The translations under genes were made by a program, and so were the position numbers. Shown here one piece after another: positions 1-64,000 of a stretch of 64,000 nucleotides of DNA. Below the pieces are notes generated by a model. That model was not told the origin of the DNA. It saw nothing but the letters and a program-made list of their open reading frames with translations, and made no database searches. Numbering within the stretch: position 1 is the first letter of the stretch; every line of letters begins with the position of its first letter. This stretch comes from Roseibacillus persicicus. GTDB lineage: Bacteria; Verrucomicrobiota; Verrucomicrobiia; Verrucomicrobiales; Akkermansiaceae. The stretch covers positions 186,001 through 250,000 of the forward strand of contig NZ_BMXI01000004.1 of assembly GCF_014651675.1 (NCBI RefSeq), written 5' to 3'.

Positions 1-388
1 CAAAATGCTCTTCCAAAAGGCCGATTTGGTCGGGCGACAGGTTCATCTCCTTGGACCATTTCTCGATCAGCCTGGTGGCCTTGGCCTCATTGCGCTGAGT
101 CATGGCATCGCGCATTTGAGCCATCATTTTCTGCGTTTCTTCATCATCAGCGTGACCAAATGAGACACTTGGTGCCGAAGCTTCCGTAGGCTCCGATTTG
201 CTGCCGAGCGGGGTTGCGGGCCCTTCCTGCTCCGCGCTCTTTCTGACAAAACCTTCACTGGCGGTGGCCTGACGTTCCTTGGTCTCTTCGCTTCCCGCGG
301 GGCCTTGGGACGGATTGCGCAAGAGTAAGACGACAGCCAGAATGACCACGAGGGTCCCAAGTCCGACCAGGAGAGATGATTTTTTCAT
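1..388 (-). CDS. Membrane-anchored protein, partial (C-terminus beyond window)
   Basis: An open frame reads from an ATG at 388 off the left edge, giving 129 codons without a stop. The protein starts MKKSSLLVGLGTLVV, a short basic start and one hydrophobic segment (about residues 4-22) that should anchor it in the inner membrane. A Pro/Ser/Glu-rich linker of about 50 residues follows, then a charged helical part around residues 80-129 with many Met, Lys and Glu (HADDEETQKMMAQM). No family is recognised. It starts 101 bases after the stop of the pseudokinase-like gene upstream on the same strand and may be cotranscribed with it. The frame is supported by the membrane anchor and by codon use like the neighbours. 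Function unknown. Confidence 0.7.
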   Translation of the reverse strand, partial: MKKSSLLVGLGTLVVILAVVLLLRNPSQGPAGSEETKERQATASEGFVRKSAEQEGPATPLGSKSEPTEASAPSVSFGHADDEETQKMMAQMRDAMTQRNEAKATRLIEKWSKEMNLSPDQIGLLEEHF

Positions 389-489
389 AAGCACGAGCTG
401 TTTCAGCGATAGCGCTTAAACCGCTCGTTCCAGAACAAACTTTCAAGAAGCCATCACCGCTGAAGGGGAGCCTATCTCTACCGCGAAGT

Positions 490-2232
490 CTATTCAATTA
501 CCGAGAAACCCGATTCGGCTTCCAATCCGATCACCACTGCGAAGTTGGGATTTGTATCACTTGCCCGTATTCCGGTCAGCCGAACTCGACTCCCTTTGGA
601 CTGATTGAGCTTCTCCGCAAAAGGCCGATTGGACAAAGCCCCACCTACAGGAAAACGCCCGACGATGGCGTATCCATCTTGAAAAAGAAGGTAGACGAAA
701 TCCCCGTTTTTTCTGAAATCCGCAAAGGCTCCTTCGAAGATCACTTCTTCTCCCTCACTGACTCCCTTCAGCTCCTCGAGGTCGGCAAACTGATAGACCT
801 TTTCCTCAGGCTCTTCGGGCTGAAAACGAATGTCGTCGATTGAACTTACTCTCAGCCAAACTCCACTTCCCCTGGCCATCTTTCCGCTGTCGACCTGAAC
901 CGTTGCCGACACAAAGACCTCTTTCCCAACGAACTCGTCCCAATCTGCGCGCTGAACGGGCGTTTCGCTTTCGGTGTGCCTGAAAACGACAAAGGGTTGA
1001 TCGCGCCGGTCACCAAAGTCCAAATACCACAGGGTCCCTTTTCCTCCACTTTGGTTACTTTCCACGACTTTGCCGCGAAAGGAAATGGCCTGCCCGTCCA
1101 GTTGCTTGAGCTGAGCCAAGTCCTTGGGGGTGAAATAGGGGCGGTCCGGGTCGGCGACCTCCTCGTCATCGCCAAAGAGATCAATCTCCCCCTCGAGCGC
1201 TTTCTCCTCCATGACAATTGGGCGATTGCGCGGTGCGGCGGCCCCTGGTGATTCTGCCTCAGTCTCTGGTTCGGGAACCGTCTCCTCCACTTGGGCGAGC
1301 TCGACCGGAGCTTCACTTTCCCCGTCTGAGGGTATCTCAGCCAATTCTATCGAATCTTGCACGTCTTCGTCGGCGCTCGCGGCCAAGGCACTCGCGGCTG
1401 GCTCTCCCGTCGCCTGTTCCCGAACCAGCTCTTCAGACTGAGGTTCCTCTCTGGTTTGCGGAGCCTCTCCTTCAACCGAGAGCTTCTTCTCTTTCGAAAA
1501 GCTGAAAAGAAACCAGCATCCCACCCCAAGCAGCACGAAAAGGGCGGCGAGACTTCCCCACAGCAAGCCCCCGTCACTCCCTGCCTGCGCGCTTTTCAGT
1601 GGCGTGATCGGAGCCGTTTGAATCTCTGGCGAGCGCATCGCCGGCTCTGCAACGGATGCCGCAGCAGGAAATCGTTCAACCAACAGACGCAGCGCTTCTT
1701 CCTGATCCACCCTTGGAACAGTCATTCCCCCCATGGCGCCAAAGTAACGCAAAGGCGAAAGAAGTAGCATGGTGTGTAGACCGCCGGAATCATCCCGCGC
1801 GATTAGAATCTCCTCCTCCCGCAACTGAATCGCAGACCGCGCTTCCTCGGGCAAGGCCTGCAACACCGAGCGCACCTGCGCTTCGAATATTTGCCCATCT
1901 CCCGGCGAGAAAACGTTTTGCTCGTGGGCCTCGTCCAGCGACTTTCCTTCAATCCATTCCGTTACAAAAAAAGGAGTGCCATCCAGCTCGTCGAACCCAC
2001 CTCCGAGGATTTTTTGCAAGTGAGGTATCTCAAGGGCTTTCATCCACTCCAATCCCTGTTCGAAACGACTCTGATTATCGCCCTCCCTTTCCCTCAGTTC
2101 TTCTAACACCTCTTCTTCCAAGAAAAATCGGCGCAAGGCTACGAGATGTCCGGTTTGCCTCTCGAAGGCTTGAAACAGCACTCCATCAGCATCCTGATAG
2201 ATCATTTCTTGGATCTGAAAGTCACTTGCCAC
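490..2232 (-). CDS. Membrane pseudokinase-like protein with C-terminal OB-like domains
   Basis: 580 residues. Residues 1-190 look like a degraded Ser/Thr kinase fold: the beta3 strand reads VALRRFF, with Arg where kinases have the ATP-binding Lys, and a hinge-like FFVTEWIEGKSL follows. I find no HRD or DFG motif, so catalysis is unlikely. A strong membrane segment (LLWGSLAALFVLLGVGCWF) lies near residues 220-245, then an acidic Glu/Pro/Ala linker to about 355. The C-terminal 220 residues contain two similar beta-rich units (QAISFRGKVVE..., EEVIFEGAFADF...) resembling OB-fold domains. The predicted topology is a cytoplasmic pseudokinase and periplasmic OB-like part. It is divergent from priA and upstream of the partial membrane protein. 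The domain calls are pattern-based. A role in envelope signalling or assembly is only an inference. Confidence 0.75.
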   Translation of the reverse strand: MASDFQIQEMIYQDADGVLFQAFERQTGHLVALRRFFLEEEVLEELREREGDNQSRFEQGLEWMKALEIPHLQKILGGGFDELDGTPFFVTEWIEGKSLDEAHEQNVFSPGDGQIFEAQVRSVLQALPEEARSAIQLREEEILIARDDSGGLHTMLLLSPLRYFGAMGGMTVPRVDQEEALRLLVERFPAAASVAEPAMRSPEIQTAPITPLKSAQAGSDGGLLWGSLAALFVLLGVGCWFLFSFSKEKKLSVEGEAPQTREEPQSEELVREQATGEPAASALAASADEDVQDSIELAEIPSDGESEAPVELAQVEETVPEPETEAESPGAAAPRNRPIVMEEKALEGEIDLFGDDEEVADPDRPYFTPKDLAQLKQLDGQAISFRGKVVESNQSGGKGTLWYLDFGDRRDQPFVVFRHTESETPVQRADWDEFVGKEVFVSATVQVDSGKMARGSGVWLRVSSIDDIRFQPEEPEEKVYQFADLEELKGVSEGEEVIFEGAFADFRKNGDFVYLLFQDGYAIVGRFPVGGALSNRPFAEKLNQSKGSRVRLTGIRASDTNPNFAVVIGLEAESGFSVIE

Positions 2233-2359
2233 TCCCTACTGACTAGCGCAAGCATTCGGAAGTCACAAGTACACAAGACTTCCCATTACCTGCTCCGGAA
2301 AAATCACTCGTCTTTGCGCTTTCCATTCTCGCTGAAGTTTCCAGCCTTTCTCCCACTCC

Positions 2360-4723
2360 ATGCCTGCTGCCCAAGTCCTCATTGATGGTCCCTCCGAACT
2401 GGTTTTCGACTACGCCATCCCGGAGAGCCTCACCGTGGTGCCAGGTCATCGGGTCCGTGTTCCCCTGCGCAATCGCCCGGCTTCGGGAACCGTTCTCCGC
2501 GTGCACGAACCCGAGGAGATGCAGTTCGACCTGCGCCCCCTCGAGTCCCTCATCGACCCCGACCCGCTCGTCACCGCCGGCCTCCTGAAGCTCGCCGACT
2601 GGATGGCGGGCTACTACGGCACCCCGCTGGAGCACATCATGCGCTCCTTGTTGCCCGAGGCTGTCCGCCAGGAGAATCACTCCGAAAAGACCATCAAGCA
2701 GGCCATCGCCAGCGACCCCATCGACCCCGAAGCGCTCGCCAAATTGCAAAAGCGCGCCCCCCGGCAGCACTCCATCCTGTCCATCCTGCAAGCGGTCGGA
2801 GCGGAGGGGATGCCGGTCACCCAGTTGGGCGAAGGAGCGGCCGGACCAGTCAAAGCCTTGGCCGAAAAAGGCCTTCTTACCATCAAGGAGATTGCCATTC
2901 AGCGCGACCCGGATGGCGACGAGGTCTTTCTCCCCGATCTCGAAAAAACACTCAATCCCGAGCAAAGCGCGGCCTACGACATCATCCGGGAAAGCCTCGA
3001 AACCGAAGGCCCCCGCAAACCTCTCCTCCTCCACGGCATCACCGGCTCCGGAAAGACCGAAGTCTACCTGCAAGCCACCCGGGCTGCCCTCGCGGCGGGA
3101 AAATCGGTCATCGTTCTCCTGCCCGAGATCTCACTCACGCCCCAGACCGTGCAACGCTTCAAGTCCCGCTTCAGTGACGATCCCGAACTGGTCGCCGTTC
3201 TCCACAGCACCCTGACCCAGGGAGAGCGCTTCGATGAGTGGCACCGCATTCGCAAAGGCAAGGCCCGCGTGGTCATCGGAGCACGCTCCGCTATCTTCGC
3301 CCCTCTGCCCGACCTCGGGCTCATCCTGGTCGACGAGGAGCACGAGACTACTTACAAACAAGAGAATCCACCTAAATACCACGGTCGCGACCTCGCCGTG
3401 GTGCGCGCCCATCTCGACGGTGCCACCGTCGTTCTCGGCTCCGCCACTCCCTCGGTCGAAAGCTACTACAACGCTATCACCCCACTCAAAAAACCCAATC
3501 CTCAAAAACTCAAAAACCAAAACTCAGAAGAACAAAATCCAATCCATCCTATCCATCCTGGGCCCAAGGACAAAGAACTCAGCGAAACCTCTGAGTCTCC
3601 GCGCCTCTGCGTCGAAAAAAGCGAAGAGCCTTCGACCAAATACCAACTCGTCACCATGAACCAGCGGGCCGACGGTCAAGCCCTTCCCCTCGTTCGTATT
3701 GTGGACATGCGCAACGAGCCCAAGAAAGGCGGCCCGCCCATCCTCTCCCAGCGCCTCCGCCATGCCATGGACCAGAAGCTCGCCGCCGGAGACCAAATCA
3801 TCCTCTTTCTCAATCGCCGTGGCTTTGCCCGCTCCCTGACCTGCCCCACCTGCGGCCACACCTGCGAGTGCGCCCATTGCTCCATCCCGGTGACCTATCA
3901 CCGTGCGGAGGAACGCCTCATCTGTCACCTCTGTGGCTACCAATCCATCGTCCCGCGCACCTGCCCGAAGTGCCAGGACCCCGCCATCCGTCTACAAGGT
4001 TATGGCACGGAGAAAGTCGAAGAAATCCTCCGCAAAGTTTTCCCCAAGGCCCGCCTCGCTCGTCTCGATGGAGATACCGTGCGGAAAAAACACGTCCTCA
4101 AGCGCACCTTGGGCGAATTCAAGGCGCGCAAGATCGACATCCTGTTAGGGACCCAAATGATCGCCAAGGGACTGGACTTCCCCAACGTCACTCTCGTCGG
4201 CGTCCTCAATGCTGACCTCTCGCTCAACGCGCCCGACTTTCGCGCAGGAGAGCGCACCTTCTCCCTCCTGACCCAAGTTGCGGGCCGGGCGGGTCGGGGC
4301 GAAATGGAGGGCGAAGTCTTCATCCAAACCTTCGTCCCTCACAGCCCTTCCATCCAGTTCGCACGCCACCACGACTTCCAGGGCTTCGTTGAGCAAGAGC
4401 TGGAATTCCGCGAAAAGTATCACTTCCCGCCTTTTTACAGCATCGCCTTGTTATCCACCCGTAGCCGCCACGAAAAACGAGCCGAGTTCACCCTCCAAAC
4501 CATCCACCGCCGCCTTTCCGAAGACCCACCAGCCGGGATGGAGATCGGCCTCCCCAATCCCAACCCCATCACCCGCGCCCACGACCTCCACCGCTTTCAA
4601 CTCCTCCTGCGTCACCGCAACCCCCGCACCCTCACCAAACACATCCACACCGTCCTCTCCAAACTCCCCATCCCCGAAGACGTCATCCTCGTCACCGACA
4701 TCGACGCGCATGATTTCTCGTGA
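2360..4723 (+). CDS. priA: Primosomal protein N', replication restart helicase PriA
   Basis: PriA is a 3'-5' superfamily 2 DNA helicase that reloads the replisome at stalled forks. The 787-residue product has the N-terminal DNA-binding domain (from MPAAQVLIDGPSELVFDYAI), Walker A GITGSGKT (226-233), a DEEH box (325-328) and GSATPS (360-365). The cysteine-rich zinc domain spans C495 to C538 with the eight expected ligands (495, 498, 504, 507, 522, 525, 535, 538) plus an extra C502. The C-terminal helicase lobe has GTQMIAKGLDFP and QVAGRAGRG. It is longer than usual (E. coli about 730). The excess is mainly a low-complexity insert at residues 373-427, between GSATPSVESYYNA and YQLVTM, encoded by repeat-like DNA. 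The frame stays open through it, so the gene should be functional. It has its own promoter region, divergent from the pseudokinase gene. Confidence 0.97.
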   Translation: MPAAQVLIDGPSELVFDYAIPESLTVVPGHRVRVPLRNRPASGTVLRVHEPEEMQFDLRPLESLIDPDPLVTAGLLKLADWMAGYYGTPLEHIMRSLLPEAVRQENHSEKTIKQAIASDPIDPEALAKLQKRAPRQHSILSILQAVGAEGMPVTQLGEGAAGPVKALAEKGLLTIKEIAIQRDPDGDEVFLPDLEKTLNPEQSAAYDIIRESLETEGPRKPLLLHGITGSGKTEVYLQATRAALAAGKSVIVLLPEISLTPQTVQRFKSRFSDDPELVAVLHSTLTQGERFDEWHRIRKGKARVVIGARSAIFAPLPDLGLILVDEEHETTYKQENPPKYHGRDLAVVRAHLDGATVVLGSATPSVESYYNAITPLKKPNPQKLKNQNSEEQNPIHPIHPGPKDKELSETSESPRLCVEKSEEPSTKYQLVTMNQRADGQALPLVRIVDMRNEPKKGGPPILSQRLRHAMDQKLAAGDQIILFLNRRGFARSLTCPTCGHTCECAHCSIPVTYHRAEERLICHLCGYQSIVPRTCPKCQDPAIRLQGYGTEKVEEILRKVFPKARLARLDGDTVRKKHVLKRTLGEFKARKIDILLGTQMIAKGLDFPNVTLVGVLNADLSLNAPDFRAGERTFSLLTQVAGRAGRGEMEGEVFIQTFVPHSPSIQFARHHDFQGFVEQELEFREKYHFPPFYSIALLSTRSRHEKRAEFTLQTIHRRLSEDPPAGMEIGLPNPNPITRAHDLHRFQLLLRHRNPRTLTKHIHTVLSKLPIPEDVILVTDIDAHDFS
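3476..3640 (+). repeat. Repeat-derived in-frame insert within priA
   Basis: This stretch encodes priA residues 373-427 (about PLKKPNPQKLKNQNSEEQ to PRLCVEKSEEP). It is richer in A and C homopolymers than the flanking gene and contains 'atccatcctatccatcct' and 'ctgagtctccgcgcctctgc', which resemble fragments of dispersed intergenic repeats seen in verrucomicrobial and planctomycete genomes. A different element of that general kind lies at 35641-35867. The length of 165 bases preserves frame. The boundaries are estimated from where PriA similarity stops and resumes. Confidence 0.6.
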
Positions 4724-4934
4724 GTTAGCTCTTTCACAAAGCTCCTCGAGCGTCGAATAGACCCAACAAGACAAGCCGACTACCTCAAACCCAGCAGATC
4801 AGAAATAACTCACTTTTTCACCGTCTGCCCGGTTCACGGCTGACCTCGCTGGCTTCTCTAAAGCCATGCCAATCAATCAAACCGAATTTTCGACTGTTCT
4901 CCAAAGCAGAAGAAATCTTTTGAGAGCAGAGACT

Positions 4935-5837
4935 TCAAGAAAACAGAATCCCGGCCACGAACTCTCTCACCGCACGGGGTGGTTCGGGTTCTTTGCGGGT
5001 GAGGACGGCGAGCTTACGGGTGGGTGACCCTCCCACGTCGAGCCTTTGGAGTTTGGAGGAACGTCGGAAAGCGGAGAGCGCGCGACGTGGGACAAAGGCG
5101 ACTCCCATGCCGAGTTCGACCAGCTGCACCATCACATCGAAGCTGTCGAGTTCCATCGCCGGAGAGACCTCGACTCCTTTTGTTAGAAACCAGTTTTGCA
5201 GCACAAGCCGACTGGTCGACTGCGCAGGCGGAAGGAGCCAGCGCTGTTTGACGCTCCAAGTTCGCAGCGAGGGTTTACGCCTCAGATTCGCATTCGACTC
5301 CTGGAGTGAAATCAGAACGAACTCATCCTCAAACTGATGACTCACCTCCAGGTCCTGCGGGATCTGGGGCGGCAGCGGCACGATACCGACATCCAGCTTC
5401 GCCGATAGCACCCCACCAATCACCGCTTTGCCACGGGGATGGGAGAGTTCGATGCGGGTTTGCTCCTCGGTCTTGTTCGAATGAAAGAGTCCAGGCAAGT
5501 GAGCGAGAGAAAGACTGCGCGACACCCCCACCCGGATGACCGGAAGTTCGCCGAAACAGTCTTCGCGAACTTTTCGCAAAGCCCCTTCCAGGATGTGGGG
5601 CATGGCTTCAGTTTCTCTCAAGAGAATTTGACCGGCAGCGGTGAGAACCAGGCTGCGGGTCGTTCGGTCGAAAACGGTAAAGCCCAGTCTAGCTTCGGCT
5701 TCTTGAATGCGACGACTCAGGGCACTCTGCGAGCCCCCGGTTTGCCGAGCAGCGCTGGTAATCGACCCCGCGTCAGCCACCCTCCGCAGCAACTCTAACA
5801 GCTCCAGATCGATGCGCGGCAGACTTTCGTTATTCAT
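4935..5837 (-). CDS. LysR-family transcriptional regulator
   Basis: 300 residues with the standard LysR layout. A winged helix-turn-helix occupies residues 8-67 (LELLELLRRVADAGSITSAA, SQSALSRRIQEAEARLG, LFDRTTR-like segment FDRTTRSLVLTAAG). A periplasmic-binding-protein-like effector domain runs from about residue 97 (PVIRVGVSRSLSLAHLPGL) to the end, including the typical LVELGMGVAFVPRRAL near 245-260. The length is normal for the family. It is divergent from a 4Fe-4S ferredoxin gene whose start lies 69 bases away, and a T-N11-A palindrome sits across its own start codon. Autoregulation and control of the ferredoxin are therefore likely but inferred. The effector is unknown. Confidence 0.93.
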   Translation of the reverse strand: MNNESLPRIDLELLELLRRVADAGSITSAARQTGGSQSALSRRIQEAEARLGFTVFDRTTRSLVLTAAGQILLRETEAMPHILEGALRKVREDCFGELPVIRVGVSRSLSLAHLPGLFHSNKTEEQTRIELSHPRGKAVIGGVLSAKLDVGIVPLPPQIPQDLEVSHQFEDEFVLISLQESNANLRRKPSLRTWSVKQRWLLPPAQSTSRLVLQNWFLTKGVEVSPAMELDSFDVMVQLVELGMGVAFVPRRALSAFRRSSKLQRLDVGGSPTRKLAVLTRKEPEPPRAVREFVAGILFS

Positions 5838-5850
5838 GCAAAAACTGCAT
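5836..5850. promoter_or_regulatory. Candidate LysR operator (T-N11-A palindrome)
   Basis: ATGCA-AAAAC-TGCAT is a perfect 5-base inverted repeat with a 5-base spacer. The inner T at 5837 and A at 5849 give the T-N11-A layout typical of LysR-type binding sites. It overlaps the LysR start codon and lies about 57 bases upstream of the ferredoxin start, a sensible place for autorepression. Short palindromes also occur by chance, so this is tentative. Confidence 0.4.
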
Positions 5851-5906
5851 CAATCAATCGCAACTCAACCCTATCTACCAGTACTATTCACGGACATCGT
5901 TTCTCC

Positions 5907-6152
5907 ATGGCAGACGAAACCGACAAAAATCCGCGCAATGCCCCCGGGTCATTCTTCAACGATCTTAGCTGCATCGACTGCGGGCTTTGCCCGGAACTCG
6001 CACCCAACGTCTTCAAGCGTGATGACGAAGAGGGCCTGAGCTACGTGTGGCGCCAGCCCGAATCGGCAGACGAGATTCGCGCCGCCCACGAAGCCATCGA
6101 AGCGTGCCCGACCGAGTCGATTGGGCACTCTGTCCAGTTGGCGGGAAAGTGA
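5907..6152 (+). CDS. Single-cluster 4Fe-4S ferredoxin
   Basis: 81 residues. C22-I-D-C25-G-L-C28 together with C67-P form the four ligands of one 4Fe-4S cluster (CxxCxxC...CP), as in small ferredoxins of the Fer4_13/Fer4_15 type. It has no second cluster motif, signal peptide or membrane segment, so it should be a cytoplasmic one-electron carrier. The central part is acidic (KRDDEEGLSYVW). It sits alone between the divergent LysR gene and a 229-base gap, so its redox partner cannot be read from context. The start is the only ATG that keeps the whole cluster motif. Confidence 0.88.
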   Translation: MADETDKNPRNAPGSFFNDLSCIDCGLCPELAPNVFKRDDEEGLSYVWRQPESADEIRAAHEAIEACPTESIGHSVQLAGK

Positions 6153-6381
6153 AACGACGAGTTCACTTCCATGCAATTCGCATTATTGTCAGGAAGGCTT
6201 AAATAACTTTTAAAATTTTATTAGCGAGAGCACCGTTCACCACTTGAGTAACTCTCACCCTCAAAACACTGGAAACAAGAGGATTGCTAGCGTTTCACCG
6301 GAATACACTCGGATAGCGTTACCATAAATTTATTTAAACATTTTATGAAAATTCATATTCTTCACGACGTTCACCCACGTC

Positions 6382-8091
6382 TTGAAGACAATCGTTCATC
6401 ATCTCGCATTCACCTGCTGTCTCCTGCTGCAAGCTTGGGGGCAGTCGGTGCAATGCGATTTGGTGTTCGAGCTCAATTGGCGGGGCGAGCGCTACCAAGT
6501 GGGCACTGAGCGCGAAGGGCGTCGAGTCAGTCGCTGTGACTATCTCCTCTCGCAGTTCGCTCTGCAAAAAGAAGATGGCTCCTGGATGGAAGCGGACTCC
6601 TCCTTGATCGCCTTCATTTCTCATGGCGAGGCTCGCACTCGTTTTTCCTTGGGGACCATTCCGGAAGGCCGCTTTCAAGCTCTCCGTTTTGTCGTTGGTC
6701 TCGATGAGAACACCAATGCCTCCGACCCGAACCGCTATCCACCCGAGCACCCCCTCAACCCCCAGCTCAACAACCTCCATTGGACTTGGCAGAGCGGATA
6801 CATCTTTTGCGCGCTGGAGGGTCACAGCGAGCAGGACCTCGGCTTCCTCTATCATCTGGGCAATGACTCCAACGCCACCGAAATCGTTTTGCCTCTGGAG
6901 CTGGATCTCGAGGGTGCCCAAACGCTCTCCCTAAGTCTGGATTTGGCAAAAATTCTGGCGAGTCCACGGCTCGATATCAGAGAGACCACCTCCACCCACT
7001 CCCGCCCCGGTGACCCTGTCGCCACCACCTTTTCCCAGCTTCTCGGTCAAGCCTTCACCGTCGACGCCATCACTCCGGGCATCTATCATTACCCCCAGGC
7101 GAACAACCCACTTCACCCGAATCAACAACCCACTGCGGAACCGGCGATCCAACGTCACTTCCCTCAACCCGATTTCCCTGCCGACAATCCCCTTACCTAT
7201 GAAGGAGTGGCCTTGGGCAAGGCGCTCTTCTTCGACCCCATTCTATCCAAAGAGCGCAACATCTCCTGTGCCAGTTGTCACCAACCCGAGGCCGCCTTCA
7301 GCGACGCGGGCTTGGCCTTTTCCGAAGGTCATCTCGGAGGAAAGAGCACCCGCAATTCCATGCCGCTCTTTAATCTCGTCTGGCATCGAGAGATGTTTTG
7401 GGACGGACGGGTCCAAACTCTCCGGGAGCAAGTTCTTCATCCCATTGAGCATCCCGACGAATTGGCCCTGCCTCTCACGGAGGCCCTGCAGCGGCTCAAT
7501 GCCAACCCCGAATACCCCACCACTTTTGCCAAGGTCTTTGGAAAATCCGAAATCGATGGCGACCTCTTGGCGAAAGCCTTGGAGCAATACTTGCTGTCCC
7601 TGATCTCTCAGGAATCGCGTTTTGACCAAGCGATGCGCGGGGAGGTCGAGCTGACCGCTGAGGAGAAACGGGGCTTCGAACTCTTCATCACCGAGCATGA
7701 CCCTGACAACGGCTTGCGGGGCGCCGACTGTTTTCACTGTCACGGGGGCGCGCTCTTTAGCAATCACACCTTCGCCAACAATGGCTTGGACCGCACGTTC
7801 TCAGACCTGGGCCGGGCGGCCGCAACTGGGCTGGAAAGCGACCGGGGCAAGTTCAAGGTACCCAGCTTGCGCAATCTCACCCTCACTGCGCCCTACATGC
7901 ACGACGGACGCTTCGCGACCCTGGAAGAGGTGGTGGAGCACTACAACTCCGGGGTTCAACGTTCTCCCACTCTAGACCCGAATCTGGCCAAACATCCCGA
8001 GACCGGACTCGACCTCACCGAAGCGGACAAGGCGGCTCTCGTCGCCTTCCTCACCACTCTCACCGACCACCAATTCCCAAACCAGCCATGA
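6382..8091 (+). CDS. MbnP domain fused to MauG/MbnH-type di-haem cytochrome c peroxidase
   Basis: 569 residues, probably secreted: MKTIVHHLAFTCCLLLQAWG is a signal peptide. Residues 22-225 match the MbnP copper-binding family in layout (DLVFELNWRGERY, then LRFVVGLDE, NP and the hallmark LHWTWQSGYIF at 132-142). Residues 230-565 are a di-haem peroxidase of the MauG/CcpA family: haem 1 C296-A-S-C299-H300, haem 2 C450-F-H-C453-H454, and APYMHDGR (503-510) near the second haem. In known MbnP/MbnH pairs the two are separate proteins, and the di-haem enzyme oxidises an MbnP tryptophan to kynurenine, creating the copper site. Here both are one chain. W134 and W136 are the candidate substrate residues. 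The start is TTG; an in-frame stop lies 36 bases upstream and no ATG or GTG precedes the signal peptide. The last four bases (ATGA) overlap the next gene, so the two are translationally coupled. Confidence 0.85.
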   Translation: MKTIVHHLAFTCCLLLQAWGQSVQCDLVFELNWRGERYQVGTEREGRRVSRCDYLLSQFALQKEDGSWMEADSSLIAFISHGEARTRFSLGTIPEGRFQALRFVVGLDENTNASDPNRYPPEHPLNPQLNNLHWTWQSGYIFCALEGHSEQDLGFLYHLGNDSNATEIVLPLELDLEGAQTLSLSLDLAKILASPRLDIRETTSTHSRPGDPVATTFSQLLGQAFTVDAITPGIYHYPQANNPLHPNQQPTAEPAIQRHFPQPDFPADNPLTYEGVALGKALFFDPILSKERNISCASCHQPEAAFSDAGLAFSEGHLGGKSTRNSMPLFNLVWHREMFWDGRVQTLREQVLHPIEHPDELALPLTEALQRLNANPEYPTTFAKVFGKSEIDGDLLAKALEQYLLSLISQESRFDQAMRGEVELTAEEKRGFELFITEHDPDNGLRGADCFHCHGGALFSNHTFANNGLDRTFSDLGRAAATGLESDRGKFKVPSLRNLTLTAPYMHDGRFATLEEVVEHYNSGVQRSPTLDPNLAKHPETGLDLTEADKAALVAFLTTLTDHQFPNQP

Positions 8092-11000
8092 AACGTTCCA
8101 CCCTTTTCGTTCTTCCTCTTGTTTGGCTTTCCCTTCTGACCAAGGTTTCGGCGGACGCCAACATTCATGCCGAAGACGATCTTTTCTGGCAACAAGCCGC
8201 ATCGCTTCTTCCAAACTACACCGCGCCCCCAAGTGCGCCCGCCGTCTCGACCCGCGCTGGAAAATGGGGTCCCGTAATCGACTGGCCGCACACCCCCGTG
8301 ACCATCGCGGTTCTCCCCAACGGCAAGCTCCTCACCTACGCGGGGCAAGAGCCCATGACCTGGCCGGGCACCGCACACCAGACCAACTGGGCCCTCTGGA
8401 ATCCCGACAACTGGCAATTCGCCAGCGACCTCTATCAAGGCCACGAAATGTTCTGTGCGCATCCCGTGATGCGGACGGACGGCATCCTGCAGACAATGGG
8501 AGGACGCTTCACCATCGAGCACTCATCAACCTACGACTGGCGCTCGAACTCCTGGAACAAGGTCCCCGATATGAACGGGAAGCGCTGGTATACCACCGCG
8601 GTGGCGCTCTCCGATGGTGATGTGGTGACCTTTGGCGGCCAAGGCAGCCCCAACACCGTCGAGCGCTTTGACCATAACAACCAGCAATGGAATCTGCTCA
8701 GCGGCATCAACTGGCAGCCGATCTCCGGCGCCTCGGGATTCGAGAGCAACGGCTGGCCCTTCCTGATGGTGGCTCCCGATGGCCGCCTCTTCCACTTTGG
8801 CCCCACCGACACCATGCATTGGGTCGACGCCAGTGGAAACGGTTCGCGCACCTCGGCCGGGGTCACAGTGCCAGGAAATCACTACCCTCACGATGGCGGC
8901 ATTGTGATGTATGGCTCGGGCAAATACCTCATCGTGGGAGGAGCCGCCAACCCCAACTCCTCCACCGCGAGCAAGCTTTGCTACACCGTCGATCTCAACA
9001 CCACACCTCCCACCGTTCAGACCACCGGCTCGATGGCCTTTGCCCGCAGTCTTCACAATATCGTCTCGTTGCCATCCGGAGAAGTGGTCGCCATTGGGGG
9101 AAATACCACTGGCCTTCGTTTCTCCGATGGAGGCTCCATCTTGCCGGCCGAGGTCTGGAACCCGGCCACCGGCACCTGGCGCACGCTGTCCAGCATGGCC
9201 ATTCCCCGCAACTACCACTCCACCGCCGCGCTGCTCCCCGACGGACGGGTCTATTCCGGAGGAGGCGGCTACCTCTCTAACAATGCGACGAGTTCGGCCA
9301 ACCATCCTGACGCGCAAATCTTCACTCCTCCCGCCCTGCTCGACGCCAGCAACAATCCCATTGCCCGCCCTACCATCAAGGAGGCTCCCGAAGCGGTGGC
9401 GCTGGGTTCGGTCTTCGAGGTTTCGGCTAGTGCTGGTCTCAATCGCTTTTCCATGACCCGCATGATCGCCATCACCCACGGCGTCACCTCGGACCAACGC
9501 TTTCTCGATATTCCTTTCACCGAGACCTCGCCCGGAACCTATCAGCTCATCTCCCACCCTAACAAAGACGTCATGGTTCCCGGCTACTGGATGCTCTTTG
9601 CCACCCAAGCCAATGGAGCTTACTCCGAAGCGAAAATCATTCACGTCAAAGAGACTTCGGATTCCGACACCAGCGGTCTCATGGCCCAATACTTCGACGG
9701 CACCAACTTCCAAACCCTCAAGGAGACCCGCACCGATGCCCTCATTGATTTCACTTCCACCTCGAACTCGCCCCTTCCCGACTTGGTGGGCAATGGCACC
9801 TACTCCGTTCGTTGGACGGGTTGGATCATTCCCGATTATTCCGAAGACTACACCTTCTACACCCAGTCAGATGACGGGGTCCGGTTGTGGGTCGACAACC
9901 AGCAAATCATCAATAACTGGAATAGTCACTCCTCCACCGAAGACTCCGCCACCATCGCCCTGCAGGGCGGGGTTCCGGTGCCCATCCGCCTCGATTACTA
10001 CCAGAATATAAATGACTCCACCATCCAGCTGAAGTGGTCCAGCCCCCGCACCAGCAAAGCCATCGTTCCTTCGGGGGCCTTGCGCTCGGTCGAACCTCGC
10101 AACGAGGCGACCATCGCCTCCCAGAACCGACACGAGCTCTACATCGATGGTCAGCTGACCCAGTTGGGCCTGAACTCCAGCAGCGCGACCACCACTTCCT
10201 TCTCCGACGAGACGCACCGGACGATTGCCATTCATGTCACCGACGTCATTGGCTCCACCGGCTTGCTTGGGCACTTGCGAGTCAATGGTGAGATTCTCAC
10301 CACCTCCTCGGATTGGAAAGTCTCCCACACCGCCCCCTCCGACTGGGAGCAGCCTGAATTCGATGACTCGGCCTGGGCCTTTGCCACCGAGCACGGGGAC
10401 CTCGCCAGTGCGCCTTGGGCCCCGGTTTCCGGCTTTCCCAAAAGCTCATCGGCGAAATGGATTTGGTCCTCCGACCTCAATAATCGCAACGGACTCTATC
10501 TGCGCATCAAGGTGGGAGAGCTCTCCCTCGCACACCAGCCACCTGCCAACGCCTTTCTCAATACCACCCTCAATCACTCGGTCTCCGCGAGCGGTGGCGT
10601 CCCCCCTTATACTTTTTCGGTAGAAAACCTTCCCCAAGGTCTCACTCTCAACCCGAGTTCCGGCCTCATCACCGGTCAACCCACCCTGACGGGCACCGGC
10701 ACCGTGATTATCACCGTCACCGATAGCGAAGGTCAGCAGGTGGCGAGCACCCAGCCTTGGACCATCCACGGCAGTTTGCTTTTTGAAGAAGACTTTGAAA
10801 GTGACGACGGTGGCTTCAGCTATCGCGATGACGCCTTTCGATCGACGAACAATCCCGCCTACGCAAAAGGTTCCAACTCCATTCAAAGCCGGGTGGGTGG
10901 CGACTCCTTGCAAGCGCTCTACACCTTCGAACAAGGGTCTGTAGCCAATACGGTCTATGATCTTTCCGGAAACGGCACCCCTCTCAATCTGACCATTGCC

Positions 11001-14000
11001 AATCCCTCCCTGACAAGTTGGAACGCTGATGGCAGCCTGTCAGTCACAGGAAACACCCTCATCCAAAGCACCACCGCCGCGAGCAAACTGCACCAAGCCA
11101 TCACCGGCAGCAATGCGATGACCCTCGAAGCCTGGGTTCGCCCACAAAACCTCACTCAAGCCGGTCCCGCCCGCATCGCCACGCTATCGAGCACGACCAG
11201 CTTGCGCAACTTCACCGTGGGGCAAGAGGGACGCAACTATCACGGCCGTCTGCGCACCCCACAGACTTCGACGAACGGACTCCCCGGGGTGGAAACCACC
11301 TCCAACCCCGCCGCGCTCGCCTATCAGCACGTGGTCTACACCCTTTCCAACGGTGTTGGCCGTCTCTACGTCGATGGTGACCTCGTGCAGACTGCCAGTG
11401 TGCCTGGTGCGCTTTCCAACTGGGACTCCTCCTATCGCTTTGCCCTCGCCAACGAACTCACTCTCAACCGTCCCTGGTTGGGCGACTACGACTTGCTCGC
11501 GGTCTACAGCAAGGGCCTGACTGCGGCGGAGATTGCCACTAATTATCAGGCCGGACGCGCGGGTTCACCCCTCCGCGATGGTCGGCTCCATGTCGAACTC
11601 GGTGGCGTCGACACCACTACCCGCTCGGGGATGTCGGGAGCATGGGAGCGCACAATCCAATTGCCCCAACCGGGAACTGTTGTCATTTCTCCCCAATGGA
11701 GGCTCGATGCCAGCACTACGCTGGATAGCGATGAAAGCAGCGAGGTCCTCGTTTCCCTGAATGGTCAGCTTCTGGGATTGAATGGGAACGACTATCTCAT
11801 TCAAAACACCGGCGGCGGTGACTCCGGCTATCAAACCTCCACTGTTTCCTCAGCCATCGTGCCTGCGGGAAACCACACCCTGCGTCTGGGGGCCTATCTT
11901 TCCAAAAAGAACGACCCAAGCGAGACCGCTCACTTCGAGCTCGAGTCGCTTCTCGTCACATTCATTCCCGACGAAAACGAAGCTCCTACCCTGAGCGAGG
12001 TTCCGGATCTCACCCACACCGAAGGGACCTCCATTAGCTATCTGGTCAGTGGTGCGGACGCGGACAATGACCCGCTCACCTACCGCGCAACGGGTCTTCC
12101 GGCGGGACTCGCCATCGATCCCAACAGCGGACGAATCACGGGGCGGCCTACTTCGCCGCAAAGCTACACTCCCATCGTCACGGTCTCCGACCCCGATGGA
12201 GAACAGGCCGCGCGCACCTTTAGCTGGACAATTCATCCCATCATCGACCTCCCAGAGACCTTGACCAGCCCCAGCCAGTCCGGCTCAGCCACGACCTTCA
12301 ACGTGGGTGCAACGGGTGGCACCAATGTCACCTATGCTTGGAACTTTGGAGACGGCACTCCAGAGGTCACCACCAGCGCTTCGTCCGCCAGCCACGTCTT
12401 CAGTCAACCGGGCCGTTACACGGTTTCCCTGACCGCCACTGATGCCAACGGCGATGCCGTGACCCGGCGTCTGACGCACCTGGTTCACCCCGCTCTGACC
12501 GCCAGCCGCCCCCGCAATACCCAACCTGTTATCACCGTGGTCAACGGCACGAGCGAACAGATCTGGAACGTCAATCCCGACCAAGATACCGTCAGCGTCT
12601 TCGACCTTCCTAGTCGCAGCAAGCTTGCGGAAATTCCCGTCGGGGACTTTCCCCGCACTCTCAGCCTCGCTCCCGACGGTCGGGTCTGGGTCTCTAACAA
12701 GACCTCGTCAACGCTCTCGGTCATCGACCCCAACGACTACAGCGTGGTCACTCGCGTTCTTCCCCGTGGTGCCATGCCTCACGGAATCGTGCACAGTCCC
12801 GACGGAGCCAGCGCTTGGATCGCGTTGGAAGCTCTGGGTGAAGTGGCGAAGCTGCATCCCACCACCGGCGCAATCCTGTCCCGCCATCCCGTGGGGGACT
12901 TTCCCCGCCACCTCGCCATCAACCACGATGGCAGCCGACTCTACCTGCCGCAGTTCATCTCTCCCCCTGCGCCGGGTGAGTCCACGGGAACCCCGGATCT
13001 GAGCACAGCGGGTGGGTATGTGACCGTCATGGAAACCGCCACCGCCAACATTCTGACCCGCACCCGCTTGCAAGCTTCCACCGAAAGCGATTTCGCGGGT
13101 GGCGGACGCGGCCTTCCCAACTATCTCGGATCACCCGCTCTCTCTCCCGCTAATGATTCGGCCTGGATTCCCTCCAAGCTCGACAACATCGAGCGGGGCG
13201 TGCTGCGCGACGGGCTTCAGCTGGACCACCAGAACTCGGTGCGCTCCATCTCCTCCCGTATCGACCTTTCGACTAACAACGAGGATTACCTAAGCAGAAT
13301 TGACCACGACAACTCGGGGCTCCCTTCCGCCGCAATCTATGGTCCCTACGGGCTTCATCTCTTTGTCGCCTTGGAAGGTTCGCGCGAAGTCGCGGTCGTC
13401 GATGTTTACGGCGGGCAGGAACTCTTCCGGCTGAATGTCGAGCTCGCCCCCCAGGGTCTCGCGCTTTCCCCCGACGGACATACTCTTTACGTCCACAACT
13501 TCATGAGCCGTTCCCTCACTTGCCATGATCTCTCCGCTCTCGTGGAGCATGGCACCGAGGCGGCGCCGACTCTGGCCACACTGGATGCCACCAGCACGGA
13601 AACTCTTCCCGCTCAGGTCCTGTTGGGAAAACAGTTCTTCTACGACTCCGAGGACGACCGACTCAGCATGGAAAACTACATGTCCTGTGCCTCCTGCCAC
13701 AATGAGGAAGGACACGATGGCCGGACCTGGGACTTCACCGGATTTGGCGAGGGACTACGCAACACCATCGACTTGCGCGGCCGGGGCGGAGAAGAACACG
13801 GCCCCTTGCACTGGAGTGCGAACTTCGACGAGTTTCAGGACTTCGAAGGACAGATCCGCAGCTTTGCCAAAGGAACTGGACTTCTTTCGACGGGAACTCC
13901 CCACCCAACCCTGGGCTCGCCGAACGGAGGTCGTAGTGAAGACCTTGATGCCTTGGCTGCCTATCTCTCCTCTCTCACCGAAGTTCCTCAATCCCCTCAT

Positions 14001-16277
14001 CGCTCCAACGGAGGCGAGCTGACTGCAGCTGCCCTCACGGGGAAAGACCTCTTCCTTTCCAAGGGCTGTGCCGATTGTCACAGTGGATCCGCCTTTACCG
14101 ATTCCGGCTCGGCCTTCCACGACATCGGCACCATCACCGCCGCCTCCGGGCAAAGGCTCAATGGTGCGCTGCCGGGATTCGACACTCCTTCTCTTTTAGC
14201 TTCATGGGCTGGTTCGCCCTATCTGCACGATGGCTCGGAAAACACTTTGGCCGGAGCCATCACTGCTCACGAAGGGGTCAGTGTGACGCCTGCGGAACTC
14301 GAGTCTCTTGTCGCCTACCTGAATCAGCTGGAAGAGAATCCAGATGAAATCCCCGCGCAGTCCCTCGCCCTCGGAGGCACTCCCGCCCCCGTTCCCGGCC
14401 GCATCGAGGCGGAGAACTACGACACCGGCGGTCCTGGAGTCTCATATAGCGATACCGACCCGGAAAACTTTGGAGCCAACTTTGGCGAAAACTTCCGTGC
14501 CGAAGGGGTGGACCTGGAAGCCTCCCTCGACACCGCCAACACCCCCGCCATCGGATGGATCGAAGATGGCGAGTGGACCAGCTACACCGTGGCCTTGACC
14601 CCCGGCACCTATGACTTGGCTGCCCGGGCTGCCAGCGAGCTGAACATTCCGGGCTCGATTCGAGTTCTGTTAGACGAGGCAGTGTTGGGCGAGATCGACA
14701 TCGACTCCACTGGTGGCTGGTATGCCTGGGAAGACTTTGTCCTGCCCAATCTTACGATTAGTGAAGGCGGAACGGCTGTGCTGCGACTGGAGTTTCAGGG
14801 AGCGTCCTTTAACCTAAACTGGATCGAATTCCGGGAACCCGGCAGTGGGGGTGGCCCCGGCGAAACCGAGGACGACCAGACTCCCTTCGGCGGCCCTGCG
14901 GCACTCATACCCGGACGGGTAGAGGCCGAAAACTTTGATGATGGCGGGCCCGGAGTGGCTTACCTCGACTCGGAGGAAGAGAACTTCGGGTTCACCTACA
15001 CCGACCTCAACTACCGTCCGGGTGGAGTCGATATCGAGGCTTCCTTTGACAGCCCGTCGACCCCTTCCGTCGGTTGGACCGATCCCGGGGAATGGATGGA
15101 ATACACCGTCGAAGTCACCCCGGGCACCTACGACCTCAAGGCCCGGGTTGCCAGTGGCTTCGCGCTTCCGGGTGGGCTTTCGGTCGAACTGAACGGTCGG
15201 GCGCTCGGCACCTTCGAGGTCACTGGCACCGGGGACTGGTATCAATGGGAAACCGTTACCATCCCCTCGGTCGAAATCGTCGAGACCGGTCTTCAAGTCC
15301 TGCGACTGAAGTTCACGGGACAAGCCGGATTCAATCTGAACTGGATCGAAATCGGCGAAGGAGCCGGCGAGCCCCCTGTTCCCGAAGGGCAAAATCCATT
15401 CGGAGGAACCGCCCACCTCATCCCCGGACGGGTGGAGGCGGAGAACTACGACTTGGGTGGACAGGGAGTAGCCTACTCCGATGCTGAAGAGGCAAACTTG
15501 GGCGGAGCCTACCGCACGGAGGGCGTCGACATCGATCCCTCGGGCGACACGGAAGGCGGCTATAGCGTGGGCTGGTTCGACGATGGCCAATGGATGGAAT
15601 ACACCGTGCAAGCCCCGACTGGAATCTATCAGCTGAACATGCGGGTCGCGAGTGCCGAGAGCGTGGTGGGTGATGTTCGCGTGACCCTCGATGGAGAAGA
15701 ACTCGGGATCATCGATGTGCAATCCACCGGCGGGTGGGCCAATTGGATCACCCTTTCCCTCCCCTCAATACCCATTGCCAGCGCTGGTCAAAAGGTGATC
15801 CGATTGGAGATGATTGGCGACGCGGTCAACCTCAACTGGTTCGAGTTGGTGCGCACCGATGCCTTGACCAATCTCAGCGCAATGTCCTTTCAACAGGTGG
15901 GGCTGGTCGTCGAGAGCAGTGTCGACAGCGACGGCGACAACAGCAGTAACCTTGCTGAGTTCGCGTTCGGCTCCCACTCGGGACAAGCGAACAGTCAACC
16001 GGTCATCCCAGTGACAGTCGATGAAGAGGGGCGCTGTTGCCAGACCGTCCCGGTAGCTGTAGGTGGAACCTTGGGGAGAAATACTTACACCGCAGCCGGA
16101 CTGGTCTACACCTTCCAAGGCTCCCGTGACTTGGCGAACTGGGACGAGCCGATTCACTTTGTCGACAATCCCAGCGGACTCCCGACTCCGCCCACTGGCT
16201 ACCACTATCTCACCTATCGCCTCGCCGACCACAGTCTCGAGAACGGCTACCTCCGCGTTCTGGTGGACGAGGAGTAG
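8088..16277 (+). CDS. Giant secreted copper-radical oxidase / di-haem peroxidase / CBM6 protein
   Basis: 2729 residues with signal peptide MKRSTLFVLPLVWLSLLTKV. Order: galactose/glyoxal oxidase-like Kelch domain and its DUF1929-type end (45-522); PA14 (530-668); Ig/He_PIG (815-893); LamG-like (940-1155); He_PIG (1297-1382); PKD (1390-1468, WNFGDG); YVTN-type beta-propeller (1475-1825); di-haem cytochrome c peroxidase (1830-2085); three CBM6-like modules (about 2093-2249, 2265-2422, 2436-2587); and a C-terminal domain with an Asp-rich VDSDGDNSSNLAEF. The copper-radical residues align with those of galactose oxidase: C123 (EMFCAH) and Y168 (RWYTTA) for the Tyr-Cys cofactor, Y376-H377 (RNYHST) and H464 (THGVTSDQR). 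The stacking Trp of galactose oxidase is not seen. The haems are C1867ASCH and C1994ADCH. It probably oxidises a carbohydrate or aldehyde outside the cell, making H2O2. The di-haem domain could use that peroxide (inference). It is coupled by ATGA to the MbnP-MauG gene. Confidence 0.88.
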   Translation: MKRSTLFVLPLVWLSLLTKVSADANIHAEDDLFWQQAASLLPNYTAPPSAPAVSTRAGKWGPVIDWPHTPVTIAVLPNGKLLTYAGQEPMTWPGTAHQTNWALWNPDNWQFASDLYQGHEMFCAHPVMRTDGILQTMGGRFTIEHSSTYDWRSNSWNKVPDMNGKRWYTTAVALSDGDVVTFGGQGSPNTVERFDHNNQQWNLLSGINWQPISGASGFESNGWPFLMVAPDGRLFHFGPTDTMHWVDASGNGSRTSAGVTVPGNHYPHDGGIVMYGSGKYLIVGGAANPNSSTASKLCYTVDLNTTPPTVQTTGSMAFARSLHNIVSLPSGEVVAIGGNTTGLRFSDGGSILPAEVWNPATGTWRTLSSMAIPRNYHSTAALLPDGRVYSGGGGYLSNNATSSANHPDAQIFTPPALLDASNNPIARPTIKEAPEAVALGSVFEVSASAGLNRFSMTRMIAITHGVTSDQRFLDIPFTETSPGTYQLISHPNKDVMVPGYWMLFATQANGAYSEAKIIHVKETSDSDTSGLMAQYFDGTNFQTLKETRTDALIDFTSTSNSPLPDLVGNGTYSVRWTGWIIPDYSEDYTFYTQSDDGVRLWVDNQQIINNWNSHSSTEDSATIALQGGVPVPIRLDYYQNINDSTIQLKWSSPRTSKAIVPSGALRSVEPRNEATIASQNRHELYIDGQLTQLGLNSSSATTTSFSDETHRTIAIHVTDVIGSTGLLGHLRVNGEILTTSSDWKVSHTAPSDWEQPEFDDSAWAFATEHGDLASAPWAPVSGFPKSSSAKWIWSSDLNNRNGLYLRIKVGELSLAHQPPANAFLNTTLNHSVSASGGVPPYTFSVENLPQGLTLNPSSGLITGQPTLTGTGTVIITVTDSEGQQVASTQPWTIHGSLLFEEDFESDDGGFSYRDDAFRSTNNPAYAKGSNSIQSRVGGDSLQALYTFEQGSVANTVYDLSGNGTPLNLTIANPSLTSWNADGSLSVTGNTLIQSTTAASKLHQAITGSNAMTLEAWVRPQNLTQAGPARIATLSSTTSLRNFTVGQEGRNYHGRLRTPQTSTNGLPGVETTSNPAALAYQHVVYTLSNGVGRLYVDGDLVQTASVPGALSNWDSSYRFALANELTLNRPWLGDYDLLAVYSKGLTAAEIATNYQAGRAGSPLRDGRLHVELGGVDTTTRSGMSGAWERTIQLPQPGTVVISPQWRLDASTTLDSDESSEVLVSLNGQLLGLNGNDYLIQNTGGGDSGYQTSTVSSAIVPAGNHTLRLGAYLSKKNDPSETAHFELESLLVTFIPDENEAPTLSEVPDLTHTEGTSISYLVSGADADNDPLTYRATGLPAGLAIDPNSGRITGRPTSPQSYTPIVTVSDPDGEQAARTFSWTIHPIIDLPETLTSPSQSGSATTFNVGATGGTNVTYAWNFGDGTPEVTTSASSASHVFSQPGRYTVSLTATDANGDAVTRRLTHLVHPALTASRPRNTQPVITVVNGTSEQIWNVNPDQDTVSVFDLPSRSKLAEIPVGDFPRTLSLAPDGRVWVSNKTSSTLSVIDPNDYSVVTRVLPRGAMPHGIVHSPDGASAWIALEALGEVAKLHPTTGAILSRHPVGDFPRHLAINHDGSRLYLPQFISPPAPGESTGTPDLSTAGGYVTVMETATANILTRTRLQASTESDFAGGGRGLPNYLGSPALSPANDSAWIPSKLDNIERGVLRDGLQLDHQNSVRSISSRIDLSTNNEDYLSRIDHDNSGLPSAAIYGPYGLHLFVALEGSREVAVVDVYGGQELFRLNVELAPQGLALSPDGHTLYVHNFMSRSLTCHDLSALVEHGTEAAPTLATLDATSTETLPAQVLLGKQFFYDSEDDRLSMENYMSCASCHNEEGHDGRTWDFTGFGEGLRNTIDLRGRGGEEHGPLHWSANFDEFQDFEGQIRSFAKGTGLLSTGTPHPTLGSPNGGRSEDLDALAAYLSSLTEVPQSPHRSNGGELTAAALTGKDLFLSKGCADCHSGSAFTDSGSAFHDIGTITAASGQRLNGALPGFDTPSLLASWAGSPYLHDGSENTLAGAITAHEGVSVTPAELESLVAYLNQLEENPDEIPAQSLALGGTPAPVPGRIEAENYDTGGPGVSYSDTDPENFGANFGENFRAEGVDLEASLDTANTPAIGWIEDGEWTSYTVALTPGTYDLAARAASELNIPGSIRVLLDEAVLGEIDIDSTGGWYAWEDFVLPNLTISEGGTAVLRLEFQGASFNLNWIEFREPGSGGGPGETEDDQTPFGGPAALIPGRVEAENFDDGGPGVAYLDSEEENFGFTYTDLNYRPGGVDIEASFDSPSTPSVGWTDPGEWMEYTVEVTPGTYDLKARVASGFALPGGLSVELNGRALGTFEVTGTGDWYQWETVTIPSVEIVETGLQVLRLKFTGQAGFNLNWIEIGEGAGEPPVPEGQNPFGGTAHLIPGRVEAENYDLGGQGVAYSDAEEANLGGAYRTEGVDIDPSGDTEGGYSVGWFDDGQWMEYTVQAPTGIYQLNMRVASAESVVGDVRVTLDGEELGIIDVQSTGGWANWITLSLPSIPIASAGQKVIRLEMIGDAVNLNWFELVRTDALTNLSAMSFQQVGLVVESSVDSDGDNSSNLAEFAFGSHSGQANSQPVIPVTVDEEGRCCQTVPVAVGGTLGRNTYTAAGLVYTFQGSRDLANWDEPIHFVDNPSGLPTPPTGYHYLTYRLADHSLENGYLRVLVDEE

Positions 16278-16300
16278 AACCCCTTTTTTCATTACCGGCG

Positions 16301-16348
16301 CAAAATAGCACGACCTCGGAGCAACCGCTTCGGGGTCGTGCTATTTTG
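16301..16348. terminator. Strong hairpin after megaprotein gene
   Basis: A perfect 15-base inverted repeat (arms 16301-16315 and 16334-16348, 'caaaatagcacgacc' and its complement) has an 18-base loop. It lies 23 bases after the megaprotein stop and about 45 bases before the NrtR-type box of pncB. The A/T ends of the stem give short T-runs on both strands, but there is no long trailing T tract. It probably ends transcription of the haem/copper operon. Processing or attenuation are alternatives. Confidence 0.6.
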
Positions 16349-16395
16349 TGGGAAAGGCCCTCTCTCTTTTTCGTTTTATACCAGAAAGTGCTTGT

Positions 16396-16414
16396 AAGTG
16401 TATTTTTTACACTT
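16396..16414. promoter_or_regulatory. NrtR-type operator upstream of pncB
   Basis: AAGTGT-N7-ACACTT inverted repeat (arms 16396-16401 and 16409-16414, spacer 'atttttt'), 12 bases before the pncB ATG. Arms and 7-base spacing are the same as in two boxes at 20257-20307, ahead of the operon that encodes NrtR. Binding here would block RNA polymerase or ribosome access and repress pncB-nadE-Nudix when NAD is plentiful. Confidence 0.7.
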
Positions 16415-16426
16415 TACCCTATCCGC

Positions 16427-17782
16427 ATGCAGACCCCACTCCTTACCGACCTCTATCAACTCACGATGGGGCAAGCTTACTGGCACCACAATCGCCACAA
16501 TCAGGAAGCCGTCTTTCATCTCTTCTTCCGCCGGGCACCCTTCGGAGAAAGCGCGGCCATCGTAGCCGGCATCGAACCCGCAGTGGAGTTTCTCACCAAT
16601 CTCAAGTTTGAAAAAGAAGACCTCGCCTACCTCGCAACTCTCAGAGGAAATAACGACGAGCCGCTTTTCGCCCCCGAGTATCTGGAGGCTCTGCGCAACC
16701 TCGACTGGAGACTCACCGTCAAAGCCCTTCCCGAGGGAAGTCTCGCCCTCGCCAACATGCCCGTCCTGCAGGTGCGCGGGCCAATCTTGCAGTGTCAGTT
16801 GGTGGAAACCGCTTTGCTAAACATCATCAACTTCCAAACCCTCATCGCCACGCAAGCGGCGCGAATCTGTGAAGCTGCCGAGGGCGACACTGTGCTGGAA
16901 TTCGGTCTTCGTCGCGCGCAAGGTCCTGATGGCGGAGTCAGCGCCAGCCGGGCCGCCTATCTCGGAGGCTGCCACGCGACTTCAAACGTCTTGGCGGGTC
17001 AGCTGTTCGGGATTCCCGTCAAAGGAACCCACGCACACAGCTGGGTGATGAGCTTCCGCGACGAGAGTGAAGCCTTTCAAGCCTACGCCGAGGCGATGCC
17101 GAATAATACCACCCTGCTGGTAGATACCTTCGACACTATCGAGGGGGTGAAAAAGGCAATCGTCGTAGCTAAAGAGCTGCGCAAGACCGGACATCAGTTT
17201 GCAGGCATACGACTTGACTCGGGAGAGCTCGGCCCCCTCAGCATAGCAGCCCGCGCACTCTTGGATGCGGCCGGATTTCCGGAGGCCCGAATCGTGGCCA
17301 GTAACGACCTCGATGTGGAAACCATCAGCGAACTGAAGCGCGCCGGAGCCAAGATCGACACTTGGGGAGTCGGCACCAAACTGGTGACCGCCTACGAACA
17401 GCCCGCGCTGGGAGGAGTTTTTAAATTGGGAGCCATTCAGGAGGAAGAGACTTGGCGCTATGCCATCAAGCTGAGCGAGGACCCCATCAAGGTCTCGAAC
17501 CCCGGTTGCCTCAATGCCACGCGCCAGGGAAGGAAAGTGACGCTATTCAATGAGCTTGAAGAGACCCACGAAAACACACTGTTAGAAGAAATCCTTCTCT
17601 ATGGTCGACGGGTTGCGGAGCCGCTTCCCTTGGAAAAAATTCGAAAGCGAGCGCTAGCCAGCTGGGCTGATTATCGCCAGAATCCCCTGACCCTTGAGCG
17701 AAGCCCCCGGTTGGAACAGACCCGCGCCGAGCTCATGGCTCCCCACCTCAAACCTCAACCCACCCTAGCCCTCACCCCATGA
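16427..17782 (+). CDS. pncB: Nicotinate phosphoribosyltransferase
   Basis: 451 residues. This enzyme joins nicotinate and PRPP to give nicotinate mononucleotide, the committed Preiss-Handler step of NAD salvage. Family marks: N-terminal LLTDLYQLTMGQAYW, LEFGLRRAQGPDGG with the ARAAYLGG-like SRAAYLGGCHATSN, the KGTHAHSWVMSF block with the phosphoenzyme-type His, the IRLDSGEL phosphate-binding segment and NDLDVETI. Length is normal for bacterial NAPRTase. The frame extends upstream to 16346, but the ATG at 16427 is chosen because it begins at the conserved N-terminus and leaves the operator outside the gene. Its stop overlaps the nadE start (ATGA), so the two are coupled. Confidence 0.95.
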   Translation: MQTPLLTDLYQLTMGQAYWHHNRHNQEAVFHLFFRRAPFGESAAIVAGIEPAVEFLTNLKFEKEDLAYLATLRGNNDEPLFAPEYLEALRNLDWRLTVKALPEGSLALANMPVLQVRGPILQCQLVETALLNIINFQTLIATQAARICEAAEGDTVLEFGLRRAQGPDGGVSASRAAYLGGCHATSNVLAGQLFGIPVKGTHAHSWVMSFRDESEAFQAYAEAMPNNTTLLVDTFDTIEGVKKAIVVAKELRKTGHQFAGIRLDSGELGPLSIAARALLDAAGFPEARIVASNDLDVETISELKRAGAKIDTWGVGTKLVTAYEQPALGGVFKLGAIQEEETWRYAIKLSEDPIKVSNPGCLNATRQGRKVTLFNELEETHENTLLEEILLYGRRVAEPLPLEKIRKRALASWADYRQNPLTLERSPRLEQTRAELMAPHLKPQPTLALTP

Positions 17783-19719
17783 GAACTCTTCACCTTGCCG
17801 CCGCCTCGCTCAACCAAACCCCGCTCGACTGGGACGGAAACGAAGAACGCATCCGGGTTGCGATTGCTGATGCCAAGAAGCAGCACGCCACCTTGATCTG
17901 CCTCCCCGAGCTGGCAATCACGGGCTACGGTTGCGAAGACCAGTTCTTGGCTCCCGACACCGCCGACCGGGCCCTGGCCAGCTTGCGGAACCTGATTCCC
18001 CTATCGGACGGAATCGCCTTTGCAGTGGGACTTCCTCTCCGCTATCAGAACCGGCTCTTCAATGTCGTCGCTTTAGTCGCCAATGGCGAGCTAGTTGGAT
18101 TCTATGCCAAGCAAAATCTAGCAGGTGACGGACTGCACTATGAGCCCCGTTGGTTTTCTCCTTGGCCGGAAGGAATGCAAGAAACCGTTACCCTGGAAGG
18201 TCGCGAGGTTCCTCTGGGCGACTTTGTCTTTCAGCTGGATGATGTCCGCATCGCTTTCGAGATTTGTGAAGACGCCTGGGTGCCCGACCGGCCCGGCCGC
18301 GACGCCAGTTCGCTGGGGGCCGACCTCATCATCAATCCCAGTGCCAGCCACTTCGCCTTCGGAAAGCAAGAGATTCGCCGCGGATTCGTCTGTGAAGGCT
18401 CACGTGCCTTTGGGGTGGCTTATCTTTACGCCAACTTGTTAGGCAACGAGGCGGGAAAGATCATTTACGATGGCGGCAACCTCATCGCCAACAATGGCAC
18501 CCTCATCGCGGAAGGCACCCGCTTTAGTTTCCAGGACCATGCCCTGACCTGTGCCACGGTTGACCTCGAACTCAATCGCCTGGCGCAAGCGCGTTCGGCA
18601 GGAAGACCGTTTCTGTTAGAGTCTGACGAAATCTTTTCTCATCCCTTCCGCCTCCCTGAGAGTCCGCATCTCCCGACACCCATCAATCTACCGGACCACC
18701 TGAGCAAAGAAGAGGAGTTCACCCGCTCGGTGACCTTGGGTCTGTTCGACTATTTGCGAAAAAGCTACAGTCGGGGTTACGTGATTTCGCTGAGCGGCGG
18801 GGCGGATTCGGCGGCTTGCGCTGTTCTCGTCGCCCAGGCTATCCAACTGGCGCGGACCGAACTCGGCGAAGCCTCATTCCGCGAAAGACTGTGCCACCTA
18901 GGTGACCAAGACGAAGCCTTCTCCAGGCCCGCCCTGCTCGCCTGCATCTATCAGAGCAGCGAGAACAGTGGCGACACCACTCTCAATGCCGCGCAATCTT
19001 TGGCCAAAGTTCTTGGCTGCACTTTCGATCATTGGAACATCGCCCCCATGGTGGAGGAATACGAAGACATGATCGAACGGCATTTGGAACGCCCCCTCAG
19101 CTGGGAACAGGATGACATCGCGCGCCAGAATATTCAGGCCCGCGTGCGCGCTCCCGGCATCTGGATGCTCGCGAACCTCCGCAATGCGCTGCTCATTACC
19201 ACCAGCAATCGCTCGGAGGCTGCTGTCGGCTACGCGACCATGGACGGCGATACCTGTGGCGGGCTGGCACCCATTGCGGGCATCGACAAGGCCTTCTTGA
19301 GACACTGGCTGCGTTGGATGGAAACCACCGGAACGACCGAGATTCCTCCACTACCCGTTCTCTCGGCCGTCAACAAGCAACAACCCACCGCCGAACTCCG
19401 TCCCGACGAGGCCGAACAAACCGATGAAGGCGACCTCATGCCCTACCCTCTGTTAGACCAAATTGAGAAGTGGGCGATTCGCGACAAGCGCAGTCCGCGC
19501 GACATTCTCGCCCTCACCCTCGCCCGCTTCCCCAACTATCAGGAGAAGCAGGTGCGGGTCTGGGTGAAACGGTTTTTCCAGCTTTGGAGCCGCAATCAGT
19601 GGAAGCGGGAACGCTATGCCCCCGGATTCCACCTCGATGACGACAACCTCGATCCAAAGACGTGGTGCCGCTTCCCGATTCTCAGCGGCGGCTTTCAAAA
19701 GGAACTGAGCGAACTTTAA
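17779..19719 (+). CDS. nadE: Glutamine-dependent NAD+ synthetase
   Basis: 646 residues in two domains. The N-terminal nitrilase-type glutaminase has the catalytic triad E44 (CLPELAITGYG), K111 (FYAKQNLAGDG) and C163 (FEICEDAW). The C-terminal ATP-pyrophosphatase synthetase has the SGGADS loop at 339-344 and the TTSNRSEAAVGY block. It amidates nicotinate adenine dinucleotide to NAD+ with glutamine as nitrogen donor. The length matches the large glutamine-dependent form rather than the short NH3-dependent form. It follows pncB with a 4-base overlap and precedes the Nudix gene by 3 bases, so the unit is a tight operon. The nadD adenylyltransferase linking the two steps is not in the window. Confidence 0.96.
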   Translation: MRTLHLAAASLNQTPLDWDGNEERIRVAIADAKKQHATLICLPELAITGYGCEDQFLAPDTADRALASLRNLIPLSDGIAFAVGLPLRYQNRLFNVVALVANGELVGFYAKQNLAGDGLHYEPRWFSPWPEGMQETVTLEGREVPLGDFVFQLDDVRIAFEICEDAWVPDRPGRDASSLGADLIINPSASHFAFGKQEIRRGFVCEGSRAFGVAYLYANLLGNEAGKIIYDGGNLIANNGTLIAEGTRFSFQDHALTCATVDLELNRLAQARSAGRPFLLESDEIFSHPFRLPESPHLPTPINLPDHLSKEEEFTRSVTLGLFDYLRKSYSRGYVISLSGGADSAACAVLVAQAIQLARTELGEASFRERLCHLGDQDEAFSRPALLACIYQSSENSGDTTLNAAQSLAKVLGCTFDHWNIAPMVEEYEDMIERHLERPLSWEQDDIARQNIQARVRAPGIWMLANLRNALLITTSNRSEAAVGYATMDGDTCGGLAPIAGIDKAFLRHWLRWMETTGTTEIPPLPVLSAVNKQQPTAELRPDEAEQTDEGDLMPYPLLDQIEKWAIRDKRSPRDILALTLARFPNYQEKQVRVWVKRFFQLWSRNQWKRERYAPGFHLDDDNLDPKTWCRFPILSGGFQKELSEL

Positions 19720-19722
19720 GCG

Positions 19723-20163
19723 ATGGACTACTGCTACAAATATCCTCGTCCAGCGGTCACGGTTGACGCCGTTGTTTTGGCTCCCGCAGAGAAGCCTACT
19801 CATGTCCTGCTGATTCAGCGAAAGAACGAACCGTTTCGCGATCTCTGGGCCTTCCCCGGCGGATTTATCGATGAGAACGAAGATCCGGAAGACGCGGTCG
19901 GTCGGGAACTTGAGGAAGAAACCGGATTGACTGGGCTGATTTTTGCACAAGCCGGATTCTACGGACGACCTGGCCGGGATCCCAGAGGACACACCGTCTC
20001 TCTTGCCTTCGTCACACGAACAAATCAAGACACCCAAGAGGCCATCGCAGCCGATGACGCCAAGGACGTCCGCTGGCACCCACTCGCCGACCTCCCGCCC
20101 TTGGCTTTCGACCACGCGGAGATCCTCAGCAACACATTGGAGCAGGAACAACTCTGCCATTGA
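19723..20163 (+). CDS. Nudix hydrolase, likely ADP-ribose pyrophosphatase
   Basis: 146 residues with a complete Nudix box GX5EX7REUXEEXGU (GFIDENE...RELEEETGL, about residues 47-69). The start MDYCYKYPRPAVTVDAVVL and the ending WHPLADLPPLAFDHAEIL match the Nudix half of the NrtR protein encoded 0.7 kb downstream ([31 protein letters not shown]). This protein is therefore a close paralogue lacking the DNA-binding domain. The likely substrate is ADP-ribose, giving AMP and ribose 5-phosphate, which fits an operon with NAD synthesis genes. It starts 3 bases after nadE. Other nucleoside diphosphate derivatives are possible substrates. Confidence 0.88.
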   Translation: MDYCYKYPRPAVTVDAVVLAPAEKPTHVLLIQRKNEPFRDLWAFPGGFIDENEDPEDAVGRELEEETGLTGLIFAQAGFYGRPGRDPRGHTVSLAFVTRTNQDTQEAIAADDAKDVRWHPLADLPPLAFDHAEILSNTLEQEQLCH

Positions 20164-20256
20164 GTCGAGCCCCCGAAAGCCAGATGCCAATTTATGACCT
20201 CGTCGTAGTTTAGGCGATTTTCTTGAGGAACGGAAATATCCCTGCCTCACTCTCAC

Positions 20257-20277
20257 AAAGTGTAAACTTCACACTTT
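20257..20277. promoter_or_regulatory. NrtR-type operator A
   Basis: A perfect inverted repeat AAAGTGT-N7-ACACTTT (arms 20257-20263 and 20271-20277) in the promoter of the NADAR-nrtR operon, 41 bases before the first start codon. It shares arms and spacing with the pncB box and with the adjacent box B. Confidence 0.72.
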
Positions 20278-20286
20278 ATAGTTTGC

Positions 20287-20307
20287 TTAGTGCAAAGTTT
20301 ACACTAA
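20287..20307. promoter_or_regulatory. NrtR-type operator B
   Basis: TTAGTGC-N7-ACACTAA (arms 20287-20293 and 20301-20307, one mismatch), ending 10 bases before the NADAR start codon. Its centre is 30 bases, about three helical turns, from that of box A. Two dimers could thus bind the same face of the DNA. The placement suggests tight autorepression. Confidence 0.68.
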
Positions 20308-20317
20308 GATTGCGCCC

Positions 20318-20872
20318 ATGAATCAACTCCCCCTAACCTGGTCCGACCTCGTTGGACGCTTCGAAGTCGAAGACTTCAAGTATCTCTTCTTCTGGGGACA
20401 CAGCGCTCAAGAAGGCTCTATCACCAAAGCCTGTTTGAGCCAGTGGTATCCAGCCAGCTTTCAGGTTTCTGGAATCAACTACCCTTCTACCGAACACTTT
20501 ATGATGGCCGAGAAAGCCCGCCTCTTTAACGATGAGCCAATTCGCCAGCGGATTCTATCCTGCCAGAGCCCTGCTGAGGCCAAAAAGCTCGGAAGACAAA
20601 TCGCCAATTTCGATGAGCAGGTCTGGCAGCAGAATCGGTTTAAAATCGTGGTGACGGGAAACGTCGCGAAGTTCAGCCAAAACCAGAAACTCGGAGACTT
20701 TCTCAAGCAAACTCAAAAACGGATTCTCGTCGAAGCGAGTCCTCGAGATAAAATCTGGGGAATCGGAATGGCTCAGAGCAATCCGGACGCTGAAAACCCC
20801 TTGCTCTGGAAAGGGCCGAACCTTCTCGGGTTCGCCCTAATGTCAGCCCGCAATCAAATCGCTGCCCACTAA
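20318..20872 (+). CDS. NADAR-domain protein (YbiA-like ADP-ribose/NAD glycosidase family)
   Basis: 184 residues, the whole chain being one NADAR domain: [28 protein letters not shown] (40-67), with E59-H60 and K66 in the conserved YxxxEH...K block, then [13 protein letters not shown] (138-150) and [18 protein letters not shown] (161-178). Family members are N-glycosidases acting on riboflavin-pathway intermediates, on NAD or ADP-ribose compounds, or on ADP-ribosylated nucleobases. As first gene of an NrtR-controlled operon with pncA, ADP-ribosylglycohydrolase and KptA-macro, an ADP-ribose role is the best fit here (inference). It is preceded by two operator boxes and followed 20 bases later by nrtR. 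Confidence 0.85.
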
Positions 20873-20892
20873 AAATTCTTAACTCCAAAACT

Positions 20893-21579
20893 ATGCCTAG
20901 CTACGAATACGCCCGCCCTGCCCTCACCACCGATTGCGTTGTCTTCGGACTCGATGAGGAGGACTTGAAGGTTCTCCTTATCAAACGCGGCCTGACTCCT
21001 TTCAAGGGAAAGTGGGCCCTGCCCGGAGGCTTTGTCCGCGAGGGTGAGGATTTGGAAAAAAGTGCCCGGCGCGAGCTGCAGGAAGAGACCGGACTCAAGG
21101 ATATCTTTCTCGAACAGCTCTACACCTTTGGCCATCCCAAGCGCGACCCGCGTGAGCATGTCGTCACCGTGGCCTACTACGCCTTGGTCAACCTGAGCGA
21201 ACACCCTCCAACTGCGGACACCGATGCCGATGAGGCGGCCTGGTTCCCCTTCGATGACCTTCCCAAGCTCGCCTTCGACCACTCCGAGATTCTCGCCAGC
21301 GCGCGGGAAAGGCTGCGCTCCAAGCTCCGCTATTCTCCCATTGGCTTCGAACTCCTTCCGGAAAAATTCACCCTCACCCAACTGCAAAGTCTCTACGAAC
21401 GGATTCTCGACGAGCAGCTCGACAAGCGGAACTTCCGCAAGAAGCTGCTCAAGCTCGAGATTCTCGAAGAGACCGACGAGATCGAACAGGACGTCGCTCA
21501 CCGCGCGGCCCGACTCTACCGCTTCGACCGCAAGGCCTACCTCGAAAAACAAGAGGCTGGTCTCAATCTAGAAATCTAA
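20893..21579 (+). CDS. nrtR: NrtR-type transcriptional regulator of NAD metabolism
   Basis: 228 residues. The N-terminal Nudix domain (1-140) senses ADP-ribose and related NAD products. The C-terminal part (about 150-228, [33 protein letters not shown]) is the winged-helix DNA-binding domain characteristic of NrtR. The Nudix box is fully canonical (GFVREGE...RELQEETGL), whereas many NrtR proteins have lost catalytic residues, so residual hydrolase activity is possible. The likely operators are the AGTGT-N7-ACACT boxes ahead of pncB and the NADAR gene. Typical NrtR releases DNA when ADP-ribose binds, de-repressing salvage when NAD is being consumed. It is the second gene of a five-gene operon. 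Confidence 0.9.
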
Positions 21580-21592
21580 CCTCCCAATCAAC

Positions 21593-22216
21593 ATGAAAAC
21601 TCTTCTCATCATCGACCTGCAAAACGACTTCCTCCCCGGCGGTGCCCTCGGGGTGGCTGGCGGCGATGAACTCGTTCCTCTAGTCAACGACTTGCTGCCT
21701 CACTACGATCACGTGGTCGCCACCCAGGACTGGCACCCCGCTGATCATGGCAGCTTCGCCCGGAACAATCCGGGGCATGCAATCGGCGACACGATCGATC
21801 TAGCAGGCCTTCCTCAAATTTTGTGGCCGACCCACTGTGTGCAAGGCAGCCCGGGAGCCGAACTGGCACCGGGTCTCGACGCCACTCGAATCGACACAGT
21901 CTTCCGCAAAGGCACCGAACGCGACATCGATAGCTACAGTGGTTTTCACGACAATGGTCACCGTCACAGCACCGGCTTGGCCGACTACCTGCGGAACAAG
22001 GGAGTCACCGAACTCCATATCTGCGGCATCGCCACCGACTACTGCGTGAAGTTCACCGTCCTCGACGCCCTCGCCGAAGGCTTCAATACCACCCTGCTCG
22101 CCGACGCCTGCCGCGGAGTCAACCTGACTGACGGAGACGTGGAGCGAGCGGTTTTGGAAATGAGTGAAGCTGGGGCTAAGATAAAAGAGACCGGAGGAAT
22201 ACTTTTCGCAAAATGA
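21593..22216 (+). CDS. pncA: Nicotinamidase
   Basis: 207 residues, isochorismatase-like fold. The catalytic triad is visible: D8 (IIDLQNDFLPGG), K106 (FRKGTE) and C151 (GIATDYCVKFTVLDA). The metal-site segment is TQDWHPADHGSFA (D46, H48, H52). It deamidates nicotinamide to nicotinate, which PncB, encoded upstream, returns to NAD. Nicotinamide is the by-product of the NAD-consuming KptA reaction encoded later in the operon, so the recycling loop is closed locally. It starts 13 bases after nrtR, and its stop overlaps the next start by 4 bases. Confidence 0.95.
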   Translation: MKTLLIIDLQNDFLPGGALGVAGGDELVPLVNDLLPHYDHVVATQDWHPADHGSFARNNPGHAIGDTIDLAGLPQILWPTHCVQGSPGAELAPGLDATRIDTVFRKGTERDIDSYSGFHDNGHRHSTGLADYLRNKGVTELHICGIATDYCVKFTVLDALAEGFNTTLLADACRGVNLTDGDVERAVLEMSEAGAKIKETGGILFAK

Positions 22217-23154
22217 TAGATATGAACTTCACCAACAAATTCCGAGGCTGCCTTCTGGGCCTGGCCGTGGGCGATGCCTTGGGAACGACTTTGGAGTTCC
22301 GTTCACCCGGGACCTTCACTCCTCTCGACGATATGGTCGGGGGCGGACCCTTTAGTTTGCTTCCAGGTCAATGGACGGACGACACCTCGATGGCACTCTG
22401 CTTGGCCGAGAGTCTCATCTCTTGCAAAGGAATGGACTTGGCGGACCAGTGCGAGCGCTATCTGGACTGGTGGCTACGGGGTAGCAACAGCGTGACCGGA
22501 GAATGCTTCGATATCGGAAACACGGTGCGCACGGCCCTTGCGGCGTATCGTCAGTCCGGGGATCCTCGATCGGGTCCCACTGACAACTACTCGGCCGGAA
22601 ACGGAAGCATCATGCGGCTCGCCCCCGTTCCTCTCTTCTATTATTCGCAAACACGGGTAGAGCTTCTCGCCCGCTGCGAAGAAAGCTCGCTCACAACCCA
22701 TGGGGCTTCGGAGTCGATTTGGAGTTGTCGAATTTTAGGAGCACTGATTTGTCAGGCGATGGAGGGCGAGAGCAAAAAGGAGGCCCTCGCCTTCGATGAG
22801 GAATTGTTGGCGGAATCGGTTCACGGTGGTGAATTGTCACCTGGTCTCACCGCCATTCTTAGCGGCTCGTTCCGCAACTCCGAGCCTCCTCACATTCAGG
22901 GAACGGGCTATGTTGTCAAATCCCTCGAAGCCGCGCTTTGGGCTTTTGCCAAGGCCGACGACTTCCGACACGGAGCCCTTTTGGCTGCCAACCTCGGAGA
23001 CGATGCCGACACCACCGCCGCCATCTACGGACAATTGGCAGGAGCCTTCTGGGGCGAAAGCGGCATTCCGACAGACTGGCTCGCCAAGCTGGCGTGGCGG
23101 GAGAAGATCACGAGTCTGTCCGACCAATTGCAGAAAGCGTCCCCCAATCGCTGA
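22213..23154 (+). CDS. ADP-ribosylglycohydrolase family protein (DraG/ARH-like)
   Basis: 313 residues. Family marks are the N-terminal [18 protein letters not shown], the metal-binding TDDTSMAL (55-62) and the second acidic site [16 protein letters not shown] (262-277). Such enzymes hydrolyse the bond between ADP-ribose and protein side chains, nucleic acid ends or small molecules using a pair of Mg or Mn ions. All core acidic residues are present. Start choice: the ATG at 22213 gives an ATGA overlap with pncA, while the ATG at 22222 is an equally plausible initiator three codons later. The operon context (NADAR, KptA-macro) favours clearing ADP-ribose conjugates. The natural substrate is unknown. 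Confidence 0.9.
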
Positions 23155-23195
23155 TAAATGAGCAAACGCCTTTAACTTTAAAACAACACGCAAAT

Positions 23196-24248
23196 ATGAG
23201 CCCCCAAAAACTCAAGATCCGCAGTAAACTCCTCAGCCGAGTCCTGCGTCACGACCCTTCCTATTTGAATATCGAACTGGACTCCCACGGATGGGCCCAG
23301 GTCGACCAACTACTAGAGCGACTGAGCAAGCGAAACCTTCCTACAACGAAGGATGACTTACTCGAGCTCGTAGAAAGCAACAACAAGAAGCGCTTTCGAC
23401 TATCAGAAGACGGTCTTCGTATTCGGGCCAATCAAGGGCATTCCATTGATATTGACCTTCAGCTGGAGCAGAGAACTCCCCCTCCGCTCCTGTTTCACGG
23501 AACCGCCATCTCCTCATTCTCGTCCATCGAACGGGAAGGCATTCAGCGCCGTTCACGCCAACACGTTCATCTCAGTCAAGACGCGGAGACGGCGCGGGCA
23601 GTCGGCTCCCGACACGGCAAGCCGATTCTCCTCCGAGTTGAGAGCGGAAGAATGCACCACGATGGATATCAATTTTTCCGGTCGGAAAATGGAGTGTGGC
23701 TCACCGAAGCGGTCCCTCCACGTTACTTCGAAAAATATGAAGCACCTGCCGCCATGCCTCTCACTGCTATACAGGCGGACATCACGAACCTCTCAGTGGA
23801 CGTCATCGTCAATGCGGCCAACTCCAGCTTATTAGGAGGTGGTGGAGTTGATGGTGCGATCCATCGGGCAGCCGGAAAAGAGCTGGTTCATGAATGTCGC
23901 TTGCTCGGAGGCTGCAAAACTGGAGAGGCCAAAGCAACCGCGAGCTACAACCTCCCTTGCCAACGTATCATTCATACGGTGGGGCCGGTCTGGCAAGGTG
24001 GTGATTCATCTGAAAAGGAGAAACTCACCCAGTGCTATCTGAACAGTCTGAAAATTTGTTTAGCGGAAGGCTGGCGATCCATTGCTTTCCCCTGCATCTC
24101 AACGGGAGTTTACAATTTCCCAGCTGAAGAGGCTGCTCGCATTGCCGTCGAGACCTGCCGCTCGTTCTCGTCTGAACTTCAGATCACCTTTTGCTGCTTC
24201 GACGAAGAAAGTCTTCTCATCTATCGCAAGCTACTAACTGCGGATTGA
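23196..24248 (+). CDS. Fusion of RNA 2'-phosphotransferase (KptA/Tpt1) and macro domain
   Basis: 350 residues. Residues 1-180 are a KptA/Tpt1 domain: LSRVLRHDP with R18-H19, KKRFRL (64-69), LLFHGT (98-103) and RQHVHLS (121-127). Residues 187-350 are a MacroD/Poa1-like macro domain: [20 protein letters not shown] (194-213), [14 protein letters not shown] (214-227) and [10 protein letters not shown] (300-309). KptA moves an RNA 2'-phosphate to NAD, releasing nicotinamide and ADP-ribose 1'',2''-cyclic phosphate. Some macro domains process ADP-ribose-1''-phosphate or bind ADP-ribose. One chain therefore carries activities from the same route, joined by a very short linker. The open frame extends to 22938, but the ATG at 23196 begins exactly at the KptA fold and follows the ADP-ribosylglycohydrolase stop by 41 bases. 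Last gene of the NrtR operon. Confidence 0.92.
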
Positions 24249-24272
24249 ATCCAGTAGCCTTGCATTGTGAAG

Positions 24273-24314
24273 TTCGGGTCCTAACGTAACTATCGAGTAA
24301 CGAGAGGCCCCGAA
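24273..24314. terminator. Candidate bidirectional hairpin
   Basis: Inverted repeat with one mismatch (arms 24273-24282 'ttcgggtcct' and 24305-24314 'aggccccgaa') in the 158-base gap between the convergent KptA-macro gene and the DUF1080 gene. No T tract follows on either strand, so intrinsic termination is uncertain. Nothing else is recognised in the gap. Confidence 0.35.
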
Positions 24315-24406
24315 TTATCCTCAGAGCCTGGGGCTCAGGGTAAACTGGGGACCAGTTCGTCACCCTCACGCACTTGGAACTGCGTGCAACGTTTCAGTCC
24401 CAATCC

Positions 24407-25105
24407 CTACTTCTCCTCGATTTCGCGAACCTTGATGTTGCGGAAGGAGACGATGTTGCCGTGGTCCTGAAGACAAAGGTGGCCTTTGGTGGGCTTGCCG
24501 AAGTGGGGCTTGTCGGCGAATTTAGAAGCAGCGACTCGTTCGTTCCAGTCCTCGGAGCCCTTGACGTATTCGACATACTTGGTGCCGTTCATCCAGTGGA
24601 CACACTTCTCGGGAGTGATGAGGATGCGGAGCGTGTTCCATTCGCCAGCGGGATTGGTGGCATCGACAATGGGCTCCGGCTTGTAGAGCTGATAGAGCCA
24701 GCCCGACTTCTCGGGATCATGTCCATCCACGTTGTCCTGAATCTGAATCTCGGCTCCGGTGTGCCAGGGCTTTTCCGAAATCTCCTGCACGTGAAACATC
24801 AACCCGGAGTTCCCTTCTTTGGAAATCTTGTAATCCAGAGTGAGCTCGAAGGCTTCGAACTCCTTCTTGGTGATGATGTCTCCCCCGCCCTTTTTGGTGA
24901 GAATGAGAACTCCATCCTGAACCTGCCAAGCGTCCTTCACGCCTTCCTTCTTGTAGTTGCGGAAATGCTCAATGGTCTTGCCATCGAACAAGAGTTCCCA
25001 ACCCGCTTCCTTCTCCTCCGCGCTCAGTTGATTTGGTTCAGCTTGGGCAGCAGGTTCGGCGAAGAGTGGGGCCGCGAGAAAAAGAAGAGGGAGTAGGAAT
25101 TTCAT
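24407..25105 (-). CDS. Secreted DUF1080 protein (3-keto-disaccharide hydrolase-like)
   Basis: 232 residues with signal peptide MKFLLPLLFLAAPLFA. The rest is one concanavalin-like DUF1080 domain: GWELLFDGKTIEHFRNYK (35-52), WQVQDGVLILTKKGGGDI, FEAFELTLDYKISKEGNSGL, a GAEIQIQDN segment and a C-terminal FRNIKVREI. Members are numerous in Verrucomicrobia and Planctomycetes, and some act on 3-keto glycosides. No partner dehydrogenase is adjacent. It is convergent with the NrtR operon and unlikely to belong to it. Exact substrate unknown. Confidence 0.87.
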   Translation of the reverse strand: MKFLLPLLFLAAPLFAEPAAQAEPNQLSAEEKEAGWELLFDGKTIEHFRNYKKEGVKDAWQVQDGVLILTKKGGGDIITKKEFEAFELTLDYKISKEGNSGLMFHVQEISEKPWHTGAEIQIQDNVDGHDPEKSGWLYQLYKPEPIVDATNPAGEWNTLRILITPEKCVHWMNGTKYVEYVKGSEDWNERVAASKFADKPHFGKPTKGHLCLQDHGNIVSFRNIKVREIEEK

Positions 25106-25182
25106 GGCTCAAATAGTGGCCAAGCGAAGAGCCCTCTGGCGAGGAGATGCTCAATTTCGTTAAGGCTTTGAAGACTCGCTTC

Positions 25183-25620
25183 CTAGCCGGACTGGACGTT
25201 CCAATTCTTGCGCGCGCTATCGAGCAGGAGCTCGACCCGCATTTCCATCGCTTCCAGCGAAAGAGCTTCCGCCCCGCTGTCGATGACGGAAAGCTGCACC
25301 GAACGGTCATTGGTGGCCACGACAACCGAGCGTTTCTTGCCCTGACTGGCGGCCAGTTGCTCCACCACGGCATCGGCGGTTTCCTGGCTGCTGGCGTAGA
25401 TCACCATGGCCTCGCCTTCGTCACCGCTATAGACATTGCGATCGTTGCCTTTGCCATCAAAGACGACCACCACCGCATCATCACTGGACGATTGGTAGCG
25501 GGAGAGCCAATCGACGAGTTGTTCGCGGGCATCTGCGGGATTGTCCCACAGAGCTTGCGCGAACCGCTTCAACCCCATCAGGGCGTTATGACCATCTACG
25601 ATGAGAAGTTGGCCGTCCAT
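25183..25620 (-). CDS. NYN/PIN-like RNA nuclease, YacP family
   Basis: 145 residues. The N-terminal LLIVDGHNALMG (D9, N12) and the central VVVVFDGKGND are the acidic clusters of NYN/YacP domains, a PIN-fold ribonuclease family. A third acidic position appears in SSQETADAVVEQLA, followed by VVVATNDRSVQ. The length is slightly below the roughly 170 residues common for YacP. YacP-type proteins process rRNA or mRNA in Firmicutes; here the role is inferred. It is 16 bases downstream of the glutaredoxin-like gene on the same strand, so the two are probably cotranscribed. Confidence 0.82.
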   Translation of the reverse strand: MDGQLLIVDGHNALMGLKRFAQALWDNPADAREQLVDWLSRYQSSSDDAVVVVFDGKGNDRNVYSGDEGEAMVIYASSQETADAVVEQLAASQGKKRSVVVATNDRSVQLSVIDSGAEALSLEAMEMRVELLLDSARKNWNVQSG

Positions 25621-25636
25621 GTTCTTACTGTAATAG

Positions 25637-26014
25637 TTAGTCTAGAATCACCACCTTGCCGGCAACGCCGCGAGCGGCAGCTTCGGCACGGGCCTGGGCC
25701 TCATGTTGCTCGGGAGAGCAGGACGAATCGATGGGTGCGTCGGGTGCTTCCTCACTATGCGTGATGAGCCCTTGCTCCACCATGTAGCTTTCCACTTCTT
25801 CCCCGCTGACATCGGCAAGCATCTTGCCGTTGACCTCGACACAGGGCGAGAGAGGTTGGCCGGACTTCAATTCCATCTCCATGCGCATGGCCGGATTCTT
25901 GATGATGTCTTTTTCTTCCCATTCCAAATTGTATTTGCGGAGGACAGCGCGCACGCCTTCACTCCAGCCACAATAGGTTTTCAGATAACACACGATTTTT
26001 GGTTGGTCGCTCAT
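25637..26014 (-). CDS. Glutaredoxin-like protein (monothiol CGWS)
   Basis: 125 residues. The N-terminal half is a glutaredoxin/thioredoxin fold: KIVCYLKTYCGWSEGVRAVL with the active-site C15-G-W-S18, one thiol only, then LEWEEKDIIKNPAMRMEM, the cis-Pro region GQPLSPCVEVNG and LADVSGEEVESYM. The C-terminal 35 residues form an acidic, Ala-rich tail with SSCSPEQHEAQARAEAAARG that is not part of the fold. A monothiol site suggests glutathione-dependent reduction or Fe-S handling. It precedes the NYN nuclease gene by 16 bases. Confidence 0.85.
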   Translation of the reverse strand: MSDQPKIVCYLKTYCGWSEGVRAVLRKYNLEWEEKDIIKNPAMRMEMELKSGQPLSPCVEVNGKMLADVSGEEVESYMVEQGLITHSEEAPDAPIDSSCSPEQHEAQARAEAAARGVAGKVVILD

Positions 26015-26219
26015 TGGTCGGAAAGTTACCCTCGTTTTTCGAAAAGCTCAAGCTCACTTCAAGGCCTCATTTGCGGCCTCGATTGAGCCCCAGACAGCGA
26101 TTCCAGCTGCAAACGCCCCCCGTCGCAACCGTTGCGTAACCGGGACTTCCATGACGGAAAGAGCCCATTTCAGGCTTCGGGCTCGTTTCCCGGGCTTTTC
26201 CCAACTAGAAAAAGCCGAG

Positions 26220-26852
26220 ATGGAAAGACCCTACATCCTCATCAACTTTGCAATCTCGGCGGATGGAAAGATTGGGACCAGCAGCAAAGGCCCCTCCCGC
26301 TTCACCGCCCCTGCGGACTTGGAGCGCCTTCTTTCCATTCGGGAGAGAGCCGACGCCATTCTCGTGGGTCGCGGCACCTTGGAAGCCGACGAGATGTCGA
26401 TGACGATTCCGCCCGAGCGCCATCCTGAGAAGCAGCCCTTGCGCTTTGTCATCTCTCGCAGTGGCAAGTTCGATCCCTCTCACAAAGTGTTTCAGACAAC
26501 GGGGGGAGCGATTCATTTGGTCGTAACCGAAGCCAGCGCCCAAGTGGAAGACATCAAAGGCACAACCCTTCATCGCTGCTCTTTGGAAGAATTCCTTTCG
26601 GTGGCGAAAAATGAACTCGGGGTTACGAACCTTCTTTGCGAGGGCGGAGGCTCTTTGGTCAAAGACCTCTTTGCCCTCGATGCCGTCGACGAAATCAACC
26701 TCACCATTGCGGGACATTCTCTCATCGGAGGGAAAGCAGCCCCCACTATCACCGGATTTCCCGGTGACTTTCTTCCCGCCTCGCGAGCGTTCCAGATTTC
26801 ACACTTCGAGCCCACCGCGGATGGCGAACTCTTCGCGACTTGGACGCGCTAA
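26220..26852 (+). CDS. RibD C-terminal (pyrimidine reductase/DHFR-like) protein
   Basis: 210 residues matching the reductase half of RibD: YILINFAISADGKIGTSSKG at the start, RADAILVGRGTLEADEM (nucleotide-binding), LLCEGGGSLVKDLFALDAVDEI and a C-terminal LFATWTR. Such enzymes reduce 5-amino-6-ribosylaminouracil 5'-phosphate in riboflavin synthesis or act as general NADPH reductases. The deaminase half of RibD is absent and no other rib gene is nearby, so a role outside classical riboflavin synthesis is possible. The frame is open from 26151; the ATG at 26220 is chosen because the conserved fold begins there. Confidence 0.86.
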   Translation: MERPYILINFAISADGKIGTSSKGPSRFTAPADLERLLSIRERADAILVGRGTLEADEMSMTIPPERHPEKQPLRFVISRSGKFDPSHKVFQTTGGAIHLVVTEASAQVEDIKGTTLHRCSLEEFLSVAKNELGVTNLLCEGGGSLVKDLFALDAVDEINLTIAGHSLIGGKAAPTITGFPGDFLPASRAFQISHFEPTADGELFATWTR

Positions 26853-26856
26853 CGCG

Positions 26857-26879
26857 GACCGCGGGCGCCCTTAATCGCC
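26857..26879 (-). repeat. Degenerate copy of a short palindromic repeat
   Basis: This segment just after the reductase stop matches, with several changes, the reverse-strand form of the repeats at 48591-48617 and 49151-49177: 'ggaccgcg' then 'gcgccc' and 'tcgcc'. The hairpin is poorly kept. The other three copies are also intergenic, near gene 3' ends. Confidence 0.35.
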
Positions 26880-26904
26880 ACTGACACCTCGTCAAAAAAG
26901 CCCC

Positions 26905-28182
26905 CTACCGAGCCTTGATCTGCCCTTCGCCTCGCAAGCGATACTGATAGCTCGTCAACTCGCGCAGAGCCATGGGCCCACGGGCGTGTAGCTTGTCAGT
27001 GGAAATCCCGATTTCCGCGCCAAAGCCAAATTCTTCGCCATCACTGAAGCGGGTGGAGAGATTGTGGAAGGCGCAGGCGGAATCGACCCCCCGCAAAAAC
27101 TTTTCGGCCTCCGCATTATCCTCGGTCACGATGCAGTCGCTGTGCTTGGACCCATACTGATTGATGTGAGCCATCGCTTCTTCGACCGAAGCAACCACTT
27201 TGATCGCCAGAATGTAGTCGAGATACTCCATCGACCAGTCCTCTTCGCTTGCGGCCTTCACCCGGTCACCCAAAATTTGCTGCGTCTTTTCATCGCCGCG
27301 AAGCTCGACCTTCTTCTCCTCCATGGCCTCTGCCAGCTGCGGTAAAAACTCGGCGGCAATGGACTCGTTGACCAAGAGGGTTTCGAGCGCGTTGCACACA
27401 CTGGGCTTTTGCGTCTTGGAGTCGACTGCAATGTCGATGCCTTTCGCAAAGTCCGCCTTCTCGGCGATGTAGACGTGACAGATTCCGTCGTAATGCTTGA
27501 TGACCGGCATCCGCGCCAGGGAGACCACGGTTTCGATGAGCCCCTTGCCTCCCCGGGGAATGATGAGGTCGAGATACTGGTCCATGCCCGCCATGACCTT
27601 GACGCTTTCGCGGTCGGTGAAAGGAATCAACTGAATCGCGTTCGCCGGGAGCCCCGCCGCCTCGCCGCCTTCCTGCAGCGCCTTCGCGATGGCCCGGTTG
27701 GAGTGAATGGCCTCGCTGCCACCCCGCAGAATGGTCGCGTTTCCGCTTTTCAGACAAAGCACTGCCGCATCACTGGTGACGTTGGGACGGCTTTCGTAGA
27801 TGATGCCGATGACCCCGATGGGAACGCGGATTTGTTCGATGGAAAACCCCTTGGGATGCTGCCACTGGGCGAGTTGCTCGCCGACAGGGTCATTGAGAGT
27901 GGCGACCTTTTCGATTCCAGCGGCCACAGCCTCTAGCCGGGTCTCATCCAAGCGAAGACGGTCCAGCATTGCAGAGGACAACTCCCGCTCCTCGCCAGCG
28001 GCAATGTCCAGAGCATTGGCGGCAAGAACTTCGGACGCCTGGGCGCGCAAACCAGCGGCCATTGCCCGCAGGATTTCATTCTTCTTCTCAGCCCCCAAGA
28101 CCGCCAACTCGAGAGCTGCGGCGCGAGCCTTTTTGCCCATCTCCAGGACTTGGGTTGTCACTTCTTCCGTGGTCAATGCCAT
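26905..28182 (-). CDS. proA: Glutamate-5-semialdehyde dehydrogenase (gamma-glutamyl phosphate reductase)
   Basis: 425 residues, the usual ProA length. Diagnostic segments are IGVIGIIYESRPNVTSDAA, CLKSGNATILRGGSEAIHSN, DLIIPRGGKGLIETV, and the catalytic-cysteine region KTQKPSVCNALETLLV followed by VDSACAFHNLSTRFSDGEEFGFGAEIGIST. It reduces gamma-glutamyl phosphate with NADPH to the semialdehyde that cyclises to pyrroline-5-carboxylate, the second step of proline synthesis. It lies 4 bases downstream of proB, as the last gene of a ppaC-proB-proA run. Confidence 0.97.
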   Translation of the reverse strand: MALTTEEVTTQVLEMGKKARAAALELAVLGAEKKNEILRAMAAGLRAQASEVLAANALDIAAGEERELSSAMLDRLRLDETRLEAVAAGIEKVATLNDPVGEQLAQWQHPKGFSIEQIRVPIGVIGIIYESRPNVTSDAAVLCLKSGNATILRGGSEAIHSNRAIAKALQEGGEAAGLPANAIQLIPFTDRESVKVMAGMDQYLDLIIPRGGKGLIETVVSLARMPVIKHYDGICHVYIAEKADFAKGIDIAVDSKTQKPSVCNALETLLVNESIAAEFLPQLAEAMEEKKVELRGDEKTQQILGDRVKAASEEDWSMEYLDYILAIKVVASVEEAMAHINQYGSKHSDCIVTEDNAEAEKFLRGVDSACAFHNLSTRFSDGEEFGFGAEIGISTDKLHARGPMALRELTSYQYRLRGEGQIKAR

Positions 28183-28186
28183 AATC

Positions 28187-28945
28187 TTAATCTACTAGAA
28201 ATCTCGTACAAACTCCCCCGCCCGCTACAATGTCAGCCAAGCGTTCGGGGTGACGGCCGTTGCCAATGGCGACCTGCACGCCACAAGAAAGCGCCAATTC
28301 GACCGCTGTCAATTTGGACCTCATGCCGCCGATGGAAAACTTACCGGATCCTTCCGCCACTTGCTGACGGGCCTCCTCCAAATCGCGCACCTCGGGAATC
28401 AGCTCGCCGCCCACCCCACGGCACAAGCCGTCCGCACTGGTCAGCATGACAAGAAGGCGGGCATCCATGAGCTCGGAAACGCGCACCGAAAGCATGTCAT
28501 TGTCCCCCTGACTCAATTCCTCCACCGCAACGGAGTCGTTCTGGTTCACGATGGGCACAACATTACCTTTCTCCAAAAGACAGTTGATGGTGCTCTTCAC
28601 GCGGGCACGCACCTCGTCCTTCTGCAGATTGTCGCCGGTCAAAAGAATCTGTGCGACGCTGAGACCAAACTGGGAAAAGAGATTTTCGTAAGTATGCATC
28701 AAGCGCGCTTGCCCCACCGCTGCGGCAGCCTGTTTCTCCGAAAGTTCCGTGGGATATTGGTCCAAGCCCAGAGCTGAAACCCCGGAACCCACCGCGCCGG
28801 AGGAAACCAGCACCACTTTTTGCCCCCTATTGGCTTGTTCGGCCAAGGCGGTCACGAGCTTGACCAGTGAGCCGCCGTCAATGCGTCCATCGCTCACCCG
28901 GGTCAGAACCCCGGTGCCTACTTTCACCACTAACAAATCGCTCAT
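28187..28945 (-). CDS. proB: Glutamate 5-kinase, short form without PUA domain
   Basis: 252 residues from the ATG at 28945 (LLVVKVGTGVLT). Amino-acid-kinase motifs are VLVSSGAVGSGVSALG, VPIVNQNDSVAVEEL, GDNDMLSVRVSELMDARLLVML and GSGKFSIGGMRSKL, followed by a C-terminal GVQVAIGNGR. It phosphorylates glutamate to gamma-glutamyl phosphate, the first and usually feedback-inhibited step of proline synthesis. It ends after the kinase domain: the C-terminal PUA domain of E. coli ProB is missing, as in several other bacterial lineages. The frame extends to 28978, but the internal ATG fits the fold and leaves one base after the ppaC stop. Confidence 0.95.
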   Translation of the reverse strand: MSDLLVVKVGTGVLTRVSDGRIDGGSLVKLVTALAEQANRGQKVVLVSSGAVGSGVSALGLDQYPTELSEKQAAAAVGQARLMHTYENLFSQFGLSVAQILLTGDNLQKDEVRARVKSTINCLLEKGNVVPIVNQNDSVAVEELSQGDNDMLSVRVSELMDARLLVMLTSADGLCRGVGGELIPEVRDLEEARQQVAEGSGKFSIGGMRSKLTAVELALSCGVQVAIGNGRHPERLADIVAGGGVCTRFLVD

Positions 28946-28946
28946 C

Positions 28947-30644
28947 CTAGGCAGTAGCAGAGATTTTGCTCGCGGCACTCCGACAGGCTCCCCAGACCGC
29001 GGGGAAGACTTGCTTCTTCCGGCTCACCACGCCAGGCGCAATGAAAACACCATCCCGATTCTCGTAAGGGAGAGCCTCCAAGAGAGCCGGATCGCCACTG
29101 GCCAGAATCAAACTATCGTGAGTAGAGATATCGGTCACGACGAGGAGAGCGAGGTCGCAGCCTTCCAGCTCCCGCAAAGCCTCGAGGGCATTGACGAGCT
29201 TGTTCTTCCGCTTGTCAAAGCCGCTCAGACCACGCTCCTCAATCTGGGAAATACTGATCTTGACCCCTTCTTCAAAGAACTCCTTGCGGTCTGTGGTGAG
29301 GATTTCGTTCGGAGTCCCCCCCACCAAGAGCGAGCCCACTGCGAAGAACTCCTCAGTGAAGGTCTCGGGATCCACTTTGGCGATCGGGGCCAGCCACTCG
29401 AGCATCTCGCGATCCAGAGAAGTGGTGGTTGGAGAGGTGAGCATGAGGGTGTCCGAGATCAATCCCGCGCAGAGACAAAGCGCCACTCCGGGACTGGGCT
29501 CAATGTCACGATGAATGAATTTGCGAGCTACTAGAGTACTAGTAGAACCCACCGGCTCGTTCAGGAAACGAATGGGTTCGCGCGACGCCAAGTCCCCCGC
29601 CAGGCGGTGGTGATCAATGACCTCGTAAATTTCGGCTTCGTCCACCCCGGTCACCGCTTGGGCGAACTCGTTGTGGTCCACCAGAACCAAGCGCGTGCGC
29701 ATCGGCTCCACGAGGTTGGACTTGGAAAGCACGCCCACCATGGTGCGGGTGCCGCGCTTCACGACCGGGAAGAGATCCTGGTTCTCGACCGAAAGACGCT
29801 TGCGAAGGCGGGACACGATTTCTCCTTCTTCCACTACTAGAAAATCACCTGAAACCACGGTGCTCACTTTGCGCGAACACTGGATCAATTTCGCCACACT
29901 GGCGGTATCGAGACTGGCCAACAATACTGCGACCCCCTTCTCGCGCGCGGCCGCAATCAAATCGGGCGCGACCCCAAAGCCTCCAGTCACCACCAGAGCG
30001 CGCACTCCGTGCCGAATGGCCGCTTCCTGCACTCCGGGGCGGTCGCCACAGATCACCAGGTATTTCGCCACAATCCCGTCGTTGGCTGCTGCGGTGAGAC
30101 GTTTCTGAACCGTTTCCTCGCTGGAAGCGCCAACCAGCAGGTGCAGCTCCTCCTCCTCAGTCTTTTCACTGGCACAAGCCACCGCTTCCGCTTGCAAGGT
30201 AAGACAAATCTTCTGCAAAGAGGCCTGCACGGTGCGCACCGCGATGCCTTCCATTTGCGCCGGAAGAAGCAATTGCAAGAGGTCCAGATAACGAAGAAGT
30301 CCTTTGACCTCACCCGAACTATCCACCACCGGCACGCTCTTGACCCCGCTGGCCAGCATGCGGCGATAGACGGTGAGAAAGCTGTCTTCGGGAGAGACCG
30401 AAATCACCTCGCGCCGGGCGATCTGCCCTGCCGTGACCCGAACATCCGTCACCAGGCGAGGAGTCTCCAGTCCGGCCTTTTCCAGAACCCAAGCGGTTCG
30501 CGATGGCACATCGCCACAACGAATAGCCTCGGCATCACTGCCTGTCATACGCAACAACTCGGCCTGACCGATTGCGGAACAAATCGCGTCGGTATCGGGA
30601 TTCCGGTGCCCGACCACCAACAGCTTGGATTCTGAACTTTTCAT
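28947..30644 (-). CDS. ppaC: Mn-dependent family II inorganic pyrophosphatase with CBS and DRTGG domains
   Basis: 565 residues. The DHH catalytic domain is split by a regulatory insert. The first part has VVGHRNPDTDAICSAIG (about 10-26) with the metal-binding His and Asp residues; then come a CBS motif (about 70-125, VISVSPEDSFLTVYRRML), a DRTGG-like domain (about 150-260, KYLVICGDRPGVQEAAI) and a second CBS (VVSGDFLVVEEGEIVSRLRK). The catalytic core resumes with LVLVDHNEFAQAV and YEVIDHHRL, and the DHHA2-type part ends KKQVFPAVWG. It hydrolyses pyrophosphate. In relatives the CBS domains bind adenine nucleotides and inhibit or activate. It is immediately upstream of proB with a one-base gap. 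Confidence 0.93.
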   Translation of the reverse strand: MKSSESKLLVVGHRNPDTDAICSAIGQAELLRMTGSDAEAIRCGDVPSRTAWVLEKAGLETPRLVTDVRVTAGQIARREVISVSPEDSFLTVYRRMLASGVKSVPVVDSSGEVKGLLRYLDLLQLLLPAQMEGIAVRTVQASLQKICLTLQAEAVACASEKTEEEELHLLVGASSEETVQKRLTAAANDGIVAKYLVICGDRPGVQEAAIRHGVRALVVTGGFGVAPDLIAAAREKGVAVLLASLDTASVAKLIQCSRKVSTVVSGDFLVVEEGEIVSRLRKRLSVENQDLFPVVKRGTRTMVGVLSKSNLVEPMRTRLVLVDHNEFAQAVTGVDEAEIYEVIDHHRLAGDLASREPIRFLNEPVGSTSTLVARKFIHRDIEPSPGVALCLCAGLISDTLMLTSPTTTSLDREMLEWLAPIAKVDPETFTEEFFAVGSLLVGGTPNEILTTDRKEFFEEGVKISISQIEERGLSGFDKRKNKLVNALEALRELEGCDLALLVVTDISTHDSLILASGDPALLEALPYENRDGVFIAPGVVSRKKQVFPAVWGACRSAASKISATA

Positions 30645-30746
30645 GAAATTACGGATATCCGTCCGTGCGAAGGACGATAGAGGAAAGCACTGAGGCTAAC
30701 AAGACCAGTCTCCTCCCCATCATTGAAAAAACAAGGCCCCATCACC

Positions 30747-31040
30747 CTAAAAACGGCCAAGGGCCTCAAAGAAGTTCAGTAAGATTCCAAACCCGATTGA
30801 GAATAGAAAAAGACTCATTAGAATGAAAGTTAGCCCGATAGGCCTTGAAATCCTGAAATAGATATAGGTTGGAAGCCCGACAAAAAGTCCAGCGGTAGAA
30901 AGTTTCCATGCAAGGGTAGAAAAGGGTCCTCCACTTCCGGATCTGATCCATGTGGTCCAAATCACTAAGATGACAAATGACGCACTTAGAACGAGCAGCG
31001 CGAGACTAACTCGGTCTTTGCTTCTCTTCGACAACTTCAT
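30747..31040 (-). CDS. Small three-helix membrane protein of unknown function
   Basis: 97 residues with three hydrophobic segments: about 12-31 (VSLALLVLSASFVILVIW), 43-62 (AWKLSTAGLFVGLPTYIYF) and 67-91 (IGLTFILMSLFLFSIGFGILL). The N-terminus is basic (MKLSKRSKDR), placing it in the cytoplasm. No family is recognised. It starts 6 bases after the argS stop, so it is probably read through from argS. It is visibly AT-richer than its neighbours, perhaps a recent acquisition. The remaining 102 bases before the pyrophosphatase gene hold nothing I recognise. Confidence 0.65.
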   Translation of the reverse strand: MKLSKRSKDRVSLALLVLSASFVILVIWTTWIRSGSGGPFSTLAWKLSTAGLFVGLPTYIYFRISRPIGLTFILMSLFLFSIGFGILLNFFEALGRF

Positions 31041-31046
31041 TGGAAA

Positions 31047-32807
31047 CTACATCTTCTCTGGCACCCCAATCCCCAGCAAGCTGAGACCAAGCTTCAAGAC
31101 CCGGGCGGTCACTTCACAAAGAGTGAGGCGAGAGGCCTTGGTGGCGCCTTCGGATTTCAGCACGGGGCAGCTTTGGAAAAAGGAATGATAGGCGCGTGCG
31201 AGCTCCAGGAGATAACTCGCCAAGACGTTGGGACGAAGGTCTTCCAAGACCTGCGGAACGACTTCGCCGAAACGGGCAATCATCCGGGCCAGATGAATCT
31301 CGCGCTCGTCCTCCAGAATCAGCTCGTCTCCCCCGAGGGCAACTTCCTCCTCCAGCTTGCGGAAAATACTCCGGCAGCGCACATAACTGTATTGCAGGTA
31401 GGGCGCGGTATCCCCTTCCAGCGCGACCATCTTTTCGAGATCATAGGTATAGTCTGATTCGCGGCGATGAGAGAGTTCCATGAACTTGATGGCGCTCAGT
31501 CCAATCAGCTGGGCCAGCTCTTCCTTCTCCTGATCATCTTCGAGAAAACTCTTCTCCGCCACCGACTTCCGCGCCGCTTCCACCGCGTCATTGATCACGT
31601 CCTGCAGCTCGGGCAAATCTCCCGCGCGAGTTTTCAGCGGAGTGCCGTCCGCGCCCAGAATGGTGCCGAACTTCACGTGCACCAGCTCGGCCTCGCAACC
31701 GCGGCGCTTGGCCACCTCGAAGAGACGGGCGAAGTGCTCCTCCTGACGAAAATCGACCACATACCAAATCACCTCCGCCTGCCATTCCTTGAGCCGGAAG
31801 TCGATGGTCGCGATATCGCTGGTGGCATAGTTGAAGCCGCCATCGCTCTTGCGGATGATGAAGGGATAGTCCTCCACCCCCTCTTTGGTGGTCTTCAGGA
31901 AAGGGTCTTTCTTGGGCGGTAATTCGCCGGCCGAGAAGACACAAATCGCGCCCTCGCTCTCCCGCGCCATGCCGCTGGAGACCATCTCGTCCACCAAGGG
32001 AGCGAGTTGGTCGTTGTAGAAACTTTCGCCCAGCCAATGATCGAAGCTGACTTCGAGACGGTCGTAGATGTCGTTCAGGCCCTTTTTGGAAAGCTCGATG
32101 CAACGCTTCCAGATGGCGGTGTTTTCCTCGTCGCCACCCTGGAGTTTCACCAATTCGGCGCGGCAGGCATTCGCAATCTCCTCGTCGGACTTGGAGGAGC
32201 TACTCCCGAGACGATAGAGTCTCAGCAGCTCGCGCAAAGGCTCTTCTTCGAGCGCGGTTTCGTTCAGCTCTTTCTTCCAAGCCCATAGCACCATCCCGAA
32301 TTGTGTGCCCCAGTCCCCGATGTGATTGTCACGAATGACCTCGTGCCCGAGGAAAGCGGAAAGCCGTGCGAGCGCTTCCCCAATCACAGTCGAACGGATG
32401 TGCCCCACGTGCATGGGCTTAGCTACGTTCGGAGCGGAAAAATCAATGACAATTCGCTTTTTGTCAGCCAGCTCGGGGACTCCTAGACGCTCATCTTGAA
32501 AGACTCCCTTGAGATGCTCGGCAAAGAAAGCGGGCTCGAGCTTGAAGTTGATGAACCCCGGTCCCGCCAGGGAGCAAACCACTTTTCCCGCAAGGGCGGC
32601 TTCCAGATCTGCCACCACCTCTTCGGCCAAGGCGCGGGGATTTTTCTTAGCAACTTTGGCCAGCATCATCGCGGCATTGGATTGATAATCTCCATGACGA
32701 ATATCGGAAGCCGCCACCACCGCTACCCGATCGAGGTCCGCACCCTCGATTCCGTTCTTCGCAAATGAGTCTACCAATACGCCCCGCAGGGTCTCCGCCA
32801 AAGTCAT
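31047..32807 (-). CDS. argS: Arginine-tRNA ligase
   Basis: 586 residues, a class I aminoacyl-tRNA synthetase. The N-terminal Add1 domain (1-110) ends in GPGFINFKL; the signature SAPNVAKPMHVGHIRSTVIG holds the HIGH-type motif HVGH. The DNHIGDWGTQFGMVLWAWK block and the later FGTILGADGTPLKTRAGD segment are typical of ArgRS. In that segment the KMSK loop is degenerate, as in many ArgRS enzymes. The C-terminal anticodon-binding helical domain includes YLQYSYVRCRSIFRK and ends LSLLGIGVPEKM, the usual ArgRS terminus. It attaches arginine to tRNA-Arg. It is followed at 6 bases by the small membrane protein. Confidence 0.97.
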   Translation of the reverse strand: MTLAETLRGVLVDSFAKNGIEGADLDRVAVVAASDIRHGDYQSNAAMMLAKVAKKNPRALAEEVVADLEAALAGKVVCSLAGPGFINFKLEPAFFAEHLKGVFQDERLGVPELADKKRIVIDFSAPNVAKPMHVGHIRSTVIGEALARLSAFLGHEVIRDNHIGDWGTQFGMVLWAWKKELNETALEEEPLRELLRLYRLGSSSSKSDEEIANACRAELVKLQGGDEENTAIWKRCIELSKKGLNDIYDRLEVSFDHWLGESFYNDQLAPLVDEMVSSGMARESEGAICVFSAGELPPKKDPFLKTTKEGVEDYPFIIRKSDGGFNYATSDIATIDFRLKEWQAEVIWYVVDFRQEEHFARLFEVAKRRGCEAELVHVKFGTILGADGTPLKTRAGDLPELQDVINDAVEAARKSVAEKSFLEDDQEKEELAQLIGLSAIKFMELSHRRESDYTYDLEKMVALEGDTAPYLQYSYVRCRSIFRKLEEEVALGGDELILEDEREIHLARMIARFGEVVPQVLEDLRPNVLASYLLELARAYHSFFQSCPVLKSEGATKASRLTLCEVTARVLKLGLSLLGIGVPEKM

Positions 32808-33053
32808 GGAGGCTAGTTGCCTGCATTGCGTCCTTTTTTCAAGTCCCGCGTGCAGCTGAATCCAAACGAACCCAGCAGCCCTTTCCCGCTTCCATCACCC
32901 AGAGTAAAATCTCCTCAAGGTGACATTGAACTAAGAATCAGGCGATAGATGTCGTAGTCTCGACCACTTGCTCGTTCCGACTTTTTCGGCGCGGGTTTTC
33001 AATCACTTCATTTTCTCTTGGTCAGCCACCTCATCTCTCCGCAAGCTTCTCTT

Positions 33054-34433
33054 ATGAAACCCCTTCTTCTCCTTCTCACGAGCGCCCTGCTCTGCGCGGC
33101 CAAGACCCCGCTCAATGTCATCGTCATTTTTACCGACGATCAAGGATACGCCGACCTCGGCTGCTTCGGCTCCAAGACCATCAAAACCCCTCACATCGAC
33201 CAACTCGCCAAGGAGGGACGCAGGTTCACCTCCTTTTACGTTGCCAGTCCGGTGTGCTCGCCCTCGCGCGCCGCGCTCCTGACCGGAAACTACCCCAAGC
33301 GGATCAACATGCATCGCCACGTTCTGTTCCCCAAGTCGACCTTTGGGCTCAATCCGGAGGAATACACCTTGGCCGACCACTTCTCCTCCCACGGCTACGC
33401 TACCGCCTGTGTCGGCAAGTGGCATCTCGGTCACAAGCCCGAGGTCCTTCCTCGCGCCCATGGCTTCGATTCCTATTTCGGGATTCCCTACTCCAACGAC
33501 ATGAACCATCCCGACAACTCCAAAAGACCCAAAGGCGGATCGGAAGGAATGGATGTGCTCTGGAACGATCCCGAATCCGCTATCACCGCTTGGAACACGC
33601 CCTTGGTCGAAAACGAGACCATCACCGAGGTGCCGGTCGATCAGCGCACCATCACCCGCCGCTACACCGACCGCGCCATCACCTTCGTGAATGACTGTGC
33701 GGAAAAGGAAAAACCGTTCTTCCTCTATCTGCCACACTCCATGCCCCACATCCCCCTGTATGTGCCGGATGAGGTGCGCGATGCCGACCCCAAGAACGCC
33801 TACATCAACGTCATCGAGCACATCGACGACCAGGTCGGCCGCTTGGTGAGCACTTTGCGCGAGCTCGAAATCGCCGACAACACCCTCATCGTCTACACCT
33901 CCGACAACGGCCCGTGGCTGACCTTCAAGCACCATGGCGGAAGCGCGGAACCCTTGCGCGAGGGCAAAGGCACCAACTATGAAGGCGGCCAGCGGGTCCC
34001 TTGCGTCATGTGGGCCCCGGGTCACATCAGCCCCGACACCACCTGCGACCAAATGATGTCCACCCTCGACCTTCTCCCCACCCTGGCCTCCATCACCCGG
34101 ACCGAACTACCCGAAGGACATAACTGCGATGGCTACGATGCTTCCCGCATTGTGCTGGGCGACGAGGCTTCGCCGCGAAACGAGTTCGTCTACTACACCT
34201 CCAACGGCACCCTCGCTGGTATCCGAATCGGGCCTTGGAAACTCCTCGAGTTGACGAGAAAGAAAAAACTGGTCCAGCAACTTTTCAACTTGGAAAACGA
34301 CCTCTCCGAGACCATCAACCTCGCGCCCAAGCACCCTGAAATCGTGGCGCGCCTGCAAAAGCGCATGAAGGAGATTGATGACGAAATCACCCTTAATGCT
34401 CGTCCGGTCTGGGGAGTCTACAATCACAAGTAA
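33054..34433 (+). CDS. Secreted formylglycine-dependent sulfatase
   Basis: 459 residues from the ATG at 33054 (MKPLLLLLTSALLCA, a signal peptide). The alkaline-phosphatase-like fold is clear: NVIVIFTDDQGYADLGCFG with metal-binding D28-D29, the sulfatase signature C68-S-P-S-R-A-A-L-L-T-G in which the Cys becomes formylglycine, GKWHLGH, and TSDNGPW for the second metal site. Members cleave sulfate esters from algal or host polysaccharides, a common verrucomicrobial trade. No maturase is adjacent. The frame starts at 33018, but the internal ATG heads the signal peptide. The 246-base gap to argS holds no recognised element beyond a presumed divergent promoter. Confidence 0.93.
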   Translation: MKPLLLLLTSALLCAAKTPLNVIVIFTDDQGYADLGCFGSKTIKTPHIDQLAKEGRRFTSFYVASPVCSPSRAALLTGNYPKRINMHRHVLFPKSTFGLNPEEYTLADHFSSHGYATACVGKWHLGHKPEVLPRAHGFDSYFGIPYSNDMNHPDNSKRPKGGSEGMDVLWNDPESAITAWNTPLVENETITEVPVDQRTITRRYTDRAITFVNDCAEKEKPFFLYLPHSMPHIPLYVPDEVRDADPKNAYINVIEHIDDQVGRLVSTLRELEIADNTLIVYTSDNGPWLTFKHHGGSAEPLREGKGTNYEGGQRVPCVMWAPGHISPDTTCDQMMSTLDLLPTLASITRTELPEGHNCDGYDASRIVLGDEASPRNEFVYYTSNGTLAGIRIGPWKLLELTRKKKLVQQLFNLENDLSETINLAPKHPEIVARLQKRMKEIDDEITLNARPVWGVYNHK

Positions 34434-34438
34434 CGTTC

Positions 34439-35629
34439 GTGTCGCAATACCTCATCTCCCTCCCGGCCCTCGAAAGCAACGCCAGCATTCTGCGCGAAGT
34501 CGCCGAGCGCTCGGGTGCCAAGATCGTTCTCGCGCTCAAGGCCTTTTCCCTCTGGCCCACCTTCGCCAAACTGCAGCCCTATCTCTCGGGTTGTTGCGCC
34601 TCGGGGCTTTGGGAGGCCAAGCTTTCCCAGCAATATTTTGGCAAAGAAACCCTCACCTATTCCCCCGCCTACACCCGGGGCGATATCGAGGAGCTGTTAG
34701 AATTCACCACCCATCTCGATTTCAACAGCCTGTCCCAATGGAAGAGCTTTCGGGAAGTGTGCCTGACGCATCCCCGCGCCCAAGCGGGAGAGATTCATTT
34801 CGGTCTCCGCATCAATCCACTGCACTCCACCGGTGAGACTCCACTCTACGATCCTTGCTCCCCCGGTTGCCGTCTGGGGGTCACCCGCGACCAGCTGGAA
34901 GGCGCCGACCTCAGCGGGCTTTCCACCCTCCACTTCCACACCCTCTGCGAGCAGCCCGCCAGCGATCTGGTTTCCACCATGGAGGCCGTCGAGCGTGACT
35001 TTGGCCATCTGCTGGCCAGCCCGCAGTTCACCGACCTCAACATGGGCGGCGGCCACTGGATCACCAAGCCCGATTACGACCGCGAGGCCCTCATCGCATT
35101 GGTGCAGCGCATTCAGGAAAAATACTCCATTCAAGTCTGGCTCGAACCCGGCGAAGCCGTCGCCATCCATACTGGGGTGCTCCACGCGCAAGTTCTCGAC
35201 GTTTTCGAAAGCCAGGGCACGCGCCATGCCGTGCTCGACATTTCCGCCACCTGCCACATGCCCGACGTCCTCGAGATGCCCTACCGGCCGGACGTCTTTC
35301 TAGTAGCTGATGGCGAGCCCGCCGCCACCCCACCCGCAGTCTGTCTGGCAGGAGAGAATTACCAGCTCGCCACCGAACAAGGCCCGCACCTCCACCGACT
35401 CGGTGGCCCCAGCTGCCTCGCGGGCGACTCCATTGGCGACTACGCCTTCCCGCGCCCGTTGGAAATTGGCGACACTCTCGTTTTCGACGACATGGCGCAC
35501 TACACCTTCGTCAAGTCCACCCTCTTCAACGGCGTTCCGCATCCTGATTTGGCTTTGCTGCACGAGGGAGGAGAGATTGAGACTGTGAGGCGGTTTGGCT
35601 ATGAGGATTTTGCAGGGCGGTTGGGATAG
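34439..35629 (+). CDS. nspC: Carboxynorspermidine decarboxylase
   Basis: 396 residues, a PLP-dependent alanine-racemase-fold decarboxylase. ALKAFSLWP carries the PLP lysine (K34), followed by CCASGLWEAKLS, LGLRINP-like FGLRINPLHS, YDPCSPGCRLG, LHFHTLCEQ, the glycine loop NMGGGHWIT and the C-terminal CLAGDSIGDY block with the catalytic Cys. It decarboxylates carboxynorspermidine or carboxyspermidine in the alternative polyamine pathway. The partner dehydrogenase gene is not in the window. The start is a GTG 5 bases after the sulfatase stop, so translation may be coupled although the functions are unrelated. Confidence 0.93.
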   Translation: MSQYLISLPALESNASILREVAERSGAKIVLALKAFSLWPTFAKLQPYLSGCCASGLWEAKLSQQYFGKETLTYSPAYTRGDIEELLEFTTHLDFNSLSQWKSFREVCLTHPRAQAGEIHFGLRINPLHSTGETPLYDPCSPGCRLGVTRDQLEGADLSGLSTLHFHTLCEQPASDLVSTMEAVERDFGHLLASPQFTDLNMGGGHWITKPDYDREALIALVQRIQEKYSIQVWLEPGEAVAIHTGVLHAQVLDVFESQGTRHAVLDISATCHMPDVLEMPYRPDVFLVADGEPAATPPAVCLAGENYQLATEQGPHLHRLGGPSCLAGDSIGDYAFPRPLEIGDTLVFDDMAHYTFVKSTLFNGVPHPDLALLHEGGEIETVRRFGYEDFAGRLG

Positions 35630-35640
35630 TTTTTCATTCC

Positions 35641-35789
35641 AACCGCAGATTGACGCAGATGAACGCAGATTCGATTCATTGAGACAATCTCAGTGAGGCT
35701 CAATTGAATCATTTCAAAATCATCACTTTTCAAAATCCTTAATGAGCACAGGTCCGTCAATCTGCGTTCATCTGCGTCAATCTGCGGTT
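35641..35789. repeat. Long inverted-repeat element of the 'gcagatgaacgcagat' type
   Basis: Two perfect 30-base complementary arms (35641-35670 and 35760-35789) enclose an 89-base AT-rich loop. Each arm is itself a repeat of about 10 bases built on 'cgcagat' (rc 'atctgcg'). This motif is familiar from intergenic regions of Verrucomicrobia, Planctomycetes and others, where its role is unknown. It lies 11 bases after nspC and before ruvB. It could form a long hairpin in RNA or DNA and may act as a terminator for nspC. No coding potential is seen in the loop. Confidence 0.8.
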
Positions 35790-35836
35790 CCCAATTCCCT
35801 CCCCAAGAAAACCCACCCCCTGCAAAAGACAGAAAA

Positions 35837-35867
35837 CCTTCGTGCTCTTCGCGCCCTTCGTGGTTAA
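35837..35867. repeat. 'ccttcgtg...ccttcgtggtt' dispersed repeat
   Basis: A 31-base element with internal repeats of 'cttcgtg' and 'cttcgcg', ending 'cttcgtggttaa', placed 15 bases before the ruvB start. It is of the dispersed type often found beside the 'gcagatgaacgcagat' repeats. Together the two elements fill most of the 253-base nspC-ruvB gap. Any ruvB promoter would have to lie between or within them. Confidence 0.7.
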
Positions 35868-35882
35868 TCATCAGAACAGCAC

Positions 35883-36905
35883 ATGACCGACCCTTTCGAT
35901 CCCAAGCTGGCACCCGAAGAAGACACGCCCTTCGATGTCTCTTTGCGTCCGCCCGATTTCGCTGATTTCCATGGGCAGGAAAAGGTCAAGGACAGGCTCA
36001 TTCTCATGGTGGAGGCCGCGCGCCAACGGGGGGACGTCTTGGAGCACGTGCTGCTCTCCGGCCCTCCCGGCTTGGGGAAAACCACTCTCGCAAACATCAT
36101 CGCCGCCGCCACTGGCACCAATCTCCACACCACCTCCGGACCCCAAATCGAAAAGGCGGGTGACCTGGCTGGCATCCTCACCAACTTGCAGAAAGGCGAC
36201 CTTCTCTTCATCGACGAGATTCATCGCCTCCACCCCGCGATCGAAGAGTATCTCTATCCCGCGATGGAAGATTATCGTCTCGATATCATCATCGATTCCG
36301 GCCCCTCCGCGCGTTCCATTCAGCTCAACCTGCCCAAGTTCACCCTCGTGGCCGCGACCACCCGTGCCGGAAAGTTGACCGCGCCTCTGCGGTCCCGATT
36401 CGGGCTAATCAATCGGCTGGACTACTACACTGCCGAGGAGCTTGCCTTCATCATTGAGCGCACCGCCAGCATCATCGATGTCCCCATCAGTGCCGAAGGC
36501 GCACTCGAGGTCGCACGCCGTTCACGCGGCACTCCCCGCATCGCGAACAACCTGCTGCGCTGGGTGCGTGACTATGCCCAGGTCCGCGCCGAAGGCGAGA
36601 TCACTGGTCCCGTCGCCATCGCGGCCTTGGGGATGATCGATATTGATTCCGATGGTCTCGACGAGATGGACAAACGCCTGTTAGAGGCTCTCATCTACAA
36701 GTTCCAGGGAGGCCCCTGTGGGCTCAAAACTCTCGCCACTGCGGTGGGCGAGGACGAGTCCACACTGGAAGAAGTCCACGAGCCTTTCCTCATCATGCAA
36801 GGTTTTCTCAAGCGCACTCCGCGTGGTCGCGTGGCACTCCCTCCGGCCTATCACAAGATCGGAGCCGAGCCCCCCAGTCCGGATGGACAGGGAACTCTAC
36901 TCTAA
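35883..36905 (+). CDS. ruvB: Holliday junction branch migration ATPase RuvB
   Basis: 340 residues, normal RuvB length. [19 protein letters not shown] leads into Walker [10 protein letters not shown] (60-68), Walker [11 protein letters not shown] (108-117) with the RuvB-specific [18 protein letters not shown], sensor 1 region [20 protein letters not shown] with the arginine finger area, and the C-terminal winged helix DEDEST-like [20 protein letters not shown] and RTPRGRVA. It is the hexameric motor that drives branch migration with RuvA during recombinational repair. ruvA and ruvC are not in the window. A dispersed repeat lies just upstream. Confidence 0.97.
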
Positions 36906-36990
36906 CGGAATTGCGACGAAGCCACCCTTCCCGTCTGAGCGAGGTCGGACGAGATGGGAGAATGGCCTTTTGGCATATGACGAGAGCACG

Positions 36991-37016
36991 GGGGCGAGTA
37001 GGAGCACTCGCGGTCC
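36991..37016 (+). repeat. Short palindromic repeat (REP-like), copy 1
   Basis: A 26-base copy of a small repeat whose core folds as GCGAGT...ACTCGC and ends 'cggtcc'. It is placed between the convergent ruvB and GH97 genes, 4 bases from the GH97 stop. Related copies lie at 48591-48617 (opposite strand), 49151-49177 and, degenerate, at 26857-26879. A bidirectional terminator or REP-like function is plausible. Confidence 0.6.
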
Positions 37017-37020
37017 GGGC

Positions 37021-38871
37021 CTATTCGGCAAGGGAGAAGATGAAAGCCGCTCCGCCGTTCTTGGCCATGGACACGCTCATCTTGTCTTGCGAGCTCACTT
37101 CTTGAGTCGCGCGGGAAACCTCGGTAGGCTTTTTGCCGCTGGGATCGGTGTCGGTGAAAATGCGGGCCTGATACTTCTGTCCTTCTTTCAAGAAGTCCAA
37201 GTTAAGCGAGATTTCGCGCTCCTTCTGGCTATTGAGAACACCCACAAACCACTTGTCGCCCTTCCGTCTCGCCATCGCAACATACTCTCCGATTTCCCCC
37301 TGCACGAAGCGGGTTTCATCCCAAGTCGTGGAGACCTCCTTAAAGACATCGAGCTCGGGGCTGATGCGGATGGTCCCGGGGCGATCATACCAAAAGATGA
37401 GCTGCAAGGGACTGTAGTAAACGATCGAGGCCGCCAACTGATGGGTTCTGGTAGTTTGAATCCGACCGCTGTAATAGCAAACGGTGTAGTCGCCAGCGCC
37501 ACAGAGATAACGGGTGTAGGCGAGGTTCACGTTGTGCTCGGCAGTGGGCATTTGCTCGTTTCCACCGATCCCCTCTTGAGTCAAAAGGTTCGGATAGGTG
37601 CGGCTCCAGCCCGTCGGCAGATAGTGGTCGTGCACATCCACCATCAGCTCATACTCCGCACACTTCTTGATCGCTTCGTGCAACCAAACGGTCCACTCCT
37701 GAGCCCCCACATTGACGAAGCCAAACTTGATCCCGGAGATGCCCCACTCTTTGTAAAGCGGCAGCAAGGTATCCAACTGCTTTTCCAATGCGCGTCGATT
37801 GACATAAACGAAGACGCCAATCTCGTGCTCGGTGGCGTAGCGAATGATCTCGTGAAGATCGAATTCGCCATGACTGCGGGCAGGGTCGACTGTAACCGTG
37901 GTCGCATCAGACGAGTTCGAGCGCTCCGGTCCATACCAACCCGCATCCAGCAAGAGATACTGAAAGTCCATCTTCACCGCAATATCAACACACGCCTTGG
38001 CCTGCTCGGTGGCTAGCTCCGCACGAATCGCCTTTCCAGGCCGAACCCACGACGGGTCTTCAATCGCGCAGGGCTCGTTCAAGTTAGGAACCAGCGTCTT
38101 GTTCTCAATCAACTCCCCTTCGTCCGCGCCCATCATCACGTAACGCCAAGGGCTGGTGAAGTCGCCTTTGCTTTTGATTTTCCCGGCCAAGTCAGGAATC
38201 ACGGTATGAGCCTTGTCGGGTGAAGGCTGGAATCTCATGCGGGCCGAGTCGACCAAAGCCGCTTCGCCCAAAGCAACGAATGGCCCCTTCTCCACCTCGA
38301 TGACAATCGGACGGATGCGGTTAGGGGTAAGCTCCGAAAGCCGGCTTTCCAGATAATCTCCTTCCACTTCCCGCGTGCTCCACAGCGGGTAGTCCCCACC
38401 AAAGGTGAACTCGCTCAACTCTCCCGAGATGGTCAAGGGCTTCTCGGAGCTCAGGTGATAACGAAAGGCGAAGCCTTCATCATAGCAACGCACCTCCAGT
38501 TGAAAGGCTGGAGCCTCTCCCTCCTCTGGGGCAAAAGTCACCAGCGCCTGATGGTAGTGGTCTTCGATCTCGGCCTGTTCGCCCAGGACTGGCTTCCACT
38601 TCGACTGATTGGTCTTCCGCTCGGTGGAAGAGATCACCAGCTTGTCCGAGGCGACTGCGCTTCCCTCGACGGTCAGACCGAGGCGGGAAGGAAGAATGAC
38701 CTTCGCCTCACCGTGCCACAACTCGTAGCCGGGCTGGCCCTTATCGTTCACAAAGACACGGGCTTTGATCTCCTCGTTGGGAGAATGCAGTTCGATTTCG
38801 GTCGAGGCCTCCGCGTGAACGAGTGCCAGTTGGGAGAAAAATAGCAAAGAGGCAGGTTTGAGATCTATCAT
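37021..38871 (-). CDS. Secreted glycoside hydrolase family 97 protein
   Basis: 616 residues with signal peptide MIDLKPASLLFFSQLALVHA. The layout is that of GH97: an N-terminal super-sandwich domain (25-270, SPNEEIKARVFVNDKGQPGYE, FRYHLS), a central TIM barrel (280-520, MDFQYLLLDAGWYGPE, GISGIKFGFVNVGAQEW, DVHDHYLPTGWSRTYPNLLTQEGIGGNEQM) and a C-terminal beta domain. It should act on alpha-glucosides or alpha-galactosides. At the strand where retaining GH97 enzymes carry an Asp nucleophile I read GIKFGF, so the inverting (SusB-like) mechanism looks more likely, tentatively. It is monocistronic and convergent with ruvB. Confidence 0.88.
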   Translation of the reverse strand: MIDLKPASLLFFSQLALVHAEASTEIELHSPNEEIKARVFVNDKGQPGYELWHGEAKVILPSRLGLTVEGSAVASDKLVISSTERKTNQSKWKPVLGEQAEIEDHYHQALVTFAPEEGEAPAFQLEVRCYDEGFAFRYHLSSEKPLTISGELSEFTFGGDYPLWSTREVEGDYLESRLSELTPNRIRPIVIEVEKGPFVALGEAALVDSARMRFQPSPDKAHTVIPDLAGKIKSKGDFTSPWRYVMMGADEGELIENKTLVPNLNEPCAIEDPSWVRPGKAIRAELATEQAKACVDIAVKMDFQYLLLDAGWYGPERSNSSDATTVTVDPARSHGEFDLHEIIRYATEHEIGVFVYVNRRALEKQLDTLLPLYKEWGISGIKFGFVNVGAQEWTVWLHEAIKKCAEYELMVDVHDHYLPTGWSRTYPNLLTQEGIGGNEQMPTAEHNVNLAYTRYLCGAGDYTVCYYSGRIQTTRTHQLAASIVYYSPLQLIFWYDRPGTIRISPELDVFKEVSTTWDETRFVQGEIGEYVAMARRKGDKWFVGVLNSQKEREISLNLDFLKEGQKYQARIFTDTDPSGKKPTEVSRATQEVSSQDKMSVSMAKNGGAAFIFSLAE

Positions 38872-39026
38872 GGGTAGTTCAGTTTAGAGCCCCTCTGTAA
38901 GGTGATTCAAGAGACTATCTTTCAGCAACTTCTTAGCAAAAACCCTCAGCCTCTGAATCACGGAAAATCGCGCAGGCTGAAGCCATAGCTCCAACTTGCG
39001 CGACCCTTTGAATAACCTCGTAAAAG

Positions 39027-39401
39027 CTAGCTGATACTATGCAAACCGACGTGGTTGCCCTCGCAATCTTCGAAGACCGCGATGAACCCATGGGGAGGAA
39101 TCTCCATCTTCTCGAGCACCATCTTCCCACCCGCTTCCTTGATTCGCGCGATGATGGCGTCGAGCTTCCCGTCCGCATTGAGATAAACCAAAGTGCCGCC
39201 TGGGCCCGGCTGACAATGCTCGACCTTTAAAAGTCCTCCGCTCACGATGCCCTCTTCGTAGGGAAACATCACTCCCTCGCAGGTCTCCGACTCCATCGGA
39301 GCCATGGTGATATCGAGGACCTTTTGGTAGAAGCTTTTCGCCCGGGAAAGGTCCGCCACATAAATCTCAAACCAATTCAACGCATTCTGTATATTGCTCA
39401 T
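39027..39401 (-). CDS. VOC/glyoxalase-family protein 1
   Basis: 124 residues, one vicinal oxygen chelate domain with paired beta-alpha-beta-beta-beta units: NWFEIYVADLSRAKSFYQKV at the start and IPPHGFIAVFEDCEGNHVGLHS at the end. The short length and lack of a full metal-ligand set suggest the PhnB/antibiotic-resistance-like branch, not classical glyoxalase I. The frame extends to 39467, but the ATG at 39401 begins at the fold. A TGACA-N6-TGTCA operator lies 61 bases upstream, overlapping the stop of the WYL regulator gene, so it is probably under that regulator. Confidence 0.88.
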   Translation of the reverse strand: MSNIQNALNWFEIYVADLSRAKSFYQKVLDITMAPMESETCEGVMFPYEEGIVSGGLLKVEHCQPGPGGTLVYLNADGKLDAIIARIKEAGGKMVLEKMEIPPHGFIAVFEDCEGNHVGLHSIS

Positions 39402-39461
39402 ATCTGTTAGGGAATCAGTCAACTCACTCAACTGACTCGCGCTCATTTGAACACGACGCGT

Positions 39462-39477
39462 TGACAACCCTATGTCA
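39462..39477. promoter_or_regulatory. WYL-regulator operator, copy 1
   Basis: TGACA-N6-TGTCA inverted repeat upstream of VOC gene 1, identical over 20 positions (TGACAACCCTATGTCAGGAG) to the site upstream of VOC gene 2. The right half-site overlaps the last codons and stop of the WYL regulator gene (39470-39472). Confidence 0.75.
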
Positions 39478-40447
39478 GGAGCGTTTCGGGTAGCTCGGAT
39501 TTTTCGGTTTTATATTGGGCAGCCACTCCACGGGCAGCGGAAACAACCTTCTCCACCAACTCCTCCGGGGCAACCGCCCGCACGCCAGTGCCCAGCCCAA
39601 GCAACCAGGCGGCCAGCCAGTCGAGCGAAAAGGCCTCCGCACTGAGCCGCGAGCGACCATCCGCCAACGAAGTTCTCTCGATGCGACGCGCTGGCATGTC
39701 CGAGAGCAAACGCTCCAGAGCCCAAGCCTCGCACTCGACCACCACGTCCACGAGGTCTTCCCCATCCGCCTCACATTCGAGAAAGTCCATGAGCGAAAAG
39801 TCATCATGTCCCTCGAAGCATTCTTCTGACAACTCCCACCGCGAGATGCGGTCGAGGCGGAAGTCGCGCATCGCTTTCCGCAGGCGGCACCAGCCCAAGA
39901 GGTGCCAATGGCCTCCGTAAAAAACAACCCCGAGGGCCTCAACCACTCGCTCCGAGATTTCGCCGCGTGAACCCGTATTGTAGCTGAGCGCGAGACATCT
40001 CCGTCGTACCACCGCCTCCTGAACGCACATCAGCGAGCTCACCTCCTCCTGATTCTTTCGCCCACTCCACACCCCCAGCGAATTGCCCAAGCGGCTGAGA
40101 TAGTCCTTTTTCTCCTCGGGTAAGACGGAGCGCACTTTCAGCAAAGCACCCCGCAGCGATTTCTTGAGAGACTCGTCCCCGAACTGCTCGGCCAATTCCC
40201 CGCTCATGAAGAGCGCGGCGGCCTCGTCCTCGGTAAACATGACCGGCGGCATGTGATAGCCGCGCATCAGGCAATAGCCCACCCCCGCCTCTGCAACGAT
40301 GGGGACCCCGACCTCGCCGAGGGCCGCGATGTCGCGGTAAACGGTGCGCACCGAAATCTCGAAGTGGTCGGCGATTTGCTCCGCCGTCACCACGCGCCGC
40401 CCCTGCAGCATCAGTACCATGGCGGTCAGTCGGTCGATTCGGTTCAT
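39470..40447 (-). CDS. WYL-domain transcriptional regulator (YafY/DeoR-like)
   Basis: 325 residues. An N-terminal HTH_11 winged helix (5-57: DRLTAMVLMLQGRRVVTAEQ, VRTVYRDIAALGEVGVPI) is followed by a WYL domain (about 135-215: CLALSYNTGSRGEISERVVE, FYGGHWHLLGWCRLRKAMRD, FRLDRI) and a C-terminal WCX-like extension. WYL proteins bind small ligands or nucleic acid and control stress or defence genes. It lies 18 bases after VOC gene 2 on the same strand, so the two form one unit. The operator pair ahead of both VOC genes is the probable target, giving autoregulation. Ligand unknown. Confidence 0.92.
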   Translation of the reverse strand: MNRIDRLTAMVLMLQGRRVVTAEQIADHFEISVRTVYRDIAALGEVGVPIVAEAGVGYCLMRGYHMPPVMFTEDEAAALFMSGELAEQFGDESLKKSLRGALLKVRSVLPEEKKDYLSRLGNSLGVWSGRKNQEEVSSLMCVQEAVVRRRCLALSYNTGSRGEISERVVEALGVVFYGGHWHLLGWCRLRKAMRDFRLDRISRWELSEECFEGHDDFSLMDFLECEADGEDLVDVVVECEAWALERLLSDMPARRIERTSLADGRSRLSAEAFSLDWLAAWLLGLGTGVRAVAPEELVEKVVSAARGVAAQYKTEKSELPETLLT

Positions 40448-40465
40448 GGCCTTGTTCGTGAAATT

Positions 40466-40825
40466 CTAAAGCCCCTTGTCTGACCAAACTGCGAACTCGT
40501 TTCCACTCGGCTCGCGGAAGTGAAAACGGCGACCCCCGGGAAAAGAAAAAATCTCGCGGGTAATTTCCGCTCCGGCCTTTTTCACTTTTTCCAAAGTCTC
40601 TTCCAAGCCCTCGCTATAGAAAACAATAAGTGCTCCCCTACGCTCCGCGCTGGTGGCGAGGTCAGCCTGATAGAATCCTCCGTCCAGGCCTTCCCCCGAA
40701 AAGGCGGTGTAATCCTCCCCATAATCCGTGAACTCCCAGGCAAAGGCCTTGCGGAAAAAGTCTTTGGTCGCGCCCAAGTCCTTGGCTGCGAATTCGACGT
40801 AGTTGATTTTCTCGTGAGCGCTCAT
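40466..40825 (-). CDS. VOC/glyoxalase-family protein 2
   Basis: 119 residues, one VOC domain: INYVEFAAKDLGATKDFFRK, AFSGEGLDGGFYQAD, LIVFYSEGLEETLEKVKKAG and GGRRFHFREPSGNEFAVWS. It differs clearly from VOC 1 in sequence, so the pair is not a recent duplication. The frame extends to 40852, but the ATG at 40825 fits the fold. A perfect palindromic operator lies 31 bases upstream, and the WYL regulator gene follows 18 bases downstream. Function is probably detoxification or binding of a small molecule; no substrate can be named. Confidence 0.88.
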   Translation of the reverse strand: MSAHEKINYVEFAAKDLGATKDFFRKAFAWEFTDYGEDYTAFSGEGLDGGFYQADLATSAERRGALIVFYSEGLEETLEKVKKAGAEITREIFSFPGGRRFHFREPSGNEFAVWSDKGL

Positions 40826-40855
40826 GGAATGACCACCCCATACGAAACACACTCT

Positions 40856-40875
40856 CCTGACAACCCTATGTCAGG
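40856..40875. promoter_or_regulatory. WYL-regulator operator, copy 2
   Basis: A perfect inverted repeat CCTGACA-N6-TGTCAGG (arms 40856-40862 and 40869-40875) 31 bases upstream of the VOC 2 start and thus of the VOC2-regulator unit. It shares its core and spacer with copy 1 at 39462. Confidence 0.8.
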
Positions 40876-40909
40876 AGGGTCTCGGAGATTGGACAGCCAA
40901 CACCTGCAA

Positions 40910-41401
40910 TTAGAGCCGGCTGCGACGCTTGTTAGGCGATACCGGAGGGTTCATGCGCATCACACTTCTCTCTTCGGAGCTCCGCACCACTTCGGCCTTA
41001 TCCCGTCCATGGGCGTGCACCATCGCGGCCATTCCTGCCCATAGCACAGTGAGAATCAGCACCAAGGGACTCCAGAAGAGCCCCCACAATGCCAAAATCG
41101 GCGAAGCCATCGCGATGAGAACGAGCGCGCTGAGCATCAGCATCAAACGCCGCCCCACCCCCGGAGTCCCTTCAATCGAGAAAACAGCTCCAAAGGTCAG
41201 GATGACCATCACGATGAGAGAAATCGGCGAACTGCTGCCCACCTCGCTCATGGCAGGAAAGCCCTGGGCCTCGTAGCCAGCCTTGAGCCACGCCGCGAAG
41301 CCATCACCCGCCCCCATGACAAGACAGACTAGCCCCACGACCAAGCCCATCCCGGAGGCCAGCCAAACTGTTGGTGAAGCGAGTGAATGCGGTTTGTTCA
41401 T
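40910..41401 (-). CDS. Membrane protein coupled to ClpX-like ATPase
   Basis: 163 residues with hydrophobic segments at about 12-34, 58-76, 84-104 and 108-129, then a basic cytoplasmic tail (NPPVSPNKRRSRL). The loop after the first helix is glycine- and acid-containing (GDGFAAWLKAGYEAQGFPAM). No known family is recognised. Its ATG overlaps the TGA of the upstream ClpX-like gene by 4 bases, so translation is coupled and the two products may work together, for instance as a membrane substrate, adaptor or anchor (inference). Confidence 0.78.
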   Translation of the reverse strand: MNKPHSLASPTVWLASGMGLVVGLVCLVMGAGDGFAAWLKAGYEAQGFPAMSEVGSSSPISLIVMVILTFGAVFSIEGTPGVGRRLMLMLSALVLIAMASPILALWGLFWSPLVLILTVLWAGMAAMVHAHGRDKAEVVRSSEERSVMRMNPPVSPNKRRSRL

Positions 41402-43038
41402 GCGTCGTTTTCAGCCGCTGGAGAAGCGTCTGAATCGCGACTGTAACTCAAAACTACCATTTCACTCAAGAATTTGTCTGGATCGGCGACCGCATCGGGA
41501 GTCAGGACAAACTCCCGCTGTCCGGTGTTCTTCTCTATCAGCTTGATACCGAACTGGTAATCCTTGAATCGCTCGCGGCAAACCTGCAGGACACTTCTTC
41601 CCTGTTCAGTCGCTCTTTCCGCCAGGGCGAGCACTGCCTGGTCGTCCAGCTTGACCGAAACCTCGTGCTTTTCGCTGAATTCCTTCTCCCAAATCTCGAC
41701 TTCGCTGCGGGTCTTCTTCACGTCCACGCGCTTGCCGAGTTCGGCGAACTCCTTGAGCTTGGCCTCGCGGTTTTCTAACAAATCACGGTCGATGATCAAC
41801 TCGCTGACCGAGGTGCCAGGCAGGTCGAACTTGAAGTCTCGCAACTGTTTTTCCAGAACGGTCATCAGGGCCCGGGCCCCCGTCTCTTCTTTTTCAGCCA
41901 ACTGGGCAATCATCTCGATGGCATCGGGCTGGAACTTGGCATCGATTCCGTAAGCCTCGAACTCGCGTTCATACTGGCGCAGGATACTGCCCTCCGAGTC
42001 ATTGAGAATCTTGACAAAATCTGCTGCGGTGAGCTTTTCGCAAATCACCCGCACGGGAAGACGGCCCACGAACTCGGCCTCGAAGCCGAACTCGACAAAG
42101 TCCCGGGTCTCGACCTCGCGGAAGGATTCGCCATCCAACACCGCCTCCGAAATCTCGGCGCCGAATCCCATCTGACCGCTCTTGAGGCGGCCCTGCACCA
42201 CTTTCTCCAAGCCGGAGAAAGCACCGCTCACGATGAAGAGGATGTGACGGGTATTGATGGTGTCCTTGTTCGAGCCCCCGCCGGACCGCATCTGCATCAT
42301 GGCCTTCATCTGGGCGCGCATGTCCATCGGATTGGTCATGGGCACCTCGGTCTCTTCCATCAACTTCAATAAAGTGGTCTGCACTCCGCGTCCGCTGACA
42401 TCGCGCCCCGACATTCCGGGCTTGCTCGCCAGCTTGTCGACCTCGTCGATATAGATGATGCCGTATTCCGCCATCTCGACGTCGCCGTCGGCCTTTTGCA
42501 CCAACTCGCGCACCAAGTCATCGACATCACCGCCGACATAACCAGTCTCCGAGAACTTGGTGGCATCAGCCTTCACGAAAGGAACGCCCATCAACTCGGC
42601 GATGTGTTTGACGAGGTAGGTTTTCCCCACCCCGGTCGGTCCCACAATCATGACGTTCTGCTTCTGATATTCCATCCCATCAGGAAGCTTGCCACCATTC
42701 TCTTCCTCGAGGGCACGCATCTGTTTGGCGTGGTTGTAGTGGTCGCAAACTGCGATCGCCAAAGCCTTCTTGGCCTCATCTTGTCGGATGACAAAGCGGT
42801 CGAGGTGACGCTTCACATCGCGGGGCAAGAGGTCGAAATCAAAAATCGACTGGGACTCGACCACCTCGACTTCCTTTTCGCCGTCATCATCGGGAGTGGG
42901 GGCATCCATCCCGCCAATATCGAAACTCACATTCCCGAATTTGCCGAAAAAATCTTGGAAGACTTTCTGCAATTCTTCGGGGGTTTTCGGGTTCTTGGGC
43001 TCCTTGGGATCGTCTTTGGGCATGGGCAAAGTCTTCAC
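41398..43038 (-). CDS. ClpX-like AAA+ ATPase lacking the zinc-binding domain
   Basis: 546 residues. The AAA+ core is ClpX-like: Walker A GPTGVGKT (133-140), the KADATKFSETGYVGGDVDDL block, Walker B IIYIDEVDKLA (194-204), GRGVQTTLLKLME, HILFIVSGAF and VGRLPV. The N-terminal zinc domain of true ClpX is replaced by 65 acidic, Pro-rich residues (PKDDPKEPKNPKTPEEL, PDDDGEKEVEVVES). The tripeptide loop that docks ClpX on ClpP appears as MGF (290-292). The pore-2 region carries a Met-rich insert (residues 233-258, MDMRAQMKAMMQMRSGG), and the C-terminus is extended by roughly 100 residues. It is probably an unfoldase with special substrate choice; ClpP dependence is possible. Coupled to the membrane protein gene. 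Confidence 0.88.
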   Translation of the reverse strand: MKTLPMPKDDPKEPKNPKTPEELQKVFQDFFGKFGNVSFDIGGMDAPTPDDDGEKEVEVVESQSIFDFDLLPRDVKRHLDRFVIRQDEAKKALAIAVCDHYNHAKQMRALEEENGGKLPDGMEYQKQNVMIVGPTGVGKTYLVKHIAELMGVPFVKADATKFSETGYVGGDVDDLVRELVQKADGDVEMAEYGIIYIDEVDKLASKPGMSGRDVSGRGVQTTLLKLMEETEVPMTNPMDMRAQMKAMMQMRSGGGSNKDTINTRHILFIVSGAFSGLEKVVQGRLKSGQMGFGAEISEAVLDGESFREVETRDFVEFGFEAEFVGRLPVRVICEKLTAADFVKILNDSEGSILRQYEREFEAYGIDAKFQPDAIEMIAQLAEKEETGARALMTVLEKQLRDFKFDLPGTSVSELIIDRDLLENREAKLKEFAELGKRVDVKKTRSEVEIWEKEFSEKHEVSVKLDDQAVLALAERATEQGRSVLQVCRERFKDYQFGIKLIEKNTGQREFVLTPDAVADPDKFLSEMVVLSYSRDSDASPAAENDA

Positions 43039-43165
43039 CAGCTCACAGGGATTTCAACCCGCTTTGTGTCCAAAAAGAGGCGAAAATTGGAATCGGAGGA
43101 TTTTTTTCGCACCCGGCTGTCAGAGGCCGGGATTTGGCAGGTAGTCCCAGTCAACCGGGACCTCC

Positions 43166-46100
43166 ATGAAACGCCTCACTCTCCTCTTCAGTCTCTTCGC
43201 AGCCGCCCTTAGCCACGGCGCGGTCAACGAGACCATCTCCACCGTCACCATCAACAGCGGCCCCTATGTGATAGCCTCCGACGCCAGTCGAGAAGGCTTG
43301 GACCGCGATAAAATCAGCGTACGAGTCGACTTCAGCTACGTGAGCAATTCAGGCGGAGTGGAGTCAACGGACTTTCGCATTGATCTTCAGGTTCGCGAAG
43401 CAGGCACCAATGCGCTGGTCAGCACCGATCAGGGAATCCCCTTCTCGGTCAACGCGGGAACGATTACCACCAACGATTTCCGCACCCGCACCATCACCCC
43501 GACCTCCACCCTCGTTCCTTGGAAAAACTACTACGTGCGGGTCGGACTCTTCGAACAAACCACGGGAAGCACCTACGTGCTGCAGGATAGCCTCGACACC
43601 ACAGCGCAACAATTTCTCCATTTCGAAAACACCGACAACTCCGACACCGAGGTGAATGTTCTGGGGGAAATCACCTCCATCGACTGGGACCGCCGCTGGG
43701 CTCTCCAAACCCATACCGATCCCGAGAAACAGAAGTTCAAGGCCACCGCGAACATCACTCTGCATCGCTACGATGACTATCTGGAGACAGTCCCTGACGA
43801 ACACCTCATTGGATGCAAAGTGACCTACGAGCTGCGGGAGGAAGGCTCTAACAACCTCATCGCGGTGGCGGACGACGACGCCAACTTTGGCCGCAATATG
43901 GACGAGTTTCACTACACCGGTTCGGTGCAGGAGCCCTACACCCGAGAGGTCATCAAGGAATTCACCTTCAAGCCCACGACCCAATTGGCCAGTCTCTCCT
44001 CGACCTACTATGTCCGCGTGAGCCTTTCGCACGAAGAGGTGGAGGACTCTTCTATTTACTTGGATGACCAACAGAATGTGAGCTCCTCATCGGAGATTTT
44101 GCATCATTTCAACGGCCAACTGGTGGGAGTCAATGATGGCAACAGTGTCAATCTGATCATGGACTCGCTGGACAATGCCGACGACCGGGTCAACGACCAG
44201 ATCATTGGCGGCAAACTCTTCTCCATCGTCACCAATCCTGCGGGAACCATCGAGGGCTATCCCAACTACACCTTTGCCGCCACGCGGGAATACTTTGTCC
44301 ACCTTTACGACGACGGGCATGCCGAGCTCGAGGACCTGTCCTTTCCCATCGACATTACCATCCCGCTGCAAGGCTTGATTGGGTCTGTCAATTTGATCCG
44401 CTTCACACGCTCGAATATGTATTTCGACGGCAATGGCGTGCATGCCGATATTTCCCTGATTCTGCCAGCCGGTCTCGGGGTCCACAATCAGAGCCCGGAA
44501 AACACCCAGCCCAAGGTCTACCAGTCCACCCTGGATGCCGGCACCCGGCTCATGACCACCACCTTGACTCCCACTGCGGCGAACATTCTCTTCGTCCATC
44601 CCTCGGGAGCCAAATATACTTTGGTAGAAGAGATCAAGCCCATCGCCATCACCTCGGCGTCCATCCTCTGGGATGTAGCCGAAGGGGCGATTCAACCCGG
44701 GGGCGCGATCACGGTGCAATACATCCGCGACCACGAGGAGCAAGTGCTGGCCAGTTCGCCCCTCCCCGCAGGCGACAAATTCTATCGCTCCAACGAAAAC
44801 TACTACAAGCATGTCACGGGGGTGACGGCTCAGCTTCCCACCCCGAAGATCGAGCCTTCCACGCTGGGCACGGCAGAGCTCAGCATCGAACTCGAAATCG
44901 AAGCGGGCGATTTTCACAGCCACTTCCCCTACGACGCCGAACTCTCTTGGGCCGACCCGAGCGTGCTCGCGATCGAAAATGATCTTCCGGTCCCCACTGA
45001 CAGCTCGCTAGACAACCCCGGGAACCTATCCGTCAGCTTTGCCCGTGATTGTGCGGATGCGGCGGCAATGGGCTGCGGGGCCATCGGTCTCGCTACCGCG
45101 AAAATCACTCCCACCGCCGACCTCGCCTTCACTCTGGATGGAGGTCTGTCCACGGGCGGAGACCTTGTTCAGCTTAGCTCGCGACGCGATGTGGTGATGG
45201 GCTACATTGATGCGCTCTCTTCTTCAACGGTCACCTATGCCCATGACAGCACCATCTTTGCCAACGGACGCTTCCTCATGGCAGGTCACTTCATCTCGGG
45301 AAAAGAACAAGGTCTGGACCTAAAGAACGGACCCGGCCGAATCCTCAGTTCCGGTTTCTCCGCAAATGACACGAGCGTTGATGAGCGCCCGGGGACGCCC
45401 GAGTATTTGGCGGGGCTTGCTGACTATCCTGGAATGAACTACCGCGTGGCAGACGAAGCCTCGGTAAGTGCAGTCAGCACCATCGGTGGCGTGACCACCC
45501 CCAGCTACACCCTTTCCAACCGGGCAAAATATTACACCCGATTGTCGGGGGTCAGCGGCATCCACGAACCCTCCGCAAATCCCTTCACCGGTCCGGTGCA
45601 AATCTATGGCTACGACTTTGACTTCACCGCCTTCGGTTTCTCTTTCCTATCCAGCGAAGTGCACGAGTCCATCACTGCGGGCAGCATGGACGTCCCCTAT
45701 CCCTCGGAGTTCACCTTAGCGTTCGATCCGCTTTACCTCAACTGCTTGGGAGCACTAACCACGGCAGAAATCGATGGCGGAACGCTGGAGGATGACCTCG
45801 ATTTCTGGCAAGCTCCCTTCGTCGCCAGCGCGGCCCAATTCGAGCCTCCCGCCGGGGGCGAGTGCGATCCCTCGGAGGCCTATCTCACCCTTGGAGTCAC
45901 CGCCTACGCCTCCAATTTCTCGACTGCCCTCGCTGGCAAGCTTGGCTTCAAGGCGGACGGCAATCTCACGACCCTGCAGGACTCCGACAACGGCACTGGT
46001 CCCGAGGGCGTGGACTCGCGGCTCAGCCTGACCAGCAACGCCTATATCGATGGCCCGGGTGATGAACGCTATCACTTCACCCCCATTGCCGACGCCTACT

Positions 46101-48586
46101 TTGACAACTTCTCACTCGCCGAGAACCAGAGCGCCGACGTCGGCCTTCTCAATCTCCACGGGCAACTGGATGTCTCCTTCTTTGAAAGCCCGATCGTGCA
46201 CGTGCAAACCGGCGCCAAGCCCGACAATACCACCGACCTCATCTACATGCTGGGCGGCTGGACCGAGGCTGGGATTCGTACCGAAGACAGCGCGGACTTT
46301 GACCCCAACAATCGGGGGAGGCCGGCTAGTGGAACTCTGGCGAACTATCGGAGCGCGACCTCGGCCGACCACCAGATCCATGCCGTGCACGACTGGCTCA
46401 ATGTCGTTGACTTCGACTACGCCCTGCAATGGTCCACCGCTTCCCGCTCTTTCAAATCCATTGCACCCAAAACGAACGACCTCATGGTGCTAACGACCGA
46501 GAATGAGCTCACCTATCTCTCGGCCGAAAATGCCGAACTCGATTTCGGAGCATCCCTTGATCTCGGCATTCCGGAAATCAATCTCTCCTCCCTCGCCATC
46601 AATGCAATCGACGAGTCTACCGGCGTATTGGAAGCCCTGACCCAAAGCCTCGCGCAAGAAGCCACCGATGTGCTGCTCGAGGGGCTGGATGCGGGTGAAA
46701 GCCTTCTCAATGACAGGCTGGACGAACTCTTCGACGAGCTCTTCGAGTCGGCCATTGATCCCGTAATTGAAGATTTCTACCACGTCCTCGCTGCCGCCAA
46801 TGGTGACCCTGTGGCGATGCAGAACGCGATCGACACCTTCACCAATACCAACGGACCCGGCACTCTCTATTATGCCTTGAGAAACCTCACAGGATCCCCC
46901 GGAGACTCGGGGTCTTTGGCCGACTCGGTAGACCATTCCTTGGCCCAGGTGCAAGCGGCGATTCGGGCGGTGATTGGACAGGTCCAGTTCGATAACAGCT
47001 CGGAAGTCATTCTCGGGAACCCCACCCTAACCGTGCCGGAGGACACGGTGATTGCGGCCGGAAGCACCGCAGTGGAAGGACTCTTTGCCCGCACCGATGC
47101 CGACGGAAACGGAACGCCCGATGAGCTGGGTTATGAGATCGCAAAGGTTCTCGTTATTGCCCTGTTGGAAGAACTCGCGCCCGAGATAGCGGACAACCTT
47201 TCCGCCGTTCTCAATGCCGCTGCCGGAGCCCTGCTGGCGGAAGTCGAAGACGAGCTGATCTCGGCTCTGGAGGAAGTCGCTCCCTCCATCGAGGCGGTCA
47301 AGGAGACCTTGATGGAGATTCACAACACGATTGGGGATATTCGGGAAGAGCTCACTCTCTTCGAGGCGTTGGAAGACGCCTTTGCTGCCAGTAGCGCGGA
47401 AATCTTCATTCTCTTAGACAGCGTGGAATCAGTTGCAGAGGAGTTTATCGAAACTGTGGACCTCACCGAATACACCGAGGAAGAGGTGAAGGAACTTCTT
47501 CACATTGCCCTGCGTGACCAGTTCGACGGTTCTGCTCTCATTGGCGAGGTTCGCGTCATTTTGGCCTCCTATTTGTATGACCTCAATGCCTCCCTCAACG
47601 AGGGCATTTCTTCCGGCTTTGCCCAGCTCAATCGAATGCTTACCGAGTTGGTCGAAGATGTGATGCCAGTTGATTCCGGCCTCCAGAACCTTCTCGACGA
47701 TTTGGCAAGTGTGGGTACCGCAGGCAAGATCGACGGGTATGCGCACATCAACGGAGATGCCTTGCGCACCCTGCGGCTGGATGCGGAGATCGAGCTTCAG
47801 CTCCCCGACGAATTCAACATCGCCGGCTACTTCGAAATCAATCAACTCGACTCGCTCGGAAGCGATGTCTGCAGCTATGAAAGTGATGGAGAATATGCTG
47901 CCGAGGTCAAGATGGGGGCCGTCGACATTCCCGCCCGCTTCCTGGGAGGCGAACCCCGCTTCGACATCGAAGGCAAATTCACTTTCGACACGGGCAGCGG
48001 TTTTTCACTCCGCGGAATGGGGGGCTCCTTTGAAATGACGGGAGGGAGCTTGGAATTTGAAGCGATGGAGGTCACCTCTTTGGGTGCAGCGGCTATGTTC
48101 GGCATCGACGAGAACTACATGGCGGCGAAAGTGGGACTGGAATTCGATTCCTATCAGCTGGCGGGCGGCGTGTTTTTCGGCCGCACCTGTAGTTTAGAAC
48201 CTCTCCGATTGGTCGACCCCGATGTGGAAAACGTGCTCGGCGATCCCCCCTTCACCGGAATCTATGCCTATGGCGAGGCGCAGATTCCCATCGTGAGTGT
48301 GGGTTGCCTCTTTAGCCTGAGCGCCAAGGCTGGCGTGGGCGTGTTCGTTTTTGCCGAAGGGCCGACAGTGGGCGGCAAGATGCTTGTGGGAGCATCAGGG
48401 CGCGCTCTTTGTGCCGTAGAAGTGGGAGGCGAACTGACGCTCATTGGAGCGAAGGTTGGCAATGACTTCAACTTCTCGGGCAAGGGGCGCGTGTTCGGCA
48501 AAGTGGGCGTCTGCCCGCTCTGCACCGAATTCAACAAGTCCGTGACCCTGACCTACAAGAACGACAAGTGGGACTACGATTACTAA
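43166..48586 (+). CDS. Giant secreted protein of unknown function (1806 aa)
   Basis: Signal peptide MKRLTLLFSLFAAALSHG. Residues 20-1120 are beta-rich, with the Thr/Ser/Asp composition of extracellular proteins. They include immunoglobulin-like opening repeats (RVDFSYVSNSGGVESTDFR, YYVRVGLFEQTTGST, YYVRVSLSHEEVEDSS) and many acidic loops. About 1125-1510 switches to long amphipathic helices (LLEGLDAGESLLNDRLDELF, EEVAPSIEAVKETLMEIH), probably coiled coil. The last 300 residues are beta-structured and glycine-rich (GMGGSFEMTGGSLEFEAM), with cysteines near the end (KVGVCPLCTEF). No catalytic motif or membrane anchor is recognised. The gene is divergent from the ClpX-like gene and monocistronic. 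Roles as surface, matrix or adhesion protein are guesses. Confidence 0.8.
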   Translation: MKRLTLLFSLFAAALSHGAVNETISTVTINSGPYVIASDASREGLDRDKISVRVDFSYVSNSGGVESTDFRIDLQVREAGTNALVSTDQGIPFSVNAGTITTNDFRTRTITPTSTLVPWKNYYVRVGLFEQTTGSTYVLQDSLDTTAQQFLHFENTDNSDTEVNVLGEITSIDWDRRWALQTHTDPEKQKFKATANITLHRYDDYLETVPDEHLIGCKVTYELREEGSNNLIAVADDDANFGRNMDEFHYTGSVQEPYTREVIKEFTFKPTTQLASLSSTYYVRVSLSHEEVEDSSIYLDDQQNVSSSSEILHHFNGQLVGVNDGNSVNLIMDSLDNADDRVNDQIIGGKLFSIVTNPAGTIEGYPNYTFAATREYFVHLYDDGHAELEDLSFPIDITIPLQGLIGSVNLIRFTRSNMYFDGNGVHADISLILPAGLGVHNQSPENTQPKVYQSTLDAGTRLMTTTLTPTAANILFVHPSGAKYTLVEEIKPIAITSASILWDVAEGAIQPGGAITVQYIRDHEEQVLASSPLPAGDKFYRSNENYYKHVTGVTAQLPTPKIEPSTLGTAELSIELEIEAGDFHSHFPYDAELSWADPSVLAIENDLPVPTDSSLDNPGNLSVSFARDCADAAAMGCGAIGLATAKITPTADLAFTLDGGLSTGGDLVQLSSRRDVVMGYIDALSSSTVTYAHDSTIFANGRFLMAGHFISGKEQGLDLKNGPGRILSSGFSANDTSVDERPGTPEYLAGLADYPGMNYRVADEASVSAVSTIGGVTTPSYTLSNRAKYYTRLSGVSGIHEPSANPFTGPVQIYGYDFDFTAFGFSFLSSEVHESITAGSMDVPYPSEFTLAFDPLYLNCLGALTTAEIDGGTLEDDLDFWQAPFVASAAQFEPPAGGECDPSEAYLTLGVTAYASNFSTALAGKLGFKADGNLTTLQDSDNGTGPEGVDSRLSLTSNAYIDGPGDERYHFTPIADAYFDNFSLAENQSADVGLLNLHGQLDVSFFESPIVHVQTGAKPDNTTDLIYMLGGWTEAGIRTEDSADFDPNNRGRPASGTLANYRSATSADHQIHAVHDWLNVVDFDYALQWSTASRSFKSIAPKTNDLMVLTTENELTYLSAENAELDFGASLDLGIPEINLSSLAINAIDESTGVLEALTQSLAQEATDVLLEGLDAGESLLNDRLDELFDELFESAIDPVIEDFYHVLAAANGDPVAMQNAIDTFTNTNGPGTLYYALRNLTGSPGDSGSLADSVDHSLAQVQAAIRAVIGQVQFDNSSEVILGNPTLTVPEDTVIAAGSTAVEGLFARTDADGNGTPDELGYEIAKVLVIALLEELAPEIADNLSAVLNAAAGALLAEVEDELISALEEVAPSIEAVKETLMEIHNTIGDIREELTLFEALEDAFAASSAEIFILLDSVESVAEEFIETVDLTEYTEEEVKELLHIALRDQFDGSALIGEVRVILASYLYDLNASLNEGISSGFAQLNRMLTELVEDVMPVDSGLQNLLDDLASVGTAGKIDGYAHINGDALRTLRLDAEIELQLPDEFNIAGYFEINQLDSLGSDVCSYESDGEYAAEVKMGAVDIPARFLGGEPRFDIEGKFTFDTGSGFSLRGMGGSFEMTGGSLEFEAMEVTSLGAAAMFGIDENYMAAKVGLEFDSYQLAGGVFFGRTCSLEPLRLVDPDVENVLGDPPFTGIYAYGEAQIPIVSVGCLFSLSAKAGVGVFVFAEGPTVGGKMLVGASGRALCAVEVGGELTLIGAKVGNDFNFSGKGRVFGKVGVCPLCTEFNKSVTLTYKNDKWDYDY

Positions 48587-48590
48587 AGAA

Positions 48591-48617
48591 GGACCGCGAG
48601 TGCCCCCACTCGCCCCA
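48591..48617 (-). repeat. Short palindromic repeat (REP-like), copy 2
   Basis: Reverse-strand copy of the repeat at 49151-49177, 4 bases after the giant protein stop. Stem GCGAGTG/CACTCGC (48596-48602 and 48607-48613) with a CCCC loop. It could serve as transcription terminator for the giant gene. With the copy at 49151 it brackets the small gene 48711-49112 in inverted orientation. Confidence 0.65.
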
Positions 48618-48710
48618 GCGTTCCGTCAGCCATAACCCCACCAGCACACTCTCATAGAAATCAAAGCAACCTCTATGGAATTTCCACCTCCTTCAGGTGG
48701 TCCTATCTCT

Positions 48711-49112
48711 CTACCAAGAACAGTCCCTATAGTAGACCACCCCCTCTTTATATTTCAGGAAGCGAGTCCAGCCTTCTTCATATTCGAAATACGTCGTCTC
48801 GTCTGCCCTCGGAGGATCCCACCATTCAGGAGCATCACCATGCCCTAAATTGGCATACGTTCGATTCGGGTCTTTCTCGCTAAATCGAGTCTTGAAGCCC
48901 ATGCTCTTGGCGTATTCCTCGTAGTCTTCTGGAGGAAGAGACGCCTTCACCAGCCGAACATAGTCAATGACCCCTTGGTAATATTCCTGCTTGTTCGTCG
49001 CTGACTTCGGAAGCCTTGCTATCGCTTGAGATGGGACAACCAAATCAACCACTACTCCTCCAACCACTAGCAGTAAGAGGACTGCGATACTTACCAAACA
49101 TCCGCGGCTCAT
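48711..49112 (-). CDS. Small signal-anchored protein of unknown function
   Basis: 133 residues. N-terminal MSRGCLVSIAVLLLLVVGGVVVDLV is a signal anchor or signal peptide. The rest is a soluble domain rich in aromatic and charged residues (YYQGVIDYVRLVKASLPPED, DAPEWWDPPRADETTYFEYEEGWTRFL) with a C-terminal YYRDCSW. No family is recognised. The gene is AT-richer than its surroundings and lies between inverted copies of a short palindromic repeat (48591 and 49151), consistent with independent acquisition. Located on the minus strand between the giant protein gene and the SRPBCC gene. Confidence 0.65.
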   Translation of the reverse strand: MSRGCLVSIAVLLLLVVGGVVVDLVVPSQAIARLPKSATNKQEYYQGVIDYVRLVKASLPPEDYEEYAKSMGFKTRFSEKDPNRTYANLGHGDAPEWWDPPRADETTYFEYEEGWTRFLKYKEGVVYYRDCSW

Positions 49113-49150
49113 ATACCCCTATCCATTTCCCGAGATGCCGACGAGTTCGT

Positions 49151-49177
49151 TGGGGCGAGTGAGGGCACTCGCGGTCC
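49151..49177 (+). repeat. Short palindromic repeat (REP-like), copy 3
   Basis: Stem GCGAGTG/CACTCGC (49155-49161 and 49166-49172) with an AGGG loop, flanked by 'gg' and 'ggtcc'. It lies 9 bases beyond the SRPBCC gene stop and upstream of the small signal-anchored gene, in inverted orientation to copy 2. Confidence 0.65.
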
Positions 49178-49186
49178 TTGGGTGAC

Positions 49187-50113
49187 TTAGCTTTTGGAGG
49201 GGAAGTGGACCATGGTGACCAACTCTTTCTCGGACACCTCGGCGGGATCGTTTTCGTAGATCTCGAAGGGATGGATTCCCCGGCTACACTTCCACACCTT
49301 GGCGCGAATGCGTGCCATCCCCGCAGACCAGGCATTGCCGAGATGCAGGTAAGCTCCGGTGTGGCGAATGCGTTCGACGTCACAGGAGGGAATCTTTCCC
49401 GAAACCAAGTCCTCCGGCAACCAGCCCGGAATCTTTTCCACCGGAAAGCCCAGCGTGTAGGTCGTCGTGCCCTGCGTCACAGACCACTTGTGATAGATGG
49501 AAAGCGCTTTCCCACTTGGCGTGATGTGCTGGTCCTGGGCCCACTTGATGATGCGGTGCATATCGGCCTCCATCTTCTCGGCCACGTCCGCAATACGGCA
49601 GGTGGTCTTGACCCCAACATAGGACAGTCCCGGAAACTTGCTCTGCCCCAGGAACTCCAACTTGGAAGGAACCTCACCCTTCTGCATCAGGTCCTTCAAC
49701 ATCGCGAGACCACGCTTGTAATCCAAGCCGATCGCCGCAGCCATCATCCCTTTGAAGAGGAACATATAGAATGGCAGTTTGCCATCCATCAACCAAGTGG
49801 TGCGGGTGCGATCCCCTTCCCGACCGAAAACAAAGCGGACCTTGGCCGTCGATTTCCAAGGCGAGTGAAAGGTGAGGTCATACTCGATGAACTCGTTTTC
49901 GCGCTCGGCTGTGACCTTCATTTCCCCCGACCCCACGATGTCACCTTTCCACGAATACTGGCTGCCATCGGGGGCGAAATCGAGGGCGCAATCCGGCTCG
50001 GCACAAAGCCAAGGGGACCACGTGGGCCATGTCTTGAAGTCACGCACGGTGGCGTAAACTTGTTCTACTGGAATCCCGATCAGGGTAGACCGCTCGACCT
50101 CGAAGTTGCTCAT
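49187..50113 (-). CDS. SRPBCC plus GyrI-like effector-binding domain protein
   Basis: 308 residues from the ATG at 50113. Residues 1-145 form an SRPBCC (polyketide cyclase-like) fold: VERSTLIGIPVEQVYATVRD, FKTWPTWSPW, GDIVGSGEMKVT. Residues 155-308 resemble the GyrI-like/AraC effector-binding domain: KFPGLSYVGVKTTCRIADVA, IYHKWSVTQGTTTYTLGFPV and ERIRHTGAYLHLGNAWSAGM. Both folds bind hydrophobic small molecules. Proteins with this two-part layout are widespread but mostly uncharacterised. No DNA-binding domain is present. The frame extends to 50149, but the chosen ATG begins at the fold. It is divergent from the DUF4174-like gene. Confidence 0.82.
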   Translation of the reverse strand: MSNFEVERSTLIGIPVEQVYATVRDFKTWPTWSPWLCAEPDCALDFAPDGSQYSWKGDIVGSGEMKVTAERENEFIEYDLTFHSPWKSTAKVRFVFGREGDRTRTTWLMDGKLPFYMFLFKGMMAAAIGLDYKRGLAMLKDLMQKGEVPSKLEFLGQSKFPGLSYVGVKTTCRIADVAEKMEADMHRIIKWAQDQHITPSGKALSIYHKWSVTQGTTTYTLGFPVEKIPGWLPEDLVSGKIPSCDVERIRHTGAYLHLGNAWSAGMARIRAKVWKCSRGIHPFEIYENDPAEVSEKELVTMVHFPSKS

Positions 50114-50208
50114 GGGCGGGAAGCTGTCAGGAGTGAATCTCAGACACAAGCCCTTCTCTCAATTGAGACACAAATTGGACAAGTCGGCCAAAGAGTCTAA
50201 TTTCGGGA

Positions 50209-50628
50209 GTGAAAGCCCTTTTTGCCAGTCTCCTTGCCATGACTCTTACCTTACCAGCCAATCCATTGAAGAACTACCAATGGAAGAACCGCATTCTCCT
50301 GATTCATCCCAGCGCGGACCAAGCCCAAAAAGAAGCCCTCCGACAGCTGCTAAAGAAAGAAAAAGAGTCCCTCGCGAACCGAGATCTGGTCATCATCAAT
50401 CTCTCGAAAACGGCTCTGGACTGGCCTCAGGTCATTTCCATGCCGGGTGAAAAGCGGGAGGAACTCCGCGAGAAGTTTGCCCTTTCTCCAGAAGGCAGCA
50501 CCTTCATCCTCATCGGAAAGGACGGCGGTGAAAAGGCCCGGCAATCAGACACCCTGAACTTACAGGAACTGTTCACCCGCATCGACGGCATGCCGATGCG
50601 GAAAGCAGAGATGAAGGTCGCAAAGTAA
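50209..50628 (+). CDS. DUF4174-like secreted protein
   Basis: 139 residues from a GTG start (MKALFASLLAMTLTLPANPL as signal peptide). The mature part, QWKNRILLIHPSADQAQKEA to LRQLLKKEKESLANRDLVII and FALSPEGSTFILIGKDGGEKA, fits the DUF4174 pattern, a short thioredoxin-like exported domain without the CxxC motif. A GTG start without a clear ribosome-binding site makes the exact start uncertain. A weak hairpin (50630-50651) separates it from the convergent mpl gene. Function unknown. Confidence 0.78.
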   Translation: MKALFASLLAMTLTLPANPLKNYQWKNRILLIHPSADQAQKEALRQLLKKEKESLANRDLVIINLSKTALDWPQVISMPGEKREELREKFALSPEGSTFILIGKDGGEKARQSDTLNLQELFTRIDGMPMRKAEMKVAK

Positions 50629-50629
50629 C

Positions 50630-50651
50630 TTTCCCGGCCTTTTTTGGGAAA
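50630..50651. terminator. Weak hairpin between convergent genes
   Basis: Arms TTTCCC (50630-50635) and GGGAAA (50646-50651) with a loop containing six T residues, in the 26-base gap between the DUF4174-like gene and mpl. The stem is short; it is listed because of its position between two convergent stops. Confidence 0.3.
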
Positions 50652-50654
50652 AGT

Positions 50655-52034
50655 CTATCCCTTCAAAGCATCCAGCAACTTGCCGTGGATGCCTCCGAAT
50701 CCGCCATTGCTCAGAACAGCGACCAGGTCCCCTTCCTGGGCTTCGTCTGCGACCCAGGCCACGATGTCTTCCACCGAGTCAATGCTCCGCACATTGCCAC
50801 CCGCCGCATTGGCATCGATGACGAGTTGCGGGACATTGAGCAGGTCGTCCTCCGCGATTTTGCCCGCCTCCAGAACCGGAGGAACGACGGCGAGGTCCGC
50901 ATTGGCCAAGGCTCCCGCGAGATTTCCTTTGTGTGCTTCCTGTCGCATGGTGTTGGAGCGAGGCTCGAGGACCACAATCAGGCGGCGACCGGGATACCCT
51001 TCGCGCAGACCTTCGATGACCAGCTCGACGGCAGTGGGATGGTGGGCAAAGTCATCAATGACCGTCACCCCCCGCTCCACGCCCCGGACTTCCTGGCGAC
51101 GTTTGATGCCCGCGAAGGAAGCAAGCCCCTCGCGAATCTCGTCATCACTCAGACCAGCCTGGCGCGCGACGCAAATTGCCATCGCCGCGTTGCGCACATT
51201 GAACTCGCCCGTCATGGGAAGAAGGAATTCCTCGCCATTCAGTTTGAAAGTCGTCTTGCCATCCTTGGGCACCATTTCGCTGATGCGGACGGCGCAGTTT
51301 TCACCCAAGCCCACGAGCTGAATCGGGCACGGAGCCGCGTCCACCAGGGTGAGGGAGTTTTGGCAATCTCCGTTCAAGAAGGCCACTCCATTGCTCGGCA
51401 CGATGCGAAGGAGGCGGGAGAAGGTCAGAAGCACCGCGTCGAGGTCCTCATAGATGTCGGCGTGGTCGAACTCGATGTTGTTGATCACCGCCACCTCGGG
51501 CAGATAATGGAGGAACTTGGAACGCTTGTCGAAAAAGGCGGTGTCGTATTCGTCCCCCTCCAAGACCACGAACTCGGAGTCGGTGAACTCCGCCCCACGC
51601 TCGAAGTTTTTCGGCACGCCACCGATCATGTGGCTGGGATTGCGGCCCGCGGATTTCAGGAGCCACGCCACCATCGAACTGGTGGTGGTTTTTCCGTGGG
51701 TGCCGGCGATCACGAGATTCCGCTTTCCACGCAAAAAGTGTTCCTTGAGGACTTCGGGGAGAGATTGGTAGAGCAGCTTGCGGTCGAGAACCTCTTCGGC
51801 CTCCTCGTTGCCCCGGCTGACGGCATTGCCCACGATGATGACCTCGGCCTCTTCCGGAATGTTCGAGCGCTTGTAGCCTTCGAACAATTGAATCCCCTCG
51901 CCCTCCAGGAAGGTGGACATGGGAGGGTAGACGTTGGTATCCGAGCCCGTGACCTCAAAACCCGCGCGCTTCATCGCCGCTGCCACCGACCCCATCGCGG
52001 TCCCGCAAATACCTATAAAGTGAAAGTGCCTCAC
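50655..52034 (-). CDS. mpl: UDP-N-acetylmuramate:L-Ala-gamma-D-Glu-meso-DAP ligase
   Basis: A Mur-ligase family enzyme that reattaches recycled murein tripeptide to UDP-MurNAc. The N-terminal Rossmann loop HFIGICGTAMGSVA and EVTGSDTNVYPPMS are Mpl-like. The ATP loop is AGTHGKTTTSSM, and the later blocks EGDEYDTAFFDKRSKF, NNIEFDHADIY and DDFAHHPTAVE complete the family pattern. The frame can start at a TTG (52046) or a GTG (52034). I chose GTG because VRHFHFIGICG matches where Mpl proteins usually begin, giving 459 residues. It converges on the DUF4174-like gene. The presence of Mpl implies DAP-type peptidoglycan with recycling. Confidence 0.94.
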   Translation of the reverse strand: MRHFHFIGICGTAMGSVAAAMKRAGFEVTGSDTNVYPPMSTFLEGEGIQLFEGYKRSNIPEEAEVIIVGNAVSRGNEEAEEVLDRKLLYQSLPEVLKEHFLRGKRNLVIAGTHGKTTTSSMVAWLLKSAGRNPSHMIGGVPKNFERGAEFTDSEFVVLEGDEYDTAFFDKRSKFLHYLPEVAVINNIEFDHADIYEDLDAVLLTFSRLLRIVPSNGVAFLNGDCQNSLTLVDAAPCPIQLVGLGENCAVRISEMVPKDGKTTFKLNGEEFLLPMTGEFNVRNAAMAICVARQAGLSDDEIREGLASFAGIKRRQEVRGVERGVTVIDDFAHHPTAVELVIEGLREGYPGRRLIVVLEPRSNTMRQEAHKGNLAGALANADLAVVPPVLEAGKIAEDDLLNVPQLVIDANAAGGNVRSIDSVEDIVAWVADEAQEGDLVAVLSNGGFGGIHGKLLDALKG

Positions 52035-52191
52035 GCCTGTAGCCAAGCGGATTAAGCCCTTGCGGGAAAGCTTCGCGCCCGAAAAACAGCGTCATCTCGT
52101 CGGGCTGCTCTTCGCCTCGGGAAATCAAATCTCTCATCGAAAGCCTGTCGTTCCCAAAAGAACAGGGTCAGCCCCTGGCGCTCTCGTGCCC

Positions 52192-53463
52192 CTACTCCTC
52201 GAGGTCGGCGAACACTTCATCGTAGTATTCAAAGAGGTCGCTCTCGCCGACTGCCTTTTGAAAAACCGAGTAGAGAACCTTGGCCTTTTCATTCTCCTCA
52301 AGGTCCAAGAGATAATCCAACGCTGATTCGTAGAACACTTCCTCATCGCGTCCCTGCTTAAAGATTCCGGGAATCTCCTCGCGGATCTGCATCAAATTGC
52401 TGCTGGCCGCCAGACTAGCAGCGCAGGCCCAGGACAACGGATTGTCTTTCAGTCCTCGCAAAGCAGCTTCTCGCGCATGCTCCATATCTCCCAGTTCATA
52501 GTAGCAATCTGAAACCATCTCCAAGACATCACTATCCCAGCCAAAGAGTTTGGCGTGACTGGCGAACTCTTCAATCGCCTCATCATAATTCTCATCCGCA
52601 CTCAGAACCGAACCTTTGAGGTAGTGCCACATCGGACAATCGAAGCCTTCTTGTCTGGCCGCGGCGAGTTCTTCCAATGCCCCTTGCACTTCTCCCTTAA
52701 CCTGAAAGACCGCCACCTTCATCACACTCGCAAAGTTGCGGAAATCGTCAGGCAACTCGGTTTCCGCCAAAGCGAAGATGGGCTTCTCCAACTTGACCCA
52801 AGAATCCGGATCACCCATATCCAGAGTCTGCATCGGCACTACCACCGCCATCACGGCCGGGAACCACTCGGGAACTTTATCCCCCATATTCGCGATCAAG
52901 GCTGCGGTCATGATGCTGGTGGTGCGTAGTCCAACCGAAAGATCCTCGAAGTCATAGGCCCGATAGATATCCTCTTCCTTCACCAGCCACCACCGCATGG
53001 GAGTGGTCACATTCAGTTCGTTATCATAGAGGCGAACATAGACGATGCGCTGACCTGCCTCCAATTTTTCTATTCGAAGGACCTTGAACTTATCGTAGGC
53101 AAGCATCTTCAAGGGAGCGCTCATTGCGTTGATCGCCGTCGGCAAGGCCATTTCGATTGCCCTCACCTTATCTTCTGCAACTCCCTCAAAGGCACCTGCC
53201 TCTTTGGTGGCATTAAACAGTCCTGTTGCGGATAGAAATCGGGTGGCGTCGAGCTCCTTCTTCTTGCGGGTTGCTTTGGAAAGCTGATTGAAATACTGAC
53301 GAATGGCCTTGGGAACCTTCACTGGCTCTGCTCCTTTTTCTTCAGAAAAAACGTCGAGCGCCTGGGCTAACTTGGGGTCGACTTCCACCTCTTCAAGGGA
53401 CTGGGCTTTTATCGATGGAATACCAAGGGAGGCGATGACCAGAAACGTCAGAATGTTTCGCAT
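52192..53463 (-). CDS. Exported protein of unknown function with TPR-like C-terminus
   Basis: 423 residues with signal peptide MRNILTFLVIASLGIPSIKA. The N-terminal half (25-215) is helical with a KAIRQYFNQLSKATRKKKEL stretch and a beta segment IVYVRLYDNELNVTTPMRWW. The C-terminal half has repeated helical pairs reminiscent of TPRs (GALEELAAARQEGFDCPMWH, SVLSADENYDEAIEEFASHA, SDCYYELGDMEHAREAALRG). The extreme C-terminus is acidic. No enzyme motif is seen. It may be a periplasmic scaffold. The 158-base gap to mpl contains nothing recognised. Confidence 0.75.
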   Translation of the reverse strand: MRNILTFLVIASLGIPSIKAQSLEEVEVDPKLAQALDVFSEEKGAEPVKVPKAIRQYFNQLSKATRKKKELDATRFLSATGLFNATKEAGAFEGVAEDKVRAIEMALPTAINAMSAPLKMLAYDKFKVLRIEKLEAGQRIVYVRLYDNELNVTTPMRWWLVKEEDIYRAYDFEDLSVGLRTTSIMTAALIANMGDKVPEWFPAVMAVVVPMQTLDMGDPDSWVKLEKPIFALAETELPDDFRNFASVMKVAVFQVKGEVQGALEELAAARQEGFDCPMWHYLKGSVLSADENYDEAIEEFASHAKLFGWDSDVLEMVSDCYYELGDMEHAREAALRGLKDNPLSWACAASLAASSNLMQIREEIPGIFKQGRDEEVFYESALDYLLDLEENEKAKVLYSVFQKAVGESDLFEYYDEVFADLEE

Positions 53464-53630
53464 AAAAAGGAGTCTAACCTTTCCCAGCTGGTCTGAGAAG
53501 AAACTTGGGATGCACCAGCCCTCTTTTTAAGCCGACACCGACGGCGAGAAAATTTCTCGCAAGATTGATTTCGGAAAACAGTATTGCTAATTCCGCTCGT
53601 AAAATCCACTTTCTGACTAACTTGAAAATC

Positions 53631-56141
53631 ATGAGACTCACTCCCTCCTCCCGCGGCCTTCTCAGCATGGTCTGCCTGTGTGCCCTTTCCGTTTCCACCC
53701 CCGCCCAGGCGGCTCTCCGTCGAGGAGAATCCCCTGTCCCGGACTTTACTGCAGGAGGCGAGAAGGACGACAAACATGATTGGAACCTCGGACCGACTGG
53801 CGCCAGAGGATGGATGTGGGGCTACAAACTCCAGACCAGCAAAGCGCGTCAAATTCTAGTCACCGAAGTCGCCGCAGGCTCACCGGCGGATGGAAAACTG
53901 CAGGTGGGCGATGTCATTCTGGGGGTCAGCGAAGAATCCTTTGCACACGATCCCCGTATGGAATTGGGAACTGCCATTGGCGAAGCGGAAGCTGGCTCGG
54001 GCGAACTGAGCCTTATCCGTTGGCGCGAAGGAGAAACGAGCACCGTGGTTCTGCCGATTGGAAAGAAAGGCGCCTACAGCGAGAACTCTCCCTTTGACTG
54101 CGGAAAGTCCCAGCAGATTCTCGCCGAAGGATGTGCTCACATCGCGAAACGACTCGAAGCGGACTTTGCCGAATTTCGCTCGCCTCTCAGCAAAGGTCCG
54201 GACCGCTTCCGAACCTACTCCAGTGACGACATCATGAACGCGGTGGATGCCATGGCGCTGCTCGCCAGTGGCAAGCCGGAGTATGCCACCCTGGTCACCC
54301 GCTACGCCCATGCCTTCGCACCAGTCAATCTGGAGATTGCGCTGCATTCCCACAGTCGGATGGCCTCCTGGGGCTGGGGCTACATCAACCTTTTTCTCTG
54401 CGAATACTTTCTGGCAACAGGCGACGAAGCCGTCCTTCCTGCCATCGAACTCTACACCACCAACATCGCCAAAGGACAAAGCTTCATCGGCTCCTGGGGA
54501 CATGCCATGGCGTGGCCGGACAAGAATGCGGGCAAGCTCCACGGCGTGCTGTCCGGCTACGGAGCGCTCAATAGCGCCGGCCTGATTTGCCATCTCTCGC
54601 TGGTGTTAGGAAAGGAATGCGGAGTTAAAAACGATGAGGTCGATGATGCCATCGCCAAGGCGAACAAGTTCATTGGCTTCTATGCCAACAAAGGCTCGAT
54701 TCCCTACGGAGATCACCTGCCCAACTGGGACCGACATGATGACAACGGCAAAAACTCGATGGCCGCAGTCCTCTTTGATCTGCAGGACCAGAGCGAGCGC
54801 GTCCGCTTTTTTTCAAAGATGACGGTAGCGTCCTACGGCGAGCGCGAACGAGGTCACACCGGCAACTACTTCAGCCTCCTCTGGGGACCGTTGGGAGCCC
54901 GACGGGCAGGCAGCGAAGCCACCACCGCATTCATGAAACCCCAGCGCTGGTTCTATGACTTGAACCGTTCTTGGGACGGCAGCTTCCCCTATCAGGGCGG
55001 GGCCAACTCGGGGAAAGGCGAGCACTCCTACGCGGGATGGGACAGCACCGGAGCCTTCATGCTGACCTACGCGCTCTCTCTCAAAAGACTCTATATCACC
55101 GGTCGGGGAACCTCTCCTGCCAATCAGTTGGCGGGCTCGGAACTGGACTCCGTGATTACCGATGGCGCGGACTTCACCGTCTGGGACGAAGGTCTCGCTC
55201 CTTATCGTAAAAAGACTGCAGAGGTGCTTTTGCAAGACCTGCAAAGCTGGTCCCCTGCGGTGCGCTTCCGGGCGGCCCAAGCCTTGGCTGAAAAGGAAGG
55301 CAGTGAAGCCCATCTTCCCGACCTCATCGCGATGCTCAATGCCGAGAACCTCACCGCCCGCTATGGAGCCTGTCAGGGTCTGGCCGCTTTCGAGGAACGA
55401 GCCCAATCCGCGGTCGAGCCTTTGCAAGCCCTCCTCTGGTCCGAAGACACCTGGCTCCGGATTCAAGCCGTGTCCGCGCTTTCCAATATCGGAGAAGCTT
55501 CCAAGTCGGCAATCCCCGCCCTCCTTCGCCTGGCGATTGTGGAAGACGAATCCGACCCTCTGGAAATCACCCAACGCTACCTGGCTCTCGGCCTCTTTGA
55601 TTCCAAAAAGATTCTTGGCAACGTCGGCTTGTTAGCCAACTCGGTTGAAAACGTGGATCGGGATCTTCTTTTTCAAGCGGTTCAAAAGATTCTCACCAAT
55701 CCCGATGGCAGAACGCGGGAAACGGTGGCCTCCGTCTATCGCAATCTCAGCTACGAGGAGCTGAAGCCACTGCTGCCAGCGATTCTCAAAGCGATCAAAG
55801 AGCCCAGTCCCAGCGGCGTGATGTTCGCCAGCGGAATCCGCATCAATGGCATCGAACTCTTGGCAAAATATCGCATCGAAGAAGGAATGGCACTCTGCCT
55901 TGATATTCTGGAAATTGACAAGTGGGGCAAGCGCAAGCGATTGGACCAGTGTCTCTCCGTCCTGGCCACCTACGGAGGGGCGGCTAAGCCTTTGCTTCCT
56001 CGCCTTCGTCAGTTGGAAAACGACCTGCAGGTCCATCCCGAAGCTACCGGCCTGACTCCACAGAGAGAATACTTGCACCAACTCATCAAAGACATCGAAA
56101 CAGCGGAAGAAGAGGTCGAGCTGCGAAGCATGAAGGAGTAG
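53631..56141 (+). CDS. Secreted PDZ / alpha-toroid / HEAT-repeat protein (DUF6288-like)
   Basis: 836 residues from the ATG at 53631; MRLTPSSRGLLSMVCLCALS to PAQAA is a signal peptide. A PDZ domain (58-143) shows WMWGYKLQTSKARQILVTEV and AAGSPADGKLQVGDVILGVS. A helical region (160-500), rich in Trp, Gly and His (HSRMASWGWGYINLFLCEY, GSWGHAMAWPDKNAGKLHGV), looks like an alpha/alpha toroid. HEAT repeats (about 530-800: RFRAAQALAEKEGSEAHLPD, IQAVSALSNIGEASKSAIPA) follow. The domain order resembles DUF6288 proteins of Verrucomicrobia; function unknown. The frame extends to 53505, but the chosen ATG heads the signal peptide. The 167-base gap before it includes an AT-rich promoter-like stretch. Confidence 0.82.
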   Translation: MRLTPSSRGLLSMVCLCALSVSTPAQAALRRGESPVPDFTAGGEKDDKHDWNLGPTGARGWMWGYKLQTSKARQILVTEVAAGSPADGKLQVGDVILGVSEESFAHDPRMELGTAIGEAEAGSGELSLIRWREGETSTVVLPIGKKGAYSENSPFDCGKSQQILAEGCAHIAKRLEADFAEFRSPLSKGPDRFRTYSSDDIMNAVDAMALLASGKPEYATLVTRYAHAFAPVNLEIALHSHSRMASWGWGYINLFLCEYFLATGDEAVLPAIELYTTNIAKGQSFIGSWGHAMAWPDKNAGKLHGVLSGYGALNSAGLICHLSLVLGKECGVKNDEVDDAIAKANKFIGFYANKGSIPYGDHLPNWDRHDDNGKNSMAAVLFDLQDQSERVRFFSKMTVASYGERERGHTGNYFSLLWGPLGARRAGSEATTAFMKPQRWFYDLNRSWDGSFPYQGGANSGKGEHSYAGWDSTGAFMLTYALSLKRLYITGRGTSPANQLAGSELDSVITDGADFTVWDEGLAPYRKKTAEVLLQDLQSWSPAVRFRAAQALAEKEGSEAHLPDLIAMLNAENLTARYGACQGLAAFEERAQSAVEPLQALLWSEDTWLRIQAVSALSNIGEASKSAIPALLRLAIVEDESDPLEITQRYLALGLFDSKKILGNVGLLANSVENVDRDLLFQAVQKILTNPDGRTRETVASVYRNLSYEELKPLLPAILKAIKEPSPSGVMFASGIRINGIELLAKYRIEEGMALCLDILEIDKWGKRKRLDQCLSVLATYGGAAKPLLPRLRQLENDLQVHPEATGLTPQREYLHQLIKDIETAEEEVELRSMKE

Positions 56142-56218
56142 GGTCGGAATAGAGGCGAAGAGTTGGAGAACAGCGGGGTAGAATCCCCCCATCTTACTCG
56201 CCCTAGCCTAGTCGGCCA

Positions 56219-56788
56219 TTACTCTTCGCCTTTTCTCCCTTCCCTCACCCAGCCAGGAAGGTGGCGCCAGATGCGATGAAAGCCATAGCCGCCGGAAGTC
56301 ATTTCGCCGACGGCCTCGTCAGCGGACCAGCCCTGCTTTTCGATTCGATAGACGGCACACATCGCTCCTGTTCGATCGGAGCCGTGCTTGCAATGAACGA
56401 GAATCGGCTTGGGCGAATTCTCTAACAAGTGGAGAAACCGATCATCATCCTCACCATCGGGACTCCAAGTCAGAATCGGGATGCGTTCCGTTTTCAGAGT
56501 AGTGCCGGACACCTCCTCTTCATCGTCGGAAAAGGCCCGCAAATTGATCACGGTGCGAACGCCTTTTTCTTCCAAAGCTGCCATACCCTCCGCGGTCGGT
56601 TGGGCGCTGCGATAAAGCTCCGGCGAGACCTGATAGAGATTGGGCACTCCCGCCAAGCGGACCGGCTGAGCCCACTTGGCTGGACGAAGACTCGGCGGCA
56701 GCGCGGGAGTCTGAGCGCAAGAGACCAAGAAAAAAGGGGCCAAGACCATGGAGCATAGACTCCAACGCATTGTTCTTGGCTCCTTCAT
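56219..56788 (-). CDS. Lipoprotein dual-specificity/tyrosine phosphatase-like protein
   Basis: 189 residues from the ATG at 56788. The signal peptide ends in a lipobox, FFLVSC at C24, so the protein should be lipid-anchored outside the cytoplasm. The phosphatase P-loop is H132-C133-K-H-G-S-D-R139-T (CX5R). NLYQVSPELYRSAQPTAEGM and GVRTVINLRAF are typical of the DSP family found in bacterial lipoproteins and in fused phosphatases. An ATG at 56770 would remove six residues and is an alternative start. The substrate (protein, lipid or phosphoinositide-like) is unknown. It begins 14 bases after the alpha/beta hydrolase gene, on the same strand. Confidence 0.86.
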   Translation of the reverse strand: MKEPRTMRWSLCSMVLAPFFLVSCAQTPALPPSLRPAKWAQPVRLAGVPNLYQVSPELYRSAQPTAEGMAALEEKGVRTVINLRAFSDDEEEVSGTTLKTERIPILTWSPDGEDDDRFLHLLENSPKPILVHCKHGSDRTGAMCAVYRIEKQGWSADEAVGEMTSGGYGFHRIWRHLPGWVREGRKGEE

Positions 56789-56802
56789 TTCAAATCGAAT
56801 TT

Positions 56803-57603
56803 CTAACTCCCCACGAAGTCGAGAACGCGCTGATTGAAGTCTTCCAAATTCTCCCAATGGAACGCGTGCCCTGAGGCGGGATAAAGGTGCAGCGTGCTGT
56901 TCGGCAGCGCGGCATGAATCTCGTCCGCCATCCATCGGGGGGTGAACTGATCGTCTTCCCCACCGATGACGAGGCAAGGAGCTTTGATATCCTTCAGCTG
57001 GTCGTAGACATCGTGATTGATGCAGGCGGCCGCTTGTCCACAGAGACCGTGGAGAGGTTGTGGATTTTCATTCTCCATCGCCGCCTGTCGCCCCTCTAAC
57101 ATCGACTGGTAGACTTCGGAATCATCCCAGCTCTTTTTGGCAAAGATGAGCAGCTGAATGTATTCCATAAACTCTGCAGGAGAGACCTTGGCCTTGAGTG
57201 TTTTGATGTGTTCGAAAACCGACTTGGCGTAGGCATCGCAGCGCGCCCAAGAGCACATCAAGACCACGTTCTTGACCTTGTCAGGATGACGCAGGGCCAG
57301 TTGCTGGGCGATGATGCTGCCCATGGAGCAGCCCACAATGTTGGCGCTTTCGATTCCCAGCGCGTCCATCAGGCCGGCGTAATCATCGGCCATCATCGCA
57401 CTGGTGTAGTCGCCTTCCGGCTTGTCTGTGAGACCGACTCCGCGGTTGTCAGGAGTGATGCACTGGTAGTGCTGGCTCCAGACCTTCACGTGTTCTTCCC
57501 AGACTTCGCCGGGCGCGGTGATGCCCATGATGCAGATGAGGGGCTCGCCCTCGCCATGCACCTCGTAGTTCATCTCGATTCCGTTGGTAGATACTGTTGG
57601 CAT
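56803..57603 (-). CDS. Alpha/beta hydrolase
   Basis: 266 residues. Single-domain hydrolase fold with the nucleophile elbow G91-C-S93-M-G-S, the oxyanion region CIMGITAPGEVWE, the acid in GGEDDQFTPRWM and the catalytic His in PASGHAFHWEN. The sequence NRGVGLTDKPEGDYTSAMMA resembles 3-oxoadipate enol-lactonase and related esterases. No signal peptide, so cytoplasmic. No aromatic-degradation genes are nearby, so the substrate is open. It is followed by the lipoprotein phosphatase and lies 19 bases after the sugar isomerase pair, in one probable four-gene unit. Confidence 0.9.
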   Translation of the reverse strand: MPTVSTNGIEMNYEVHGEGEPLICIMGITAPGEVWEEHVKVWSQHYQCITPDNRGVGLTDKPEGDYTSAMMADDYAGLMDALGIESANIVGCSMGSIIAQQLALRHPDKVKNVVLMCSWARCDAYAKSVFEHIKTLKAKVSPAEFMEYIQLLIFAKKSWDDSEVYQSMLEGRQAAMENENPQPLHGLCGQAAACINHDVYDQLKDIKAPCLVIGGEDDQFTPRWMADEIHAALPNSTLHLYPASGHAFHWENLEDFNQRVLDFVGS

Positions 57604-57622
57604 AGGTTTTTGCTGAAGAAAT

Positions 57623-58438
57623 TTAGGTCAAAGAAGGAATGAGGGTTTCGCGAATCCACTGGCCGTCGTGGAGGGTCACGCCATCCGGATCATCCACCGC
57701 GCGGGGAGCCTCGTCTTCGCAGATGACCCACCCGTCATAGTCGCGGTCCTTGAGCCATTGGGTCACCCCGACGAGGTCGACCTTGCCCTGCCCCATGAGC
57801 GCGAACTCGGGGTTGCCGTCCCAGTCCTTGTAGTGAACGTGGTTGATGAGGTCGGCATATTCTTTCATTTTGCCAAGCGGATCCATGCCGCCATTGATGA
57901 TGTGCCCCACATCGGGAGTCCAGCCCGTGACCGAAGTATCGAGGCCCTCGAGGATGACCTTGTAATCCTCCTCGGTGCGATTGGTCGAGGTCTCCGGTGA
58001 GTTGGGGTGAAAGCTGCACTTGATGCCCGCATCGGCCGCCCGACGCGAAACCGCGTTCACGTTCGCCACCAGGTTCTTGCGGCGTTGTTCTAGATCATGG
58101 CGCCCCGTCGGCATCTGCACGGTGCACAGAACCGCGCCCGGAAAGCGCTTGAGCAACTCGATGGCCCGGGCGGCACTTTCTTTTTCCGCTTCTGTTTCCT
58201 CGGGATGATTCCAGTCTTCCACAAAGGCGATGGCGGCCAGTTCGACGCCATGCTTTTGCAAGCTCTCGGCCAAGAGACCCGGGTCCGCAAGGTCTCCCAT
58301 CCAAGGGAAAATCGGCTCGATACCAGTCATCCCCGCCTTGGCGGTGACCTCGATCATGTGATCGAGCTTGTTGGCCCAATAAGCTCCCGATTCCTTCATG
58401 AACCAGGTGTAACATTCGTTTCCAAATTTCATTTTCAT
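57623..58438 (-). CDS. Xylose isomerase-like TIM barrel protein 1 (sugar isomerase/epimerase family)
   Basis: 271 residues from the ATG at 58438. AP-endonuclease-2/xylose-isomerase-like barrel: FGNECYTWFMKESGAYW, AGMTGIEPIFPW, IAFVEDWNHPEE, KCSFHPNSPET, WTPDVGHIINGG and HVHYKDWDGN, with metal ligands (Glu, Asp, His, Glu) at the usual strand ends, then VICEDEAP. Members isomerise or epimerise sugars, inositols or hydroxypyruvate-type compounds. Its start overlaps the stop of a second family member by 4 bases, so the two are coupled and may act on successive intermediates. Confidence 0.87.
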   Translation of the reverse strand: MKMKFGNECYTWFMKESGAYWANKLDHMIEVTAKAGMTGIEPIFPWMGDLADPGLLAESLQKHGVELAAIAFVEDWNHPEETEAEKESAARAIELLKRFPGAVLCTVQMPTGRHDLEQRRKNLVANVNAVSRRAADAGIKCSFHPNSPETSTNRTEEDYKVILEGLDTSVTGWTPDVGHIINGGMDPLGKMKEYADLINHVHYKDWDGNPEFALMGQGKVDLVGVTQWLKDRDYDGWVICEDEAPRAVDDPDGVTLHDGQWIRETLIPSLT

Positions 58439-59283
58439 ACCTTGTGTTTGGCGTGCATTTCTTTGACGAACTGGTAGCCGTTGCGGCAAATATCCATGCG
58501 GGGATTGTAGTCGCGCCACACGTTGATGGCGTTGGCGAAATCGACATCATCACGCGAGAAAGCCTCGATGGTGTAGTAGCCATCGTAGCCTGTTTTCGCG
58601 ACTGCGGAGAAGATCTCATCAAAAGGAATATGCCCTTCACCCGGGGTGCCGCGATCGTTTTCGCTGATGTGCACGTGAGCCATCACTGGGGCGATGGTTT
58701 CAATGGCTTGGGTGAAAGACTTCTCCTCCACATTGGCGTGGTGACTATCGAACATTCCCCGCACATTGGGGTGGTCCACCAAGTCCACGAGATGACGAAG
58801 CTGGGCCATGGTGTTGCAGAGATAGCACTCGAAGCGATTGAGAGACTCCGGAGTCAAGGTGATGCCAGCTAGCGCCGCATGCTCACCCGCCGCGCGCAAC
58901 ACTTCTGCCGAACGCTCATACTCGAACTGTTGGGGTGCATTGCGGGAGAAATTGGCGAAGGCCGAGTGGAACGGGCCACAAATGTTTTTCCCGCCCGCAG
59001 CGTGGATGTTGTCGATGGCTTCCTTCAGCTTATCAAGAGCCGCCTGCCGGACCTTGGGGTCTTCCGAGATGGGGTCTTGATCAGGTCCCACGCCCAGACA
59101 TCCATTCACCTCCATGTCGATGGATTTGGCAAAAGCGCCCAATTCGTCATAGCTTGCACGCTCTGGACTGGCCAAAAATACTTCCACACCATCGTATCCA
59201 ATGGCCTTCAACTCCTCAATGGCACCAAAGTGTTCGCTCGTAATGTGAGTCGACCACAGGTGCATGTTTAATCCGATTTTCAT
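58435..59283 (-). CDS. Xylose isomerase-like TIM barrel protein 2 (psicose/tagatose epimerase-like)
   Basis: 282 residues from the ATG at 59283 (MKIGLNMHLWSTHITSEHF). IGYDGVEVFLASPE, NICGPFHSAFANFS, LTPESLNRFECYLCNT with the metal Glu, VRGMFDSHHANVEE (Asp, His) and HVHISENDRGTPGEGHIPF form the D-psicose/D-tagatose 3-epimerase pattern, with Mn or Co expected. The frame extends to 59325 but the chosen ATG begins at the first beta strand. It is the first gene of a minus-strand unit with the second isomerase, the hydrolase and the phosphatase. The sugar substrate cannot be named. Confidence 0.88.
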   Translation of the reverse strand: MKIGLNMHLWSTHITSEHFGAIEELKAIGYDGVEVFLASPERASYDELGAFAKSIDMEVNGCLGVGPDQDPISEDPKVRQAALDKLKEAIDNIHAAGGKNICGPFHSAFANFSRNAPQQFEYERSAEVLRAAGEHAALAGITLTPESLNRFECYLCNTMAQLRHLVDLVDHPNVRGMFDSHHANVEEKSFTQAIETIAPVMAHVHISENDRGTPGEGHIPFDEIFSAVAKTGYDGYYTIEAFSRDDVDFANAINVWRDYNPRMDICRNGYQFVKEMHAKHKV

Positions 59284-59611
59284 AAATTTGTCAGGTTTAC
59301 GCCGACGAGCAACTTGCTTGCGCACCCCTTATTAGGGACACGTCCGCAGGCTAGCCAGTTTGGAAAAAATAAATTGGTTTTTCCCTGCACTCGAACGAGC
59401 CCCCAGCCGCAAAACGCCTTTGAAGGCAACCTTCTACGCCTCGTCACTACGATGAACACCCCTCTCCCCTTTCTTCCGATCACGTCGAAAGATTGTGAGG
59501 GTCTCCTTTGACCACAAAGCTCTTCGGGGCCTTCCTTGGGGAAAGAGGATTTCGAGAATTCCTCTTTCTGCACATTGCTTCTCTGCTAGAAAAAGAATCG
59601 TGGCGGAAAAA
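59284..59611. other. Intergenic region between isomerase operon and sensor kinase
   Basis: 328 bases between divergent genes. It contains an AT-rich stretch with the inverted repeat GGAAAAA...TTTTTCC (59362-59368 and 59378-59384), which may be part of a promoter. No gene, RNA or repeat family is recognised. The kinase frame is open back to 59495, so an earlier kinase start is possible. Confidence 0.5.
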
Positions 59612-61726
59612 ATGTGCACCAGAGCCCTTCCCCAAACGCGGAGTCTCGTCTCAGTGTTCACGACTTTCGGCTTTGGATGGTTGCTCTTTCTGGGGTCGAC
59701 GTCCGGAAGTCCCTCCAGTCCGTTCTATTCCGACCCCTTGCGGCCTCCCCCTCCTGAAACCTGCTCGCACTCGAAGATTCCCTTCTACCAACTGAGTTCG
59801 CATCTCCAGAGACTGAGAAAGAGCATAGAAAAAGAAGAACGGGAGCTGGAAGCCCTGGCACCCTTGCAGCTGGGGGTTCAGTTTGATGATTTCGGCTACC
59901 ACAGTGATTTTATCCCTGCTGTGGAAGAGGTTCCCGACGAGCCCCTGTGGACACTGGACCTGATTCCCGGTTCCTTTCCGACCTTGGCCTTGGTGCTCGT
60001 TCCGGCCTTCGACCAACGGCTCCCCAACCTTCGCGGCTACGCCTTTCCGAAACGTTTCCGCATCCGTTCCGTCGACAGTGAGGACGATCCTGGAAAAATT
60101 CTGGTCGATTGGACCAGCCGCGATTTTCCCGATCCCGGAAATCGTCCGGTGTATTTTTCCTTTCCCCAAGACGAGGCTCCCGAGGATCGTCTCCGTCTCG
60201 AAGTCTTTGCCGGTCACGAACAAAATGGAGAGGAGTTCTTCGCCCTCGGGCGTATTCATCCCATTCGGCAGGGTGAACAGCAAAAAGCGGGAGTCGAGGA
60301 CGTCTCCTCGAGCTTTGACTCCCCACCCTTCTGGAGCTCTGAGGCCTTGGTTTCCTCGCGCCAGAGCCTGGGGATGCCTCTCTCCGCAGAGAAATCCGAA
60401 TCGAAGGACCTCGTTCTCAAGCTCCCCGCCGAAACCTTGGAGGGAACTTTGGTTTTTCGAATCGAGCTCGACGAACCGCAAATCCTCGGGTGGGTGAATC
60501 TCTATCCGGGAAAAAACCCGGAGGGAGTCAATCTCCCCGGCTACGGCTTCCCCAAGCACCTGCGACTTTACCGTGTCGAACAAGACGATAAACCTAATGA
60601 ACGTGCGCGTCGTTTTCCCTTGGGGGAACCGGTCAACTGGGAGCAGCCCAGCGACCAAATGATCCGGATTCCCGGAGGGGGCTCCCCGATTAAAGCCTTG
60701 GAGATTTCTTGCAACGACTTCCCAAGCTACCAGGGGCAAGCGGTCTTTTCGCTTGGAGAAATCGAGATTGTGCGTTCGGGCCAGAATTATTCCAGAGGCC
60801 GAAAAATCACCACTCGCAACTTCAGTCTGCCGGATGAGACTGACCTCGACCTCCTGGTGGACGGCAAGGTGGGAGGTCATTCCATCTTGCCTTTGCCAGA
60901 ATGGTTCCAGCAACTGGCCAAGGGAAAAGCGCACGAGGCGAGACTGGTCAGCCTCAATGCCGAACTCGCAGTAGCCACTGCCAGATGGAAGACCCTGCAA
61001 GAGCGGGCTCTACTCACTTTTGGCTTCTTTCTCTTGTTAGCTGCAGCGGCAGTAGTGGTCATCATCCGCCGGAGCCGAACGCAAGCGCGACTGAGTCTGC
61101 GGAAACAGATTCACTCCGACTTGCACGATGATGTGGGCAGTAGCCTCGGGAGTATTTCCTTGATTGCGGAGCAGCTGCAGCAAGCCAAGTTGGACGAAGA
61201 AGTCCGCGAGGACCTGGGTGACTTGGCCCTGATTGCCCGCGAGGCCTGGGCCTCCTTGCGCGACATTGTGTGGGTGATCGATGAGGACTCCATTCGTCTC
61301 CCGGCCCTCATCGATCAATTGAGCGAGCGGGCCAAACGGGTGCTGGCCGGCACCACGGTTTCCGTGGAAACACCCGAAGCTTGCCCGAACTCCAAGGTTT
61401 CCCTTCCTTTCAAGAGGCACTTCATCATGTTCTTCAAGGAAGTCCTGCACAACTGCGCCCGTCATTCCCACGCCACCGAGGTTCACCTCAAGTTCCGCAT
61501 CATCGATGAAGCCCTGCAGGTCTCGGTTCGCGACAATGGTTGTGGCTTCAACCCCGAGATGGCTTCAGGCGGACTGGGCTTGGAGAATATCCGCAATCGG
61601 GCGCAAGAGATGGCTGGCCAGCTGACGCTGAATTCCAGTCTTGGAGAAGGGACTCAGGTCGTATTAGAAGTTCCTCTGAAGGCCTTGCTGAACCAGTCTG
61701 ATCACTCCTACAAGACTTCAAACTAG
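59612..61726 (+). CDS. Sensor histidine kinase, HisKA_3 (NarL/DesK) type, with duplicated sensor region
   Basis: 704 residues from the ATG at 59612. A first hydrophobic segment (about 10-32, SLVSVFTTFGFGWLLFLGST) and a second at about 465-486 (LLTFGFFLLLAAAAVVVII) frame a large extracellular region. That region has a coiled stretch and two similar beta-rich units, each with a 'GYAFPKRFRI' or 'GYGFPKHLRL' motif, resembling galactose-binding modules. The cytoplasmic part has HisKA_3 with the phospho-His H505 in DLHDDVGSSLG, then HATPase_c: FKEVLHNCARHSHA, DNGCGF and GGLGLENIRNRAQ. It phosphorylates the response regulator encoded 6 bases downstream. The start is uncertain: the frame opens at 59495, but 59612 gives a signal-anchor N-terminus. 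Confidence 0.88.
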   Translation: MCTRALPQTRSLVSVFTTFGFGWLLFLGSTSGSPSSPFYSDPLRPPPPETCSHSKIPFYQLSSHLQRLRKSIEKEERELEALAPLQLGVQFDDFGYHSDFIPAVEEVPDEPLWTLDLIPGSFPTLALVLVPAFDQRLPNLRGYAFPKRFRIRSVDSEDDPGKILVDWTSRDFPDPGNRPVYFSFPQDEAPEDRLRLEVFAGHEQNGEEFFALGRIHPIRQGEQQKAGVEDVSSSFDSPPFWSSEALVSSRQSLGMPLSAEKSESKDLVLKLPAETLEGTLVFRIELDEPQILGWVNLYPGKNPEGVNLPGYGFPKHLRLYRVEQDDKPNERARRFPLGEPVNWEQPSDQMIRIPGGGSPIKALEISCNDFPSYQGQAVFSLGEIEIVRSGQNYSRGRKITTRNFSLPDETDLDLLVDGKVGGHSILPLPEWFQQLAKGKAHEARLVSLNAELAVATARWKTLQERALLTFGFFLLLAAAAVVVIIRRSRTQARLSLRKQIHSDLHDDVGSSLGSISLIAEQLQQAKLDEEVREDLGDLALIAREAWASLRDIVWVIDEDSIRLPALIDQLSERAKRVLAGTTVSVETPEACPNSKVSLPFKRHFIMFFKEVLHNCARHSHATEVHLKFRIIDEALQVSVRDNGCGFNPEMASGGLGLENIRNRAQEMAGQLTLNSSLGEGTQVVLEVPLKALLNQSDHSYKTSN

Positions 61727-61732
61727 AATCTC

Positions 61733-62371
61733 ATGACCGCAATGAACATCTGGGTAGTCGAGGACGATTCGGGCTATCGTCGCACGCTGCAACGCTTGCT
61801 GAATCGCGATCAGGATATCTCCTGCCCCCAGGTCTTTGCCTCTTGCCAACCGCTGTTTGACACCCTCTCTGCCGAATCGCATCCCGACCTCATTCTGATG
61901 GACCTCGGTTTGCCCGGGATGAGCGGAGTCGAAGGGATTCAGAAGCTGGCCGAGCTGGCCCCGAACATCGTGGTCGTGGTGCTCACGGTGTTTTCTGCTA
62001 AAGAAAAAGTCATGGATGCCTTGGATGCCGGGGCTGCGGGCTACTTGCTCAAGTCGGCCACTCCGCGGGAAATCATTCGCGGATTAAAAGGCGCTTCCGA
62101 AGGAGGAGTCCCACTGAGTCCGGCCATCGCGAAAACAGTGCTGGAGGAAATGAACTCTTCCCCCTCGCCTGAAGACTTCGACCTTTCGGAAAGAGAATTG
62201 GAAGTGCTGCAATTGTTGGCCGAAGGATTGGCGAATAAACAGATTGCGGAGAGGCTGAATATTAGTCCCTTCACGGTGAATTTTCACTTCCGGAATCTCT
62301 ACAAGAAACTGCAGGTTCAGTCTCAACCAGCGGCAGTTGCAAAGGCGTTTCGGGCCGGCTTGCTGAGTTAA
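61733..62371 (+). CDS. LuxR/NarL-family response regulator
   Basis: 212 residues. Receiver domain 1-120: VVEDDSGYRRTL with the acidic pair, LILMDLGLPGMSG with the phospho-Asp, VVLTVFSAKEKV and AGYLLKSATPREI with the conserved Lys. The C-terminal LuxR helix-turn-helix (about 148-212) reads DLSERELEVLQLLAEGLANK, QIAERLNISPFTVNFHFRNL, YKKLQVQ. It pairs with the kinase gene 6 bases upstream. Targets are unknown; a perfect palindrome 62 bases after its stop and the secreted protein genes beyond are candidates. Confidence 0.95.
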   Translation: MTAMNIWVVEDDSGYRRTLQRLLNRDQDISCPQVFASCQPLFDTLSAESHPDLILMDLGLPGMSGVEGIQKLAELAPNIVVVVLTVFSAKEKVMDALDAGAAGYLLKSATPREIIRGLKGASEGGVPLSPAIAKTVLEEMNSSPSPEDFDLSERELEVLQLLAEGLANKQIAERLNISPFTVNFHFRNLYKKLQVQSQPAAVAKAFRAGLLS

Positions 62372-62433
62372 AGAGCCGCTTGAATCCAAAGCGAGACGTC
62401 CCTCCTACTTATTCGAGTGGGTAGGCAAGGCAG

Positions 62434-62453
62434 TCAACTTGTGTCCAAGTTGA
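62434..62453. promoter_or_regulatory. Perfect 8-base palindrome upstream of PEP-CTERM genes
   Basis: TCAACTTG and its exact complement CAAGTTGA are separated by TGTC, in the 162-base gap between the response regulator gene and the first PEP-CTERM-like gene, 80 bases ahead of its start. It could be an operator for the adjacent LuxR-type regulator or a small hairpin ending the two-component operon. No T tract follows it. Confidence 0.4.
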
Positions 62454-62533
62454 TGAAGTTGGCACAAGAACCTTCGCGGGCATAGCTATCGCGGCAGGTT
62501 AGCAGCAAAAAATATGCCAAAACACCTAAAACC

Positions 62534-63493
62534 ATGAAAAACCTCCTTCATCATACTCTAGCTAGCTCTCTCTTAGTCGGATCGGTCTCGGCCGCAACAA
62601 GGTATATCGGTCCCGTCTTCGACCTCTTCGACGACACTGCCACCACGAACACCAATGCCGACAATTGGACCAATGGAACCCCCGGTGCGGGTAACGATGG
62701 CAGCGTTGCCAGCAACTTCGATTTCTCAACCTTTGGGGCAAGCAACAACGGTAACGTCAATCCCCTGCCGAGCGGCACCTTCAGCGTAACGCAAACTGCT
62801 GGGGCAGGAACAGGCGGACAGTGGAACTTAGCCGGTAATTCCGATTTCACATACAATCTCAACGGCGGGAGTATCACCAGTACTGCGGGAACATTCTTCA
62901 TCAATGGCAACACCTTTAATGTTGCTGGAGGAGATCTGACCGCGAACACGATGCGCGTTTTGGGTAATCTCAATATCTCCAGCGGGTCAATCGCTGTGCC
63001 GGCCCTGGATATGGAAACCAACTCAGTTCTCACCCAAACGGGAGGCACAATTACCACGACCTCGGCTATCGTTCTTACTCAGTCCAACTCAGGTTCGAAA
63101 GTCGCAAACTTAGTAGGAGGCTCCTACAGCAATAGCTCCGCTTCCTTCTTGTTTGCGAATGCAAACATGGCCATTGGAATTGGTGGCGACTTTGTCTTGG
63201 ATGCTGGTTCCGCCACTGGCCTTTTCAACAATACCGGAGGCACCTCGACGATTAATTTCGCCTCTGATTGGACTGGCTCTCTGACACTGGATTCCGTGAC
63301 CGCATGGGATGATGTGTTCGAGGCGGAGGTGGGCCGAGTCACGGTTGAAGGAGTCAACATTGGTTCTGGCGAATTCGAAACCTATTTCCTCAACAACGCC
63401 GGGGTCATCACCTTGGTTCCCGAGCCTTCTACCGCGCTGTTGAGCCTTATCGCTTGCGGCGGTCTCTTCGTGCGTCGCCGTCGCCATTCCTAA
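62534..63493 (+). CDS. Secreted beta-repeat protein with PEP-CTERM sorting tail
   Basis: 319 residues. Signal peptide MKNLLHHTLASSLLVGSVSA. The body is a low-complexity, Asn/Gly/Thr/Ser-rich beta structure (NLNGGSITSTAGTFFINGNT, DLTANTMRVLGNLNISSGS) like autotransporter-type beta-helices. The end VPEPSTALLSLIACGGLFVR plus RRRHS is a PEP-CTERM signal: motif, hydrophobic helix, basic tail. Such proteins are cut and sorted by an exosortase and linked to the cell surface or exopolysaccharide. No exosortase is in the window. The next gene, 33 bases downstream, is a close paralogue. Confidence 0.88.
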   Translation: MKNLLHHTLASSLLVGSVSAATRYIGPVFDLFDDTATTNTNADNWTNGTPGAGNDGSVASNFDFSTFGASNNGNVNPLPSGTFSVTQTAGAGTGGQWNLAGNSDFTYNLNGGSITSTAGTFFINGNTFNVAGGDLTANTMRVLGNLNISSGSIAVPALDMETNSVLTQTGGTITTTSAIVLTQSNSGSKVANLVGGSYSNSSASFLFANANMAIGIGGDFVLDAGSATGLFNNTGGTSTINFASDWTGSLTLDSVTAWDDVFEAEVGRVTVEGVNIGSGEFETYFLNNAGVITLVPEPSTALLSLIACGGLFVRRRRHS

Positions 63494-63526
63494 ACCTAAG
63501 ACGGAATTTTCACATAGCGGCAAATT

Positions 63527-64000
63527 ATGAAACTCAAAAAACTCCCTCCATTTATCGCACTCGCACTGGGCGTCCAGATTGCCGGTGCCCAAACAAACTA
63601 TACCGGACCAGTCTTCGACCTCTTTGCGGGCGAGGGCGACTGGAGCAACGCAACTCCGGGTGAAGGCAATGATGGCACGATTGCCATCGACTACGATTTC
63701 ACGACTTTAGGCGCAGCCGATAACGGAAATGTGAACCCCCTTCCGAGTGGCGCTTATAGTGTGACCCAGACCGCGGGTGACGGAACTGGTGGGCAGTGGA
63801 ACTTAGCTCAGAACCCTGATTTCACCTACAATTTGAATGGTGGAAGCCTGACCAGCACCGGTGGCACTGTCTTCGTTAATGGTCATACTCTCAATATTGA
63901 TGGGGGCTCGCTGAGCAAGACTGGGGGTGAAACCCGCGTCGCAAGTGGTGGAGCCTTGAATCTTTATACCGGTAGCTACACTGGGACGAACACCAGACTG
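63527..64000 (+). CDS. Paralogous secreted beta-repeat protein, partial (C-terminus beyond window)
   Basis: 158 codons from the ATG at 63527 to the right edge with no stop. Signal peptide MKLKKLPPFIALALGVQIAG. The mature part closely follows the upstream gene: YTGPVFDLF, NGNVNPLPSG, SVTQTAGDGTGGQWNLA and FTYNLNGGSLTSTGGTVF recur with few changes, so the two arose by tandem duplication. It lacks about 15 residues of the upstream copy near position 35. A PEP-CTERM tail is expected past the window edge but cannot be seen. Confidence 0.85.
   Translation, partial: MKLKKLPPFIALALGVQIAGAQTNYTGPVFDLFAGEGDWSNATPGEGNDGTIAIDYDFTTLGAADNGNVNPLPSGAYSVTQTAGDGTGGQWNLAQNPDFTYNLNGGSLTSTGGTVFVNGHTLNIDGGSLSKTGGETRVASGGALNLYTGSYTGTNTRL

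Follow-up and report, generated by a model that had tools for sequence, protein, structure and literature searches.

In the 64,000-nucleotide stretch of the Roseibacillus persicicus genome that we analysed (the window), a gene for an MbnP domain fused to a MauG/MbnH-like di-haem domain immediately precedes a gene for a multidomain protein with a copper oxidase domain, and the question this arrangement raises is what the first protein might do for the second. The initial annotation had described an MbnP-MauG gene coupled by an ATGA overlap to the gene for a 2729-residue protein, and this description agrees with the open reading frames: the fusion gene (6382..8091, + strand) begins with TTG and encodes 569 residues, the megaprotein gene (8088..16277, + strand) encodes 2729 residues, both products have a signal-peptide-like N-terminus, and the four bases at 8088..8091 (+), as read in the sequence, hold the stop codon of the one and the start codon of the other. 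Upstream of the pair is a gene for a LysR-type regulator (4935-5837, - strand), a candidate regulator, and between this gene and the pair we noted by eye a small ferredoxin-like reading (~5908 to 6152). Elsewhere in the window, an open reading frame of 1806 residues (43166-48586) had no NCBIfam match at E≤1, and its best Pfam match (E-value 0.016) fell short of the cut-off.

Within the fusion, residues 26-204 (6457..6993, +) matched the MbnP family PF20243 (E-value 8.6e-31) and residues 274-562 (7201..8067, +) matched PF03150 CCP_MauG (E-value 6.7e-53), as a di-haem MauG/MbnH-like domain. The best match of an AlphaFold model of the whole fusion (mean pLDDT 87.7) among the PDB chains compared was 6e1c (Z 35.0), and that of residues 21-236 was the MbnP structure 7l6g (Z 18.4), so that both halves, as modelled, match the solved folds of MbnH and MbnP. 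Since a profile of the MbnP half matched PDB sequences weakly, with 7l6g as the sole match (E-value 0.14), the likeness of this half rests on the fold match. Of the residues compared in 42 aligned fusions, W134 of the WxW motif, H158, H206 and D211 in the MbnP half were invariant in 42/42 and W136 of the same motif in 41/42; in the MauG half the two CxxCH motifs (296-300 and 450-454), W340, Q350, E360 and Y521 were likewise invariant in 42/42. By alignment, Y521 occupies the position of the Met of bCCP, corresponding to the MbnH/MauG-type Tyr on the six-coordinate haem, and the fusion has the MbnH/MauG hallmarks of two CxxCH motifs, an inter-haem Trp, a pocket Gln/Glu and a Tyr in place of Met. 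Copper binding by MbnP depends on kynurenine. The MbnP four-Cys motif was not found, as the cysteines in the MbnP part of the window's fusion are not conserved across the 42 fusions, and the fusion scored below the equivalog cut-off of TIGR04052 (MbnP; 39.8 vs 140 bits) and below the cut-offs of TIGR04039 (MbnH; 228.3 vs 362.85 bits) and TIGR03791 (184.5 vs 443.85 bits). Tyr-His haem ligation is given as a feature of MauG and BthA in PMC6405878.

The megaprotein opens with an AA5-type copper radical oxidase domain (residues 1-521; 8088..9650, +), with matches to Kelch and GO-like_E_set, followed by Pfam matches to PA14 (9672..10070, +), Laminin_G_3 (11076..11537, +) and He_PIG and PKD (11985..12458, +), a YVTN/YncE-type propeller, weak matches to CCP_MauG and Cytochrom_C, and three CBM6/CBM35-type carbohydrate-binding stretches (14385..15887, +; borders approximate). 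The closest PDB sequences to the oxidase domain were the galactose oxidases 9g8h and 9g43 (E-value 1.7e-81), and C123, Y168, Y376, H377 and H464 align with the copper-radical residues of galactose oxidase. The complete copper-radical active site previously read in this protein was borne out, as none of these five residues varies in any assessable copy among 61 (C123 in 58/58 and Y168 in 59/59, leaving out copies cut by contig ends, and Y376, H377 and H464 in 61/61 each). The column that presumably holds the stacking Trp of galactose oxidase (W290) had Gly in 12/12 oxidase sequences; the stacking residue varies within AA5, and therefore Gly at this column does not exclude membership.

The propeller (12483..13592, +) had as its best fold match hydrazine synthase beta (5c2v_B, Z 36.3), with the archaeal S-layer YVTN propeller 1l0q next (Z 34.5) and generic propellers also above 30. 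It is followed by a second, hydrazine-synthase-gamma-like di-haem domain (13593..14387, +) with CxxCH motifs at 13686-13700 and 14067-14081 and a conserved Trp (Trp445 in fragment numbering); the fold model of this domain was poor (pLDDT about 25-55). Searches of PDB sequences matched 5c2v_B and 5c2v_C (E-value 4.5e-10 for hydrazine synthase gamma), and the propeller and di-haem regions matched the NCBIfam hydrazine synthase beta-gamma model NF052342 (E-value 4.4e-23, 81.3 bits vs a cut-off of 1250). The two regions resemble a fused hydrazine synthase beta-gamma, as in non-anammox homologues in which a seven-bladed propeller is likewise followed by a MauG-like di-haem domain; according to PMC12758564, such distant fused homologues occur in many bacteria and carry Trp at the gamma-His144 position, as the megaprotein appears to do, the position here being placed by inference. 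We do not classify the unit as hydrazine synthase proper, as its score lies below the equivalog cut-off and gamma-His144 was not found, and, unlike hydrazine synthase beta-gamma, it sits after an AA5 oxidase domain. The initial annotation had called the region a second di-haem peroxidase domain; the di-haem part of this stands, but 'peroxidase' is not established, because the CCP_MauG match is weak (E-value 1.4e-8 over only 44 residues), the likeness to hydrazine synthase gamma is closer, and the position of the MauG Tyr and the bCCP Met is taken by a His (14268-14270), as in all 11 readable sequences.

To which part of the megaprotein is the fusion linked? An oxidase domain was found in 8 of the 387 genomes of a phylum sample, seven of which pass PF09118, and all seven of these genes, the window's included, lie downstream of a fusion and contain the propeller-di-haem unit. 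The eighth (G287) is a divergent, contig-cut fragment (32 percent) with no fusion within 4.7 kb upstream. The propeller-di-haem unit occurred at 21 places in 15/387 genomes; besides the window, six of these had both oxidase domain and fusion and 14 had neither, with no MbnP match at any of the 14 (8.5-13.5 kb fetched). Judged from these sequences, the presence of the fusion follows that of the copper-oxidase domain rather than that of the propeller-di-haem domain (7/8 vs 0/14 phylum genes), and with 14/14 oxidase-less loci devoid of an MbnP match we rejected partnership with the propeller-di-haem part as the main link. A Pfam scan of three propeller-di-haem proteins found no oxidase family in two N-terminally different examples. 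The propeller-di-haem proteins without an oxidase domain (L122-L135) have, in the three scanned, an N-terminal region without a family before Big_5/PKD. When genome contigs were scanned with the fusion, 581 loci were confirmed. Of the best 80, 79 came from Verrucomicrobiota or a bacterium without assignment and the other from Sphaerotilus; within these 80 the oxidase was the next gene in 13, and in one more (L003) it lay ~2.3 kb downstream. Recurrence across genomes rules out that the pair is a product of chance or an artefact.

A denser sample of 386 genomes of the order had PF09118 in 49 genomes at 60 places, which with one genome of the phylum sample (G338) gave 61 oxidase places in 50 genomes, 58 of them assessable as three are cut by contig ends. 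A fusion was found upstream of the oxidase in 35 of the 58 (window included): in 33 it is intact and the neighbouring gene, with gaps of -4 to about 400 nt, in one it is cut at a contig edge (L185) and in one it is about 2.3 kb away (L212). Since the in-frame ATGA overlap recurs in 24 of the 35 adjacent pairs, again counting the window, we consider the coupling to be more than chance. The other 23 assessable copies have no adjoining fusion, which rules out that the two are always next door. Twenty of the 23 belong to two clades of one genus (g9): in one the oxidase adjoins a topoisomerase IV A gene homologue (12 copies by BLAST, one checked by Pfam) and in the other an isocitrate/isopropylmalate dehydrogenase gene (four grouped, one checked). 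The remaining three are L172 and L184 (both in genome G454) and L168 (in G425). Two loci from genomes with a non-adjacent oxidase (L005 and L006) have flanking gene families in common with L007, a locus that does carry the megaprotein gene.

At least one adjacent pair was present in 36 of the 50 oxidase genomes (G414 by way of L233), and two genomes were not assessable. That relatives with the megaprotein might routinely lack the fusion gene, which would have counted against a partnership, was thus seen in part: adjacency is lost in 23/58 copies, yet of the 12 genomes with only non-adjacent assessable copies, 10 have a fusion elsewhere. In total a fusion (E≤1e-60) was found somewhere in 48/50 oxidase genomes, 18 or more of the 48 being from one genus. 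Neither G425 nor G472, both with an oxidase domain, had a fusion at this threshold; G425, a one-contig genome, also lacked the propeller-di-haem unit, and its oxidase (L168) is a stand-alone, divergent AA5-type protein of about 538 aa. The pairing is therefore conserved among related genomes, though not universal (adjacent in 7/8 phylum oxidase genes and 35/58 assessable copies). Across the order as a whole, with at most three candidates scored per genome, a fusion was present in 163 of 376 genomes, 46 of them oxidase genomes and 117 not, so that it is far commoner than the oxidase. As the sampled genomes are species representatives that are related to one another, these counts are not independent events.

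Quick trees showed how the linkage is distributed. In a tree of 111 fusions, one set of 45 (SH-aLRT 85) held 33 of the 35 oxidase-adjacent fusions and 10 of the 11 unlinked fusions from oxidase genomes, with only L003 and L040 otherwise; the window and Haloferula fusions fell outside it, on long branches at an unresolved fork. The adjacent label required 10 changes on this tree (shuffled mean 30.0, 0/500 as low) and adjacent and unlinked labels together four, and on the oxidase tree the non-adjacent label required five (shuffled mean 18.8). From the few changes in both trees, loss of linkage was rare and took place largely in a single genus, which retained the fusion.

Fusions without an oxidase neighbour often had another one. 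An HMM that we built from seven YHYH domains, with six loci confirmed by Pfam PF14240, matched 38 of 67 fusion loci without an adjacent oxidase and 0/13 with one (within the best 80 of 581), 0/60 loci of the order-level oxidase sample, and six of eight fusion loci from genomes without an oxidase (the eight chosen for high fusion score). The window genome itself has a second fusion (G000:C5:48644-50218, locus L086) that adjoins a YHYH-domain gene, and also a gene matching HEAT and, weakly, cupredoxin. Sulfatase domains were seen fused to or near YHYH proteins beside the fusion at two loci (L028, 6638-9910; L029, 11740-13173). No title on the protein domain was found among the literature matches listed for YHYH. 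These neighbours of oxidase-free fusions imply that the fusion serves something broader than the oxidase. One can conceive of fusions as a general extracellular copper-loading device with swappable clients, the AA5 oxidase on one branch and YHYH proteins on others, an idea we hold to be doubtful as it stands; if it were true, the YHYH proteins would be copper proteins that have not been described as such, and the 'metallo-mystery pair' would act as a metallochaperone based on kynurenine, not as an accessory to methanobactin.

With regard to the gene pair itself, its recurrence suggests that the fusion supplies or matures copper for the giant oxidase, and a partner of this kind is the simplest account of three observations: the genes are coupled, the fusion goes with the oxidase domain, and the residues of its MbnP and MauG halves are conserved. 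Our preferred reading, to which we assign a probability of roughly 0.45, is that a self-modifying, secreted copper-binding fusion loads or matures the AA5 oxidase, and that the H2O2 from the oxidase feeds the di-haem half. Both proteins would be made from one transcript. The di-haem half would use peroxide to oxidise the conserved Trp of WxW in the MbnP half in cis, turning it into a residue that binds copper (probably kynurenine); once loaded, the secreted fusion would pass copper to the AA5 domain and so mature it. The mature oxidase, likely extracellular and held on glycan by its CBM/PA14 modules, would then act on an alcohol or aldehyde to give H2O2, which might be used by the fusion's di-haem half and perhaps by the megaprotein's own di-haem domain. 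Several results weigh against this reading: the 23/58 oxidase copies with no adjoining fusion, the two oxidase genomes with none at E≤1e-60, the divergent G287 fragment, the many fusions in genomes that lack the oxidase, the TIGR04052 and TIGR04039 scores below cut-off, the unconserved Cys of the MbnP half, and the place of the window and Haloferula fusions outside the main oxidase-linked set. As there is one SCO1-SenC gene elsewhere in the window genome, another copper chaperone may serve the oxidase; and as added copper alone restores GlxA maturation in Streptomyces (PMC4736821), a dedicated chaperone may matter only under copper scarcity.

The invariant MauG-type residues would also fit a redox partner, whose di-haem half either takes one electron from the oxidase to give the active Cu(II)-tyrosyl-radical form or removes its H2O2, with the MbnP half docking or tuning. 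Precedents are found in two papers, in which a tandem haem peroxidase activates fungal copper radical oxidases (PMC9770985) and DtpA consumes the H2O2 of GlxA (PMC4736821). We nevertheless think this role unlikely, since it leaves unexplained both why the fusion retains a whole MbnP half, its WxW and His unvaried, and why many oxidase-free fusions lie beside YHYH proteins, and the Tyr ligand goes, in MauG, with protein modification and not with efficient peroxidase turnover (PMC6405878). The same MauG-type residues could be taken to mean that the oxidase owes its Tyr-Cys cross-link directly to the MauG half, much as TTQ in methylamine dehydrogenase is made by MauG, and a maturation role has been proposed for mauG beside mtoX (PMC5739008). 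This we consider highly improbable: in galactose oxidase and GlxA the cross-link is set off by copper incorporation, with no MauG involved (PMC4736821), and in the MbnP half there is already a substrate in cis.

That the fusion is widespread without the oxidase, and that 23/58 oxidase copies are unlinked to it, would be expected if the two genes share only their regulation, by copper or a common substrate, and the fusion is a general copper-homeostasis protein with no action on the oxidase. Tight translational coupling, however, is kept between relatives about 50 percent identical, it is the oxidase domain, rather than the other parts of the megaprotein, that the fusion is associated with, and the 48/50 co-occurrence also weighs against shared regulation, though with its 18 or more genomes from one genus; we judge mere co-regulation to be quite unlikely.

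The copper-supply or maturation partnership offered by the initial annotation thus has partial support from comparison, through the tie to the oxidase domain and the 48/50 co-occurrence. The annotation did not know the idea as described, and in this it did not hold up, since sets of chaperone, haem peroxidase or MauG, and copper oxidase are known from PMC4736821 and PMC5739008. In Streptomyces, GlxA depends for its maturation on Sco, a copper chaperone, and DtpA, a haem peroxidase (PMC4736821), so that the GlxA-Sco-ECuC-DtpA system likewise joins an AA5-type copper radical oxidase with a copper-binding protein and a haem peroxidase. The helpers there are separate proteins, Sco having a thioredoxin fold and DtpA being a DyP peroxidase, whereas here a single MbnP-MauG chain holds both the copper-binding and the di-haem part, and the oxidase is built into a 2729-residue protein that has a di-haem unit of its own. 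In the operons of methanethiol oxidase, mtoX adjoins SCO1/senC and mauG, the two being fused together in some genomes (PMC5739008), which again places a copper enzyme beside a copper chaperone and MauG, but the enzyme is of the SBP56 type, SCO1 stands instead of MbnP and a TTQ cofactor is proposed. The fungal tandem of peroxidase and alcohol oxidase (Perox-AlcOx) likewise pairs genes for a haem peroxidase and a copper radical oxidase, though with a class II peroxidase, head-to-head genes and no copper-binding domain. Because the GlxA/Sco/DtpA, mtoX/SCO1/mauG and fungal peroxidase-activated oxidase sets are published, the logic of the pair is already known. The MbnP/MbnH pair (TIGR04052/TIGR04039), known from methanobactin operons among others, MopE/SACCP and CorA/CorB share with the fusion the two folds (6e1c and 7l6g), WxW and the Tyr-type di-haem site; by comparison with the MbnP/MbnH pair, the two parts are fused here, score below the cut-offs, and have AA5 oxidase or YHYH neighbours, not methanobactin genes. 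In the titles and abstract openings that our literature search covered incompletely, we found no description of this pair for Verrucomicrobia copper radical/galactose oxidase or for MbnP/MbnH fusions.

In the megaprotein, an oxidase expected to make H2O2 would share one chain with a propeller/di-haem unit resembling hydrazine synthase and with modules that bind glycans. For the family, the pairing bears on the role of MbnP/MbnH outside methanobactin operons, where coupling to a well-understood copper enzyme provides a direct handle on the chaperone idea, and it marks out YHYH proteins as possible copper proteins. If our preferred reading is true, copper loading by the MbnP-MauG fusion would be a second solution, besides Sco and a DyP peroxidase, for maturing bacterial copper radical oxidases.
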